A stretch of 64,000 bases of DNA, from the NCBI RefSeq assembly GCF_027943255.1, contig NC_072897.1, positions 56,320,406-56,384,405 on the forward strand, written 5' to 3'. Source of the stretch: Anastrepha obliqua (lineage: Eukaryota > Arthropoda > Insecta > Diptera > Tephritidae). This document shows positions 1 through 64,000 of this stretch, in pieces. Every line of letters begins with the position of its first letter. Position 1 is the stretch's first letter. The position numbers and the translations under genes were made by a program. Below the pieces are notes generated by a model, which had not been told where the DNA came from, did not search any database, and worked only from the letters and a program-made list of their open reading frames with translations.

Positions 1-545
1 GGAAGCCATATCAGAGTAATTTGAAGCCCATGACCAAGCAGTTCTAGTTCCTCTCTACATTGACTGTCTAGAAAGCTAAATAGCTACTCTTGCATCAATT
101 TCTTTGTAGTGTTTCAGTGGTTTGCAAACTCCCCTGATTGCTTATGGTTCTGCCTGGAACACGCTGGCATAGTCAGGAAGTCGAATTGAGAGGCCATCTC
201 TTACAGCACAATTTTTCTTAGAACTGTCAGTGTAGATTTCGACATCAAATCTACCAATTACTTTCCCTTTCCTTCATTCGGCTCTCGGTGGAAAACGTAC
301 CGTAAAGTCTTTCTCGAAGTTACAATAGTTTTGTTGTATTTCTTTTCCATCGCGGGCCACTAGACTAGTGCCGCATATGTTACTATTGGTCTTACAATGG
401 CTGTGTAGGACCAGTTGGATATCTTTGGTTGAAGACCCCAATTTTTACCCAACATTCTCTAACACGTGTAAAGTGCTATATTAGCTTTCTTCACCCTGTA
501 TTCTACATTGGGTCTCCAGCTGTGTTTGTAATCAAGGATCGGTTA
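1..545 (-). mobile_element. LINE E2 (I/LOA group), 3' portion: RT C-terminus and start of RNase H
   Basis: The minus strand encodes the end of a non-LTR reverse transcriptase (SWRPNVEYRVKKANIALY, then IVRPIVTYAALV), followed by the start of an RNase H domain (DVEIYTDSSK near 219-246). Several stops and frame shifts show it is dead. The same RT family stops at about 3616 at the equivalent point, just before the 'KYLG' region. This segment is therefore best read as the continuation of the element at 3616-5710, interrupted by E1. About 15-20 codons are not accounted for at the junction. The rest of RNase H lies beyond the left edge of the window. Confidence 0.75.
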
Positions 546-678
546 GGTTAAATGGCTGCCCTAGCTAACTTGGACAAATATTAAAATTCGTCGGTTGTGG
601 TGTCATACATGGGAGAGGAGAAAGGAGAAGGGAAGGAAGAAGGAGCCTTGGGATTAGAGACGATGATGACCATACATT

Positions 679-1575
679 TTACGGCGACGCCGACGGTGGC
701 TGATTTGCGTTCGTAGTTAGCCGCAACAAGGTACTGATGAACTTTACCAAATTTATGGTACTTACACCGGCTATATCCGCAGGCGTAGCGAAAAAGTGAG
801 AGCCCAGATGTCTAAGTCTTTGCCAGACGAGAGCAAGGCACCTGAGAAGAAGGTGTTGAGATGATTCCACCTCGTCCTCCAGACAGTTTCTGCAGAACGG
901 ACTTGAGGCAATCCCAAGTCGCACAGCATGAACACCTAACGGACAATGTCCGGTAAGGAAGCCCACCAAATTCGAGAGCTGGGGCTTTGTTAGCCTCAGG
1001 AGATCCCTTGAGCGTCCCCGATCTACCCGTGGCCAGAAGGATCTCGCGACCTTGCACGTTTGCGCACTAGCCCAGCGCTCGCTGAGTTGACTCGAGGCTA
1101 ATCTTTCAAGGGGCAGAACATAGGTTCTCTGGGGAACCCCAATTTTCTCATTTCGCGACGAAACCGTCTGCAAAGCTTCTTGTCTAGCCAGCTCACCAGC
1201 CAAGCAGTTTCCCTCTATGCCGCTGTGACCGGGAACCCAAATGAGCCAGATGACGAAGTATTCGGATGCAATCGAAAGAGAAGCCAGACATTCCCCGACC
1301 AATCTCGAACGCATAAGCAGCGAGCCCAAGGCCTTAATTGCCGATTGGCTATCGGAGTAAATATTTACTTCCTTAACGGTAATTATCGAATTAAGCAACC
1401 AGTCCACCGCTTCCTTAATTGCGGATACCTCCGCTTGGGAAACACTACAGTGGTCCGGGTGCCTAAATTTAAGTTTGATGCAGGCTCTTTACAGAACACT
1501 CCCCCAACAACCCTTCCGTCCAATTTCGAGCCATCCGTGAACATGTTTGCTCATCCCTTGAGGGAATGTGAGTAA
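679..1575 (-). pseudogene. E1 RNase H and C-terminal zinc-knuckle-like region
   Basis: After the RT comes an RNase H domain. The first acidic box is MFTDGSKLDGR (near 1520-1545), the second is NIYSDSQSAIKAL, and the third is WVPGHSGIEGNCLA. A cysteine/histidine cluster (CRNCLEDEVESSQHLLLRC) closes the protein, as is common in I/LOA elements. A frame shift separates the first box from the rest. RNase H in these LINEs removes RNA from the RNA/cDNA hybrid. The ORF ends at 679 with a Pro/Ser-rich tail. Confidence 0.8.
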
Positions 1576-2972
1576 AAAAAGGTCCAGACCTTTGTACCCT
1601 CTCCAGCTTCTTAACTGATACTATCCTTTCTAGCGAGTTCCACCAGACAAGGACTCCGTATAGCAAGATTGGTTTTATAATCATGTTATAAAGCCAAAAA
1701 GTGACTTTAGGCGAGAGGCCCCATCTTTTGCCGATAGCGCCTCTGCAACCATACAAGGCGACTGTTGCCTTCCTAATTCTCTCCTTAATGTTTGGCTTCC
1801 ACGTAAGACCTCTTTCAAGGATGAGTTCCAGGTACTTCACCTTGTCAGAGAACACCAACGGAGCGCCCGATATTGAGGGGAGAAACACTCTTGGTATTTT
1901 GTATTTCCTCGTAAATAAGACGAGCTCTGTCTTCAGAACGATTTATCGATAGGCCGCAATTTGCGGTCCAATTTATAACTAGATTCAGATAACCCTGCAT
2001 CAGTTCCATCAGAGTATCTAGAAACTTGCCTCTGACAATAAGTGACACGTCATCCGCGTAGGCAATCACCTTACAGCCCCTCCCCTCCAGCAGACCGTTA
2101 AGTACGGCAATCCAGAGTAGTGGCGAGAGAACACCGCCTTGCGGAGTGCCTCTGTTCACTTGCCGGCGGGGAGAGGTGTCACCCCATTCTGCCACGACCG
2201 TCCTATCGTTAAGCATCGTGTGGATAAGCCTTATAAGTTCGGTTCCGACTCATAGTTTACCTAGCAACCTGGTGATTGCCTCCGGGAGAACATTATTAAA
2301 AGCCCCCTCAATGTCGAGGAAGGCACCTACAGTGAACTCCTTCTGGTGGAGGGACACCTCGATGTCCTTAACAATTGTATGCAAGGCAGACTCTACCGAT
2401 CTGTCTTTACAGTAAGCATGTTAAGCGTACGATAAACGCCCCCGAGGAATTTCACACTGTATGTGCAGATCAATAAGCCTCTCCACGGTTTTTAGCAGGA
2501 ACGAGAAGAGACTGATTAGTCTGAAATCCTTAGGGGATACATGTGAAGTCTTACCTGCCTTGGGTATGAAAGTAACTCTCACAGCCCTCCAAGATCTGGG
2601 TATGTAGCCCCTATCTATGCAGCTCACGTAGATAGGAAGCAGCCAATGACATGATACCTCAACAGATTTCTGCAGTTGAGCCGGTATAATCCCATCGGGC
2701 GCAGGTGACTTGTGGTGCTTGAAAGAGTCAATCGCCCAAGCCACGCGTCGCTTGTTCAGCCAGCGGTGGTGGGTGCGTGGAGTGCTATGCATTCTATCCC
2801 AGCATATATTAAGCGAGTCGAGATTTGTCGGAAAATGGGCGTCAAGAAGTAACCTGAGTGACTCCTCTCTGCTCATGGTCCAGCACCCCGAGCTGTCTTT
2901 CAGGTACCCCATAGGTGTGGAATTCCTCGAAAGAATACGTCTGAATCTCGGGGACTCATGACAGCCTTTCAC
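1469..2972 (-). pseudogene. E1 reverse transcriptase, frameshifted
   Basis: Three overlapping minus-strand frames give a continuous LINE RT. The first has HHKSPAPDGIIPAQLQKS and IPRSWRAVRVTFIPKAGK (about 2421-2972). The second has NRGTPQGGVLSPLLW and the catalytic box AYADDVSL (about 1845-2216). The last has YLELILERGLTWKPN (1469-1888). The YADD box is intact but at least two frame shifts break the protein. The family and role (target-primed cDNA synthesis) are clear; the I/LOA placement rests on the RNase H domain that follows. Confidence 0.8.
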
Positions 2973-2993
2973 GCTTTCGCAGAATCTCCGCCA

Positions 2994-3614
2994 TTACTCT
3001 CGCTTCGCTTTCCTAATTTCGGACTTGTAAATTCCCAGTCCTACTTTGTACAGTTCCCATCCCGAGGGAGACTTAATTCTTCTCTCGAGAGCTCTGTTAC
3101 ACGCAGCGGTGAATGTCTCTACCAATACATCTATAGATTCTTCCGAGAGATCCGCATTTCCTTGCGGTGCTTTCGGAAGGAAATCATGCAGGTTTCTGCA
3201 GTATAGGTCCCAGTCCGTGCTCCTAAGGTTCCTGTAGGAGGATCTATTCGGTTTGGTTTCATGAAGAGAAAACTCGATGTATCTGTGATCCGAAAAGGAA
3301 TGAGCGCAGAGCACCCTCCAATCAGATATTCGATACATTAGTGTAGAAGAGGCTAGGGTGAGGACAAGCACCTCTTCCCTAACCGCCGTAATGAAGGTTG
3401 GGTCCTTACCTCTATTGCAAATAGCCAAGTCTTCGCTTAAAATAAAATCAAAAAGTGACTCACCTCTTGAATTGATATCCGAACTTCCCCAACAAGTGTG
3501 ATGGGAATTTGCATTGGTTCCGATTATGACGTCGATTTTTCTCCGCCTCGCCTCAGCTAGGACCTCCCTTAGCAGCAACGGAGTTGGCTCCACCCCGCCA
3601 TCGTGCGCCATCAA
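2994..3614 (-). pseudogene. E1 endonuclease, C-terminal two thirds
   Basis: The translation carries apurinic-like endonuclease (exo_endo_phos) landmarks: VIIGTNANSHHTCWGSS near residue 32 and SDHRYIEF near residue 108. It ends with the linker that precedes the reverse transcriptase. In LINEs this domain nicks target DNA to prime reverse transcription. The N-terminal catalytic part (the QHSK and EPW motifs) is missing, so this copy cannot work. The frame breaks near 2990 and coding continues in another frame as the RT. Confidence 0.75.
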
Positions 3615-3615
3615 G

Positions 3616-5710
3616 GGAGATCAAAGTCTGGTATCTTGGTTTTCTTAGTGAATGGTATCTGTTCCTTTTATGTCGGGTTTACCTTTAAGCCGCAGTCTGT
3701 GGTCCAATTGCTGAGTAATCCCAAAGCTCCTTCCATAATCTCGCTGATTATTCTGGGAAAGATTCGTAAAACCATAATAACTATGTCATCCGCATACGCC
3801 ACTGTTGTAATTCCTTTTCGAACTTGGAAAGTATATTGTTGACAACTAATAACAATAGAAGAGGAGATAAAATTCCCCTGTTGACAGAGCGTTTGGCTAT
3901 GCTACTGCCCATCTCTCCCATAATTATTCAAGTTTTAAGCATGTGGTTTATCCATTCGTTAAGACCTATGTCGGTCCCTCACGTGTTAAGAGCTTCAGTA
4001 ATGGAGCTTTTGTTAACGTTTTTAAAGGCACCCTCTATGTCGAGAAAGGTACAACTTCATAAAGAGCTGTATCTGCACATTTTCCTCTGAAATAGGCATA
4101 TTGGGATGTTGAAATTGTATAATTTGTGATCTTCTTTCCAAGATATGCATCGAGCAATTGTTCAAGAGTTTTGACGATAAAAGAGGATTGGCTGATGGGT
4201 CTGAAGTCTTTTGCTGTATCATGGCCGTGTCTACCAGCTGTGGAGATAAAAATCACCTTAACCTTTCTCCAGCTTTTTGGAATATGCCCTAGCATAAGAC
4301 TTTTTTTTTTGAAAAAGATCTCTAGCCACGGAATCGTAGTTTCTCGAGTATTTCACAGCATGGCAGGGAATATCCCATGCTTCGAATGCTTGGAAGTTTT
4401 TCAGCACCCATTGAATTCTATCTGTGTATACAATGTGGTTAATTGTATACGCGGACAAGTTGAACGATTGGGTCTTTTCGCTGTTACCATTGTTCACAAA
4501 ATAGTTTTTGTTACCTGGGAAGTGTGTGTTCATGAGATAATCTAATGTGTCGGCCGGGGTTTTTGTCCATTTCCCGTTGTCTTTCCTCAAGAAAGAAGGG
4601 CAGGAGTGTTCCTTGGATAATAGCTTTCCTAATCTAGCTGTATCTTTGGTTGATTCAATGGAGCTACAGAAATCTTTCCAAGCATCTGTCTGAACTTTTC
4701 TGATTGCTTCATTGTATACCTTAGACAATCTTTGCAGGGTTTAAAGTACTTATATTTGTAGCAGATGTTGAAGATGTCTCTTGTCATTTTGCTAAGTTGA
4801 CTTAAATCTTCGTTTTCAGCAGGTGGGATAAGTGGTTTTACCGTACGTGACAGGACATGAAGCTTCGAATCCTTTCGTCCGCGAAACTTCGAAAGCCCTA
4901 ACACATTTAAGTCTTTACTTGTCGTCTTTACTTCGTCTGACGGCGCCGGTTTGTCGTGTGGCATGTACACTAATGGAAGATATAATGCCGATTTCTGCAA
5001 CTCCATCCTCACAAGTATCAAATCAGGAGTACTAAAATTAGAACTTAGAAAAGGTTTTTATGTGTTTTGCAGTAACTATGCATGATCTAGGCCTCCCGTT
5101 TGTTTTAGTGTAAAAAAGGGTAATGTTGTTGTTGTCTTGGAACCCTTTTATATCAATGTCTCGGTGAATCCGATATCGATGTCTCCCTCTCGGAGGAGAA
5201 CATCCAAGTTCTCTGTGGAACACTTCGAGTTCTGTGGATTAGTCTGTACGTCTTTAAGCATTGTTTTTGTCGTTATCGGCATCCTTTCTAGCTTTTTCAG
5301 CTCTATGTTGCTGTCGACAACTTCTAGGTCGTCTTCCTTATTGTCGTTGTTGTTGACTTTGAAGATTTTCAGTTTGGCCTTTCTCAGACCAAATCGCATT
5401 CTGTTGTCAGATTTTTGTAGCACTGGAAAGTACTCTTCGTTTATCTGTAGCGCGAATGACATGCTGTTCTTCTGTGGCTTTTCAGCCCAATCCGCCATCG
5501 GCACCGCAGGTTTATGTGACTTCAGGTACTTTAGCACGTCTGCACTGTTAATGTCCATCACTGGTGGCCAATTGCGAGCACGAGCAGGGCAAGGTATGTC
5601 TTTAGCTAGAATAAGCTTAAGCTTTAAGCTGATGTCAGCTACGCACTTCCCAAGGACAACCCTTGACCAGTCGTCATAGTACTTGATTATGTTTGCTTTC
5701 AATAGTCATG
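3616..5710 (-). mobile_element. LINE E2 (I/LOA group), 5' portion: ORF1 end, EN and most of RT
   Basis: Reading right to left, 5148-5702 is the C-terminal part of an ORF1-type protein (FALQINEEYFPVLQKS, FGLRKAKLKIFK) running into endonuclease sequence (ENLDVLLREGDIDIGFTETL, FYTKTNGRPRSCIVTAKHI, LPLVYMPHDKPAPSDEV). Next, 4258-4728 is the pre-RT linker and 4035-4295 the RT core (IPKSWRKVKVIFIS, AKDFRPISQSSFIVKTLEQL). After that the frame decays through a degenerate YADD region near 3780-3800. Many stops and frame shifts are present and part of EN is deleted. The E1 insertion ends it at about 3616. Confidence 0.75.
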
Positions 5711-5903
5711 ATTTTTTTTTATCTCCATTTTTTAAATACTATTTCTCAATCCAAAACATTCTGTGTTATATATGATTATATGTACATTCTAAGAAAATAG
5801 CATGAGTAAGAACTCCCTTCGCAGATCATTACATTACATTAAAAAGCAATACATATTTACATTATTTGAATAATTAAATTAGATTACATTTATGTATAGG
5901 TAA

Positions 5904-6191
5904 TTAAAATCTTTGCGGCAAGTCGATAGGTACATGTTTTTTCCATCTTCGTGGAATGTTTGGGTTGAGTAAGTTGGATGTGCGCGGAGTTGGATAACTG
6001 TTGTATCTGCGACTAATAAAACTGATTTCCTCGCGTATAGTTGGAATCCTTAGGTCTCGGTGTAAAATTTTATTGTTGACAAACCGAGGTGCATAGGCAC
6101 ACGTGCATAGCACTTTCGACTGAAATCTTTGCAAGATTTCAAGATTTGAACCCCATATTTGGATTGCATAGGTCGATATAGGTTTAAGTAT
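5904..6191 (-). pseudogene. Jockey RT C-terminal domain, last segment
   Basis: The translation PISTYAIQIWG, NLEILQRFQSKVLC, then RDLRIPTIREEI and RRWKKHVPIDLPQRF matches the C-terminal thumb and tail of Jockey reverse transcriptases. In those proteins 'KPIWTYGIQLWG' and 'EILQRFQSK' are conserved. It ends at a normal position, and about 190 bp of 3' UTR with an A tail follow. The upstream codons lie on the far side of the gypsy and SINE insertions, at 13601 and above. Confidence 0.85.
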
Positions 6192-6198
6192 ATATATA

Positions 6199-6324
6199 TG
6201 TGGGGGCACCACAACTAGATTAAGCTTATTACATTCTTAATAATTATACTTTAATACTTAATACTTTATACTTTGAAATGCAACCATGTGTGACTTCTCA
6301 TTTGCTTTTAACTTCTCATTCTTT
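6199..6324 (+). repeat. 5' LTR remnant of the gypsy element
   Basis: This stretch matches the first ~125 bp of the LTR at 13061-13293 (ACCACAACTAGATTAAGC and following) with scattered substitutions and small indels. Identity stops at about 6324. The remaining ~100 bp of LTR and the usual primer binding site are absent, so the 5' LTR/PBS has been deleted and the element is dead. Confidence 0.85.
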
Positions 6325-6359
6325 CCCGTACGGGAAATTTACACTTTTCTTATTGATTA

Positions 6360-7140
6360 AATGTCTTTAGACGATACTCTGGCACCGCCAACTGGATCTT
6401 CACAAGGACAATCAATTCCGGATCCCGCTCCCAATATTATCTTCTTCGGAAGATAATATTGAAGCGTACTTCTACTCACTCGACTTCTGGTTCGAAGCGT
6501 CAGGCATCAATGCAGATAAATCAAAATTCAACATTGTCGCCTCTAGCATACCACAGCTGAAATTAATGGAACTACGCCCTATTATCGATGCCGCACCAAG
6601 TACTGGAAATTATCAGTACATACGCACAAAGTTGACAGAGTATCTCACTGAAAGTCAGCAACGCCGGTTGCAGCGCGTACTTTCGCGAAATGCCATTAGG
6701 CGATCACCGTCCTAGCGATCCTTTTCAATGAGATGAAGCGTGCATCGGGCTCCGCTTTGAGTGAGCGCATTTTGCATGATTTGTGGGTTAACCGCTTGCC
6801 TGCATATGCGCAAGCAGCCATTATAGCAACCAACGTACCGATATCCGAATTTAACTACTAGAAGGATGGGTTAACGAAGCGTGTGGCATACAAAACCACT
6901 CAGATTCAGATCTCAGGACCGAAAAAGCTACACTAACACAGCGCCTCGATAAAGCGTTAGATAACGGCAAAACCCATTACCGTTCGCGTTCTAAGACACC
7001 AGCACGCCATCGAGAGTCAGACAACGGTTCTGATGACATGTGTTGGTATCACAGAATATTCGATCAAGACACTAAAAGATGTCGGCTACCATGCAAGTTC
7101 ACTCGCTCACCACCACCAACCGTTCCACAATAGAGTTGTT
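6360..7140 (+). pseudogene. Gypsy gag remnant
   Basis: Starting at an ATG (MSLDDTLAPPTGSS), the frame shifts and then reads IEAYFYSLDFWFEASGI, KLMELRPIIDAAPS and LTEYLTESQQRRLQRVLS. After another shift it reads FNEMKRASGSALSERILHDL and LPAYAQAAIIATN. This is the capsid-like gag of gypsy elements common in flies (the 'F..W...' and 'ESQ..R.Q..L' pattern). At least three frame shifts and a stop break it. No zinc knuckle is clear before the protease. Confidence 0.75.
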
Positions 7141-7154
7141 CCGCCACAAAAATA

Positions 7155-7915
7155 AATTTTTTAATCGACTCAGGTGCAGACGAGTCTACTATACCAAAAA
7201 GTTCGAAATTGGTTAGAGCAACACCATCGGATATGAAACTGTTTGCCGCGAACGGTACACCAATTGAAGTTTTTGGTGAAATAATTCTAAACCTTAACCT
7301 AAACCTGCGAAGGGAATTTGTGTCGAGTTTTGTGATTTCTGATGTAACTCAAGCGATTATTGGTGCCGACTTCTTATCTTATTACGATCTGCTACCCGAT
7401 CTTAATGGACGATGTTTGCTAGACCGAAAAAATGCTTACAAAACGTTATGTTCAGTTGCTCAACTGAACGCAACTCAAGTCAACTCGACAAATGTATCAA
7501 CCGTTAATGCAAGCTCAAATTTTTCAGACTTACTTAAAGAGTTTTCCGATATCACTCGACCGCCGCCTCTCTCTAGAATTTTTCCCATTGGGTCTAGTAG
7601 CAGAGACTGTTAATGCAATGAGAAGGAGCAAATGTTAAATGAGCTTTTTTCGAGTACTAATTTGTAGATTTATATTAAGGAATTTTCAAATTCAACTTTC
7701 CTCACTAGTGGGGGATTGCAGATATTTACCACGCAAGTGGAGGGTTTCTAAATTTACTTACCAGGCTAGGACAGCAATTCAGATTTTTTCTGCGTTTACC
7801 AAACTACTAAGGAATTTCATAAGATTTTTCGGCACACTACTAAGGAAATCGACTTATTTCATGCCCACAGCGAAGCGAATAAATTTGCGATTAAAAAGGC
7901 CGCGCAGCAGTTAAT
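7155..7915 (+). pseudogene. Gypsy protease and start of pol, truncated
   Basis: 7155-7613 encodes a retroviral-type aspartic protease with the catalytic triad region NFLIDSGADESTIP and the flap/second motif AIIGADFLSYYDLLPDL. This enzyme cleaves gag-pol. After a stop, 7640-7915 carries short pol-like strings (KLLRNFIRFFG and AKRINLRLKRP) in shifting frames, suggesting the RT connection region. Coding then stops at about 7920 in unrelated repeat DNA, so the RT core and RNase H are deleted. Confidence 0.75.
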
Positions 7916-7970
7916 TTGTGGTGCAGAAGCTAAAGTCGGCGGAATTATTCGTTTTTTGGCACGTATTTAA

Positions 7971-8770
7971 TTCAGGTTCAAGTCCTGAAGTCATATTTTT
8001 TTTCTTGCACATTTTTTTTTTTACAATTCAAACCAGGAAAGTTTGGTAAAATTTTTGAGTTTATTTTAATTAAAATTTCTTTAAAATACTCTTTTTTTTG
8101 TATTTCATAAATGGAAATTTATTTTCGGTATAAAATAGTTCATACTAGTTATGACCTGATTTTTATATAAATCAATCAAAACAGAAAATATGTACATATG
8201 TCTTTAATCTCTTTCATCAAATCCAAATTATATTGATGAGAAAATATCATTCTAATATCCGTCCAGAAAGCCAAATGCGCATACACACATACATATGCAT
8301 ATGTGCATATAAAACTGCGAATCGAATAAATGATTAATTTAGAAAAGTTCAGTAATAATTATAGTTTAGCGCAATCGTGAAAGACGTGTCGTGTATGCAA
8401 TACATCGTCCTATATTTGACTCAGGTTCAAGTCCTGTACACAGTTTTTTTGTTCGATATTTTTATATAATTTTTTATATTTGGTTTGATTAGAATTGATT
8501 TAAAATTGTGTATTCAGCTTTTCTAATACCTGTTATTTATAAATTTATTTTCTATATAACATTATTCATACTTCTTTTGAATTGATATTTATGTAAAACA
8601 GCCATAAAGGCAATCATATGAATATGCATTCCTATATTTAATCTCTTCAGTCAAATCTGAACTACTTACATACACATATTGATGAGAAAGTATTCTAATA
8701 TCCATGGATGCATACAGAAAGCCAAACGCGCATACACGCATATGTATATAAATATATATAAATATATACA
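7971..8770. repeat. Two tandem ~449-bp units containing a tRNA-type B box
   Basis: The string TCAGGTTCAAGTCCTG recurs at about 7972 and 8421, 449 bp apart. Downstream of each is a T run, and further on a matching block (ATTGATGAGAAA, ATTCTAATATCC, AGAAAGCCAAA) at about 8235 and 8678. The units are diverged, so the duplication is old. GGTTCAAGTCC is a perfect internal Pol III B box, and T runs follow it. No cloverleaf can be folded by eye, so this is not called a tRNA gene. Confidence 0.65.
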
Positions 8771-8775
8771 AACCT

Positions 8776-8870
8776 TCTTCTTCTTCTTCTTAGCCTCACA
8801 GTCCGTGGTGGACCATAGCTTCATCAACAATTTTTCTCCACTTTATTCTATCCATGGCTATACAAACCTT
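8776..8870 (-). mobile_element. RTE-type LINE 3' end, ~90 bp
   Basis: On the minus strand the last codons read MDRIKWRKIVDEAMVHHGL and then a stop, followed by (AAG)n. Short C-terminal tails ending in 'HHGL' followed by a trinucleotide repeat are typical of RTE-like LINEs in insects. The RTE fragment at 39580 ends in a similar CTTCTTCTT run. Nothing upstream of this tail is recognisable, so the copy is severely 5'-truncated. Confidence 0.5.
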
Positions 8871-8929
8871 CAACGAACGCAAAATGTATGCATATAAAAA
8901 ACAACAACTGCGACCGTCTTCTTGTCCGT

Positions 8930-9330
8930 CAGTGAAAAGATGGGATATGTATACCCTATGAGCAAAAAGAACCGGGAAGGTGATGTTGACTGTTTTCTTC
9001 GATTGCCAAGGCATAGTCCACCATGAGTACCTTCCATCGGGCCAGACAGTTGCTGTATGTTGCAAGCGGCCGGAAATGTGAGCAAACAATTCTTGGATTT
9101 TGCGTGATGATAACGCGCCATCGCACCGATCAAAAAGATCAAAGAGAATACGACGAAGGAGCTGAAGGCCATGTCGGCCAGCCGGGGGTGTTTGGAGGAC
9201 TGGGTTAAACGTTGGCACATGTGCGTTGCTTCAGACGGGTCATATTTTGAAGGAGATAATATAAATTTGCCTGAAATTTAACTCTGTTATGTTTTATTTA
9301 AACATTCCCGGTACTTTTTGATCAAAGGGT
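8930..9330 (+). mobile_element. mariner (irritans-like) transposase remnant and 3' terminal repeat
   Basis: Plus-strand frames give VMLTVFFDCQGIVHHEYLPS, RPEMANNSWILRDDNAPSH (one shift and one stop) and, after an internal deletion, WVKRWHMCVASDGSYFEGD. These are hallmark strings of irritans-type mariner transposases: the region between the first two catalytic aspartates, the DDNAPSH box, and the C-terminal 'GSYFEGD' end. The following ACATTCCCGGTACTTTTTGA fits a mariner terminal repeat read outwards. The third catalytic aspartate region is deleted, so the copy is dead. Confidence 0.75.
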
Positions 9331-10440
9331 ACATATATGCGGCTTTGCGGACAGAAATGTGTGACTCGCTAGATTTGTTCAAGGAATCTAAGTCGCATTA
9401 ACTCGCTACTGTCGAACAGTTAGAAGACATATTTACATACATATAAGGGTGCATACATACATACGGAGCCGCTGATTGGTAGCACTGTTTGAGTACAGAA
9501 CTGCATTTTGTGTACTCCACTACAAAGCCGTATGCAGACTTTTCTGTGTTTGGAAAATGAATTTTCTTTGTTTTTGTTAATAAATATTTTTGGATTAAAA
9601 TTTTTTTGTTAAAATTTATTGTTTGTTGTTAGATTGGATTTGTTTGGAATATATTCTAATGCTACAATGTTCACAGAAATATCCAAACCTCGCTTTTCAA
9701 TGGGGTATGTAGACTTTACTGTGCCACTGTATATGCATGAATGTATGAACGTGCATGGATGTAGTAACATATGAATACAATTGTTTTGTAGGAAGTTTAG
9801 AAGACAAGTAGGTATATATATATGTATATATGCTAGGACATAAAGTGGGTATATATACATACATAGAGCATAGATACATTGCACTTGTTAGGAAGAAACT
9901 CGTTCACTAGTGCGTATGTGTATTTGATTTCTTGTGACATGTGCACATACATAAGTCAAGGTTATTGGGCATACATGTACACATGTATGAAAGGAAGATG
10001 ATGTTCTTGCGCTTGTGCATTATTGTTTTTTATATACAAATTTACATACATACATATGTATGTAAATAATGTCGAATACATAAACTATAAATTGACATAC
10101 AATATAAAATAAGTGTTGATTTATCTTAAACCGTTCTTTTTTTCTGAATGGAAATATCTCCTATTGACATGTACATACATATGTACATATTATGTATATT
10201 GTCATATACCATCATTTATGTAATATACATATAGAGTATACGTTCATTTATGAATGTATATAATGAAAAACGTCATGAATTACTTTAGGAATTTATTAAA
10301 ACTTATTCGCGTCGCGCGCATACATACATATGTATCTACGTCGACATCACAAACCTTTTGTTCACAACGCATGCGCAGAAATAAACGCTCTGCGTATTTA
10401 TCCTCCCCACGTGACTCGCCATCAATTCTCGGCGCAAACT
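9331..10440. other. AT-rich non-coding stretch
   Basis: No gene is recognisable. The stretch holds TA/CA microsatellite-like runs (CATACATA, TATATGTA, TACATATG) and short tyrosine-rich spurious frames. It lies inside the gypsy element, between the mariner remnant and the 306-bp tandem repeat. Confidence 0.6.
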
Positions 10441-11060
10441 TTTTTTCATTTTAATTTTTTTTAATGTAATCGTAAAAAAATTTGTAATAAATTTTATGTA
10501 TCCGCTTATCATTTCAAAAGTAACAAAATGGTAAAAAAATAAGCAGTCGAAGAAATAAACGCACCGCCTATTTTTCCTCGCCACATGTTAGACTCGATTT
10601 CAATTCCCGGCGCAAACTTTTTTGATTAATTTTTTTTTTAATTCGTTTTTTTTTAATGTAATTGAAAAAAAAAATTATGTAATAAATTTTACGTATTCGC
10701 TTATTATTTCAAAAATACGAAAATAATGTAGTAAAAATTTAATTGGTTTTAAATTTTTTTATTTTTTTAATGTAATCGTAAAAAAAATTGTAATAAATTT
10801 TATGTATCCGCTTATCATTTCAAAAGTAACAAAATGGTAAAAAAATAAGCAGTCGAAGAAATAAACGCACCGCCTATTTTTCCTCGCCACATGTTAGACT
10901 CGATTTCAATTCCCGGCGTAAACCTTTTTTATTAATTTTTTTTTAATTCGTTTTTTTTTTTTAATGTAATTGAAAAAAAAATTATGTAATAAATTTTACG
11001 TATTCGCTTATTATTTCAAAAATAAGAAAATAGTAAAAATTTAATTGGTTTAATGTCGAG
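10441..11060. repeat. ~306-bp tandem repeat, two units, each of two related half-units
   Basis: The block starting TGTAATCGTAAAAAAA at about 10465 recurs about 306 bp later, at about 10771. It is nearly identical through TATGTATCCGCTTATCATT, AGCAGTCGAAGAAATAAACG and CCTCGCCACATGTTAGACTC. Inside each unit a half-length relative appears (AATTATGTAATAAATTTTACG, GTATTCGCTTATTATTTC), so the array is a higher-order repeat. A truncated outer copy (GCGCAGAAATAAACGCTCTG near 10374) precedes it. The high identity between the two main units suggests recent duplication. Confidence 0.75.
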
Positions 11061-11138
11061 GTGAGAAATGTGTTGTATGTTGAGGTGAAAGATGTGTGGT
11101 GTTTCTAATTTTTGTGTGTGCAAAAGTCAGTGAGGTAT

Positions 11139-12245
11139 CTATAAACTCGGTGTGCTAAATTTCCTTACTTCAAATCTTTCAAATCTCAATTGTACTAAAA
11201 AAGGCTCACAGTAACATTTGCACCTTCTCATTGCATTAACATTCTCTGCTAGTAGACATACTGGTCGGTAAGACTTGAATTCGCCAGGCTTTTTGTTGCC
11301 CTTGGGTAAAAGCACAAGTGTTTGCTTCTTCCAACTCTTTGGGAAAGTGCCTTCATTAAGGCAGATTTGGAAGACTGCTTGAAATGTGTCCGGACGTTTG
11401 GAAATTGCTAATTTCAAGGCTCTATTTGGTATGCCATCTGGGGGAGGAGCTTTGTTAGACTTTATTTTATTACACCGCTTAGAGTTCTTGCTCGGTGACA
11501 CGAGGGATGTCGCCTGCTTCGTATTGTATGCAGGATGGCCAAATGTTTTCAGATCTTTAAGGAAAAAGAGTAGTAACAATTTTGCGCAGCCTAACTGGGC
11601 AAGTAATTTGGGGTGTGTGTACGCTTTTCTCTTTGGATAATACCACCCGGTACGCGGTGCCCCAGGGTTTGATATCAGCTTCCTCGAAAAGCTTCTTGAA
11701 ACTTTCTTGCTTGCTAGTTTTATTGGGTTTTTTAGCACCTGCCTGGCTGATCTAAGATTTTGAACATTTTCAACAAAGTCAGGTCTCCCTCTACTGCGCT
11801 GCATCTTGCGTCTAGCGTGGAGGCATTGAAATCTTAGTGATTATATGTTTTAGTTCCACCAGTAGCATGGGTATATAGTATGTGTTGGTGCATTACTCGC
11901 CTGGGCATGGAGGCATCGCACGTTTCTCTTAATCCTTCCACTAGGAGTTTCGTCCTATTCTCAGCAGAACCAGCAGGGGGTTGAAGTTGCTCAATCATAT
12001 ATGTTAGGGCTTCGCTATCAAGCATCGCGTCCTTCCACTTTGGACCTGTTGGCTTGGGTGCAATTTTAAGCCTCTTTTCATTGATGTCCATTATGATAGC
12101 TTGATGGTCACTGATCGTGTAGCCCTCACTCACCCTCCATTTGATCTTTTGCGCAAGGGAATCATTTGCCAGAGTAATATTTATGACTGACCCCATTCCC
12201 ATCTTACGGCAGGAAGTTGACCCGCTATTTAGAACAGTAATGTGG
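11139..12245 (-). mobile_element. R1-like LINE fragment: EN C-terminus and RT N-terminus
   Basis: The minus-strand frame at 11834-12262 carries the end of a LINE endonuclease (WRVSEGYTISDHQAIIMDI). The frame at 11139-11804 carries the RT start: KCNKIKSNKAPPPDGIPNRA, FQICLNEGTFPKSWKKQTL and VLLPKGNKKPGEFKSYRPVC. The spacing and the 'PNRALKLA..RP..F' string resemble R1-clade elements. The RT stops before the catalytic YADD box and both ends are truncated. It abuts gypsy integrase directly at about 12242. Confidence 0.7.
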
Positions 12246-13049
12246 CCGACATAGCGTGTCACAAATTGATGTTACAAATTGACATCGTAGAACCGTTTAC
12301 TTTATCTGACGGTAAGCGCTACTGCCTCACCGTAATTGATCACTTCACTCGATACCCAGATGCAATAGCAATACCGGACAGCAGGGCCCCGACTGTAGCA
12401 AAAGCCTTGATAGAGAGCTGGATAGCGCGCTTTGGCGATCCAATTGATATAACTTCAGATCTTGGGCGTCAACTCGAATGTTCCTTATTTCAACAACTTT
12501 TACAATGTCTTGGCATAAGCATCTACACACAACTGCTTATCATCCGCAAACCACCGGCATGGTCGAGCGATGGCATCGGACTCTAAAATCGGCAATCTTA
12601 TGTCATAACGTCGAACGATGGACAAGTTTTTTACCGCTTATTTTATTAGGACTTCGGTGTTCATTCAAGATTGACTTTGGCCCATCCCCGCTGAATTAGT
12701 TTTTGGAACAACCTTACGTTTACCATCGGAGTTCTTTATAGATGGCAGCCGACCTACCAGCGAAACGGAATTGGTAACAAGTCTTCGACATGTCATGAGA
12801 AATATTCGCCCAGTTGATACTACTTGGCACAGAAAAGAAAAATCCTTTGTGCTCACTAATCTTAGGACGTGCAATCAAGTTTTCGTTAGAGATCTTTCTG
12901 TTCGACCATCATTAACGCCACTTTGCAAAGGACCATACAAAGTGTTAGAACGTCATCCTAAATACTTCACTGTGAGCATCAACGACAACAAGGTGAACAT
13001 CTCCATTGACCGTTTAAAGCCAGCATTCATTGCCACACCCTGTAACTAG
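12242..13049 (+). pseudogene. Gypsy integrase, catalytic core and C-terminal part
   Basis: The frame reads MLQIDIVEPFTLSDGKRYCL and VIDHFTRYPDAIAIPDS (first catalytic aspartate in 'DIV', where gypsy integrases have D.VGP). It continues with FGDPIDITSDLGRQLECSLF (second aspartate) and, after a frame shift at about 12500, TTAYHPQTTGMVERWHRTLK (catalytic glutamate). Another shift leads to the C-terminal domain (CKGPYKVLERHPKYFTVSIN, IDRLKPAF). This enzyme would insert the cDNA. Frame shifts and a stop (FGPSPLN then stop) make it non-functional. It ends 12 bp before the 3' LTR. Confidence 0.85.
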
Positions 13050-13060
13050 GAGGGGAGTAC

Positions 13061-13293
13061 TGTGGGGACACCACAACTAGATTAAGCTTATTACGTTCTT
13101 AATAATTATCCTTTAATTTATTCATTCTTCATACTTTGAAATGCAACAATGTGTGACTTTTCATTTGCTTTTAACTTCTCACTCTTTTGCTTTGTACTGT
13201 TGAGCTAATAAACTACATAATTTTCGGTCTCGTTCTTTTTGGCTCGAGCCGTACAAGTGAACACATCCTTTTCGCTATTCACTAGCTCCCACA
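13061..13293 (+). repeat. 3' LTR of the gypsy element (233 bp)
   Basis: It begins TGTGGGGACACCAC and ends AGCTCCCACA, so its ends form the inverted pair TGTGGG/CCCACA. It follows the purine tract AGGAGGGGAGTAC. An AATAAACTACATAA stretch near 13207 could serve as a polyadenylation signal. The first ~125 bp are shared with the 5' remnant at 6199. Confidence 0.85.
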
Positions 13294-13600
13294 TATATAT
13301 ATATATAATTGTCGCGTACACCCTCTTTGGGTGTTTGGCCGAGCTCCTCCTCTTAATTTCGGTGTGCGTCTTGATGTTGGTCCACAAATGGAGGGACCTA
13401 CAGTTTAAGCCGACTCCGAACGGCAGATATTTTTATGAGAAGCTTTGTTATGGCAGAAATACACGCGGAGGTTTGCCATTGCTTGCCGAGGGGTGACCGC
13501 TATTAGAAAAATGTTTTTCTTAATTTTGATCTTTCCCCGAGATTCGCACCGACGTTTTCTCTCTGAATTCCGAATGGTAGTCACGCTACGGCGGCCGAAA
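13294..13600 (-). mobile_element. tRNA-derived SINE with (AT)n tail
   Basis: Read on the minus strand, the element starts at the CGGCCGCCGTAGCG side with a tRNA-like head. The B box appears as GGTGCGAATCTCGG (plus 13536-13549). The A-box side seems to have lost about a dozen bases after CCGTAGC. The body contains CAATGGCAAACCTCCGCG and CTCGGCCAAACACCCAAAG, and the 3' end is followed by ATATATAT. It is flanked by GTTTAAGTAT at 13601-13610, and the matching copy is at 6182-6191 because a gypsy element later inserted into the AT tail. SINEs are mobilised by a partner LINE. Confidence 0.75.
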
Positions 13601-14648
13601 GTTTAAGTATTGACTTATATAGAAGAATTTTATTTCCCAGTGATACTGCTGAACTTTGAGCTAGTAGTGGTCTTAACCCAAGTTGCTTCCGTTTTAGGAA
13701 TATGTGGGAGCGCCAAGTAAGTCGACGATCAAAAAGTGCACCTAAGTATTTGGCTTGATCAGTTTGGGGTATTTAGGGTTATTGGAGGGCAAGAGTTTTC
13801 TGCGGAGTGTGAACGTGATTTGCATTGATTTGGTCTCGGCAGCTTTTATTCGCCATCTATTTAGCTTGTATATTTTTGGCCATTATGACAGTATCATCCG
13901 TGTACGTAGCTGTATATGCATTCTCCGTTATTGGTAGATCGGCAGTAAATAGCGTATAAATAGCAGGTCCTGGTTTTACTAAAACCAAACTGAAGTGCTG
14001 GGATGAAATTTTCCTCATCAATTATGGGGCTTAGCCTTTTCAAAAATAGCCCTTTGAATACTTTCGACAGAATAGGCATTAAACTTATTGGCCTGTATGA
14101 GGAAACCATATCCAGGGGCTTTCCAGGTTTTGGTATGAGCATAATTTGTGCTACTCTCCCCTGAATTTGAAAAAATTCTTTGTGGATCATCGCATTAAAT
14201 ATATATGTAAAGATTTGTCTCCGCAAGTATGTAGCACTTTCAGAACTTTACCTGTTATGAGGTCTTAACCTGTTGCCTTGTTTGCCTTAGTGGTTTTTTT
14301 GATTGTGGCTTCAATTTCTTTCCACGTAAAAGGAGGCACCTAAAAGTCCCTTTGAAATGGGGTTGAAAGAAATTCGTATATTTTATTGTTACCTTCTAGA
14401 TCTTTACTCGGAAAGGATTCGAAGACTTTTGCAATATGTTTGGAGAATTCAGACGATTTTGCCTTGTCGGCTTTTGCCCACCCATTGCTAGGTTTTTATT
14501 GGTACAATGTATGAAACTGTTGCGATTTGTTTCTGGTTGCCCTCCATAGTGAATGGTCAGAAGCTGCAGTAGGTGACGAGCCAGATAAATATTCGTCCAT
14601 TTCAGCATTTCTCTCCTCTCTCAGTGCAACTTTCCATTGCTTAGTAAT
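13601..14648 (-). pseudogene. Jockey linker and RT segment, disrupted
   Basis: From right to left: the EN/RT linker (QWKVALREERNAEMDEYLSG), RT start (FTWKEIEATIKKTTKANKAT), RT core (RVAQIMLIPKPGKPLDMVS, SYRPISLMPILSKVFKGLFL, IPALQFGFSKTRT). A decayed metal-binding region near 13880-13900 follows, then YLGVHFDRRLTWRSHIF and KILLYKSILK at the left end. These are standard Jockey RT landmarks. Multiple stops and frame shifts are present. The right end is cut by the copia insertion at the GTAAT duplication, and the left end by the SINE. Confidence 0.8.
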
Positions 14649-14852
14649 TAATAAAAGCGGTCTTTCTCGTTTTAAGTCTACTTGAGCAATGACAATTCGC
14701 TTTATTCATAGAATTCATATTAACGTATGCTTTATGTTACTAAAGCAGGTATGTTATTATTACATGTTTCCTTATTCTAGTATTTTCCAACATATGCTAC
14801 TGAAGCAGGTATGTTATTATTACATGTTTGCTTATTCTAGTATATTTCAACA
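14649..14852 (-). repeat. copia 3' LTR
   Basis: It is 204 bp long; on the minus strand it begins TGTTGAAATATACTAG and ends GCTTTTATTA. It contains an internal near-duplication: the string GGTATGTTATTATTACATGT occurs twice, about 61 bp apart, each followed by a TATTCTAGTAT-like string. Confidence 0.92.
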
Positions 14853-15009
14853 CTTCCCCTGAATGAGCAACCACATAATCCAAAAACAAGAAATTACTTT
14901 TCAATAGTTACTTTGAATGAACAATCATAAACTAAATATAAGTTTGCAAGTCACTAGAATTCAAGGTATTAAAAAAAACATAGCAAAAATTTACACATCA
15001 TACATAAAT

Positions 15010-16524
15010 TCAATTTACTCCAAGACTTTTTACTAAATTTTCATGTTTTACAATAACAAGAGATTTCGTCAGGATATCAGCAAACATTTCATTTGTAGGA
15101 CAATAAATAAGTTTTACATCCCCACTTTTAATCTTTTCTTTTACAAATTTGCATTTTATGTCTACATGTTTTGTCCTATTAGAATATGCGTTATTACTTG
15201 CTACATGAATAGCACTTTTGTTGTCACTATATAAAATCATCGTCTTAGATACTCTTCTGGATAACTCTGCTTCTAATCGCTTAAGCCAAAGTGATTCCTA
15301 AATCGCAGCAACAATTGACATGTACTCGGCTTCTGTAGATGATAGTGCAATAGTCTTCTGCCGCTTTGTAGCCTATGAAATTGCCCCATTCTGACACAAA
15401 AAAACATAACCCGTGGTAGATCTTCTATCATCAACATTGCTCGCCCAATCAGCATCGCAGTATCCAGTAAGCGCGTCTCCATTTTTCTTATATACGATAC
15501 CTTTATTTATAGTGCCCTTTACGTAACGTAGCACTCGCTTAACAGCTTCCCAGTGTACTTTACCAGGATTCTGACTGAATCTGCTTAACATATTTACAGC
15601 GAAACAAATATCAGGTCTGGTAACCTGAGCTATGAAAAGTAATGCACCAACTGCTTCCATGTACGGTACATTCGCCATATATTTTTTCTCGACATCATCT
15701 TTTGCACACATATCCAGTGGTAACTTTTGATTCGGGTCAGCAGGAGTTTTTACTGGATTACAATCGAGCATACGAAATCGTCTCAGAATATTTTCAATAT
15801 ACTGCGATTGGTCGATTTTTATGTCACCATTCACTTTATTTCTCGTTACACGCATGCCCAAAACTGATGATACTTCGCCAATGCCTTTCATCTTAAAGCC
15901 CTTCTTTAACTTTGCTTTAGTTTTGTTTAGCATTCGCACATCATTTGTAAATAATAACACATCATCAACGTATATTGCAACGATCATTATTTGACTCTCC
16001 TCTATTCTGAAATATATACATTGATCAACGTCGCTTCTTGTAAGTCCAATATCAACTAAGACATTATTAAGAGTTTCGTTCCATATTCTGCTTGATTGTT
16101 TGAGACCATAAATTGATTTCAAGAGTCTACATACCTTGCGAGTACCGTCTTCAAACTTACATGGTTGTACCATATAGACCTCTTCTTCAAGTTTTCCGTT
16201 TAAAAATGCGGTGACAGCATCCATTTGGTGTATCATCAACCCATAGTTCGCAGCTAAAGCTAGTAGGAAACGAATCGATGTGTACCTGACTACCGGTGAA
16301 AACGTTTCTTCATAGTCAATGTCCTTCTTTTGACTATAACCTTTGGCGACTAATCTGGCTTTGCGGCATACCACTTCACCATCAGCATTTATTTTTGTCT
16401 TGAAAACCCATTTGGATGAAATTGCCTTTTTGCCGGCTGGCAAATCCGTTAATTCAAATGTTTTATTTAACAATAAGGAATCATACTCTTTCCTCATTGC
16501 TAGTTTCCACTCGTCAGCATGCAC
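15010..16524 (-). pseudogene. copia reverse transcriptase and RNase H, with premature stops
   Basis: The RT domain spans 15373-16524 (SKWVFKTKINADGEVVCRKA, MDAVTAFLNGKLEEEVYM and the catalytic YVDDVLLF). RNase H follows (GYCDADWASNVDDRRSTTGY near the end, then SSTEAEYMSIVAA and LYSDNKSAIHVASNNAYS at 15010-15330). Two in-frame stops interrupt it: TAG where ISW is expected, near 15373, and TAG in place of a Gln codon, near 15300. This enzyme pair makes the cDNA. The last ORF ends ADILTKSL, the usual copia C-terminus. Confidence 0.9.
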
Positions 16525-17639
16525 AGATGATAATGCTGCTCCGGAGTATCAGGATCTTCAGTAATTTCCATTTCTTCAACATCACATGCAAAATTCGCTT
16601 GTTTATTTCTGGTGGAACATCGAAGTTCTAATTCTGCTATGGTGACATCTTCTTCAGGAGTATACGTAATATCATTCGCATCATCATAATCACTGATTTC
16701 ATTATCAGTCTTCGTTTCATCTGACTCATTTTCAGCTTCAATTTCTTCTATATTATCTTCATCCTCGTCCACTTCTATAATTGACAATTCTAAGTCTTCT
16801 TCCCTTCCTGAATTGTCTATTTTGTTTTCATTTATAACAACATTTGGGAATGATGAAGCATTTTTTTCTTTATTCAAACACCCTTTCTCATTTTCGAAAA
16901 AAATAACATTTCGGCTTATTATTATTTTACTCGTTGCTATGTCAAGTAAACGATATGCTTTTGATTCTTGACTATAACCCAACATTATACATTCAATCGA
17001 TTTAGCATCTAATTTCAATCTTTTCTCCTTAGGCACGTGAACCATCGCCTTGCAGCAAAATACTTTAAGATACTTCAAATTTGGCTTTCGTTTTGTCCAA
17101 ATTTCTTCAGGACTTTTATTATTTTTTCTACATGGGATACGATTTAACAAATACGCAGCAGTATCAACTGCCTCTGCCCAAAAACTTTTATTTAACCCAG
17201 CATCAAATAGCATACAACGAACTTTTTCAGAAATAGTGCGATTCATTCGCTCAGCTACTCCGTTTTGTTCTGGTGTGTATGGAGAAGTCTTTTGATGAAG
17301 AATACCGTGCTGAGACATATATTTTTGAAACATATTGTTCACGTATTCTTTCCCATTGTTAGTTCTTAGCATTTTGATTTGTTTACCAGTTTGTTTTTCA
17401 GCCAAATTCTTGAATTTTAAAAATTGATCAAATATTTCTGACTTTTTCTTAATTGGGAACGCGAAAATTTTCCGCGTATAGTCATCGATGAAAGTTAACA
17501 AATATCGTGCACCCGAGTACGATTCAACTTCCAATGGTCCCATTACATCCGAGTGAATAAGCTCCAATAATTCACTAGCGCGATGACCACTTTTAGGGAA
17601 CGCAAACGCGTTTGTTTCCCTTTTACACATACAATGCAT
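16500..17639 (-). pseudogene. copia integrase core with a lost catalytic aspartate
   Basis: LELIHSDVMGPLEVES holds the first catalytic aspartate. TFIDDYTRKIFAFPIKKKSE follows. The second catalytic site reads MLRTNNGKEY where the family has 'R.DNG.EY', so aspartate is replaced by asparagine. The glutamate region (TSPYTPEQNGVAERMNRTI) is intact. The C-terminal part has PSEEIW-like and VPKEKRLKLDAKSIECIML strings, then a long acidic linker to RT. The Asp-to-Asn change alone should abolish strand transfer. The frame shifts into the RT frame at 16500-16524. Confidence 0.88.
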
Positions 17640-18412
17640 TTCTTATCGGTGATGTTTTTTACATTTTCTAAGCCTTTCGACGAATTTTTAACTGCAATTA
17701 AGTTTTCACGGCTTATATGGCCTAACCTTCTATGCCACAGTGCAAAGTCATCAATATATTTACATAGCATTGTACTTTCTTGGTTAATTTTACAATTTAA
17801 TTGATATAAGCCATTAACCAAATTCGCGTTTGCTATCAATTTATTTTCGTCGTAAAAAATCTTGCACACATCATTTTCGAACAATACTTTATTTCCTCTC
17901 TTTGCCATTTCACTCACTGACAATAGGTTTGCACAAATATTTGGTACATAATCTATATTATGTATAGTGACGTTGTTTTTGTTAGGCATAATCACATTAG
18001 CGGTACCTGTGTATTCAACTTTCAATTTGCCATTGTTTGCAAGTGAAATTTCTTTATCGCTCTTTCGCATATTAACTAATATGTTTTTGTTATTAGTTAA
18101 ATGCACAGATGCGCCTGAGTCAATGTACCAATTACTGTTTGTATTTGAACGGTACTTTTCATTGTCTGCAAAGAGAGATGCAAGAAATCCGCTACCATTA
18201 GTATTGTTGTTCTTGTTAGTACTTACGTGCGTTTTTTTATTTGGACAGTTACGACTTATGTGACCAAATAAATTACAAGAATAACAGCGAATCTTTTTCT
18301 TGTTGTTGGTTTTTTTCACATGCATTACATTATTTTCCGTATGCATGTCAAATTTAATATCTTGTAACATCAAATTTTTAACGACGTCGACGCTCAGCTG
18401 CATTTTGGAATT
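17543..18412 (-). pseudogene. copia gag zinc knuckle, protease and integrase N-terminus
   Basis: In order: a CCHC zinc knuckle (CYSCNLFGHISRNC) near residue 40; the aspartic protease active site (NWYIDSGASVHLTNNK) near residue 92; and the pre-integrase HHCC zinc finger (LWHRRLGHISRENL followed by CIVCVKGKQ). The frame is lost just after the zinc finger near 17600. These parts mature gag-pol and help integrase bind DNA ends. Apart from the frame shifts at both ends, the motifs are intact. Confidence 0.9.
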
Positions 18413-18895
18413 TTATACAGCTAAAACAAGCGCCCTATATTCATTTGGCAATCCAGCCAACATTAATGATGCGACAATTTCGTCACCTATCTGCAACCCA
18501 GCATTATTCACCTTCAATGCCGTCATTACCATTGCGTTGATATAATTCTGCGTAGACTCGAAATCCTCCAACTTTATGTGAACAAGTTGTTTCAGCAATT
18601 CCACTTTTCTCGTCAACCCGGTATCCTCATAAGCAGCAACCAAAGCATCCCACGCTTCCTTTGCAGTTGTTGCTGTTGCAATATGGGAAAAATTGCACGA
18701 TTCGATCATCATGGTGATCTCCGCCAAAGCTTGCTGATCCCTTTCAATCTCCGCTGCCGTCGCATTGGCACCTAGACTTTGTTCGACCGGCTTCCAGCAC
18801 TTCTTGATGATTAAATAAGATTTCGCCAGCCGCTTCCAGGTGTCGAAATTTTCTCGACCACGCAGCTTTTCAAAAACTAAAGCTGGTGAAACCAT
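18413..18895 (-). pseudogene. copia gag, N-terminal part
   Basis: From MVSPALVFEKLRGRENFDTW the frame encodes a copia-type capsid (UBN2-like). Landmarks are YLIIKKCWKPVEQSL, TTAKEAWDALVAAYEDTGL and ESTQNYINAMVMTALKVNNA. Gag packages element RNA into virus-like particles. It ends at a stop after RALVLAV, where a one-base shift moves the rest of gag to the next frame. Otherwise it is undamaged, which fits the low LTR divergence. Confidence 0.85.
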
Positions 18896-19010
18896 TTTAT
18901 TTAATTTCGTTGCCAAGAGATTAAAAAAAAACAAAACGCACAAGACTCTAATAAAAGTATTATTAACTTAAAAACGCTTATTTTTTCCGTGTATAATTTT
19001 CGCGTGTCAA

Positions 19011-19023
19011 GTCGCCCATAACC
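19011..19023 (-). promoter_or_regulatory. copia primer binding site (initiator tRNA-Met half-molecule type)
   Basis: Directly inside the 5' LTR the minus strand reads GGTTATGGGCGAC. Drosophila copia has GGTTATGGGCCC at this place, complementary to an internal part of the initiator tRNA-Met. This supports a true copia lineage rather than a generic Ty1/copia element. Confidence 0.75.
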
Positions 19024-19227
19024 TAATAAAAGCGGTCTTTCTCGTTTTAAGTCTACTTGAGCAATGACAATTCGCTTTATTCATAGAGTTCATATTAACG
19101 TATGCTTTATGTTACTAAAGCAGCTATGTTATTATTACATGTTTCCTTATTCTAGTATTTTCCAACATATGCTACTAAAGCAGGTATGTTATTATTACAT
19201 GTTTGCTTATTCTAGTATATTTCAACA
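19024..19227 (-). repeat. copia 5' LTR
   Basis: It is 204 bp long and identical to the 3' LTR except at three positions (GAGTTCAT versus GAATTCAT, GCAGCTATG versus GCAGGTATG, ACTAAAGC versus ACTGAAGC). It carries the same internal duplication. The target duplication GTAAT follows at 19228. Confidence 0.92.
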
Positions 19228-19790
19228 GTAATTTTATTAAGTTTTCTTTTGTTAAGCTTTTTCCTGTTTGTTTGCCAGATATGTCTCAATAGATTGCTAC
19301 TGTATATGTGGGTTTTGAAAATTTTCGTGAACCACATGTGCGATAGTACTTTTCACGATAATTGCCGAGCCACCTCTTGCAGTTCCTATAGGGTTGTTTG
19401 CAGTGTAGATGTTATACTTTACTATTTTAAAGTAACTTTTCTCAGTAAAGTGAAATATTAACATAATACATATCAATATTTTTGTCTGTTAGAAATATTT
19501 CAATTTTATGCCTGTGCTGGATAAGTCCATTGGCATTCTATATTGCTAGTTGTATTTACTAATTTTGTAATGTTCGAGAGCACAGTTGTCAAAAAGTTGA
19601 GTATGGTGCTCATTTGTTCGACTAGGGTTTTCATCATGGATTTTAGTTCGACAATTTCGTTTTTCTGCTCGTCCGAAGAGATATTTCATACAGCTGGTTG
19701 TGGTGGTTGTAGAATGGGAATATTGGTTTTTAGGACACTCGCATAGGACGGCTAATTTACAGGGTTCGGCACTCATTTAGTTTGGAAAAT
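19228..19790 (-). pseudogene. Jockey ORF1 C-terminus and endonuclease N-terminus
   Basis: At 19546-19776 a minus frame reads SYASVLKTNIPILQPPQP and then VELKSMMKTLVEQMSTILNF. This is the Jockey gag C-terminal coiled region. At 19240-19470 the endonuclease reads YNIYTANNPIGTARGGSAII and VKSTIAHVVHENFQ, matching the conserved 'H..GTARGGSA' region of Jockey EN. Stops interrupt both. The segment joins ORF1 at 21446 on one side, and is cut at GTAAT by copia on the other. Confidence 0.8.
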
Positions 19791-20602
19791 TACTTTTATT
19801 CAATTCAAGGTAAAAAATGTGTGAAAATCATACAAAATTAAGAATCAATTTACTTTTGCTCGATATTACCATCTTTTGCCTTGACGATGGCCTTCAGACG
19901 GTCCAAAAGCGAATCGCAAGCTGCCCGAATGTGACTTACAGGTATTTTGGTTCCCTTGCGGACAATAGTTTTTTTCAGCGCTTCGAGACTGGTGAATCGT
20001 TTATTTCGGACCTTGCTCTTCAAAATGGATCAAAGAGAATAGTCCTTCGGATTAGCGTCTGGTGAATTTGAGCGCTATTGTGTGTACATTATGAAGTTCG
20101 AAGCGTTGTTTTTTAGCCATTCTTAGTTCACTCGAGCTTTGTGAGACGGTGCCGGGTCCTGTTGAAACGTCCATAGTCTGCCACCGAAATGTTGGTGTGC
20201 CCATGGCTTCAAAGTAACTTCCAGAATACTTTCTCGATAATATTTCGTATTCACTTTCACGCCAGGCTCGATTGGAGAGCGCCTATTTGCGGTTACAGCG
20301 GCCCAAACCAGTACCTGTGGCGGTTGCTGCTTCCTGGTGGCCATACGATTACTCAAATTCTCGTATGAACGGTCGGTCAAATAAACCCTATCGTTTTGGG
20401 AGTTTACGAATTGCACAATTTCCTCGTCAGAAACCACAATGTTCGGAAATTTACCGCTTTCGGCCAACCGAAGCATTTCCTTCGATCTCTCAAGTCTGAC
20501 TAGTTGCTGCTTTTGTGTGCCTGCGCCTTTTGGATCTTCTAAGGCTTGACTATGAGATTATTTTTCAGTATGCGGTGGATGCTACGGTCAGATACTTTCA
20601 GT
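19791..20602 (-). mobile_element. Tc1/mariner transposase remnant
   Basis: The best frame (20123-20476) has FPNIVVSDEEIVQFVNSQND (first catalytic aspartate region), PPQVLVWAAVTANRRSPI and LWTFQQDPAPSHKARVN (second aspartate). Further on, frames shift to SPDANPKDYSL-like and RAACDSLLDRLKAIVKAKDG, the third aspartate and the C-terminus. Upstream, LKVSDRSIHRILKN near 20540-20590 is the helix-turn-helix. The N-terminus is cut where the LOA fragment begins. No terminal repeat is obvious on the left. The copy is dead. Confidence 0.78.
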
Positions 20603-21445
20603 TCCGTTAACTTTGCTCTTGAAATGCATGCATCTATGTTTCAAGCGGAGGTGTATGTTGTTCAAGAAGCTATGAACTTTGTTGTGGGAAAGAGATGGGG
20701 AGGCAGATCTATATGTGTCTGCAGCGACAACCAAGCAGCGCTCATGGCCCTAGACAGCCCCCCAACCACATCAGGGGTAGTCGAGTCCCGTAAATCCAGG
20801 CTGAACTATGCCGGTAGACATAATAGTCTAATGCTAACATGGGTCGCGGGACATGTGGTTATCGTGGGTAACGAGACCTCTGACTCCTTAGCTAGGATGG
20901 GCTCTGAGAGCAACTTCTTTGGCCCAGAGCCCGTTTTGCCACTCCCTTCTGCATCCATCAAAGTCACGGTTAGCAAATGGGTTACTACAACCCACAAGCG
21001 AGCTTGGCAGGCTGAGAGAGGCTGCAGATGGACTAAACTGATGTTACCTGTCACTTCCGATCGACTGTCATAGATCCTCCTGTCATTAAGCAGAAGGGAG
21101 TGCAGACAGCTGGTTGGACTGATGACGGGTCACTTTCTGTGGGCGAAGTACATGGAAAGGTTGGGCATCTCAGACAGTGTACTCTGCCCAGCTTGTGAAG
21201 AGGAGGATGAAACGGCGGACCACTTCCTGTGCGTCTGCCCCGTCTTCAAGTTAAAGGTATTTGGCACTGATGTGATAAGAAGCGACCACCTTGGCTCCCT
21301 CGCACCACAATATCTACTCAGATTTCTTCAGAGGTCGAGTAGATTTAAAGAAAATTAAAATGGAATCCAGGTGTAGTACAATGGACCTAGATAATGTCTG
21401 AGTGGCGTACTTGCTAGTTGTCCCGACAAAAGAAAAAAAAAGTGC
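20603..21445 (+). mobile_element. LOA-like LINE, 5'-truncated copy: RNase H and 3' end
   Basis: The plus-strand frame carries ALEMHASMFQAEVYVVQEAM, CVCSDNQAALMALDSPPTT (RNase H), WVAGHVVIVGNETSDSLARM and a C-terminal cysteine cluster (CPACEEEDETADHFLCVC). It then has the 3' UTR and an A-rich end (CCCGACAAAAGAAAAAAAAA). The sequence closely matches the larger element at 33945-37920 (opposite strand), including the 3' terminus, so both belong to one family. A stop separates the two halves of the C-terminal region. Severe 5' truncation is typical of LINE insertions. Confidence 0.85.
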
Positions 21446-22146
21446 GATAAACAAAAACTTTTTGTACTTTAAGGTGCTCGAGCTAACGAGCACGGGATTT
21501 CACGTTTTACCTTTTGTGGTTCAAATTTTATTTTGGTGAATAGCAAAATTTCACAGTTATATATATCTTTATTGATTACTGTTTGTTTTAAGCCTTATGT
21601 GGAACATTGGTAGGGGTTTTTTTGTAGATCTGTGCTTTATGTTGCAAACATTCACAACTTTGTGGCCTAGATCTTCAAATGCTGCACGGATGTCATCCTC
21701 GGATTTTGAAGGATACATTCCCTTAATCATAACATTAAAACTTCTATCTTGCATTAATTTATAAGTGCGAAAACCGGTATTCCTTTCAGGATGAGCTTTA
21801 GTTATGTTAGAGTACATTTCGGCCGTCATAGATTGAATTTTGATTTCATTTGCATTCATAATTTTAAGTACAAAATTGCGTTTAGCTATTTTAAAGAGTG
21901 GTTGAATGTTACTCAATCCCGAAACAAAAAGTGGTGGAGGTCTAGGCCTTTGTGAGTTTGTGGTGTTTCATTTGAAATTTCCTCTTCATCCAATAATGCC
22001 AAGCGGTTGAAATTATTTGTGGGCGGCGTAGAAAGCCAGTAGCTATAAAATTTTGATTGTTTTGTTTTGTAATTTGAAATATTACCTGGACTATTTCTTC
22101 CTCGCTTTAATACTTTACTCTTTTATTTGGGCTGAGAGCACTGCAT
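21446..22146 (-). pseudogene. Jockey ORF1 (gag-like), N-terminal two thirds
   Basis: From an ATG at 22146 the frames read KRGRNSPGNISNYKTKQSKF and FNRLALLDEEEISNETPQT. After a shift comes the main block (21569-21916) with FRTYKLMQDRSFNVMIKGMY, DDIRAAFEDLGHKVVNVCNI and KPLPMFHIRLKTNSNQ. It then runs on as ILLFTKIKFEPQKVKREIP to about 21450. This is the pre-zinc-finger (PRE_C2HC) region of Jockey-type ORF1, an RNA-binding protein. The zinc knuckles that should follow are absent, replaced by the LOA/mariner block. Stops interrupt it. Confidence 0.8.
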
Positions 22147-22149
22147 TGT

Positions 22150-23830
22150 ATAATGAGGCACCAGTCGGAATTCGCCAAAGATTGCAGAGCCGCAAGAAAA
22201 AGACGTCATTAAATGTTATACAAATATTATGAATAATATACGTACTACCTATTCTATTTACAACAAAACATAAATCGGTTTACTCTGTGGGTAGAAGAGG
22301 GGATTTTATTAAAAATCCGTTACGATGCAGTTAAATTGCCGTAATCCTTATAAGGTAGTGCTAGCCACCTTGTTAAGGGATAAGCAGAGTCACCCAAAAT
22401 GAAGGAGTCTGGAAACAAATTTTGCGGTTCCGATTGCACCTTACGAAATAGGTTTGATCTTCGCAGGACACTGCTTTAATGTAGTAATCCAGGCTCACCG
22501 CCTTTTATGTCAGTAGATCTTTTTTCAGCATCTAGTACTGCTTTAAGGGAGAAGTCTACTGTGACAAGGGAAAAACAGGCTTATTTTCCGGATTTTATTT
22601 CTAACAAAATATTGCTCGTACATAAAATCTATTTAAACTCTTATCTTTATTATATATTTAAGTTTTTGAAAAAAAATTTTAAGTCAAAATATTCACCGCT
22701 GTGGCACTTCTGCAAGCGCAGGTCCGTTTTTCTATACGGTGTACACGATATCTCGAGTTCTGATAAATGAATCAGCTTAAAAATTTAATTATATATTCTC
22801 TGTAATAGTGTCTCTCGTCTGACATAGGATTTTTTTGATATCGTTATTTGTTAAATTGTTATAAACAAGAGTAACATCAATTTTAGGCAAAAAAAAAGAA
22901 AAAAATTTCAAGAATTTTTTTTTCAACGCCAAAATTTTTTATCGACATAATCCTACGTCAGACGAGAGTCAATACTATGTATATGATAACAATATTTTGT
23001 TTTTTTGTTTTAGATCACCGAAACGTAAGATTTCATGTACACCGTTTAGGCACCTAAGAAAAGCGGACCTGCGCTTGCAGAAGTGCCACAGCGGCCATTT
23101 TGAATATTTTGACTTAAAATTTTTTTTTCAAAAACTTAAATATATAATAAAGATAAGAGTTTAAATAGATTTTATGTACGAGCAATATTTTGTTAGAAAT
23201 AAAATCCGGAAAATAAGCCTGTTTTTTCCCTTGTCACAGTAGACTTCCCCCTTAAGCACTAAGCTGCAGCTGTGTTTCCGATTAAAATAGTTGTCTTTAT
23301 TATTTTGGGGAGCTTTAATGCAAATATGCGTGCCATCAATGACTCCAATAAAACCCGGTATCCCACTCCTTTGTTGAAACTTCCTCCTCCTATCCGCTAC
23401 TTCTGTACCTTGTAGTCAGCTGGATGAAGAGTCCAAAGTGGAGCGTGAAGGTATGGTGTCCAATACCGTCAATACACCTTCAGTTTCTAGCATTAGCACT
23501 TCTTTACTTGCAAAGTATTGTGCAACTTTAAACGTTTTTTAAATGACATGTTTGCGTTAGTAGTGTAAATAATATGTAAATTCCTAAAGTTTTGTGTAAT
23601 TTCCTTGATCATATAAGTTCTTACTTTGTTAGTGCCTATAAGCAACTCATTAAGTGCTTCCAACCAAATACCATTTTTGGCAGCACTTTGCTAGCGCTAT
23701 CAACGTATTTATACCAGTTACTTCATCCATTGGCAACTTGCTAGCTCTTGGCGAAAGGAAGAGGCCTATGATGAAAAAATGATACCGATTGACAACCAAA
23801 TTCGAACGCTTATAGTGTGTTTACGTGGAC
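22150..23830 (-). mobile_element. PIF/Harbinger transposase pseudogene, split by a TTAA MITE
   Basis: Outside the MITE, minus-strand frames give RRKFQQRSGIPGFIGVIDGT then HICIKAPQNNKDNYFNRKHS (first catalytic aspartate of the Harbinger DDE domain, 23280-23400). On the other side of the MITE comes LFPDSFILGDSAYPL-like sequence with YKDYGNLTAS (second aspartate, 22290-22440). The final glutamate region is not recognisable. The upstream sequence to about 23830 has helix-rich N-terminal strings such as YFASKEVLMLETEGVLTVLD. Multiple shifts and stops make it dead. No terminal repeats are clear. Confidence 0.75.
22543..23255. mobile_element. TTAA-flanked MITE 1 with long terminal inverted repeats (~713 bp)
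   Basis: Both ends carry TTAA followed inward by GGG(A/G)GAAGTCTACTGTGACA. The inverted repeats continue for about 200 bp (ACAGGCTTATTTTCCGGATT, GCTCGTACATAAAATC and TGCAAGCGCAGGTCCG are mirrored). No coding capacity is seen. It sits in the Harbinger transposase at a TTAA site, so TTAA is the target duplication, as for piggyBac-type elements. It is a non-autonomous element needing a transposase in trans. Confidence 0.85.
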
Positions 23831-25423
23831 GATTTACAAAGAACCAGGTTTTCAGATAACTATAAATTTAAGCGTTTTTTCCTATGTAAGAACCATTTCA
23901 AGTTGTAGCTCATCTTCCTGTTATTTTCCGGAATTTGTACGTTGTTCAAATCACTAAATACTATTTACATTTGTAAATTGTAAAATTTGTCCATACTTCA
24001 GCATTTGTCATGCAGCAAAGAAAGAAAAAGGGTTATAAATACAATACATAGGAAGGTAGGAAATAATTAAAACATAGGTATTAACATATTAAAATAACAT
24101 CTGTAGCTTGCCCACAGCGTTAACATTATTTCACAAAGAACGAATCGTTACGAATTTTCTTACGGTAAAATTCAAACAAATCTCTTACAATAATCTTCTG
24201 AGTTCGATCACTTGACTGTCAAATAATAGTCACACATAAATGGCAACACACTTGCCCTACTCTATTTCACACTTTACTCAAAATGTACACGCTCACTTTA
24301 ATACTGAACCACTCTATTACTTTTCGTTTATTTGCTTACAATTTCAATTCAAAACTGAAAAACCTGGCAGCTCGTACCTTCTGCTGAGTTCTGTTGTTAT
24401 AGAAGCTAGCTTAACCCACGATGGAAAGAATAATGAGATGGCGCCTATCGTGGTCCCGTTACTTTGCGCTCAGCGAATTTGACAACTAGTTACGTGATTT
24501 TAGCTCCAGTATGGCCAGATTACCACTTTCGTAACTTGATTTAGCTTTTTTTTTTTTGTTATTTAGTCTCGGAGTTTTAGTTCTTTCTTCATGACATTTT
24601 TCTAGCTGTTCTTATTAAAATGTCATGTTTATAATTTTGTAAAATATACATTTTTGAATAATTATTTAAATAATTCACTCAGTTTTATTTAGCTTTACTT
24701 TTTTTAACATCTGGTGGCATTGCTCGCGATTGCACGTGTTGTTGGTGTTCTTCTGCTTTCGCCAGTCAAATCTCTCTCTCGCTACTGCAGTGTTGCCTAG
24801 CTTTGGATATAAAAACGCACTAAAATGCCCATTCAAAGAAAATAACCCAACAAATTTTTATTGAATCACTTAAAGAACTTTGTATGCGTGACAAATTGTC
24901 TTAAAAATGTGCGTTTTTTTAAATAAATGTGTTATGCTTATGTAAAATTTAATTGATGAGGTTTTTTTGTTAAGCGAGACTCTTTTGTTAAGGGAACGAC
25001 TTTTTTGCTATTTTTGAAGTTATGTAATATATAATAACTAGATAAGGTACTCTTTTTGTAAAAATGTCAGTATGGTTTCTTTTTTATTTTCTTGTTTATT
25101 TTTACAATGAATATAACTCTTAATGTCCTATGTCTCACTAAGGATTGATGACCGGAAGAAACGATTACACCTCTATGGTTTTAATTCGCATTCAATAAAT
25201 TCAAAGGCTTTTTAAAATGTGTAAAAAGGTTTTCAATCTTAAGAAGAGTTGAAAGAGGGGCATTTAATATTTTTGCATAACCTTAAATGGAGCCAAAAAT
25301 TAAATTTGCACTTTCAAATTATTAAATTTTATAAGGGTAAAAAAATTTTCATTAGCACTAAAATCTTCTCAGAGTGACGTTTTTAACCTTTTTTTTGTTT
25401 AATAATATAGTTTGTTTTTTAAC
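23831..25423. other. AT-rich non-coding stretch
   Basis: I see no gene or complete element. A ~45-bp string (CTGGCAGCTCGT..., GTTCTGTTGTTATAG) near 24365-24410 recurs near 33435-33480, so part of this is dispersed repeat. Poly-T/A runs and short spurious frames make up the rest. Confidence 0.5.
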
Positions 25424-26159
25424 TTAAGGGGGGAAGCTGGTCTAGAATTTTGAAAAAATCGAAAAATTTTTTTTTGTCTTAAAAGGTGCTTTAGGGTCTT
25501 AGAAATAATATACCAAATGAGGTATGCCAGCAAAAATGTCTAAATGCCCAAATTTTTCATTCGACGGCAGTGCCTCGCAGGTATGCCCCGAACGCTATTT
25601 ACAACTTTAAACGCGTTTTTCTCGAAATCACTTTTTTTAAACTGGCCGAAGACATAACTCGAACAAATCTTTACCGATTGCTACGAAATTTTGACAATAC
25701 ATTCGAAATACCTTTCTCCGGAGACGTACGTAGGATTTTTTATTTATATTACATAGTTTTTTTTTTAATCAACAATTTTATGTCGTTCTTTATAGTGAAA
25801 ATTGTAACTTTTTGTTCAAACGTGCACCATTTCGCGAAAAACAAAATATCGAAAAAATCCTACGTACGTCTCTTTCTGTTGTTATATAGAAACTAAAAAA
25901 AATTTATTTTTTGATCCAGGACAAAAATTAAGGAGTTTACGTCTTCGGCAATGGACCCACTAGAAAAAAAGGCGCCTTAGGAGAACTGCTGGACAGCGGC
26001 CATTTTGAAATTAATTCAGACGAAAAATTTTGTATTTGTACCATGAAAGCTATATTATTAAACCTATTTCACAGATTTTCGATTGATTCCTTTGTTGAGT
26101 TAAAATAAATTCATAAAATATGCCCATTTTTTGCGCTCTAGACCAGCTTCCCCCCTTAA
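25424..26159. mobile_element. TTAA-flanked MITE 2 (~736 bp)
   Basis: The left end is TTAAGGGGGGAAGCTGGTCT and the right end is its inverse (AGACCAGCTTCCCCCCTTAA), giving perfect ~22-bp termini with TTAA on both sides. The interior shares CAGCGGCCATTTTGAA with MITE 1 but is otherwise different. The short frame inside (about 25570-25896) shows no protein similarity. The TTAA target and G-rich ends place it with MITE 1 and MITE 3. Confidence 0.88.
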
Positions 26160-26594
26160 AGTTTCGGTAGCTTTAAATTAAAAAAAAAGAAACAAACACG
26201 AAACTTAAAAATTTTTGCATTTTCGGTATAAAAAAGCACTAAATTTATTGCGAAGAGCAAATGGTTGGCAATACTGCACAACTCAGCAAACGTGACGTCA
26301 CTTACGCTCTGATGGGCGCAATCTTCTTTCTATCATTCTTGAACTTAACCCCGTCTTTGTGCCCATTTACAAACGGAAACATTTGGAGTGGAAACATTTT
26401 GTTCCATGGTGAGGGACGGCCGCGGAAGGGAGAAGGCAATTTGTCTCCTGCAGAGAACGTCTCCTGTACTGGCGATACGCTTTGTGCTTCTTATTTGTAT
26501 TTCTTATCTTATCTTCTTCTGGGTGACACACGTACTTGCTTCGTGACTCACATACTTGTTGTCGGCTTTTGCATGATGAAAATCCAAAATTTTA

Positions 26595-26885
26595 GATATT
26601 ACAGCCGCTGGTGACGCTCAAGCATGCATGTCCAGCAGGCTTAAATGTGTGCGTGTTGGGTGACACTCGTACTTGCTTCGTGTCACACATACTTGTTGTC
26701 GGCTTTTGCATAATGAAAATCAAAAATTTTAGATATTAGCGTCAAGCACCCGACACGCACACACATAAGCTGCAGAACAAGCATGCTTGAGCCGCACCAG
26801 GAGCTATTAGCGTCATGCACCCGACACGCACACATATAATCTGCTGGACATGCATGTTGAGCGTCTGTAGCAGCTATTACTATCT
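26595..26885. repeat. Foldback (inverted) repeat, non-coding
   Basis: The string GACGCTCAAGCATGCATGTCC near 26614 (GTCCAGCAGGCTTAAATGTG, TGCGTGTTGGGTG) is mirrored near 26815-26870 (GCACCCGACACGCACACATA, CTGCTGGACATGCATG). A third, partial copy (CACCCGACACGCACACACAT, AAGCATGCTTGAG) lies between them. A second direct duplication (GTACTTGCTTCGTG, TACTTGTTGTCGGCTTTTGC) occurs at about 26532 and 26670. Such nested inverted blocks suggest a decayed foldback or MITE-type element. Flanking DNA at 26160-26594 and 26886-27243 shows nothing recognisable. Confidence 0.6.
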
Positions 26886-27243
26886 GCTGCTTATTGTGAC
26901 TTCCAGTTTTTATCCACTCCTAAAAAAATACAAAATAAGTTGAACATTATTAGTTGTAATAGATAAATGAATTTATAGACATCGTCAAATAGCAAAATAC
27001 TTTATTGTTTACAGTTTGTCGGTCACAATTTCTACATAGGTAGATTTTGATGTGTGCACACTCTCCACATATGTATACATATATGTATTTTTTTTGCATG
27101 TCTTACAAATATTTGTAGTCTGATTATTATTACAATATTCCATTTGGAATCATTTGCGTACAGAAACCGTGACACTTGTAGTTGGAAAATCATATTCGTG
27201 TAGTTTTTGCCGTGAAGTCTGAAATTTTGAAGCAAGTTTTTTT

Positions 27244-27540
27244 ACTAATCTAAATACGTTTCCACGACAGTCGGTTCTACGTTACCGAAACGACCCGGAT
27301 TTATATCCGGCCAAGGACTGTCACTCCAGCAGCATTGACCGTATATAAGTATGTGGAATGTTTATGCTGCTATAACAACAACAACAACTAATCTAAATAC
27401 GTGCCTCCGACAGTCGGTTCTACGTTACCGGAACGACTTAGATTTACTATATATCCAGTCAAGGGCTGTCACTCCAGCAGCACTCCTCGTACATGTATGT
27501 GGACTGTTTTTGCTGCTACAACAAGCAAAAACAACAACTA
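27244..27540. repeat. ~145-bp tandem repeat ending in (CAA)n, two units
   Basis: Units begin ACTAATCTAAATACG at 27244 and 27388, with a third start at 27538. Each has GACAGTCGGTTCTACGTTAC, CTGTCACTCCAGCAGCA and a tail of TGCTGCTA(T/C)AACAACAACA. The stretch GGTTCTACGTTACC is only loosely like a Pol III B box. The structure suggests a short SINE-like or tailed element that was duplicated head to tail. No coding capacity is seen. Confidence 0.65.
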
Positions 27541-28290
27541 ATCTAAACAGATAGTGTATGAGAACGTGAAATATTTTCTCCTGTTGTGCTTTTGTATAAT
27601 ATATTTAGCTGTTTATTCTGGCTATACTCGTATTATAAAACGATACAGTTTCAGGTAATTTCTTAGCAGCTTTATCAATTTTGATGTGCTTATGCTTTGT
27701 ACTTAGTATAAGGACTTTTTTATTTGATTTGCTTTTATAAACGGTTAGTGTGAATCTATTGGATTTGTACAACAATGTTGACAAACGTGGAAGTTTTCGA
27801 AAATTTCCTTTTGTTTGCACGTATTGTTCCAAGCAACGAAGTATTTTTCGATTTTAATTTTAACGCCAAGGAAATACTTTGGTACACGTTTCAAGAAGTT
27901 TCATTACGACAAACTCGCTTAGGAGGTTGGTGCATCTCGAGACGCGACTTTTTCTAAATACGGTTAGCCATTTTGGCTGGAATTTACAATAATGTCTATT
28001 GGGCATTTTTTGGCAAACTGTAATGTCTTTATTAATGAAACTTGGTGGAGACGTTAGTGAGGTGTTAAGGAACACTCTTCATAACTCCAAATTATTCGGG
28101 AAATAAAAATTTCGTAATTATTTGCCTTCAAAATGCTCTCGGGAACTTAACTATAATTTGCCACAGTACACTAATATATATATTTTTTAACACTCCACTA
28201 AAGTTCACCAAACATACACTCACACGCGTGTTTTTACTTATTTTTATCCTTATATTCTAATTATTTTTATTAAAATTCACCCCTATTATG
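27541..28290. other. Non-coding stretch before the second Harbinger element
   Basis: No convincing gene is present. Several 60-75 codon frames exist on both strands (27605-28075), but none has recognisable motifs. Confidence 0.5.
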
Positions 28291-28526
28291 TTATCCGTGG
28301 GACGGCTGCGGCGGGAGTTATACTCGCATACGTCGGTAATCGGTATTAGTGTATACGATCGATAGAGCAGTGTGCGGATCGATAATGAAGTATCCGGATC
28401 GGTAATGTGGTGGACGGATCGAATACAATAGTGGCATCATTGAGAAGGTATTCGATTCGCGTTTCAAACAAATTTATTCGTTTTTCATTCACAGTTATTT
28501 GTGTAGCGGATAAGAATAAAATAACG

Positions 28527-29526
28527 ATGGAGAGCAATAAAATGTAAGAATAAGCGCTTTATGTTTTTTTATTTAAAACAATTAGTGGAAAATTTCAAAA
28601 TTTATCTTATTTATAGGAAGCGTACAACCACCAGGGAGCAATTTAAATGCTTAATATCGCATATGAAAGAGTATCCTGACATCGCGAAAAATTTTACTAA
28701 AAGTGTTCCTAATGAGGTAGAACTTTTTTGGGAAAACGTGCGGGAAGAATTAAATTCATTGGGACCTCCATCGAAAAGTATTGCAGAATGGAAAAAGGTT
28801 TGTTGTAACTTCAAAAGTTTTTTGAAAATATACTTAATTGCGTTTTAAATGCAGGTATGGTCAGACTTTAAATCTGCAGTGAAGAAGAAGCTGGCGCATA
28901 ATAAAAGAGAACAGCAATCAACTGGTGGGGGGAAAATAAGGAGCTACCCTTATCGTTGTTGGAAGAAGATGTCGCTGCACTCGTTGGCTTAAACGAATGT
29001 GTTGGTGGAATTCAAAACACGAAGCAGTTTGGGGCTCCTCGGAGAACTATGCAAAGAAATGAGGACGCAATCGACGTAACCCCATCCACATCAAAGAGAA
29101 CTCGTGAGGAAAATATTTCACAAAATTTTGTCGATTTTATCGAAGCTACATTTGATGTTGAAGATATAGAAAATGCGCCGAGTAGTGCGAATCTACCTCA
29201 AAAAAAAAAAAAAAAACAGGACGGATCAGCTCGATTTGCTAGATAAGCAAATAAGTATTCAACAAAGTTTATGCTCGAAAGTGACAAAAGGTATTGATGC
29301 CCAAGAAGGACATTTCAAAAATGTTAATGAGGGCTTGAGATAGTTAACCAAATCGGTTGAGCGACTGGGCGACTACCAGAAAAAAACTAACGAAATCATG
29401 AAAGATTTTCTCGAAGTAGCAAAAAGGCACAACCAAGCTATGGAGAAAAATGCTGTTGAAAAGCTGAAAGTGAAGAAAGAGCTATTAGGCTTGGAGCTTG
29501 GAGGAATAGATAAACAGTTGGGTCTG
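28527..29526 (+). pseudogene. Harbinger H2 Myb/SANT-like DNA-binding protein gene, frameshifted
   Basis: Exons are 28527-28543 (17 nt), 28617-28797 and 28855 onward, with GT..AG introns and matching phases. The protein begins MESNKMKRTTTREQF and has a trihelix (Myb_DNA-bind_5-like) domain: FKCLISHMKEYPDIAKNF, VELFWENVREELNSL, SIAEWKKVWSDFKSAVKKKL. The frame slips near 28926-28940 (a G run) and again in the A run at 29202-29217. A C-terminal coiled-coil-like stretch (NEIMKDFLEVAKRHNQAMEK) ends at 29526. In Harbinger elements this partner protein brings the transposase to DNA and the nucleus. Confidence 0.78.
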
Positions 29527-29671
29527 TAATAACTGATAAAATGACTGAATACTAGCTTTCTTATTGGATAACATTTTTTCGTAACTAGTTTTTAGCACAT
29601 ACCATGGAGGTTTTTTAATTTAATTTTTAAGAAATATATATGAATATGAATTAAGATGAATGTAGTTATTA

Positions 29672-30973
29672 TTACAAAAAGCTGCGTAACATCTCATTGC
29701 GAATTTGAGTAGCCTCAGTTGTGTACCGTTGGGTTTGTATAGGTTCGCCTACATATTCATCACTTTCTTCAACCCCATCTAAATATTCGTCGGAAATCTT
29801 GTAATGAATGCGGATGTTATGAAGTGCAGCTGCGACGTTGACAATTTGCGCCACTTTTTCTGGAGCATAGTGTAGTTGGCGAGCAGAGAGCAAACATCGA
29901 CACCAATTCTTCCAGACCCCTATTGTCCTTTCAACAATGTTGCGGCCCTTGCTATGGCTTTTATTAAACCGACTTTCTGGCGTATTTGCTCGAGTGTTAC
30001 GAAAGGGTGTTATCAACCAGGGTAAAAGTGGATATCCGGAGTCTCCTATGTAAAATATTGCGAAGTAAACTATATTATTTTTTTTATTATTTGGTGTATA
30101 TTTACCCAACAATCTCGTGCTTCTTTCTCCACTTTCATACAAGGCTTGAAAATAAGTCGAAGCATCACTATTTTCCCAAACAAAAGAATCGCGGCTTGCA
30201 CCTGCGTACCTACTGTTTACATACTTTATTCGCTGATTATGGTCACATATCTTAAGCCGCACAATAGATTAGTGAACTAATTTAGTCTGACTTTAACAAT
30301 TAACTTACTATCATTGCATTTATACTATAATATCCTTTTCTATTATATTAAAGGTGCGCATTCTCTCCAGTGGGTTTTAAAATTTTTATATGGGTACCGT
30401 CTACACACATAATTATTCCCGGAATGGTCGTTTTTTCAAAAAAATATTTTTTGGCCTCTAGCTTTTCACTGTCCGTCGTTTTGATTTACTTTTATTCGTC
30501 ATGACTAGGCTTATCCAGGACATAATGTAGCCTCTAAGATATTTAAAACATCTGAAAGTACTGTAGAAATTGTTGACTGCGCCATTCCTATGTTAAAATC
30601 TTGTCCAGTACCATTTTGATAGCCCCCTTCGGCTAAAAACCTTAAGCATGCTTCAAGCTTAAGCTTTGGTTATATCGACCATGACCTTCGAACGGGAGCA
30701 TTTTTCAATATGTTCAAAATATATTCAAAGGCTGCTTTATTAAACCGAAACTGTTTTAAAACCCTTCAAAAGGAGCTCACATTATCGTAACTCTACGTAC
30801 ATATACCGCAACGAAAAGTTTACACATCATCAGGCAACCGGAGTACATCATCAGCAGTATCCCTAACTTCTTGGCGGCTTCGCCTTAAATTACCTCTTGT
30901 ATTTTCACCAAAATCCAGGTAAAAGAATATAGTATCCATATTTTGCGCTAAACAAAAATTTATTTGTGCTTTG
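29672..30973 (-). pseudogene. Harbinger H2 transposase, degenerate
   Basis: The first coding exon starts at about 30938 (MDTIFFYLDFGENTRGNLRR). Stops and shifts then interrupt a helix-turn-helix region (FNIGMAQSTISTVLSDVLNI) and the first aspartate motif near 30390 (VDGTHIKILKPTGENA-like, in broken frame). The best-preserved part (29672-30262) has CDHNQRIKYVNSRYAGASRD, then an intron splitting LLGK from GDSGYPLLPWLITPF (second aspartate). KGRNIVERTIGVWKNWCRCL carries the catalytic glutamate, and DEYLDGVEESDEYVGEP the acidic tail. The C-terminal half is intact and the N-terminal half is dead. Confidence 0.8.
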
Positions 30974-31352
30974 AAAATTTAAACAGCTGATTGTGTTGAT
31001 AACAAAGTTTACGGATTGTAATGCAGTGCATTCGTCGGTGTTCGTAATACAGTTTAAAGAAAAAGTGAGTCGAGTGCGGATCGAGTGAACTCCCGCCGTA
31101 GTTCATCCGTCATTTAACATAATCACCATGATTAAATGCAAATGCATTTGTCTATACAATCACTTTTCAATTTTAAACGCGAATAAGAAGAAGATTGGAA
31201 TGACAACAGTATGGTGTTTCCGGATGCCTGCAAATGAAAACAAAAATTAAGTATTTGAGTTTTGTGTTAATGATGGGGATGGGCGTTATTGTGCCTCCTT
31301 ACCACATACACGCATATGACGTTTTAATTTTGGGTTCAATGGCTTTAACTTG

Positions 31353-31693
31353 GAAAGGAGTTCTATGCAAAAATACTGTGGATTGCGTAGCCGGAGTTGG
31401 ACTGGTGAGGGTTATCTTTTTAAAGCGCGGCCGAAGGCCGCCCACGCGAAAATTAGTTCTATGCAAAAATACTGTGGATTGCGTAGCCGGAGTTGGACTG
31501 GTGAGAGTTATTTTTTTAAAGCGCGGCCGAAGGCCGCCCACGCGAAAACGAGTTCTACGCAAAAATACTGTGGATTGCGTAGCCGGAGTTGGATTGGTGA
31601 GGTTTATTTTTTTAAAGCGCGGCCGAAGGCCGCCCACGCAAAAAGGAGTTCTACGCAAAAATACTGAAGGCCGCCCACGCGAAAAGAAGTTCT
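31353..31693. repeat. 96-bp minisatellite, three full units plus a shortened one
   Basis: TTCTATGCAAAAATACTGTGG starts units at 31361, 31457, 31553 and 31649, exactly 96 bp apart. A final unit begins at 31690 after only 41 bp. Each unit contains GCGGCCGAAGGCCGC, a perfect hairpin, followed by CCACGCGAAAA. Because 96 is divisible by three and no stop falls in several frames, long repetitive frames appear on both strands. They are a by-product of the repeat, not a gene. The GC-rich core contrasts with the AT-rich surroundings. Flanks at 31118-31352 and 31694-32097 show nothing else. Confidence 0.9.
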
Positions 31694-32097
31694 ATGCATG
31701 AGGACCCGTTTGTAAAACTGATCGAAGCAATACAATACACTTATAAACCGTAATTTTTGGCTTTTAATTACTTTATTATTTTTTGTGATACGCTTAATAT
31801 CATTGTTTTTGAGTTTAAATAAGTTGTATGTTTTTATTTTAAAAAATGTTTTTCAATTTTCAAAAAATACTGCAGTTTTACAATGAGCCTTCCACTGAAA
31901 ATCCGTACATACTAGCTTCGTTATATTATATATCAGGTGTATGGCAACACCAAGTTTTCGTTAAATTACAGAACTTTAACATTAAATTACTTAAAAATTA
32001 AAAGCCTCCGGCAGGTGCGGTTTTCAGTTTTAAGATGGAGATACACCCCTCTATCCCCCCTTTTAACCCTTTTTTTTAAAGCGATGGACATTATATA

Positions 32098-32632
32098 GGG
32101 TTATTCGATAGGTGCGCTTCAACTTTTTTCCGATAGGGAGGGCGAACGACGCAATATTTTTTATTTTGCGCTTGTCATTTGTAAACTTCATTAGTATAGT
32201 ATACATTTCATCATGGAACGCTACACACTTGAGCAACGATTGCAAATCGTGCAAATTTTTTATAAAAATAATCGTTTTGTTGCTGCTACTTTAAGAGCAT
32301 TATGGCCATTTTACGGTCCATTTAACAAGCCGTCCCGTTTTGGGGTTATGTGAAGTCATTGGTCTACAGTAACAAGCCGGCGACGATTTGTGAGCTCAGA
32401 GCCAATATTGAACGCGAAATTGCTGGAATTTCGGCCGATTTATGCAAAAGAGTTTCGAAAATTGGGTTCAACGATTGGACTTCGTAAAACGTGCACGCGG
32501 TGGTCATGCAAAAGAAATCGAATTTCATACTTAAATGTATATGTTCAAACTCGATAATAAAAAAAAAGTCAAACCGTTTGTATTTTATTCAAAAAAGTTG
32601 AAAAGTTGAAGCGCTCTTACTGAAAAACCCTT
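32098..32632 (+). mobile_element. mariner-like element, internally deleted derivative
   Basis: The ends are inverted repeats: GGGTTATTCGATAGGTGCGC at 32098 and its counterpart (GCGCTCTTACTGAAAAACCC) ending at 32632. Inside is a transposase start (MERYTLEQRLQIVQIFYKNN at 32213) running to LWPFYGPFNKPS. That is fused to the C-terminal part of the same kind of transposase (GYVKSLVYSNKPATICEL, ANIEREIAGISADLCKRV, KRARGGHAKEIEFHT). The whole catalytic domain is missing. This is a classic internal-deletion derivative that keeps ends recognisable to a transposase supplied elsewhere. Confidence 0.85.
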
Positions 32633-32639
32633 TACTAAA

Positions 32640-33233
32640 TATTTCCGCCATTTTTCGTCTCTATTTCAGGGGACAACCCAAAATTGATGCCGAATTGAGA
32701 CCTTCGTTGGAAACAGTTGCTCATCCACGGCAATATGAGCTCCCGGTTTGAAGCAGTTTGGGCTGTTTTCAATAACTTTGTCCTAACTGCTGAAACTAGA
32801 GCATCCGCCTGTTTGCAAACGTTGCCTCCTCTGACTTCTTTTGTCGATACGAATGTATCGCAGAATCTGAATAAAATCTCGTCTACACATAGAGCTGGAG
32901 AAAAATGATGGCCGCCACTTGTTGTTCTACAAATATTAAAGCCTCAAGTATCGCCCCACGTGTGAACAACATTGCAATCAATACCTTCAATTTTGCTTGC
33001 GTAATTGTCCAGTTTTTCTCCAAAACTCGAGAGGCTTCTAACTCAGTACAAATACTTATATGTTCCAAAATATGGTTGTAATAGGAACACAATTGCAACG
33101 GCTCAATGCCGATAACGAAACGAACAAAGCCACTTGGCAATATATTCCTCATGATTCCTCCGATATCACACGTTTCTGCATAGAAACATGCACCAATCGT
33201 TTTGACTTTTACTGGTATAAATGTCAATAGCAA
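32640..33233 (-). pseudogene. piggyBac-like (DDE_Tnp_1_7) transposase remnant
   Basis: The minus frame at 32883-33233 reads LEASRVLEKNWTITQAKLKV then LIAMLFTRGA, the start of the piggyBac-type fold ('..L.ALIA.LY.RG'). After a shift comes KWRPSFFSSSMCRREFIQIL and RYIRIDKR, then PGAHIAVDEQLFPTKVSIRH with the first catalytic aspartate (VDEQL). Coding ends near 32645. The remaining catalytic part is absent. It could be related to whatever moved the TTAA MITEs in this window, but that is only a suggestion. Confidence 0.75.
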
Positions 33234-33640
33234 AAAATATTTTTGTTAATAATATATATAATATAAAGTAGCTTAAGGTCAAAAAATATATTATCCACTT
33301 ATAGCTACAAAAGTCATAGCATCATTTCGGAAAGCAAATGTTATATGTAGTAGGAATTTCGAATTGAAATCACACAACCAGTCAAAATGACTGCTCTGGA
33401 AAATCTAGTGTTAATAACTATTGAAATTTCTAAATCTGGCAGCTCGTGTCTTCTGGTGAGTTCTGTTGTTATAGCAGCTTACTCAACACGACCTGTGCGA
33501 TGTACTCAATTGTCGTCTTTGTCGAACTCATCTAACGGTAAACCCAGAAAGCATACACAGTCTCGCTATATGCTGTCGCTATCAAGGCTAATTAATTTTT
33601 TTGTTTTGGCATCTTGTTCGCTATTGTTGCCAGTCGGTTC
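33234..33640. other. Non-coding stretch with a short dispersed repeat
   Basis: No gene is recognised. Near 33435-33480 it repeats the CTGGCAGCTCGT / GTTCTGTTGTTATAG string also found near 24365. Confidence 0.45.
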
Positions 33641-33944
33641 ACGAAACTTCAGATAACACTGCCTTCCGCTTAAATCTGATCGTCTCGGTTATACACCGAA
33701 TCTTTCGATCCAAATGGAGCCAATCTTGTTGTATACGAAAACCCACATCATTAAATCTTTCAATCACCTTGTATGGACCTTCCCGGGACACTTGTATTTT
33801 TGGAGAAGTCCTTTTCTTTCTTTGCGGATTTTAAAGAAGTACCAAACTATCTTCGCTGACTTCCTCGGAGTTCACAGCACGGTCAAATATGTCCCTCATC
33901 TTCTTACTCTTTGGCTGGGTACACTGCTTCCTGTTTTTTTGCTT
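33640..33944 (-). pseudogene. Gypsy pol C-terminal fragment (integrase end)
   Basis: The minus strand reads SLVLL-NPQRKKRTSPKIQ, then VSREGPYKVIERFNDVGFRI and, after a frame break, strings ending RFKRKAVLSEVS. This is the post-core domain of a gypsy-type integrase, in which 'LW.YNP.R..G.SPKL...WEGPY.V..R.NDV.YRIQ' is conserved. No LTR is recognisable on either side. It is truncated at its 5' side by the 3' end of the LOA-like LINE. Confidence 0.75.
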
Positions 33945-34321
33945 TTTTTTTCTTTTTTTGTCGGGACAAAAAACAAGTACAGCACTCAGACATTAATTAA
34001 GTCCATTGTACTACACTTGGATTCCATTTTAATTTCCTGTAAACCTACCCGATCTCCGAAGAAATCTGAGTACATCTAGTGGTGCCAAAGAGCCAAAGTG
34101 GTCGCTTCTTAACACATCATGCCAAAGACCTCAAACCTAATGCGAGCGAAGGCGGGGCAGACGCATAGGAAGTGGTCCGCCGTTTCATCTTCCTCTTCAC
34201 AAGCTGGGCAGAGTACACTGTCTGAGATGCCCACCTTTTCCATGTGCTTCGCCCGCAGAAAGTGGCCCGTCATCCGTCCAACCAGCTGTCTGCACTCCCT
34301 TCTGCTTAATGGCAGGAGGAT

Positions 34322-34880
34322 TTACGACAGTCGATCGGAAATGACAGGTAACATCAGTTTAGTCCATCTGCAGCCTCTCTCAGCCTGCCAAGCTCGCTTG
34401 TGGGTTGTAGTAACCCATTTGCTAACCGTGATTTTGATGGATGCAGAAGGGAGTGGCAAAACGGGCTCTGAGGCCAACTTCTTTGGCCCAGGGCCCATCC
34501 TAGCTAAGGAGTCAGAGGTCTGGTTACCCACGATAACCACATGTCCCGGGACCCATATTAGCATCAGGCTATTACGTCTTCCGACATAGTTCAGCCTGAA
34601 TTTATAGCACTCGACTACCTCTGATGTAGTTGGGGGGCTCTCTAAGGCCATGAGCGCAGCTTGGTTGTCGCTGCAGACACATATAGATCTGCCTCTCCAT
34701 CGGTTTTCCACAACAAAGTTCATCGCTCCTTGAACTGCATACACCTCCGCTTAAAACACAGGTGCATGCATTCCAAGAGCAAAGTGCAGTTTTGCCATGC
34801 TGGATTCCACGTAGACCCTAGAGCCGGAGCCATGCTCGGTCCTGGAGCCATCCGTGAAAATGCGAAAACAGTGTTTGCCG
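34322..34880 (-). pseudogene. LOA-like LINE RNase H and C-terminal cysteine cluster
   Basis: FRIFTDGSRTEHGSGSRVYV (first acidic box, near 34830-34870), ICVCSDNQAALMALESPPTT (second) and WVPGHVVIVGNQTSDSLARM (third) define RNase H. A stop near 34753 separates the first box from the rest. The C-terminus continues to the cysteine cluster at about 34190-34230 (CPACEEEDETADHFLCV on the minus strand), matching the copy at 20603-21445. Confidence 0.85.
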
Positions 34881-35690
34881 GACTCATTTTCTGAGTTTGA
34901 CCACAACTGAGCCTCTGACAGCACCACACTGTATCTCTTTTCAAGTACGGCTCTAATGCCGGGCATGAAGTAGTCGGAAAAGCTCCAGTGCAACAGATGG
35001 CCACAGTGCGTTGTAGTCTCGATAAGGTCCTCCTGAGAGAGAGTCTGTTCATCCAGACCACTGATGCATAGGTGATAATAGGACTTATCATAGAGGTGTA
35101 CATCCATAGGACCTCCCAAATTGTCCCAAAGACACCTTTGCACTGCCAGAAAGCTGTCAGCGCTTTGGAGGTTTTTGTTTCAACGTATGACTTTCAAAGA
35201 AGTTTACTATCGAGGATTACTCCAAGATATATCAAGAAGTCGCTGAAGAAAGCTGCCAGTGCTTTGGAGGTTTTTGTTTCAACGTATGACTTTCAAAAAA
35301 GTTTACTATCGAGGATTACTCCAAGATATTTGATTTCTTTGGATAGCTGGATTGTGATTCCTTTCAGCTTAAGCAGAACGAGTTCATCAAGTTTCCTCCT
35401 ACTGGTAAAGAGGACAATACCAGTTTTGGTGGGGTTTACCGATAGCCCATTCACACAGCACCAAGTGTCAATCATTTCCAGTGTTTTCTGCACTTTTCTA
35501 CAGATGGTCGTAAGCAAAGGGCCCATTATCAAACAGGCAACGTCGTCCGCATATGCTTGTGTGTAGACTCCAGCACCATTTAAGGTGGTGAGTAGCGGAT
35601 CGATCACCATGCACCAGAGCAATGGAGACAGCACATCACCTTGGGGGCAGCCTCTATTAACCCCGGACGACACCAGTAGATCCAGTTTGG
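34720..35690 (-). pseudogene. LOA-like LINE reverse transcriptase, C-terminal half
   Basis: The frame at 35293-35673 starts VSSGVNRGCPQGDVLSPLLW and contains the catalytic box QAYADDVACLIMGP. It runs on to VNGLSVNPTKTGIVLFTSRR and EIKYLGVILDSKL. The next frames (34720-35143) give VYTSMISPIITYASVVWMNR and the thumb region. The N-terminal half is deleted. A 99-bp direct duplication (35152-35331) lies in the region after EIKYLGVILDSKL. The result is non-functional. Confidence 0.85.
35152..35331. repeat. 99-bp direct duplication inside the LOA-like RT
   Basis: AGCTG(T/C)CAG(C/T)GCTTTGGAGG starts at 35152 and again at 35251. Both copies continue through TTTTTGTTTCAACGTATGAC and TATCGAGGATTACTCCAAG. 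The unit length is 99 bp (33 codons), so the frame is kept. Only a few bases differ between copies, which suggests a recent event. Confidence 0.85.
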
Positions 35691-35699
35691 AGCAAGACT

Positions 35700-36635
35700 A
35701 GTTTGGAGCTCTCGGTCCCACCACGGAACGGGAGTCCGATCAAGGAAAGGTCGAATTTGACAGACTGAATCAAAACATTCTACTAAGGCAGCGCTGAGGT
35801 TCTCAACTGCCATCTGAGCCCCCTGTTCTTTCCGAAGTCTTGGTGGCGTCACGTCAAAGCCCCGCAACGCCCCCCTAAACTTCTGCCAGTCTGTTTTCCC
35901 GGGGTTTCTGGAGGGCAATGGCATTTGTGCGTCCTCGCCACACTGAAACTCAATATACCTGTGGTCCGAGCACGAGTCTTCGGCAAGGACTCCCCAGTTC
36001 CTGATTGGCCTCCCAAATTTTGAATTTGATAAGGTGAGATCAGTCACCTCCTGCCTTCTAGCAGTAACAAATGTGGGCTGTCTGCGCTTGCTGTATATGT
36101 GTAGGCAAGAGGAAGCGATAATCTCGAATAGCCGAGAGCCCCGCTGATTGCATTTGCTACTGCCCCAGATTGTATGCTGGGCATTAGCATCGCTGAAGAT
36201 AACGAAGCCCAGACTGCGCCGCTCACAGAACCTTACGAGACTGGTGGCCTTTCCAGGTGGTGGGCCTTCCAGGGCATCGTAAGGAAAATAAGTAGATGCA
36301 ACCACAAATCTCAGCCATCCGCTTCTACCCTTATAACACACCTCAGCAGCTACCAGGTCCTGAAAACAGAATTGCTCAAGACTCGTCACAGTCAGATTAG
36401 ATGATATTATAAGACCGGTCCTAGGTCTACTCGAACTCCTGTCATATAATACCGTGGCCGCTTTCAACGCGTTAAAACCACAGATGCGGCCCCTAAAGAC
36501 CCAGGGCTTTTGCACTGTGTGCAGCTGAGTAAGTCGTCTACTTAAGAGTGTAGTAGCGGCTTTGGAATGCTGCAAGTTAATCCGTGTAACCGTCAGGGGG
36601 CGGCAACTACAGGAACCAAAGTCTGAGCCATTCAT
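35700..36635 (-). pseudogene. LOA-like LINE endonuclease, long open frame
   Basis: A ~310-codon open stretch contains the LINE endonuclease motifs in order: TRINLQHSKAATTLL, LVAAEVCYKGRSGWLRFVVA, STYFPYDALEGPPP, FVIFSDANAQHTIWGSSKCN, EVTDLTLSN and SCSDHRYIEF. The 'EPW' motif region reads QKPWVF. The frame stays open to WWDRELQTS, then joins directly to late RT sequence in a different frame. That marks the deletion junction. The domain itself looks undamaged. Confidence 0.85.
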
Positions 36636-37740
36636 TTCGGATAGACGTGGAGAGTGACAGTCCCAAAGAAGATACTCAGACGGTTCCTGTACCGAGAGGC
36701 CATGATATCCGCACTGGCCTCATCCACTCGCACCACAAGAGAAGCCCCTTCCTTTCCTTCCCGGTTGCTACTCCTGGTGTGGGATATGGTTCGCCAAAGC
36801 CTTGTGCTGATACCCAGTTTCTGGGCACGCAGGCAGGACAGGACATCCGCTGTGGACAAATTGGGATCCGGAGTCCAGCAGATTTCCTTCCTGAAGGATA
36901 CATTCTCCTCGCTGTAGACCGCGAAGCGAGTGGTCCCCATAGGGGGACGTTATTGACCGTGGTTTTGATCCACTCGAATTTGACCAGAGACGCGCACGTC
37001 ACCCTTATGGTGCCGTCCTTTGTCTCATAGCTCTTCGCATTGACCGATGGCAACAACCCGACGCATCAGCCGGCTTTTGCAGAATTTAATTTCTGCATCA
37101 GTCAGCTGATGGTCAAGCCCCAGTTTTCCGATCACAGCCACAGGTCGTCGGCCAGCAGCTTTCTCGTTATGGGATGGCTTGGCCACACTCTTGGATGTGA
37201 TCGAGCGAAGATCCAGCTCGCCATCCTCCATTGAAATTTTCGCCAAGCAGACAACTGGGTTGGACTTGTCGCCGAGGCGGCGGTTAGACCGCGGCTGAGT
37301 AGAACCATCGCCCGCCACATTGACTGGCGCCGATATCACGCTCGTACCTTGGGGGGTCGTAGCGCGGATATCAGCATCAGCCTCAGGGCAGGGAGGTATT
37401 CTGCTATCAGCCACCGTCTTCCTCCGCTTATGTCGAGGGCCAATTTGGGAGCGTCCGTGCCCACCGAGAACCCGGTGGCTTCTTTTGGTGTGACTTCCAC
37501 CGATCGAGGCCTTTTAGAGGACACAGACGCAGAAGGGCCGACAGAGCCGCATGAGGATTTCTCCCGCTCTTCGATTTTCTGGCTTCTTTGGGGGGGTCGT
37601 GCCGCCACCGAATCAGCCTCACAACTCAGGTCGTCCGAAACTGGGAAACGTTTTTCCGTCTCTGAAGAAGAGGATATTGCGATAGCAACCCCCGTCTTCT
37701 CCAGGATGCGCTCATAGAGCTGAGAGACTTGGGTAATGGT
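36636..37740 (-). pseudogene. LOA-like LINE ORF1 (DUF4780-type), frameshifted
   Basis: Frames at 37336-37608 (AARPPQRSQKIEEREKSSCG), 37025-37414 (AGRRPVAVIGKLGLDHQLTD) and 36632-37056 join into one ORF1. Its C-terminal domain starts TIRVTCASLVKFEWIKTTVN and ends ASLVVRVDEASADIMASRYR, then IFFGTVTLHVYPK. This is the DUF4780 layout seen in LINE-associated ORF1 proteins, and no zinc knuckle is obvious. At least three frame shifts occur. The N-terminus is low in complexity (Ser/Pro/Arg). It should bind element RNA. Confidence 0.7.
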
Positions 37741-37939
37741 TGGGGTCTTCAGAATCCATGCCCCTGCCGCCGAAGCGGGTGGATTGCCACTTGTGTGGGC
37801 TCATACTGTTTCACAGGATAGTGTTATTCTTCCATGCCATCCTGCCGTGTTTCCCAATGACTACTTTCGTCCATTGCAGGAGCGGCACCTCTTCCGAACG
37901 GTAAATCACCCGAAAGCCTTAAGTCGCTATCAAAGATGG

Positions 37940-38290
37940 TCCCTGCACGCCAACAGGAACATTACGATGTATTTGTCACAAGTTAGTTGGCACTTTCCAA
38001 CTACATTTCGCGAGTGCTCCTTCATAATCCTCTATTTGAATACAGCACATTCAAAATTTTGTTCCAACAAGATGGATGGATGGCTTGCCATACAGCCCCT
38101 GAAACAATTGATTTACTGCGTCATCGTTTCGATGAGCAATTTCTATCCCGTCTCGGACCAGTGAATTGGCCACCAAGATCGGGTGGAGGTATGTTAAGTC
38201 TAAATGTTTTGTAGTTAAACCAGCTTAGATTGAGGAATTGCAAGCTAACATTACTAAAGTAAGTTCGATTTTTAAAGATTGTCCAATCTA
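37940..38290 (+). pseudogene. mariner-like transposase fragment
   Basis: The plus strand reads FKILFQQDGWMACHTAPETI, then DLLRHRFDEQFLSRLGPVNW and PPRSGGGMLSLNV. This is the second catalytic aspartate region (FQQDGA..HTA) up to 'WPPRSCDL' of the Tc1/mariner group found in many insects. The third aspartate is lost (PPRSGGG). A further scrap (IEELQANI-like, near 38225-38250) is the C-terminus. It lies next to the 5' end of the LOA-like LINE. Confidence 0.72.
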
Positions 38291-38479
38291 TTTGAATTCT
38301 CGTTGTTGTATTATAATTTAAAATCCGATACCTACTTTGATCACCCTTTATAATGCATTAGTTGAAATCGATGGAAATGGCTATAAAAGCGTAATGAATA
38401 CAAAAAAGTTGAGTATCGAATAGGACAGGTGTACAGTACGAAAGCTGCAATATATTGAGCTATTACAAGTGCTGCGGAT

Positions 38480-38940
38480 TCAATCATAGATCCACAGTAT
38501 GCAAGGAAAGAAAACAAATATGGGCCACAGGTGCAGACTTTTCGTGAATATGTGAGCGAATTTCTGAAATGTGTAAATGGGCTTAAAGCAAAATTAGAAA
38601 TTAATCAAACAGAACATAATATTAATAATTAAAGTCGTTAATTAAATGCTTGAACTTGAACTCGGCAGTGCTCCGAAAGAAGAAGCAATAATTTTGGAAA
38701 CGAAATTTGATTTTGTTTGAGTTAGATGGATGTGATAGACGCAATAAATAATGGTGAAATAAAGTTAAGCAACTATTCAATAGTAAGATGTGACAGTATC
38801 TACAACCACGCTGGAGTTGTGCTTTTCTACATCGATCCTGAGTTAAATGTGGAAGTATTAAGTACCAATCTGGATAATTGATTTCTGATAATGAAAACGA
38901 GCAAATAGTAAATTAATCCATGAAACAAGGTGGATTTAAT
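38480..38940 (+). pseudogene. LINE fragment: coiled ORF1 scrap and endonuclease piece
   Basis: 38490-38640 has one frame reading YARKENKYGPQVQTFREYVS and EFLKCVNGLKAKLEINQ, which resembles a helical ORF1 segment. 38715-38900 reads KLSNYSIVRCDSIYNHAGVV, then FYIDPELNVEVLSTNLDN, like the middle of a LINE endonuclease ('..Y.I.R.DS..R.GGV.IY..'). The clade is uncertain. It may belong with the RT fragment at 41430-42680, which is on the same strand. In between lie nucleoporin-like exons. Confidence 0.5.
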
Positions 38941-39247
38941 AAGGTGATAGCAACCACCCAGCTGCATTTTTCGTCGTAGATATGAACAACGTCAAAATGA
39001 CATGCTTTGTTTGTATTTGTATGTTTATGACTTGTCTAATATAGTTGAAATTTTTATTGGGTGAATGGTTATTTCACCCAATGAGCACATTATAATTCAA
39101 TATTATGTACGTTTGCTGGGCTCTTTGTGGAAATGGAACATTTATTCCCATATGCCAATTTAATTCAATTTTTAAAATTTCAATTATTCAAAATTCAAAA
39201 TTAATTCAATTCATTTAAAATTTTAAGACAATTTATTTTGGCTGTAG

Positions 39248-39496
39248 CATTTCTAGACCGTGGTGAATCATACATTGTACTGGTTCGACTCGCTGATTAT
39301 CGAAAAGACGTACAAAGATTGATTAATGCAGGTCCACAAGAATTGGCAAAAATTTTATCTGGTGGCGGTTTATATACTGCTGCATTGAAGCTACTTACTG
39401 GCTTCGGATTATCACCTCTTCCCATATGGGTACGCCGCATTACCAAGGAAGACGCCAATGAAGTATGGACGTGGTTACAAAAAAATGAACTGGCTG
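39248..39496 (+). pseudogene. Nup160: Nup160-like exon a
   Basis: An open 82-codon stretch reads SYIVLVRLADYRKDVQRLIN, PQELAKILSGGGLYTAALKL, LTGFGLSPLPIWVRRITKED and ANEVWTWLQKNELAG. The left edge is an AG acceptor (TTTTGGCTGTAG) and the right edge a GTGAGA donor. No stop or shift is seen. A helical repeat pattern like the Nup160 C-terminal domain is visible. Confidence 0.62.
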
Positions 39497-39579
39497 GTGA
39501 GAATAAATAGTTTCTATATAAACATTTTCTTTGCTATACGATTTTTTCTAAAATTTAGATTTTTAGAAAATTCTACGTT

Positions 39580-41040
39580 TTCTTCTTCTTAATTGGTGCG
39601 ATAACCGCTTACGCGATTTTGGCCGAGTTCAACAAAGCGCGCCAGTCGTTTTTTTTTCTCGTACTAACCGGCGCCAATTGGATACACCAATTGAAGCCAT
39701 ATCTTTCCTCCTGATCTTTCCAACGTAGAGGAGGCCTTCCTCTTCCTCTGCTACAACCAGCTGGTACCGCATCGAATACTTTCAAAACCGGAGCGTTTGT
39801 ATCCATTCGGACGACATGACCCAGCCAACGTAGCCGCTGGATCTTTATTCGCTGGGCTATGTCTATGTCTATGTCGTCGTAAAGCTCATACAGCTCATCA
39901 TTCCATCGCCTGCGATATTCGCCATTGCCAACGTGCAAAGGTCCAAAAATTTTAACGGCGCCCGCGGCTTTGTTATTCTTTAGCCACGTTATCGCTATTC
40001 CCACCTCGCCATGGTCGGGTAGCGGAACGAAAAATCTGTCCGCAACGATTGGGGTATCGGGATCTTCACATTTTCTGTGACATGCAGGGCTATCACTATT
40101 TAAGAAGCTTGAGAAGTGTTCCCTCCATAATTTAAGTTTGTTCTGGATGTCAGTCAGCAGATCGCCGTCTTTGTTCTTAGAGGAAAACGCCCCAGTCTTA
40201 AAACCTTTTGTAAGCCGCCGAACTTTCTGGTAGAATTTTCGGGCGTCCGGGATCTCAAGCTCCTCGTCCTCACGTATTTCGGCCCCTCTTTTCTTCTTTC
40301 GGATAATACGTCTCTCTTCCGTTTTTAGCTCTCTGTAGCGATCCCAAATGGCTCGAGTTGCGCCTTATCGCAGCGTGGCTCCATAGGCGGCATCTTTTCT
40401 TTCTGCGGCGGCATGACATTCCTCGTCGTACCAACTGTTTCTTCCGTCTCGCCGGAATCCGATTTCTTCTTCGGTGGCGGTACGTAGGGAACAAGAAATG
40501 TTGCTCCATTGCTCGTGCATGCCAGTTTGTTGGGCAGTACTCTCTGAGAGCAGGAGTGAGAGTCGAGTGGCGAATCTTCTGGCTGTCTGTTGTGATTGCA
40601 GCTTTTCGATATCGAACATTCTTTGCGTAGGTAGATGTACGTTTTTTGCTGCACAGAGGCGTGTGCGCAGTGCTCATAGGAACATTCCAAGCGCTCATAG
40701 AAGGAATCTTTGGTCGCATCGTCCTTCTCTTCCGTCGGGGCGTGGGCGCAAAGTCATATTCCTTATTTCGTTTGAAGGGGTCGTCATCAGTAAAGGTAGT
40801 TCTCATCCGAGGCTTTTTAAATCTTTCCATTGGGGGGGATTTTTAAGTGGCGGATCCCAAACCCAACGCATAACCAGCTATCCTGGAATACTTCGCCTTG
40901 TCACGTTAGCTCACTCCCGAACGAGTGTTCGGAAGCTACCCAGAGGATACGTGGGCTAATCCCGGATGTTGTGAGCTGGTTGTACCATATGCAAAAGAAT
41001 CGTCCTGACCACTCCCAAATGAATGGCGGTCAGTAAACTC
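39580..41040 (-). mobile_element. RTE-type LINE remnant with most of RT deleted
   Basis: At 40270-40630, shifting minus frames give FDIEKLQSQQTARRFATRLS and RNSWYDEECHAAAERKDAAY, the linker after the endonuclease. RT start strings follow (KLKLWREHFSSFLNSDSPAC), then GIAITWLKNNKAAGA at about 39960-40004. The catalytic RT is missing. The frame runs straight into the C-terminus: ELYELYDDIDIDIAQRIKIQ, RLRWLGHVVRMDTNAPVLKV, CSRGRGRPPLRWKDQEERYG. The 3' end is followed by a CTTCTTCTT run. The RTE clade is clear from the 'RLRWLGHV.RM' tail. It lies in an intron/exon of the Nup160-like gene. Confidence 0.8.
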
Positions 41041-41047
41041 CGAAAAT

Positions 41048-41131
41048 TCTACTAGCGTACGTAAATATATACCAAACAAGCTGCTAAGTCTCAACGCTTT
41101 TATACCGCGATGGCTATATAATGACTACAAG
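41048..41131 (+). pseudogene. Nup160: Nup160-like exon b (start uncertain)
   Basis: The frame reads KYIPNKLLSLNAFIPRWLYN then DYK and a GTATGA donor in phase 0. Human Nup160 has the similar 'INKLLSHGVPLPNWLINSYK' at this place. The 5' part of the exon is missing because the RTE remnant ends just upstream. Confidence 0.6.
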
Positions 41132-41194
41132 GTATGACATTTGCTGTAAAAACGTTTTATATCATCTATTAAAAATATACATACATACCCACAG

Positions 41195-41363
41195 TTAGCG
41201 AATTGCCCAGAGCTGTTGAATTTGTTCGTCAAACATAATCCCTTAATTGAAGCTGCCGAATTACCACATGCGCTGTTGGAAGCTGGAAGCGAATATAGGT
41301 ACATTAGATCTTTTGTTGCATGGATTGAAATTGAATGTTAATTCAGATATCGCGTTTAAGCTG
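41195..41363 (+). pseudogene. Nup160: Nup160-like exon c with internal deletion
   Basis: After a CCCACAG acceptor (phase 0) the frame reads LANCPELLNLFVKHNPLIEA and AELPHALLEAGSEY. The homologous continuation GTLDLLLHGLKLNVNSDIAF appears in another frame without the ~20 codons expected in between. A CTG/GTATGC donor in phase 0 ends it. As it stands, the first frame would read 14 codons past SEY and stop. Confidence 0.62.
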
Positions 41364-41429
41364 GTATGCATAGTAATAATTCGAATAATAAGGATAAATA
41401 TATATTTCAAAGCGGTAATAAAAGCGATA

Positions 41430-42680
41430 TTGCAAATTTCCAATTTCCAAATTATCTGCTGTATCTAAACTTCTTGAATGCGTTGCTAGAGACAAGTTAT
41501 ATTTTTGCGTTAAACATCTAATTAGTCCTAGACAGCATGGTTTTGTAGCTGCAAGATCTACGTTGACTAACTTATTCGTTTTTTCTGATGATTGCCACGC
41601 AGGCTTCCAGAACTGTTTTCAAATTTGATAAAATCTCTCATACGACTTAAGTAACTAAATTGTCTTGCTTGTCTCGGTTTTAATTCTACTTTCCTTGATT
41701 GGATTCGGATCTATTTAATAAAGAGATGCAGTACTGTAGTTATCGATGGAGTTTCTTCGAAACAGTACATTGTCACATCTGGTGTACCTCAGCGTAGTAT
41801 TTTAGGACCTTTGTTATTTGTTTTGTTAATTAATGATATTTGTTCGTGCTTTTCCTTCACTAATTTTCTTCTCTATGCTGATGATCTAAAAGTGTACGCT
41901 GAAATAAGAAATTCTAGTGATTCAGCAACCCTACAGTCCGAGTTGAATAATTTATTTCCCTGGTGCCTTATGAATCGTTTATTTCTTAATGTTGAAAAAT
42001 TTCACAAAATCTCATTTTCTAAGCTTCAAAACCCCCTTTTATACCTCTTATCATATCAATTATACATCACTTGCTTCGTCTGATGTGATAAACGATTCAG
42101 GGGTTTTCTTTGATCTTAAGCTTAATTTTATCGCGCACCTAAATTATGCCGTTTCCAATTCTCTTGCTATGCTCGCTTTTGTTAGACGTCACTCATCGCA
42201 CTTCGCTGACCCATATACTTTTAAGATATTATACTCTGCGTTTGTTCGGTCCAAATTAGATTATGCCTCTTTTATTTGGAGACCTTATCATGCAGTCCAT
42301 ATAAATCGAGTGGAGAGGGTTCAAACAAAGACCCGAAACCATCATACGAATCACGCTGTCGTTTGATTAGTCTCTTTCCATTAAGTGGCAGAGGTACTTT
42401 TCAGGCAGTATCGTTTATCTTTGATCTCAAAAATGGACAAATTGACTGCCCGGTCCTTCTAGAAAGAATACAGTTTAATGTTTCATGCAGAAATTTTCGC
42501 CGTTGCAAAACTTTTCGCATTGGCTTTAGTAGGACATTATAGGACATGTAGGACAGTTGTCTGACCTTAATTATCTCGCCTCTCTTTTGGATTTAGACTT
42601 TTCTAGGGCCAAACATGTATTTCAAACGCAATTAAAAAACTACTTTATATGTAAGAAATCTAAATAATTCCTAGTATATA
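41430..42680 (+). mobile_element. LINE reverse transcriptase fragment (clade uncertain)
   Basis: Plus-strand frames include ISPRQHGFVAARSTLTNLFV (41520-41580), then VTSGVPQRSILGPLLFVLLI (41770-41830) and the catalytic FLLYADDLKVYAEIRNSSDS (41865-41930). After shifts come GVFFDLKLNFIAHLNYAVSN and SAFVRSKLDYASFIWRPYHA. The last strings resemble CR1/Jockey-like LINEs. No endonuclease is attached. It lies in the last intron of the Nup160-like gene and has many stops. Confidence 0.7.
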
Positions 42681-42903
42681 TATGATATTTTAGTTTCTTA
42701 ATTATTAATTTCGTTAATAACTTCTATATATTTTTAGCAATTTAATGGTTTCTTATGTTGTTAATCTAAGTTTTCTACACTGTTTAATATTATGGAAATA
42801 TTGTAAATTTGGTTTTTAGTTCTGAAATTTATATCTTAAATGTCTGTTCTGAATTTTGTTAATAAAAATTTGAATTTTGTAATAACCTTTTTTTATATCA
42901 TAG

Positions 42904-42975
42904 GTGATAACAGATTTAGAGAACGTCATACAGACCTATGTATATCGATACCGCACAGCGCACAGCAGAGGATAA
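42904..42975 (+). pseudogene. Nup160: Nup160-like terminal exon d
   Basis: After a TATATCATAG acceptor the phase-0 frame reads VITDLENVIQTYVYRYRTAH then SRG and stop (23 codons). Phase and position match exon c, and 'LE...Q.YV......R' resembles the Nup160 C-terminus. A polyadenylation-type AATAAA occurs about 100 bp downstream (near 43076). Confidence 0.5.
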
Positions 42976-43329
42976 AATGTAAATGGAATAAAATTAAAAT
43001 AAATTTAAATGCAAAGTTTAAGAACTTTTGTTCTAAATACAGATTATAAAAACAAGCTTTTCGTATATCTTAAAAAATAAAATACTCTCATTCATCATCC
43101 ATGTAATATGTTTCAACAGAGATCTCAAAAAGTGTAAAAACGTGTTTTTCTTTCTTTTATACATATTTAATAAAGTATAATTATATAAAATGAATTCACA
43201 AGCATGTTAGAAATTTGTTATCCAGAATTTTTATGTGTCCAGTTCTAGTTGTAAGTCATAGCGACCTATTTGTATGTATTCTATCTAAATCTTGGACTTG
43301 GACTTAGATGTAGAATCTCTTAAGTTTAT
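42976..43329. other. Presumed 3' flank of the Nup160-like gene
   Basis: AT-rich and non-coding, with an AATAAA-type polyadenylation signal near 43076. Nothing else is recognised. Confidence 0.4.
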
Positions 43330-44567
43330 AATAAAATAGAGCAACAAGGAGATGCTAGAAAAACTATGATAAATGAATTGTCTAAGGATGTTGCTGAGTT
43401 AAAAACCTGAAACGAATGCCTGACGCTTGAAGTTGATAAAATGAAGGAGGAACGCCACTGTGGAGGGTAAAAAAATAGTAGATTTTTGGGATTTTTTTTT
43501 GTAAATAGGAATGGTTATTCGAGGATCGGACAAAAGGCAATATATTATGTATGTATTAAAATATGTTGATGTAAATTTTTATTAAAAAATATTGAAAATT
43601 GACAAATTTATGTAAATAAACATAACGAGTTAAAAAAAATGACGTCATCTGGTGGCAGCGATACAGCAATGAACAATCATCTGAAATCAAAAAACCGAAA
43701 ATTTTATTAATCTACACAATACTGGCTATCGTTGTATATTTTTGACAAAATGGTGGTGATTTAAATTTTGATGTGTGTTTTTCACCATTTTTTTGATTTT
43801 CAACACGCCCAAAAAAATAGTTATTTTCAAAATTTTGAAAATCGGCTGCGTGCAACGCAACGAAAATTTAAATCGGTTCATTAGTCTTCGAGAAATCGTT
43901 GCCACCGTATCAAAAAAAGTAGTTTCGAGAAAAACACGTTAGAAATAAAGCATCGTATCGTAAGCGCTACGGGGCCGAACCAACGGCCGCTCACTTAAGT
44001 GCACGTAGGTATAATCGGGAATAAAGCGAATTTCGCTTTAAGATTTTTACCACATTTTCTTGAATAATTATACTAACAATTTATGAAAAAAACCGTTTTT
44101 TTTTTGAATTTTCGCAGTGGCGTTCCCCCTTAAAGCAGATAAAAGATATGGTTAAAAGAAGACTTGCACAACTAGAAGACCAATTTAAATAAAAAAAATT
44201 TAATATTCAAAGTTTTAAATGCAAATACTATACATCAACCCAGGAAGAAGTTGCTAAAGTATGCACGGAGATATTGAAAATTAATAACTCATCAATGATC
44301 AAGTCAACGAAAAAAATATTTGAGCGAGACGGAAAAATGACAGTGCTAGCAGAAATGAGGTCCGAACAGGATATTGGAATAGTTTTCAAAAATTCAAATA
44401 AGTTAGCGAACACCACAATTTACATAGAGAGAGATCTTAACCTAGAGCGGCTGCAAGACAAAAAAGCTGTGGTGGAGCTGAAAAAGGAGATTATGGCGAT
44501 TACCACTAAGCACCGAATAGTCGTCAAAGATGATAAGATGAAAATTACGAACGAATGGTTTAGGTGA
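43330..44567 (+). pseudogene. LINE C ORF1, coiled-coil protein split by a MITE
   Basis: Before the MITE the frame reads EQQGDARKTMINELSKDVAE and NECLTLEVDKMKE. After it comes QIKDMVKRRLAQLEDQFK. The main block (44274-44567) then gives FERDGKMTVLAEMRSEQDIG, SNKLANTTIYIERDLNLERL and LKKEIMAITTKHRIVVKDDK, ending in ITNEWFR. The layout (coiled coil, then a small RNA-binding C-terminal domain with 'I(Y/F)I..DL...ER') is typical of LINE ORF1 nucleic-acid chaperones. Stops interrupt the first part. Confidence 0.65.
43442..44133. mobile_element. TTAA-type MITE 3 inside LINE C ORF1 (~692 bp)
   Basis: The right end is CAGTGGCGTTCCCCCTTAA. The left end, TGAAGGAGGAACGCCACTG, is its inverse with a decayed TTAA and G run. 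The interior is non-coding with internal inverted AT-rich blocks. It separates two halves of a coiled-coil ORF1, so it is a later insertion. The end structure (TTAA, then a G run, then AA) is shared with MITE 1 and MITE 2, though the interior differs. Confidence 0.75.
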
Positions 44568-45143
44568 AAAAAGGAACAAAAGCTGGTTTGTGGCCAGGAA
44601 GATGCAAGTAACACTTTAAATACGTTGTATGAAGATGGGCTTCAACATGTAAACATAGATTATTATGTATTACTAAGTAAAATTAATGCAAATAATTAGA
44701 TAGAGCAAATTAGTTAATAAAAATAAACTTAAAAGTAGTATAACTGCAAATGATTTGAAATGTACACAATTTAAACTAAATATCACTTCCTATATTGTCA
44801 ATGGCCTTGAGAACAAATATATTTTCCCGGCATTTTTCCAGTACATTGTAAAGCAGCATGCGTTTGTACTCATAGGCACCCTTCTAACTGAGGAGAAAAT
44901 AAACCAAGCAAAGAAATACTTCCCAGACACCTTTTTGAAAGCAGCAAGTCGAAGTAGCAAATTTGGAAGAGCTTCTGAAGAATGTGTGTAGGGCGTTAGT
45001 AAGGAATTGCAAAAAAAGGGCATAAAATGTAGCTTTCAAACTGACAACGGAATAGATGTAATAAGATTTCACGAAAAAGGGAACAACATTACATTTATAC
45101 CCTTGTATATAAGAGGAGCAGCTTGGCATAGGAAGCAGAGTTA

Positions 45144-45836
45144 GTGAAGGAATTTTTCAAGGAAACTCCAGAGAAAATTGCAGTGGTTATGGGTGACTTG
45201 AATGTCAGAATTGGAAATAGGCAACAAGAGATCGAAGACATGTACATAACCACTTTCAAAGCAGACATCGGCAAAAGAACCTCTAGATATGATGTACTAA
45301 ATAATAAAAGTAAAAATTTCTTGGAATTTTTTAACGATTATGGTCCTATAGTCTTGAATGGCAAAATAGTTGGTGATGAGGAAGGCAATTTTACGTTTAT
45401 TAGTGCAGTAGGCAACTCTGTAAATGACATCTGTGCAGTTTCGCATGAAGGATTGAGCTATGTTGAAAGATTTGAAATCGAATCAAAAGTATGGTCTGAT
45501 CATATGCCAATTAAACTGACACTAAACATAGATAGAGCGCCGAACGAAATTGAAAATATAAGCCAGCTACTAAAAGGAATACTGAAAGAAAAAGGTGTAT
45601 CAAAATATCAATTAAACCTAAACAAAAATCTGATTAAGCTGGCAAATCGAGGAGAAATGATAAATCTTGAAAAACTTGACAGTGTAATAAAAACGTCTGT
45701 GCCGAAGACAACAGCGAAAAACACACACAAAAACACTGGCAAGTATTATTATGAAGAACTGGAAAAAAGAATCAATAAAACCGCAAATTCAAAAGATTGG
45801 TGGAGCCTTGCCAGAAATAAGAGGAGAATCATTTAA
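45144..45836 (+). pseudogene. LINE C endonuclease (C-terminal) and linker
   Basis: The 230-codon frame begins inside an exo_endo_phos domain: IAVVMGDLNVRIGNRQQEIE (GDLN motif), FLEFFNDYGPIVLNGKIVGD, GNFTFISAVGNSVNDICAVS and VWSDHMPIKLTLNI (SDH motif). It then continues through the EN/RT linker. The N-terminal EN part (44755-45140) is present in broken frames (KINQAKKYFPDTFLKAASRS is less clear). The EN motifs that remain are intact. Confidence 0.78.
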
Positions 45837-46019
45837 AGTTGGTGTACATATTGCGACATCGGAGTTTAAAAACTATTTCCAAGACTTACTAAATCAGCCT
45901 CAGTTAACAAAAGATATTCATTATGCAACTGCTTTGCATACAGATACGGTCCTTGATAAAGATGTAACAATAATCGAAGCCCAACAAATATCATAATTAA
46001 AAATGCTAAAACAAACAAA

Positions 46020-47800
46020 GCACCTGGAGAAGACAGAATACCTTATGAGCTACTAAAGGCTGCCTCAACAGAATTTATCATGGAGCTAACGAAAGTATAC
46101 AACATCATCTTCGAGCCGGAAGGATCGACGAATCATTATTTAAAACAATAATTTTCCCAATCATTGGAAATAATTTTCCCAAATTTATTAAAAAAGGAAA
46201 TGCAAATATAGCAAGTAACTATCGGGGAATATCCTTTATGAACTGTATCGCGAAAGTTTTAATAGGATTGACTAATGAAAGACTTACAAACTGGATAGAA
46301 AACATTAACATGCTTACTGAATTTCAAGCCGGCTTTAGAAAAAACTACTCAACGGTGGCCAACATATATTATCTTGCATCTACATATAGTACATTTAAAG
46401 TTCAACGAAAACAAAAAAGTTTATGCATACTTTGTGGATTTCAAAGCGGCTTTCGAGAGGGTACCCAGGAGGCCATTAATTTTCAAACTTCGACAGATGG
46501 GATTATCCAACAAAATAACAAATCTGATTGGAAATATATATTCGAATACGAGAACAGCAGTTTGGACAGGAAGAGAAGTATCAGATTTCTTTGAAACCGG
46601 TACAGGGGTGAAACAAGGTTGTCCGTTTTCACCTTTGCTCTTCATATTATACCTGAATGATCTACATGACTGTTGGAAAGGAGGTATACTGATTGATGGA
46701 TTAAAGGTACGCCTTCTTCTATATGCTGATGATATTATTATCTTAGCTGATATTCCCAAAGCCATGCAATCTATGATTAAAAAACTAGAAATATATTGCG
46801 CTGAGTGGAACATGGAAGAAAATTTAATGAAATCTGAGACGATGGTGTTTAGAAAAGGTGCTCAACTAGCCAAGGCAAAAATGGTGGTACAAAGGTGAGG
46901 AAATAAAAGTGGTAGCAGAATATAAATATCTTGGTGTCATTCTCACATCCAAAATGGCGTTTGCTAAACATGTGCAAGCCAGAAATAATTCAGCAAAAGC
47001 TGGCATTAATATTACATGGAACAATTTTTAGGCTAAGCCATTCATCTCATACAAAGCTAAATGGAAGCTGTTTCAGGCTGTGTGCAGAGCCATACAAACC
47101 TACGCCGCTCAAATCTGGGGTTATACGCTGTTTGAAGAAGTAAATAAACTTTAGCGTTATTTTTTTAAAGAATTTTCAAATTACCTGACCTCACCCCGAA
47201 TTATGCAATAACGCTAGAAACTAACGTAGAAGATAGCTATTTATATTTGTTAGAACTACATATGAAATGCATTTGGAAAACTATCTATAAATACAAAAGC
47301 AGTAGACTTATACACAAACTTACATAGTGCATATTACGAAAAAACGTGTTTTGGCTCAAACAACTCAATGACTTAGGTATGGAGTTTGGCCTAAAGCTTG
47401 AAGAAAACATAACTGCTACGGACTGGCAAAATCGCTGTACCCAGCTTTTATCAAAGATTAAACTACAAAATTTAAACACGGCAAAACAAAAAGCACTATC
47501 AAGCACCACTCGAATATATAACCACTTAGATTACTCAAAAGGAGAATCATACTTACATACAGAGAAGATATGCGGTTAGCTGACATAACAACCATATTTA
47601 AAGCAAGATGTGGTTTGTTAAAAATGAGACACGGTAAAAATTTGCACACTTTGCAACTCAAACGAAGAAGAAGACATGTATCACTTCTTAGGAAGGTGCC
47701 CTGCACTGAAGGAAATCAGACAAAGATACTTAAATGCTGTGACAGACAACATCGTTATTGTCATAAACATTTTTATTTATTTACTTTACTATATTAAATG
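46020..47800 (+). pseudogene. LINE C reverse transcriptase and C-terminal region
   Basis: Frames give NAKTNKAPGEDRIPYELLKA (46005-46065), YRGISFMNCIAKVLIGLTNE, AYFVDFKAAFERVPRRPLIF, GTGVKQGCPFSPLLFILYLN and the catalytic RLLLYADDIIILADIPKAMQ (46374-46898). Next comes EYKYLGVILTSKMAFAKHVQ. Beyond that the thumb and tail decay through several frames, to a CTLCNSNEEEDMYHFLGRCP-like cluster near 47640-47705. YADD is intact. At least four shifts and several stops make it dead. Confidence 0.8.
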
Positions 47801-47963
47801 AATTAATGTATGAATGAAATCAATTTTTAGCCATCATTTTTTATAAATTAATTAAAGAATAGCATACTACTACTACTACTACTGTCTAGATTTTCTACAA
47901 ACAACATGAAGCAATAATTTTTTATGCAATATGGTTTGCGCATCTCAACATTATTTACACAAA

Positions 47964-47978
47964 GGCTGACTTCCTAAA
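47964..47978 (+). repeat. Harbinger H3 left terminal inverted repeat
   Basis: GGCTGACTTCCTAAA, exactly mirrored at 50396-50410; preceded by AAA. Confidence 0.9.
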
Positions 47979-48147
47979 TGCCATTTGCGCTGCATAAGTA
48001 CAAAGTCAAATGTTCCTAAATGCAAAAGTCGATTATACGTTACCGTCGAAAATTCCTAAATGCATGCATCAGGTATCGACTTGCATCGTAATCGAAATTT
48101 GCGCATCACTAAATTTTGTGATACTTGTATTTTAAAAGGCAATTAAA

Positions 48148-48774
48148 ATGGCAGAGGTTGAAACGTAAGTAAATGTGCTTAATTGTAAAATAATTTGAGT
48201 TGTACCCAACTAATTTATTTATTATTTACATTTTAGTGAAAAGAAGTGGACATTCAATTTGACCAAGTTATTGATCACGACCAGGTGGGAAAGTGAACCG
48301 GAGTTTGCGGGCAAAAAACGCAAAAAGACAGTTTTGTGGCAGCAGGTGCTCCTTAAAATGAAAGAAACTGAACCAGGACTGACATTCACTCGTGACGATA
48401 TAACTCGAAAGTTTTTAAATCTAATGGTAACCTATAGGCGCATTAAAAAAAGGAACAACACATCTGGGCAAGGTGCGACAAATTGGGAGTTTTTTGATCT
48501 TTTAGATGAAATTTACGGCACACGCGCAGATATTGTGGTTCCTGAAGATATCTTGGATTCATCAATATTAGAATTGTCTGAAAGTGAGGAGCAACCTGCT
48601 TTCACTTCAAAGAGATCTAAACGTGATGTTAAGGAAATTATGAGTGATATTTGTGAGACAGACAAGAAGTACATGGAGGAGTTTTTGCAAATGGAAAAAG
48701 AGAAGTTGGAAATTGAACGCTTGAAAATAGAAGAAATGAAAAAATTGCGAGAGTTGTTATCAAACATGCAGTGA
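48148..48774 (+). CDS. Harbinger H3 Myb/SANT-like DNA-binding protein, intact
   Basis: Two exons (48148-48164 and 48237-48774; intron GTAAGT..TTTTAG) give a 184-residue protein starting MAEVETEKKWTFNLTKLLIT. The N-terminal half is a trihelix/MADF-type DNA-binding domain: LTKLLITTRWESEPEFAG, KKTVLWQQVLLKMKETEPGL, FTRDDITRKFLNLMVTYRRI and NWEFFDLLDEIYGTRAD. The C-terminal half is acidic, then a charged coiled coil (ETDKKYMEEFLQMEKEKLEI) ending SNMQ. The 17-nt first exon is the same length and phase as in H2, which supports the start. Such proteins help Harbinger transposases bind their ends and enter the nucleus. Confidence 0.88.
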
Positions 48775-49051
48775 TTTTCCTATTAATTTAAATTTTTAAT
48801 AAAACAATTTTTATGTTAATTTTATTTTGGTAACATAAAGACTGAAACAAAAACGCTACATTTGAACTGTTACCTGAATAGGTTAAAACCTGAATAATAA
48901 TAGAAAATAAATGTGTTGAAATACAAAACATTAGTTTTATTTTTAGTTGATATTAGTTTTATTTTGTTTATGTTAAAGGAATGTACGTATACATATGTAT
49001 GTCGTAAAATGAAATTTAAAGTTCAGGTTGCTCTTTGTAAAAACTAAAGTT

Positions 49052-50267
49052 TTAAGCTGATAATAAATTGGTTAATTGATCTCGTTTTGATCTACCATCC
49101 AACTCTTCGATGTCTGCTCGGGATTCCGTACTTGTATCTTCTAATATATCAGGAAGATCCGAAGTGGTAAAACTTTCGTTATTTATAATGATGTTATGGA
49201 GTATCATACATGAAATTATAATATTTTTTACAAGCTTGATGTTGCGAATTTCAATGAAATTCAGTATACGGAACTTTTTCTTTAAAATTCCAAACGCTTG
49301 TTCCACGCAGACTCTTGTACTACTTAAAATAGTATTAAATCTTTGTTGTCCCTCACTTAAAAAGCCGGTATCTTTATATGGTACCATAAGAAATCTCTCC
49401 AGTGGATAAGCTGCATCTCCCAGCAAATGGCACTCAGGAGGAAAGGGAATATCTCCGTTTATTATTGCTTGACGTAAAGGGCTGCTTTGCCACACGGAAG
49501 CGTCGTGACACCTCCCAGGATATCCAGCAAAAACGTCGATAAAACGCAATTCGCTATCCACAACAGCTTGCGCTATTACTGAAAATGTGCCTTTTCTATT
49601 ATAAAAACTGATGCTGCTTTGCGTTGGTTGGGTGATTTTGATGTGTGTCCCATCTACGCATCCTAGGACAAACGGAAATGGGTTGCTGCGCATTGCCTGA
49701 AATTTTTCCATAACAATCCGACGCTCTGATGCGGTCAAGGGAAATTTTATGATACGACTTTTTAGTTTTAATAAGATTTTAATCGTTTTGAAAAATACCC
49801 GATAAGTAGCACCAATACCAACGTTAAATATATTACTTAATTCACGGAAACTATTTTGATTTCCTAATCTCCAAAGCGTAATATGCAATGCTAGCTTCAA
49901 TGGTATATTGGGACGTCCTGCATTTTTTGCCGGCCAAAAGGGTTGTACTATTTCGCAAAGAGTCTGAAATATAAAATATTAATATAAAACTACGTTAATA
50001 TTTATTATTTATGTATACTACCTGGAATGTTTGTATTTGCATCCTGAAATGGCTATAAAAGACATCGTTGGGCATTTCTTCAATGCACTCGAGAAACTTT
50101 TTGCATTTTGGAATATTTCTCGCGATTCTCTGCGTCTTCCACAAGTGAAAAATCAATTTGTGTCTTTTTCTCATCTTTTTTGCAATAAGTAAATCACTAC
50201 TGGATTGATTTTCACTAAATAACTCAGCGAAAGAGCAAATTGCTAATTTTTTCACCGTCACATCCAT
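49052..50267 (-). CDS. Harbinger H3 DDE transposase, intact
   Basis: Exon 1 is 50267-50022 (start MDVTVKKLAICSFAELFSEN) and exon 2 is 49963-49052, with a GTAGTA..TTTCAG intron that keeps the frame (MQIQTFQ joined to TLCEIVQPFWP). Domains in order: a helical N-terminus; a helix-turn-helix (FRELSNIFNVGIGATYRVFF); and DDE_Tnp_4 with FVLGCVDGTHIKITQPTQ (Asp), CHLLGDAAYPLERFLMVPYK (Asp) and VCVEQAFGILKKKFRILNFI (Glu). The acidic C-terminus is DILEDTSTESRADIEELDGR. No stop or shift occurs. An upstream in-frame ATG near 50381 lies by the terminal repeat and is less likely the start. Confidence 0.87.
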
Positions 50268-50395
50268 TTTGATTGCATCAGCTGTGTTCTTAAATGAAAC
50301 AATGCTGCCACCTAGATGTATGCAAAGCAATGCAGTGGTATCGAAAAATTGCATCGCAATGGATTTCGCATCGCAGTACACATTGCATCGTGACG

Positions 50396-50410
50396 TTTAG
50401 GAAGTCAGCC
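50396..50410 (-). repeat. Harbinger H3 right terminal inverted repeat
   Basis: TTTAGGAAGTCAGCC, the inverse of 47964-47978; followed by AAA, matching the left flank. Confidence 0.9.
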
Positions 50411-50538
50411 AAAGTCATCATAGTCATTAGTAGCATTGCTGTATTTCTGATAGCCATCAATATCCTATGAGAATAGTAATAAAAATTGCAAATTAAAAAT
50501 GTGATACATACACAATTGAGTTCAATATTACATATGTA

Positions 50539-51792
50539 CAGGGTTGGCCATATTAAACTGACCCATTGAGTAACCCTATAACTTTTTACTGTAATTTCAG
50601 ATCAGCTAATGACATACCGCGTTGGAAGCGTCAGTCGAAGGAGATTTATACCATGAAACAGTACACCCCAATAGAACGCGCTGAAATTGTTCAGCTGTAC
50701 ATTCAAAATTCCTTCTCGATTGTAAAAACGCAACGTGCGTGGAGAAAAAAAAAATAAAGTGAAAAGTGCGCCGTCAAAGAACGCAATCAAGCAAATGCAC
50801 AAAAGATTTTTGTCTTCCGGCACTGTGGCTAATACCCGACGTCCAAATAAAAAGCGGCCAAGACGATCTAACGAAAATATCTCAGTTGGACATCCCTCGG
50901 ACCACTCTACGACGTATCATTCGTTTGGATTTGGGGATATTCCCGTACAAAATACAACTAAATCAACAACTGTTGCCGGCCGACAAGCCTCGTCGCTTGG
51001 AATATGCCAATTTTGTCGTCCGAATGGCCCAAACTGATGAGGATTTTTGGCATCAAATCATTATGAGTGATGAGGCCCATTTCTCCTTGAACGGAACCGT
51101 AAATAAGCAAAATTGCCGTTTCTACGCCACTGAAAACCCTCAAATTATTGAAGAGGTACCTCTCCACGACCAAAAAGTTACAGTCTGGTGTGGCATTTGC
51201 GCTGATATGGTCATTGGGCCGTTCTTCTTTGAAAATGGTCAACACCAACCATTCACCGTCAATCAAGAGCGTTATCGGGCCATGATAACCGATTTTGTGA
51301 TGCCGATTGTTCGTGAAAATGGTATGGAGCACTTCTGGTTTCAGCAAGATGGCGCACCACCACACACAGCACGAGCCACCGTCAACTTATTGAAGACTTT
51401 GTTCCCTGGCCGTTTGATATCAAAAAGCGGCGATTTTGACTGGCCGCCACGATCACCGGATTTGACGCCACCGGACTTTTTTCTTTGGGGCTATTTGAAA
51501 TCTAAGGTTTACGTCAACAAAGACACTAGGCGCACTTAAGGCCAATATCCGACGGGAAATACCCGCCATATCGGCCGAGACGCTGGCCAAAACTATGGAA
51601 AACGCCGAAAAACGGGCACATTACGCTATACGAGCTAAGGGCGACCACTTGCGCGATATCATATTCAAAAAGTGATGTAAACGAATCTCCTTGAACTAAA
51701 TTAAATGTTTTTCACAATGAAATACAAAAAAATGTTTCTTTTTCCATATTTTTTTAATAATCACATGGGTCAGTTTAATATGGCCAACCCTG
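50539..51792 (+). mobile_element. Tc1/mariner-type element, complete ends, broken transposase
   Basis: The first and last 28 bp are perfect inverted repeats beginning CAGGGTTGGCCATATTAAAC, and TA stands on both sides (50537-50538 and 51793-51794), the target duplication of this superfamily. The length is 1254 bp. The only gene is a transposase with two frame shifts. It is inserted in what looks like an intron of the host gene on the minus strand. The perfect ends suggest a young insertion. Confidence 0.92.
50654..51676 (+). pseudogene. Transposase of the mariner-type element, two frame shifts
   Basis: It starts MKQYTPIERAEIVQLYIQNS (helix-turn-helix). The frame slips in an A run at 50745-50756, and the long frame (50766-51539) holds WHQIIMSDEAHFSLNG (Asp 1), WFQQDGAPPHTARATVNLLK (Asp 2) and WPPRSPDLTPPDFFLWGYLK (Asp 3, about 36 residues after Asp 2). 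A second slip near 51530 leads to GALKANIRREIPAISAETLA and the end AKGDHLRDIIFKK at 51676. All three catalytic aspartates are intact. Both slips are at or next to homopolymers or repeats, so recent decay (or base-call errors) is possible. Confidence 0.88.
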
Positions 51793-52211
51793 TACATTAC
51801 TTTCTGTACTTACTCGTAGTGAGACTTTAATTTTGTCCTTGTTTCGAAGTTTTTTTGCGTTGTGTTTCTCCATTTTAAACTTTTCCGTGTCCAAGCTTCA
51901 TTCTCTACATTCATTTTCATCTTATTAATGCCCGTGGCAGATACTGAAATGTGTATTAATAATTAAAATAGCGCAAACGTAGATGATTTTTTTCCTATCT
52001 ACAAGAACTTACAATTCACACATAAGCTACGTACTAAATCTTCAATGAACTGTGGGAAATGTGTCGACTTTTTATTTTGTGACAATTTCCAGCGTATTTT
52101 TTCAACTAACTTTTCTTCAGGTGGTAAATCAGCTAAACGTTTTTTCTCTTTTTCTTCTGCTAATCGGTATAAGTATGGAAAACAATCGTTGCTTAGTTTT
52201 GGCGAGCGTTT

Positions 52212-52750
52212 CTAACGCCCATTGTAGTTATATGGAATCCTCCTAGGCTCCGCTATGCTTAGGAAGAAATATTATTTAAATGCAAGTATCGGTAAGTATT
52301 CTCTTTGCTTACCTGCATTCACATCACTGCATCGCAAATGCTGACATCTTCAAAGTAATTTCCTCAGGCCCACAAATTAATAAATCCACCTTGGAAAGTA
52401 CTAAGAAATTTAATTTAACAAGCGAATCGCCCTGAAACAAACAGCCTACACTAAAGGCAACAACAAATACATGTATGTTTTTACTTATATGTGGTTGCCA
52501 TCACCTGTAATAAATTCGCCTTGCCACGAAAGTATTTCAATCTACTGCGACATTAATTCACTATGCACTAGCAAGTATGTATGTCTAATATTGAAACGAA
52601 CCACTATAAAGCGAGCGATCATGAGTCGATTTTGATCGACTTAAATGCAGAAGTTTAAGCAAACTCAAAAAACAACCAAATCAAACGTTTTCAAGAAAGA
52701 AATATTTATAGGTGAAATATTAAACGGCAATTTCATTGAAATCGGTTCAC
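52212..52750. other. Non-coding stretch, possible further upstream exon
   Basis: On the minus strand TTTCAG at about 52435 is followed by an open stretch (GDSLVKLNFLVLSKVDLLIC, then PEEITLKMSAFAMQ and stop), but nothing supports it as a coding exon. GTGGTTGCCATCACC with AATAAATTCGCCTTG (52490-52527) matches, inverted, a string at about 38932-38970. Confidence 0.35.
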
Positions 52751-52751
52751 A

Positions 52752-54410
52752 CCAGTGGCGTAGATAGGGGGGGAAAGGGGATCAATTCGACCCATGAGAC
52801 ATTGAAACTAAAATTTTTGAAAAATTGTACTTATACATGTATATGCGTCCATTTCTCGAAATGCCTTCAACCTTTTTGCAGTATGACATCATTTAAACCA
52901 CTTTAAAATTAGAAAGAAAACATCTTTTTATAATAGTTTTGCAATTGAACAGAATGGAATTCCCGCGCCTAAACGGGCTTACCAATTGAAAGGCATGAAA
53001 TGGCGCTGTCATCGATAAGGACGTATTGAAGTTCGATAATCGAACATAGAGTCAATATTGCGGATTTATAACCTATTCCATAATCACGTTTGCATTGTTA
53101 TTTGTTTATCATCTCATGATGAAAAGATTTTTAGTGGCAAGAACACCCTTTGCTAAGAATAGCGAAAATGAAGAAAATGCAGAATTATCTGCTGAAACGA
53201 TTGCGAAGAAACTTCGTTGTGAAGCGTCAGGTAGTGAAAATATAGTCGAAGAAAATTCTCTCGATGAAAGTGGAGAGAGTGTTGAACATTGCATACCCCT
53301 AAAAGAAAAGCCATTTTGGAAAACACGATTGAAGAATCTGATGAAACTCCACGAACGAAATCTTTGAAAAGATTGAATCTGACTCGATGGGTTTCGAAAT
53401 ATGAAGCCGTCAACGACTTTTTTGAGTTATTCTCGTTTGTTTACGAAAGTCTAGATGCAATGAGAACCTCGGAAAAAGACGCCAAAAATCTGAAAAAACC
53501 ATGGATTTCGAATTTTTAAAATGTTTACATATTATCAATGTAATTTTTCAACTTTCGTTGCCTTTGAGTCGTGAATTGCAAAAGGTTAATTTAGATTTGG
53601 TCCAAGCCATGGATCTCGCCAAAGATTTGCGCGAGGAAGTAAAAAAGATTCTCGCAAAAGAAGACGCTTTTTCTGCAATTTACGAAGCTTCGAAAAAAAT
53701 TTCTGAAAATCTTGACATTGAGATCAAACAGAAAAGAATAGCGCGCAGACAAAATTATCGAGCAAATCCTGAAGTTCAAAGCACGGAAGATTATTTTCGT
53801 GTGACAGCGTTCAATCCTTTTCTAGATTTTTACATCATGGATCTTGGAGAAAGATTTACCAAACATGAAAATATATTAGAAGGATTTTCGGTCCTATTCA
53901 AGCATGATTTTCACGAAATCGACAAAGTAGCTAATAAATTCATCAAAACAGTCGAGTTTTACCAGGGGCCACACGCTGTTCTTGTCGAATTAAAAGTGTG
54001 GAAGAGATATTTAATTCGTAAAGGCGATATCAAACCTGGAAACTCATTGGATGCACTTGATCATTGTCCAGAAGAAAATTTTCCGAATATCAATGTGTTG
54101 CTAAGGATATTAGCTACTTTACCAGTATCAACATCTACTGCGGAACGCACTTTCTCTAGTTTGAAACGGATAAAGAAGATTTTGAGAAACACGACAAAAG
54201 AAGTAAGTTTCTTTAAGATCTTAATCTTTTCTCTAAGATCTATAAATTTTATTACAAAATTAGACATTTATTTTTGTCTCTTTTTTTATTGTAGGATCGC
54301 TTGAACGGATTGACTGCTCTAGCTATTCATCATGATATTCCAATCACAGCTGATGAAGTCATAGATGAGTTATCGAAAAAATCCCGAAAACGTGATTTTC
54401 TTCTTTAAAT
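52752..54410 (+). mobile_element. hAT transposon remnant (ZMYM1-like transposase)
   Basis: CAGTGGCGTAGATAGGGGGG at 52752 is a typical hAT-type left end. The gene starts MKRFLVARTPFAKNSENEEN near 53119. Frames then give TRWVSKYEAVNDFFELFSFV, SLPLSRELQKVNLDLVQAMD and RRQNYRANPEVQSTEDYFRV. The C-terminal dimerisation domain reads LATLPVSTSTAERTFSSLKR, then, after a GTAAGT..TTGTAG intron, RLNGLTALAIHHDIPITADE and stop at 54408. The middle catalytic part has been deleted and one or two shifts occur. No right terminal repeat was found. The class is clear; the copy is dead. Confidence 0.8.
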
Positions 54411-54556
54411 TATGCAAGAATTTTTTGCATATTGAGGGAATTCAAGTGAAAAAATTTATCCTCTTAAAGAGTAATAAGCAATTTTTTAACATAAATAAAA
54501 AATCCAAAATGGCGGACACATGAGGGATCTCGCACAGCTTCTCGTTGCGCGCTAGT

Positions 54557-54871
54557 AAAACGGCGTGTAAGAGTGCGGTCGTAGTTTTCACCTGAAACTC
54601 AAAGGGAAGATATTGTCTTATTCAGAAGGCTTTCCCGCATATAATAGGCTACTCTTGTATAAAAATATGAAAAAATGAACACACAATTAATTATTGAAAA
54701 AAGTGCTCTTTTTCGCTTTTTTTTTCAAAAAAGTGTTAAATAACATTAAAAAATGATTTTTTTTTGTATTTTGTTAGTTAATTAGTTGCGCATTTTAATT
54801 ATCTTTATATAGATTATCGGTTTGAAACGATAACTGCCGTCGTTTTTTTTTAATCTTACACGCCATTTTTA
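54557..54871. mobile_element. Possible small MITE with GGCGTGTAAGA termini
   Basis: AAAACGGCGTGTAAGA at 54557 is mirrored by TCTTACACGCCATTTT ending at about 54871, about 315 bp apart. There is no coding capacity, and a target duplication is not evident. Alternatively the match is chance or belongs to the hAT remnant's tail. Confidence 0.4.
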
Positions 54872-55346
54872 AAAGCATGGTTTTAAGAAAACGTGTTTCA
54901 AAGTTTTCAGAAGGTAGACAGTATACTCACACGAGGGACGGTACACAGGCCTGTAACTCCGAAATCACTTTGAATTCCGCTATAAAAAAAAAACGATTTT
55001 TTGAAGCCGACTGCCAAGTGGAGCAGAAAACATAGTGATTGGCAAAAGTATACATACATATGTAAGCAATGCAGAAATCGCTCTGCAAAAATAAATTCAA
55101 GTGGCATGAGACCAAAGGGCAATGTAGAGAACTATTAAACAGCTAATTCTAGATGAATTAGAAATTAATTAGAAGAAAATCTAATTTAATTGCACAATTT
55201 TCGGCAATACTTTTCATTAGTACCACGATATATTTGAATGGAGGCCGGTGGGGGAAGCGCCACCCACCACGCCCATTAGAAAAAGCAAGGTCACACCATT
55301 ATAACTGTGCAAGTCCCAACCTCCTAGGAACCCTATAGAACCCCCA
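54872..55346. other. Non-coding flank left of Transib
   Basis: No gene is recognised. A GC-rich patch (GGAGGCCGGTGGGGGAAGCGC near 55240) lies in AT-rich DNA. The last five bases, CCCCA, are the Transib target duplication. Confidence 0.5.
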
Positions 55347-55929
55347 CACAGTGGTGCGAAACTGGAATTAACTATTCAAAACAGTCTACAGCACACATTT
55401 CTTGACCGATTTGCAATTTATTTTTTTTTGAATTGCTCAGGATAAAATTGCTAACAACTCTGTCGTTGCGGATTTTTAAAATATTTTGCTAATATTGAAA
55501 TATTTAAACAAATACATTTAAAAAACAAAACTTACAAACTTACAAAACTTACAAAATCTTTTAAAAATTAATTATTTTTATGAAACTTGGTATCCGGGGG
55601 TTTTCTGGGTCGCTGATTGCAAATATGATGTCAGATTGTCAAAATTCAAAATGGCGGATCCAATATGGCGGTCAAAATTTCTTATAGTTAATTATTGTTT
55701 ATGAAACTTGGTATCCGGGGGTTTTCGGGGTCGCTGATGACGAATCTGATATCATATTTGCAAAATTCAAAATGGCGGATTCAATATGGCGGAGAAATTT
55801 TTTAAAATTTTTTCGAATTTACTTAAAACTTGTAACTCGGGGGTTTTTGGGAACGCTGATTACAAATCCGATGTTAATATTCCTAAACTTGAAATGGTAA
55901 ATCTGATACGGTGAAAAGTTGGAAAACAG
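55347..55929. repeat. Transib left arm with three ~120-bp internal units
   Basis: After the terminus, three direct units each carry GAAACTTGGTATCCGGGGGT (or a variant), GGTCGCTGAT and AATTCAAAATGGCGGAT...TATGGCGG. The units start near 55578, 55698 and 55826. The whole arm is inverted at about 58790-59324. Confidence 0.85.
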
Positions 55930-56190
55930 GATAAAGGCGAGAAGAAAAGATCTCGAGTCAGTAAAGGTGAGAGGAAAAGTTCTCGAGTCAGTAAAGGTGA
56001 GAGGAAAAGTTCTCCAGCTAGTAAAGACAAGAGGAAGAGATCTCCAGCCAGTAAAGGCGAGAGACAAAGATCTCCAGCCAGTAAAGGCAAGAGGAAGAGA
56101 TCTCCAGCCAATAAAGGCAAGAGGAAGAAATCTCCAGCCAGTAAAGGCAAGGGGAGAAGATCTCTAGCCAGTAAAGGCAAGAGGTCTAGT
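55930..56190. repeat. 30-bp minisatellite, about nine copies, inner end of left Transib arm
   Basis: The unit is (G/A)TAAAGGCGAGAGGAAAAGATCTC(G/C)AG(T/C)CA, repeated about every 30 bp. Since 30 is divisible by three, open frames arise on both strands, but they are not genes. Confidence 0.9.
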
Positions 56191-56228
56191 AATAGTCTAA
56201 TAGTCTAGTAGATTTTAAAGACAAAGTT

Positions 56229-58191
56229 TTACATTCTCTTTGATTCAAATTGCTGTATAAGTTCTTCTATTTCGGGATCATTTGCTGCAGAATTGCTTCT
56301 CCATTCTTTTCTTAATGAGGCTATGTAAAGGTCTGAAGAAACTAAAAGTTTATGTATTAAGTCTTCATTTGTTATGGTTCGTAACATTTTACGAGTATTG
56401 AACTCCCTGAAACGTTTGAAATCCTTATTTCTGGCTTCAGCAGCCTCTTCTGAATATTTCCCTATAGGTAGTAAAAATTTCTCTATTACTTTACCACCAT
56501 GTATCAACACTTTATGAATAGAAGATGGCATATAGTACCAGGGATAGAGCTTTATGAACAACTCAGCTGTTTTGTAAGTATAGTCGTTAAAAAAGTCTGT
56601 TGGTACTTTTCTACTTACACTTAACATTTTTAAAATTATACTGAATCTATATATTAACTCTTTATCTACTTTTGTTATTTCTGATGTTAACTCAATATCC
56701 TGAAAAAATGTACGCGCAGTGTTGCCATCATTAGAAGATCCAGAACCATGTGCTGGCTGATCTATTATAAGCCCCATTTTTTCTCTAAACTCTTTACAAA
56801 TTTTTTGTTTAGTATTTCGAAGAAGCACTTTATGATCATCAGATCTTACACTCCACCGGCAAAAATCTAATCGATATGCTACATGCAAAATGCATTCCAT
56901 CATTCTTATCCACATGTGCAATACAGAAAGGCCAAATTCAAAAAAAACATTGGTTTTCTTCTTTGTTTGCGAGTCTGACTAAATTGTTCATTTCGGATGT
57001 TTTTGCTCCACAAATATAGCAAGTTGCTGCTGAAGGTGTATCTGTTAAAGCTTGGCAAACTTTACCATCCACCATAGTTAAAGCCATGTCTGCTTTAACT
57101 ATATAGGTGCCTTCAGATTTTTCAACTATTATTGGTTGCAATTCTCTAATTTGATTTTTAATGTCATCCACTTTCGACTGAGTCCTTTCCTTTGTTTCTT
57201 TCGCGAATTCAAAAGAAATTGGAACGCAACGTTTTGGTGACGATGGATGAGGATTTTGCCATACAATTTTTGAATTATCAGTTGTTTTTAAGCACAAAGG
57301 TACCATTGACTCTGCAAATATTGATTCATCTGAGGCATTTGATTCACTGAATTTTTGCTTATATATGCTTTGATCGGAAGAACCATCGCATCCATATTTT
57401 AAAATGAAATCTAAATTGCAAGTTTTATTTAATTCTTGAAAAGGTGGAAGGGATAAACTAGAATCCTTAAGAAGTCGAAGTACAGTATGATTTATTAGGG
57501 ACTGTAATTCAATACTTGCACCTAATTCCGTAATGAGTATGTTCGAAGGGTAACAACTCTTTTTTGCTTCAAGAATTTGATGGTATGTTGGAAAAATATT
57601 TGCATTTCGTTTCTTAGCCTGAAATTGTATTGATTCGTATTGATATTTTGAAAGTTTTGTGTCTTCGATTAAAGCTAACGCTTCTTCTGCCGAGAATTTA
57701 ATAAAATCTGTGCTATCATTTTGATCTTCAGTATTTTCTACTTTCATTAAAAAGACTATTTTTGTTGCTAATTTACTTCTTCCACTTTTTCTCAATATTC
57801 GCAAAAATGATTCTTGTATTTCTGATTCTGTATAAGACTCTTCAATCATTATTAATTTTCGTCTTTTTGTGGATGCAGAAGCTTTTTCAAAATTGTCAGT
57901 ACATTTTCTACCTGTTTTTGTTTTTGCTTTTGTAAAATCCACAATAAAATCAGTTTCTAACCATTTTTTTAATTTTTTTTCAAAACTACTTTTAACGTAC
58001 ATAGAATCTTTCCATTTCTTTTTAAATGTGCTGAAAAAAGACCTAGTCAAATCATTTTTTACAATTTCTAATTGTTTCGAATCCAGAACAAATTTAACTT
58101 CCAAATGATCAAGTAAATCTTGTATATCATTACTTTTATTTTCTATTAAAAAGTTACAAAGAACTGCCTTTGATACTTTGAAGTAGTCCAT
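56229..58191 (-). pseudogene. Transib transposase (RAG1-core-like) with a single T8 frame shift
   Basis: The first frame (58191-56938, 417 residues, MDYFKVSKAVLCNF) has the catalytic region FILKYGCDGSSDQSIYKQKF (Asp 269), VWQNPHPSSPKRCVPISFEF, MALTMVDGKVCQALTDTPSA (likely second Asp 375) and the zinc pair CYIC (391-394). The second frame (to 56229) has EFGLSVLHMWIRMMECILHV, KMGLIIDQPAHGSGSSNDGN, LYPWYYMPSSIHKVLIHG and AEARNKDFKRFREFNTRK, with the catalytic Glu equivalent to RAG1 E962. The two are separated only by a run of eight T (minus strand) near 56940, where seven would keep the frame. About 650 residues in all, the usual family length. Confidence 0.9.
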
Positions 58192-58621
58192 TGTAGCTTT
58201 TCAGACATTTACAAAATAATATAAATAATATGTCAAATAATTTTATAACAAAAGCACAGTTTTCAAAAATCTAAGATAATATATAGATTACAATTTACAA
58301 TAATCATAAAACAATCAGACCGACAACATTACTTACCAAATTTTAAAATCTTTGTAAAATGTCTCAACAGGTAAGCTATTGTACTTATAATATATAAGAT
58401 TGAACTCATATGTGAGAGAAGTTATGTTAAATGCTTAACACGCCATCTATGAGAAACTGACACTACTTTATTTTGTCGGTCGATAATACAGAAAATTTTT
58501 AAATTGACTTTTTTCGCTAGATAACTTTATTCTTGCTTTTTTAACACTAAACCAGTTTTTCTTTTATGTTCCTACGTAATAATATTTCCGATCTATTATT
58601 AGCAAGCTTATAGAGTAATAA

Positions 58622-58790
58622 CGTGGAGAGATTTTTTCCTCTTGCCTTTGCTGGCTGGAGATCTTTTCCCCTTGCCTTTACTGGCTGGAGATCTTTTCCT
58701 CTTGCCTTTACTGACTCGAGAACTTTTCCTCTCACCTTTACTGACTCGAGATCTTTTCTTATCGCCTTTACCCTGTTTTGCAACTTTTCA
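58622..58790. repeat. 30-bp minisatellite, about five copies, inner end of right Transib arm
   Basis: Same unit as 55930-56190 in inverted orientation (CTTTACTGGCTGGAGATCTT). The copy number differs between arms (about five versus nine), as expected for a slipping minisatellite. Confidence 0.9.
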
Positions 58791-59324
58791 CCGTATCAGA
58801 TTTACCATTTCAAGTTTAGGAATATTAACATCGGATTTGTAATCAACGATCCCAAAAACCCCCGAGTTACAAGTTTAAAGTAAATTCGAATAAATTTTAA
58901 AAAATTTCTCCGCCATTTTGAATTTTGCAAATATGATATCAGATTCGTCATCAGCGACCCCGAAAACTCCCGGATACCAAGTTTCATAAACAATAATTAA
59001 CTATAAGAAAATTTAGACCGCCATATTGGATCCGCCATTTTGAATTTTGACAATCTGACATCATATTTGCAATCAGCGACCCAGAAAACCCCCGGATACC
59101 AAGTTTCATAAAAATAATTAATTTTTAAAAGATTTTGTAAGTTTTGTTTTTTAAATGTATTTGTTTAAATATTTCAATATTAGCAAAATATTTTAAAAAT
59201 CCGCAACGACAGAGTTGTTAGCAATTTTATCCTGAGCAATTCAAAAAAAATAAATTGCAAATCGGTCAAGAAATGTGTGCTGTAGACTGTTTTGAATAGT
59301 AAATTCCAGTTTTGCACCACTGTG
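58790..59324. repeat. Transib right arm (inverse of 55347-55929)
   Basis: It reads, inverted, the same ATGGCGG-containing units and the same terminal segment (CACAGTGGTGC from 59324 inward). Differences are scattered single bases and a few short gaps, so the two arms have diverged slightly. Confidence 0.85.
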
Positions 59325-59339
59325 CCCCAGGAGAAGTTT

Positions 59340-59836
59340 AAAAATTAGGTTTTTTTGCGACCGCATTTGTTGTTTGTACTGAAATAAAGTTGAAGAGAAG
59401 TGTATAAGTTAATTCCAATGACTTATTTTTATTAAAAAAAAAAATAAATTATCTTCAGTCCGAAGATGTTGTTCTTCATTTGAACATTTTATTGGAACTA
59501 ATCTTATTAATTAATTTTACAATAATGAAACTTAAGAGCTAAAGTGCAATTCAGCAATTTATTTTTTGTTTTTTTTTTTTTATTTCATATTTTTCAACTA
59601 TTTTGCAACAACCAGCTTTTAATACCAATTCCTTAGAATTGGCACAATTTGTATTGTTATGCGTGTGAGAATTAATTATTATTAATTCAATAATAACTTC
59701 CGTCGACTGGGAAACAGTTCCCCAGAATCGACACAACTTCCGTCAACTGGCAAGCATTTCTTCAGAATTGACACAATTTGTTTGCTGAGCTTGTAAAAAA
59801 TAAGTAGTATTAATTTAGCAATAACTCCCGTTAACT
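59340..59836 (-). repeat. 3' LTR of the errantivirus (boundaries approximate)
   Basis: On the minus strand the purine tract TTTAAGGGTGGAAG is followed by AGTTAACGGGAGTTATTGC, the AGTTA start typical of gypsy-type errantivirus LTRs. A partial internal duplication (GACGGAAGTT..GTGTC, twice near 59695-59755) is visible. The far end near 59340 cannot be fixed because the partner LTR lies outside the window. Transib abuts this end. Confidence 0.6.
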
Positions 59837-59889
59837 CTTCCACCCTTAAATGCGTTCGTCCACGAGCGCTCTAAAAGTAGGGTAGATTA

Positions 59890-61300
59890 TGTAATCTTGT
59901 TGTTGATGTTGGACTAATATCTTTTGGGGCTGGTATCTCTGTTTCGGGATTCACGATTACTGTGGTTAATAATTTTTTATTTTTTGCTTTCCTAATAGCC
60001 AAAAGTGTTAAACTAAGTGTAAAAAGAAAAGCAATAGAGATAGTAGCATGAGATACCCATGTTTCTCTTCGTATTCTATGAATTATTTTTATGTTCTTTA
60101 AATGTACAATAGTTCTTGAAGTGACTCTAGAGATAATAGGTCAAGTCTCTTCTCTTCTATTGGAGATTCTTGTATTATGGCGGGTATAGGTGTCATATAA
60201 GATGCTTCTAGATTCTTATATACTTTTTCGTTGATTTTTATTGTAGTGTTGTCAAATCTTATAAGGAAGATTCCACTTAGCTCATATCTCATGGATTCTG
60301 TTCTTATAGTTTCGTTTACATTATTGAAAAGAATAAGTCCTTCTGATATTTCTTCAATGCGTTGAACATGGTGAATATTACTGGTTGTGCAAGTTGGTCT
60401 TTGATTAGTCATGATATTTTTAATACATTTATTTTTACTTAGATCTATAATTTGATTTCTTTTACAAATTTCAATTTTATTATATTTTAAGTAATTATTA
60501 TTTATTGCATATATTTCGTTTTCACTTACAAACATTTGTTTAAAAGTTAAATTTATAATAGAACCATTTTTAATAATTGGCTTTACAATAATATTATTAT
60601 ATAAAATAGGATTTGTCAAAGGAATATTAATTATGTATATGAGGTTTGTGTTATTACTTAATATATTAACATTTGCCAATTCTAAAGCTTCCTCTATATT
60701 GTTAAAGGGCATGTTCTCTTTTTTCAATTTTTCTATATCAATAGTCATCTCTTCTTTATTTAGTAGGAATGAATTTATAATGTTTTTTTTAGCCCATTGT
60801 ATGGCTTACTTTATATTAACAATTGCTTCTTTTATCAATCTTACTTTATTTCTTAAAATTTCTATTTCTTCATTAATAAATGCTTCGTCCTTTCTTATTG
60901 CATTTGAAAAATCATTTACCAAACCTGTAATGTTGTTCAGTCTGTTAGAGAAATCCGTATTTATTATCATTTGCTTCTCAGTATTGTCAGCTATTTCGTT
61001 TAGTGTCTTATAAATAAGTTCAGCGTCATCATGGTCGCGCGATCCTGCAATGAGTTTCCAAATTTTTTTCTAAAGTATCTATTGATCTGACGTTTCTTTG
61101 TGGTGCCATGATCCTAAGAGTCGCCAACAGATCCATGCTTTGATTTAGTTCAAGATACATGGTTGGATATAATGGATTTGTCTTAACAATATTTTTATCA
61201 ACGTATTTTTTTGTGTTATACAAACAGTCATAATATGATTCAAGATTAATTGGATGTATGAATTTAAAACTTTCGTCCTGAATTTTCCCGTAGCCGTTGG
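59890..61300 (-). pseudogene. Errantivirus envelope-like ORF, broken
   Basis: Broken minus frames at 61029-61223 and 60098-60748, plus a hydrophobic stretch near 59960-60020, form an env-like protein. It resembles the F-type glycoprotein of insect errantiviruses, with an outer part, a central helical part, a membrane anchor and a short tail. At least three frame breaks and a stop separate the pieces. The start is fused to the pol deletion junction near 61300. I describe it only as a defective endogenous remnant. Confidence 0.75.
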
Positions 61301-61377
61301 CTATAGTTACAACTTAGAAGTCAGTGTAGTTATGTATTTGAACCTCTGCCCTCTTAAAAGGTTTGTCAGAGGTTTTG

Positions 61378-62600
61378 CTATTTTATCATAATCCTTGACA
61401 AAACGGCGGTAATAAGTGGATAAACCCTTTCCTGGGAAACGACAAATCCTAGAAATTCTACCTTGGTTTTAAAAAACTCACATTTGTCAAGCTGAACTTT
61501 CATATTAGCTTGATGTAAGGTTTGAAAAATCTTATTGATATCACTGCTATGTTGATCCTCACTAGGGCTGAAAATGATTATGTCATCAATGTAGACATAA
61601 CACCTAACTCCAATATGAGGGCGCAGAATTTCATCCAGTGCAGGCTGAAATATTGCCGGTGCATTCTTGAGTCCAAATGGTAACCGAGTGAACTCGTATT
61701 TGCCTATATTAATGGAGAATGCTGTTTTTTCTATATCCTTTGGCCGTAATGGTATTTGGTGAAAGCCACTTTTCAAATCTAGCACTGTAAAATATTTACT
61801 TCTTCCCAATTGTGCTAGTACCTCATTAATTTCTGGTAAAGGGTATTTATCCGCTATGGTAATTGCATTTAACTTACGATAGTCGATGACCATACGAAAT
61901 TTCTTTTCCCCACTAGCGTCTATTTTTTTTGGAACAATCCACACCGGTGAATTGTATGGGGATTTTGATGGCCTCATAATTCCATCTTCCAATAAAGCTC
62001 TCACCTGAACTTCTATATCGTCTTTCAAGCCCATAGGATAAGGGTATGTCTTAGAGTAAATTGGGTCTTCAGTCTTCGTCCGAATTTCTCTTATTATTTT
62101 TGTGGTATAAGTTAGTTTTTCGTCCGGAGTAGAAAAAAGATTACCGTAAGTTACAGCTTTATTAAGCGTGGTTTTTTGTCGTTGTGTCATGTGGTTAGTC
62201 CGAATTGAAGTCATATTAATGCTATCTGTTGGAAATTGTTTCAAAAAAATTTTCTTATCGTTTCCTAATTTCATATAGTTATGTTTGGTGTAAATTATGG
62301 CGTCAAAGGTTTTGAGAGTGTCATTACCAAGGATGCCATGAAAAGTCCTTAGTTCTGGAAGTAAAAAAAAAACTTAATTGGTACGTCCGTTCTTCCGAAT
62401 AATGTGGCATTCGTGTGAAATTTAATGTCTACTTTACCTGCAATTGAATTTGCATAAAAGTTTTTTTTGTTTGGAATGGGATTTTTTACAAGATCTGGTC
62501 GTATATAATTTTTATTTGAGCCCGTATCGATTAGAATTTTAAGGATTTGTCCGTTGTCCCTCTTACACTCAAAATATGGAAGAGTGGACGAATTTAATCT
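61378..62600 (-). pseudogene. Errantivirus protease and reverse transcriptase, truncated
   Basis: 62350-62590 contains a protease active site (ILIDTGSNKNYIRPDL), broken in an A run near 62365-62375. 61378-62274 is an intact RT frame with MRPSKSPYNSPVWIVPKK, FTVLDLKSGFHQIPL, LPFGLKNAPAIFQPAL and the catalytic YVYIDDIIIFS, up to VEFLGFVVSQE. After a shift a short connection string (AKPLTNLLRG-like) appears. RNase H and integrase are absent. The RT core itself is undamaged. Confidence 0.88.
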
Positions 62601-63943
62601 AAAAAATGAATCTCGTTAACGTTATCATAGTCGTAATCATATAATGTTTGTTCGTGAGAAATGTCTTCTGTTGGTTCCTGGTAAATTTCGTCCGTGTCCT
62701 GCTTTTCCGTAGTATGGTCAATTTCGGATCTTAAGTGAAAGTTTCTGCTTTGTTTCCGGGCTTCTGTATTCCGTAGTGGTGGTGGTCGTTTGCCAAGGAA
62801 TCCATTGTTTGAAGGTCTGTTCATGTAATTAATTTTTTCCGTCCTAATACTTTGGTCCACGTCCATGGGCTCAGGCCTTGGTGGTGGTTTCGGTACAAAA
62901 GGTCTTGGTGGTATATAATTTTGATATTGATTATATTTAGGAATAGCACCTTGATGCTGATAATTTCTCTGTCCTTGGTTGAACATATCTCTCCCTTGAA
63001 TTGTATCTGGAATTCTATTAGGTCGAGGTGGCGATGGAATGTATGCCAACTCAGGATGAAAATTATTCTGATTTCGTAAAGCAGATTGATTTCGTGAAGA
63101 ATAAGAAATAAGTTGGTGTCGCGAAGAATATAGAGTAGATTGATTCCTTGAAGGAATGGTACTAAAGTTCCTATTTGATCTCAAGTTATGAGCATAATTT
63201 GTCCTAAAATTCTGATTCTCTAACTTTAAACATAAATGCAAAGCATTGGGCAAATCTGTAGGTTCCTTTATTGCGAGAAGTCTTGGTAAATCGCCTTTTA
63301 GGCCTCGAACAAAGGTGTCCAAAGCTTTTTCCCTATACGTCTGAGTAAGTAGACACATAGATTCATGTCCTACATCCATTGAACTTATTTTATTTAATAT
63401 CAAGGACAAATGATTATACCAACTTTGATAAAAATCTTGTATTGTTTCTGCACCTTGAATCAGAGAAGTCATCTGATATTGCAAAGTGCCGACGTCCCTC
63501 TTGTCTGCATAATACATAGTAAGGCAACGTGAGATACTGTCCCAGTTGAGAGGTGTGTTATATGACTCAAGTATAGCGTCCACATTGCCAATGACCTTAT
63601 TCCTTATAGTATTTAATATGCCAAAATACTTTGGTGTACCCCTAAGATGTTGGTATATGCATAGTATTCTATCAACAGATTTTATCCAGGAACTGTATTC
63701 CCCTGGTTGACCAGAAAAGTCCCTAAGACATCTAACGACGTTTGGTATCTTATCCAAGTCACTCAAAGTTCCCCTGTGTTGAGGGTCAACCACTTGATCC
63801 TGATTAATTTGAGCAGCAGAAATCCTAGCCCGCTCCTGAAGAGTCTCAGTTATTATCCTCCTAATTTCTTGTTGTAACTCTGCCATATTAACTCCCTGAT
63901 TTTGTGGCGCAGATGGCCTAACAAGGTTGTTTGGGTTTGACAT
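62594..63943 (-). pseudogene. Errantivirus gag, open frame
   Basis: The frame starts MSNPNNLVRPSAPQNQGVNM (63943; a farther ATG at 63967 is possible) and stays open for about 449 codons. The capsid part has FSGQPGEYSSWIKSVDRIL, KVIGNVDAILESYNTPLNW and SLIQGAETIQDFYQSWYNHL. The C-terminal part is rich in Arg, Asn, Pro and Tyr, with no zinc knuckle, which is normal for errantiviruses. No stop is seen, but the element as a whole is defective because pol is deleted. The next ORF follows in another frame, as expected for frameshift expression. Confidence 0.88.
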
Positions 63944-64000
63944 TATTAAATTTAACAAGGACCTCACTATTTCGTCAAAACAAATATTTCCGTAAAAAAC

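What the first reader, a model, noticed from the sequence alone, without database searches (positions are those of the whole stretch)
55347..59324. Near-complete Transib (RAG1-family) transposon with RSS-like heptamer ends and one T-run frame shift
Seen: exact CCCCA duplication, CACAGTG at both termini, long inverted arms, and a ~650-residue transposase with CDGSS, VDGKV and EARNKDFKRFR motifs, interrupted only by a T8 run. Known: Transib is the transposon lineage related to the V(D)J recombinase RAG1, and CACAGTG is the recombination signal heptamer. Inference: the copy is very young, or the shift is a base-call error. Full-length Transib copies with long internal minisatellite arms are uncommon.
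Basis: partly seen in the sequence, partly recalled or inferred. Interest (0 to 1): 0.88.

Follow-up and report, generated by a model that had tools for sequence, protein, structure and literature searches.

The report
Ordinary insect Transib jumping gene
This is a whole-length copy of Transib, a well-known family of insect jumping genes related to the enzyme that shuffles our antibody genes; its enzyme gene is broken once as sequenced, and the copy is a clear but ordinary example of its kind.

Summary
Window 55347-59324 is a 3978-bp DNA transposon flanked by an exact CCCCA duplication, with CACAGTG at both ends of ~0.7-kb inverted arms. Its minus strand encodes a Transib transposase of about 655 codons in two overlapping frames. 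The pieces match the solved HzTransib transposase at 2e-41 and 3.6e-67; a family profile reaches RAG1 and RAG1L. All three catalytic residues reported for HzTransib are present, but the frame shift separates the third from the first two, so this copy as sequenced should be inactive. The AlphaFold model has an HzTransib-like core, a region resembling the RAG1 nonamer-binding domain, and a conserved N-terminal helical domain without a clear PDB match. RSS likeness stops at the heptamer: the nonamer is no better than chance and the ends are symmetric. The shift is not conserved: 109 of 120 listed homologues match both pieces in one protein. Real mutation and base-call error cannot be told apart, as the own-genome search did not complete. 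Verdict: new member of a known kind, low to moderate interest.

The parts
55342..55346 (.). left target-site duplication CCCCA
   Evidence: direct reading
59325..59329 (.). right target-site duplication CCCCA
   Evidence: direct reading
55347..55353 (+). left terminal heptamer CACAGTG
59318..59324 (-). right terminal heptamer CACAGTG (minus strand)
55347..56074 (+). left terminal inverted arm, 728 bp
   Evidence: pairs with 58628-59324 at 92.3%
58628..59324 (-). right terminal inverted arm, 697 bp
55552..55915 (+). about three 121-bp tandem units in the left arm (83% and 61% identical to the first)
   Evidence: (D2)
58801..59136 (-). matching tandem units in the right arm (106-nt stretches, 60% and 80% to the reference)
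   Evidence: D3
55932..56184 (+). 30-bp minisatellite, 8.4 copies, inner end of the left arm and beyond
58628..58771 (-). 30-bp minisatellite, 4.8 copies, inner end of the right arm
56938..58191 (-). transposase, first reading frame from Met (58191) to a stop (56938-56940) beside the T8 run; holds both catalytic Asp
56229..56978 (-). transposase, second reading frame (open from 56978; homology to HzTransib starts near 56951), C-terminal third, holds the catalytic Glu; stop TAA at 56229-56231
56940..56947 (-). T8 run (A8 on the plus strand), likeliest place of the frame shift
57937..58191 (-). N-terminal helical domain (frame residues 2-86), conserved in homologues, no clear PDB match
57739..57912 (-). 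nonamer-binding-domain-like region (residues 95-152, GRK plus three helices)
57385..57387 (-). catalytic Asp 1 (frame residue 270)
   Evidence: aligned to residue 109 of the HzTransib chain (D126 in published numbering); codon
57067..57069 (-). catalytic Asp 2 (frame residue 376)
   Evidence: aligned to residue 208 of the HzTransib chain (D225 published); codon
56436..56438 (-). catalytic Glu (residue 181 of the second frame)
   Evidence: aligned to residue 419 of the HzTransib chain, counted by hand (E436 published); codon
57010..57021 (-). CxxC pair (residues 392, 395), probable zinc ligands
   Evidence: nearly invariant; role by analogy with RAG1 ZnC2 (recalled)
56499..56516 (-). HKVLIH pair (residues 155, 160 of the second frame), probable zinc ligands
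   Evidence: nearly invariant and invariant; role by analogy with RAG1 ZnH2 (recalled)

Best explanation
A full-length copy of an autonomous-type Transib cut-and-paste transposon, probably in an insect genome (host unnamed; the nearest named relatives are in ants). It inserted once into a C-rich spot and duplicated CCCCA. The mechanism for an intact sibling, inferred from HzTransib and RAG: a dimeric DDE transposase binds the heptamer-bearing ends, nicks next to CACAGTG, makes hairpins on the flanking DNA, leaves blunt transposon ends, and joins them 5 bp apart to new DNA. The NBD-like and N-terminal helical domains probably add DNA contacts in the arms. Shown here: ends, duplication, arms, homology, catalytic residues, model fold. 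Inferred: binding, hairpin cleavage, joining. As sequenced this copy makes no protein with all three catalytic residues, so it would move only if an intact sibling supplied transposase, or if the shift is a base-call error.
Against: The Pfam RAG1 model scores 22.8 bits on the second piece, below its 25-bit cut-off, and does not hit the first piece at E up to 1. No sibling copy was seen: in the window only two 26-29-nt stretches match at E 0.005, and the own-genome search did not complete. Activity of any copy is untested.
Confidence: 0.95

Rival explanations
1. The frame shift is a base-call or assembly error in an A/T run, and the real copy is intact and possibly active.
For: The frames switch at the only coding-strand T run of 7 or more inside the gene; no other in-frame stop in 655 codons, so neutral substitution since decay began is under about 2.6% (95%); 0 of 50 conserved columns altered in the first piece.
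Against: Coding-strand A runs of 7 and 8 at 57964 and 57973 are not shifted. The Copia element at 14649-19227 is broken by a stop and shifts without long homopolymers, so real decay occurs in this region; real indels also favour T runs.
Confidence: 0.4
2. The shift is a real mutation and this copy is a dead remnant that is only mobilised in trans.
For: Arms differ at 9 of 552 aligned bases and by 34 gap columns, though arms need not be identical at insertion. 4 of 62 conserved columns differ in the second piece (A22M, I33V, R90T and the row's first residue, which is not real), against 0 to 5 in the 16 other rows.
Against: One lesion only; homologue rows show similar numbers of deviations.
Confidence: 0.55
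3. A programmed ribosomal frame shift joins the two frames.
For: The first frame ends in a T run that leads into TGA, with the second frame overlapping it, a shape that some shift sites have (recalled).
Against: 109 of 120 listed homologues match both pieces within one protein at a regular distance; the other 11 match the first piece only, five of them ending near the place (P0018, P0019, P0038, P0061, P0089), all on contigs under 4 kb. 16 of 16 rows that I chose for a full alignment run straight on.
Confidence: 0.03
4. A RAG-like (RAGL) transposon carrying a RAG2-like partner rather than a Transib.
For: RAG1 homology and NBD-like region.
Confidence: 0.01

Closest known systems
HzTransib (Helicoverpa zea, 3518 bp; structures 6pqn, 6pqr, 6pqx, 6pqy)
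   Same: transposase homology over the whole core, the same three catalytic residues, 5-bp duplication, long TIRs
   Different: this protein has about 140 more N-terminal residues (a helical domain and an NBD-like region; from the alignment start and the offset of 17); HzTransib falls elsewhere in the tree, with Chilo P0108 at support 90, though the deepest branches are weak; its duplication is GCTCG
Ant Transib proteins (P0045 and P0020 Lasius niger, P0011 Temnothorax nylanderi, P0017 Cardiocondyla obscurior)
   Same: same clade for P0045 (58% over 42% of the query), same length class for P0011 (648 aa)
   Different: 42 to 59% of aligned residues differ, so they are not the same family copy; their DNA ends were not available here
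Drosophila transib1-4
   Same: named transib (PMC10299278, passages)
   Different: TIRs of 40-45 bp there against about 700 bp here
RAG1 / V(D)J recombinase and RSS
   Same: core fold, catalytic residues, heptamer CACAGTG, NBD-like region
   Different: no RAG2, no nonamer above chance, symmetric ends, no 12/23 spacing

Membership tests
Transib superfamily | transposase homologous to known Transib transposase | tested here: met
   HzTransib 2e-41 and 3.6e-67
Transib superfamily | DDE triad in RAG1/Transib order | tested here: met
   D270, D376 and E181 of the second frame match the HzTransib triad, though in two frames
Transib superfamily | 5-bp target-site duplication | tested here: met
   CCCCA on both sides
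Transib superfamily | TIRs that start with a CAC... heptamer | tested here: met
   CACAGTG at both ends
Transib superfamily | single gene, no RAG2-like partner | tested here: met
   longest other frames 114 aa, in the repeat arms
Transib superfamily | sibling copies with the same ends and duplication length | not testable with these tools
   own-genome search unanswered in ten tries
Transib superfamily | cut-and-paste activity with flank hairpins | not testable with these tools
   needs a bench test on an intact sibling
RSS-bearing element (heptamer, 12/23 spacer, nonamer) | nonamer ACAAAAACC at a 12- or 23-bp spacer | tested here: not met
   best match 5 of 9 at either end, reached by 91% of 5000 shuffles of the left end; 3 and 2 of 9 at spacer 12, 4 of 9 at 23; both ends alike
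Subgroup II Transib (as defined in PMC9435367) | no alpha11-alpha12 region, CTT2 tail, TIRs symmetric or asymmetric | tested here: inconclusive
   symmetric TIRs and homology to HzTransib fit; the two protein marks were not compared
RAGL transposon | RAG1L-RAG2L gene pair | tested here: not met
   no second gene in the element

The most novel reading that the evidence does not exclude
Long-armed insect Transibs of this clade carry a bipartite N-terminal DNA-binding module (a conserved helical domain with no clear PDB match, then an NBD-like GR[K/P] three-helix domain) that binds the repeated units of the long arms. That would make this lineage a living model for how RAG1's nonamer binding began before any RSS nonamer existed.
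Probability: 0.15. Interest if true: 0.5.

Novelty: new member of a known kind. Interest (0 to 1): 0.22.

Why it matters
Transib is the transposon lineage related to the RAG1 recombinase. Another complete element with clean ends, a 5-bp duplication and a transposase longer than the solved HzTransib gives one more well-defined substrate for asking which N-terminal parts bind which parts of the ends. An NBD equivalent in Transibs has already been reported (PMC9435367, passage), so this adds a case rather than a new idea.

Tried and rejected

Literature: searches. Kapitonov and Jurka 2005 is not held, so statements on it are second-hand or recalled. Passages only were read of PMC9435367, PMC7204232, PMC4411706, PMC8355894, PMC10299278, PMC1852546, PMC6035795 and PMC6941560; of all other papers only the search listings. 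Transib with 'long terminal inverted repeats' gave 0 papers; with 'long TIRs' 11, of which only PMC1852546 was opened; with 'minisatellite' 14, 10 listed, none opened; with 'frameshift' and 'transposase' 19, 8 listed.

Full report
What is there. Window 55347-59324 (3978 bp) is bounded on both sides by CCCCA (55342-55346, 59325-59329) and starts and ends with CACAGTG. The ends lie in inverted arms, 55347-56074 and 58628-59324, 92.3% identical. Outside the minisatellite the arms have 9 mismatches in 552 aligned bases and 34 gap columns. Each arm holds, from the outside in, about 190-205 bp of mostly unrepeated sequence, about three 121-bp tandem units and a 30-bp minisatellite (8.4 copies on the left, 4.8 on the right). 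The heptamer alone is not telling, as it occurs 8 times in the window on either strand, the two ends included. Its place at both arm ends beside an exact 5-bp duplication is (chance of the duplication about 0.0017 from flank composition). No other copy is in the window; the only matches elsewhere are two stretches of 26 and 29 nt at E 0.005.

The gene. On the minus strand, frame 58191-56938 begins MDYFKVSK, as homologues do (MDSFKVSK in P0001), and ends at a stop beside a T8 run. A second frame, open from 56978 to the stop at 56229-56231, carries the rest. Together they have about 655 codons with no other stop, which limits neutral substitution since decay began to about 2.6% (95%). The frame switch is bracketed by the overlap 56938-56978, and the T8 run at 56940-56947 is its likeliest place.

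Family. The pieces match the HzTransib structure sequence at 2e-41 (residues 167-411) and 3.6e-67 (10-226), and the second piece also matches RAG1 chains (best 3.5e-4). A profile of the window's N-terminal piece and 43 homologues finds HzTransib at 1.2e-193, BbRAG1L at 5e-17 and RAG1 chains at 7e-12 to 1.4e-9. Pfam RAG1 hits the second piece at 22.8 bits, below its cut-off of 25, and not the first, but passes it for three of five homologues scanned (P0004, P0006, P0027). A search of 5.8 billion proteins with the first piece gave 140 at E up to 1e-3, 120 of them listed. The best are 56, 54 and 51% identical; most of those listed are unnamed and on short contigs, and the named ones come from ants, Bradysia gnats, aphid kin, moths and beetles. 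A quick tree of 110 rows (the window, HzTransib and 108 of the 120 listed proteins) puts the window with P0001-P0004 and P0045 of Lasius niger (SH-aLRT 99). HzTransib (37% of columns filled) falls elsewhere, with a Chilo protein; the deepest branches are weak (71).

Catalysis. HzTransib's triad is reported as D126, D225 and E436 (PMC6941560, passage). In some searches the window's D270, D376 and second-frame E181 align with chain residues 109, 208 and 419 (counted by hand from the printed alignments). All three differ from the published numbers by 17, so the triad is complete. Because the frame switch lies between D376 and the Glu, neither frame by itself holds all three; as sequenced the copy should be inactive. 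CxxC (392, 395) and HKVLIH (155, 160) pairs are conserved and look like the RAG1 zinc ligands (recalled).

RSS likeness. The outer 82 bases of the two ends pair at 98%; within the first 74 there are 2 mismatches, so the ends are symmetric. The best nonamer match is 5 of 9, reached by 91% of shuffles, and the positions at spacers 12 and 23 score 2-4 of 9. So the element resembles an RSS in the heptamer only. Symmetric ends are known in Transibs (PMC9435367, PMC8355894, passages).

The shift. Of the 120 listed homologues, 109 match both pieces within one protein, none of them at an odd distance; 11 match the first piece only, of which five end near the place. In 16 of 16 rows that I chose for a full alignment the protein runs straight on. 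A conserved programmed shift is therefore very unlikely. A real mutation and a base-call error remain. The T8 run is the only coding-strand T run of 7 or more in the gene, but A runs of 7 and 8 elsewhere in it are not shifted. The Copia element at 14649-19227 (LTR matches 98.5% identical) has a stop and shifts without long homopolymers, so real decay happens in this region. The own-genome search that could settle it was unreachable in ten tries.

Comparison. Hztransib, 3518 bp, is described with long TIRs and a 5-bp duplication GCTCG (PMC1852546, passages); Drosophila transib1-4 have TIRs of 40-45 bp (PMC10299278, table passage). Long arms are therefore not new in the superfamily. In the searches named under Tried and rejected I saw no description of tandem-repeat arms like these in a Transib, but most listed papers were not opened and the main early paper is not held.

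Verdict. It is an ordinary member of a famous family, with a longer N-terminus than the solved relative and long repeat-bearing arms.

Noticed in passing
window 14649-19227: Copia-type LTR retrotransposon on the minus strand with 204-bp LTR matches 98.5% identical; gag-pol broken by one stop and by two frame changes without long homopolymers.
   Followed up: partly
window 57937-58191: Conserved helical N-terminal domain of these insect Transib proteins with no clear PDB match; Pfam gave only sub-threshold hits over it (CARD, BTG).
   Followed up: partly
window 20610-21442 and 33942-34785: Inverted pair of about 846 bp, 89% identical; frames there read by eye like RNase H parts of a LINE element.
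   Followed up: no
window 49052-49978, 29672-30268, 53426-54304: Transposase frames: two with DDE_Tnp_4 (Harbinger-like, recalled) and one with a hAT dimerisation domain; the window is dense with mobile elements.
   Followed up: no
window 50763-51539: 258-aa frame that reads like a mariner/Tc1-type transposase by eye, but no Pfam family at E up to 1e-3.
   Followed up: no
window 31354-31666: Tandem array with a unit of about 96 bp, 93-95% identical, open in more than one frame.
   Followed up: no
homologous proteins P0001, P0003, P0004 and others: Carry a precomputed Pfam family PF26100 that the local Pfam copy did not report for P0001, P0004, P0006 and P0027; its name is unknown to me. It is also on P0045, which starts just before the first catalytic Asp, so it probably lies in the core.
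   Followed up: no
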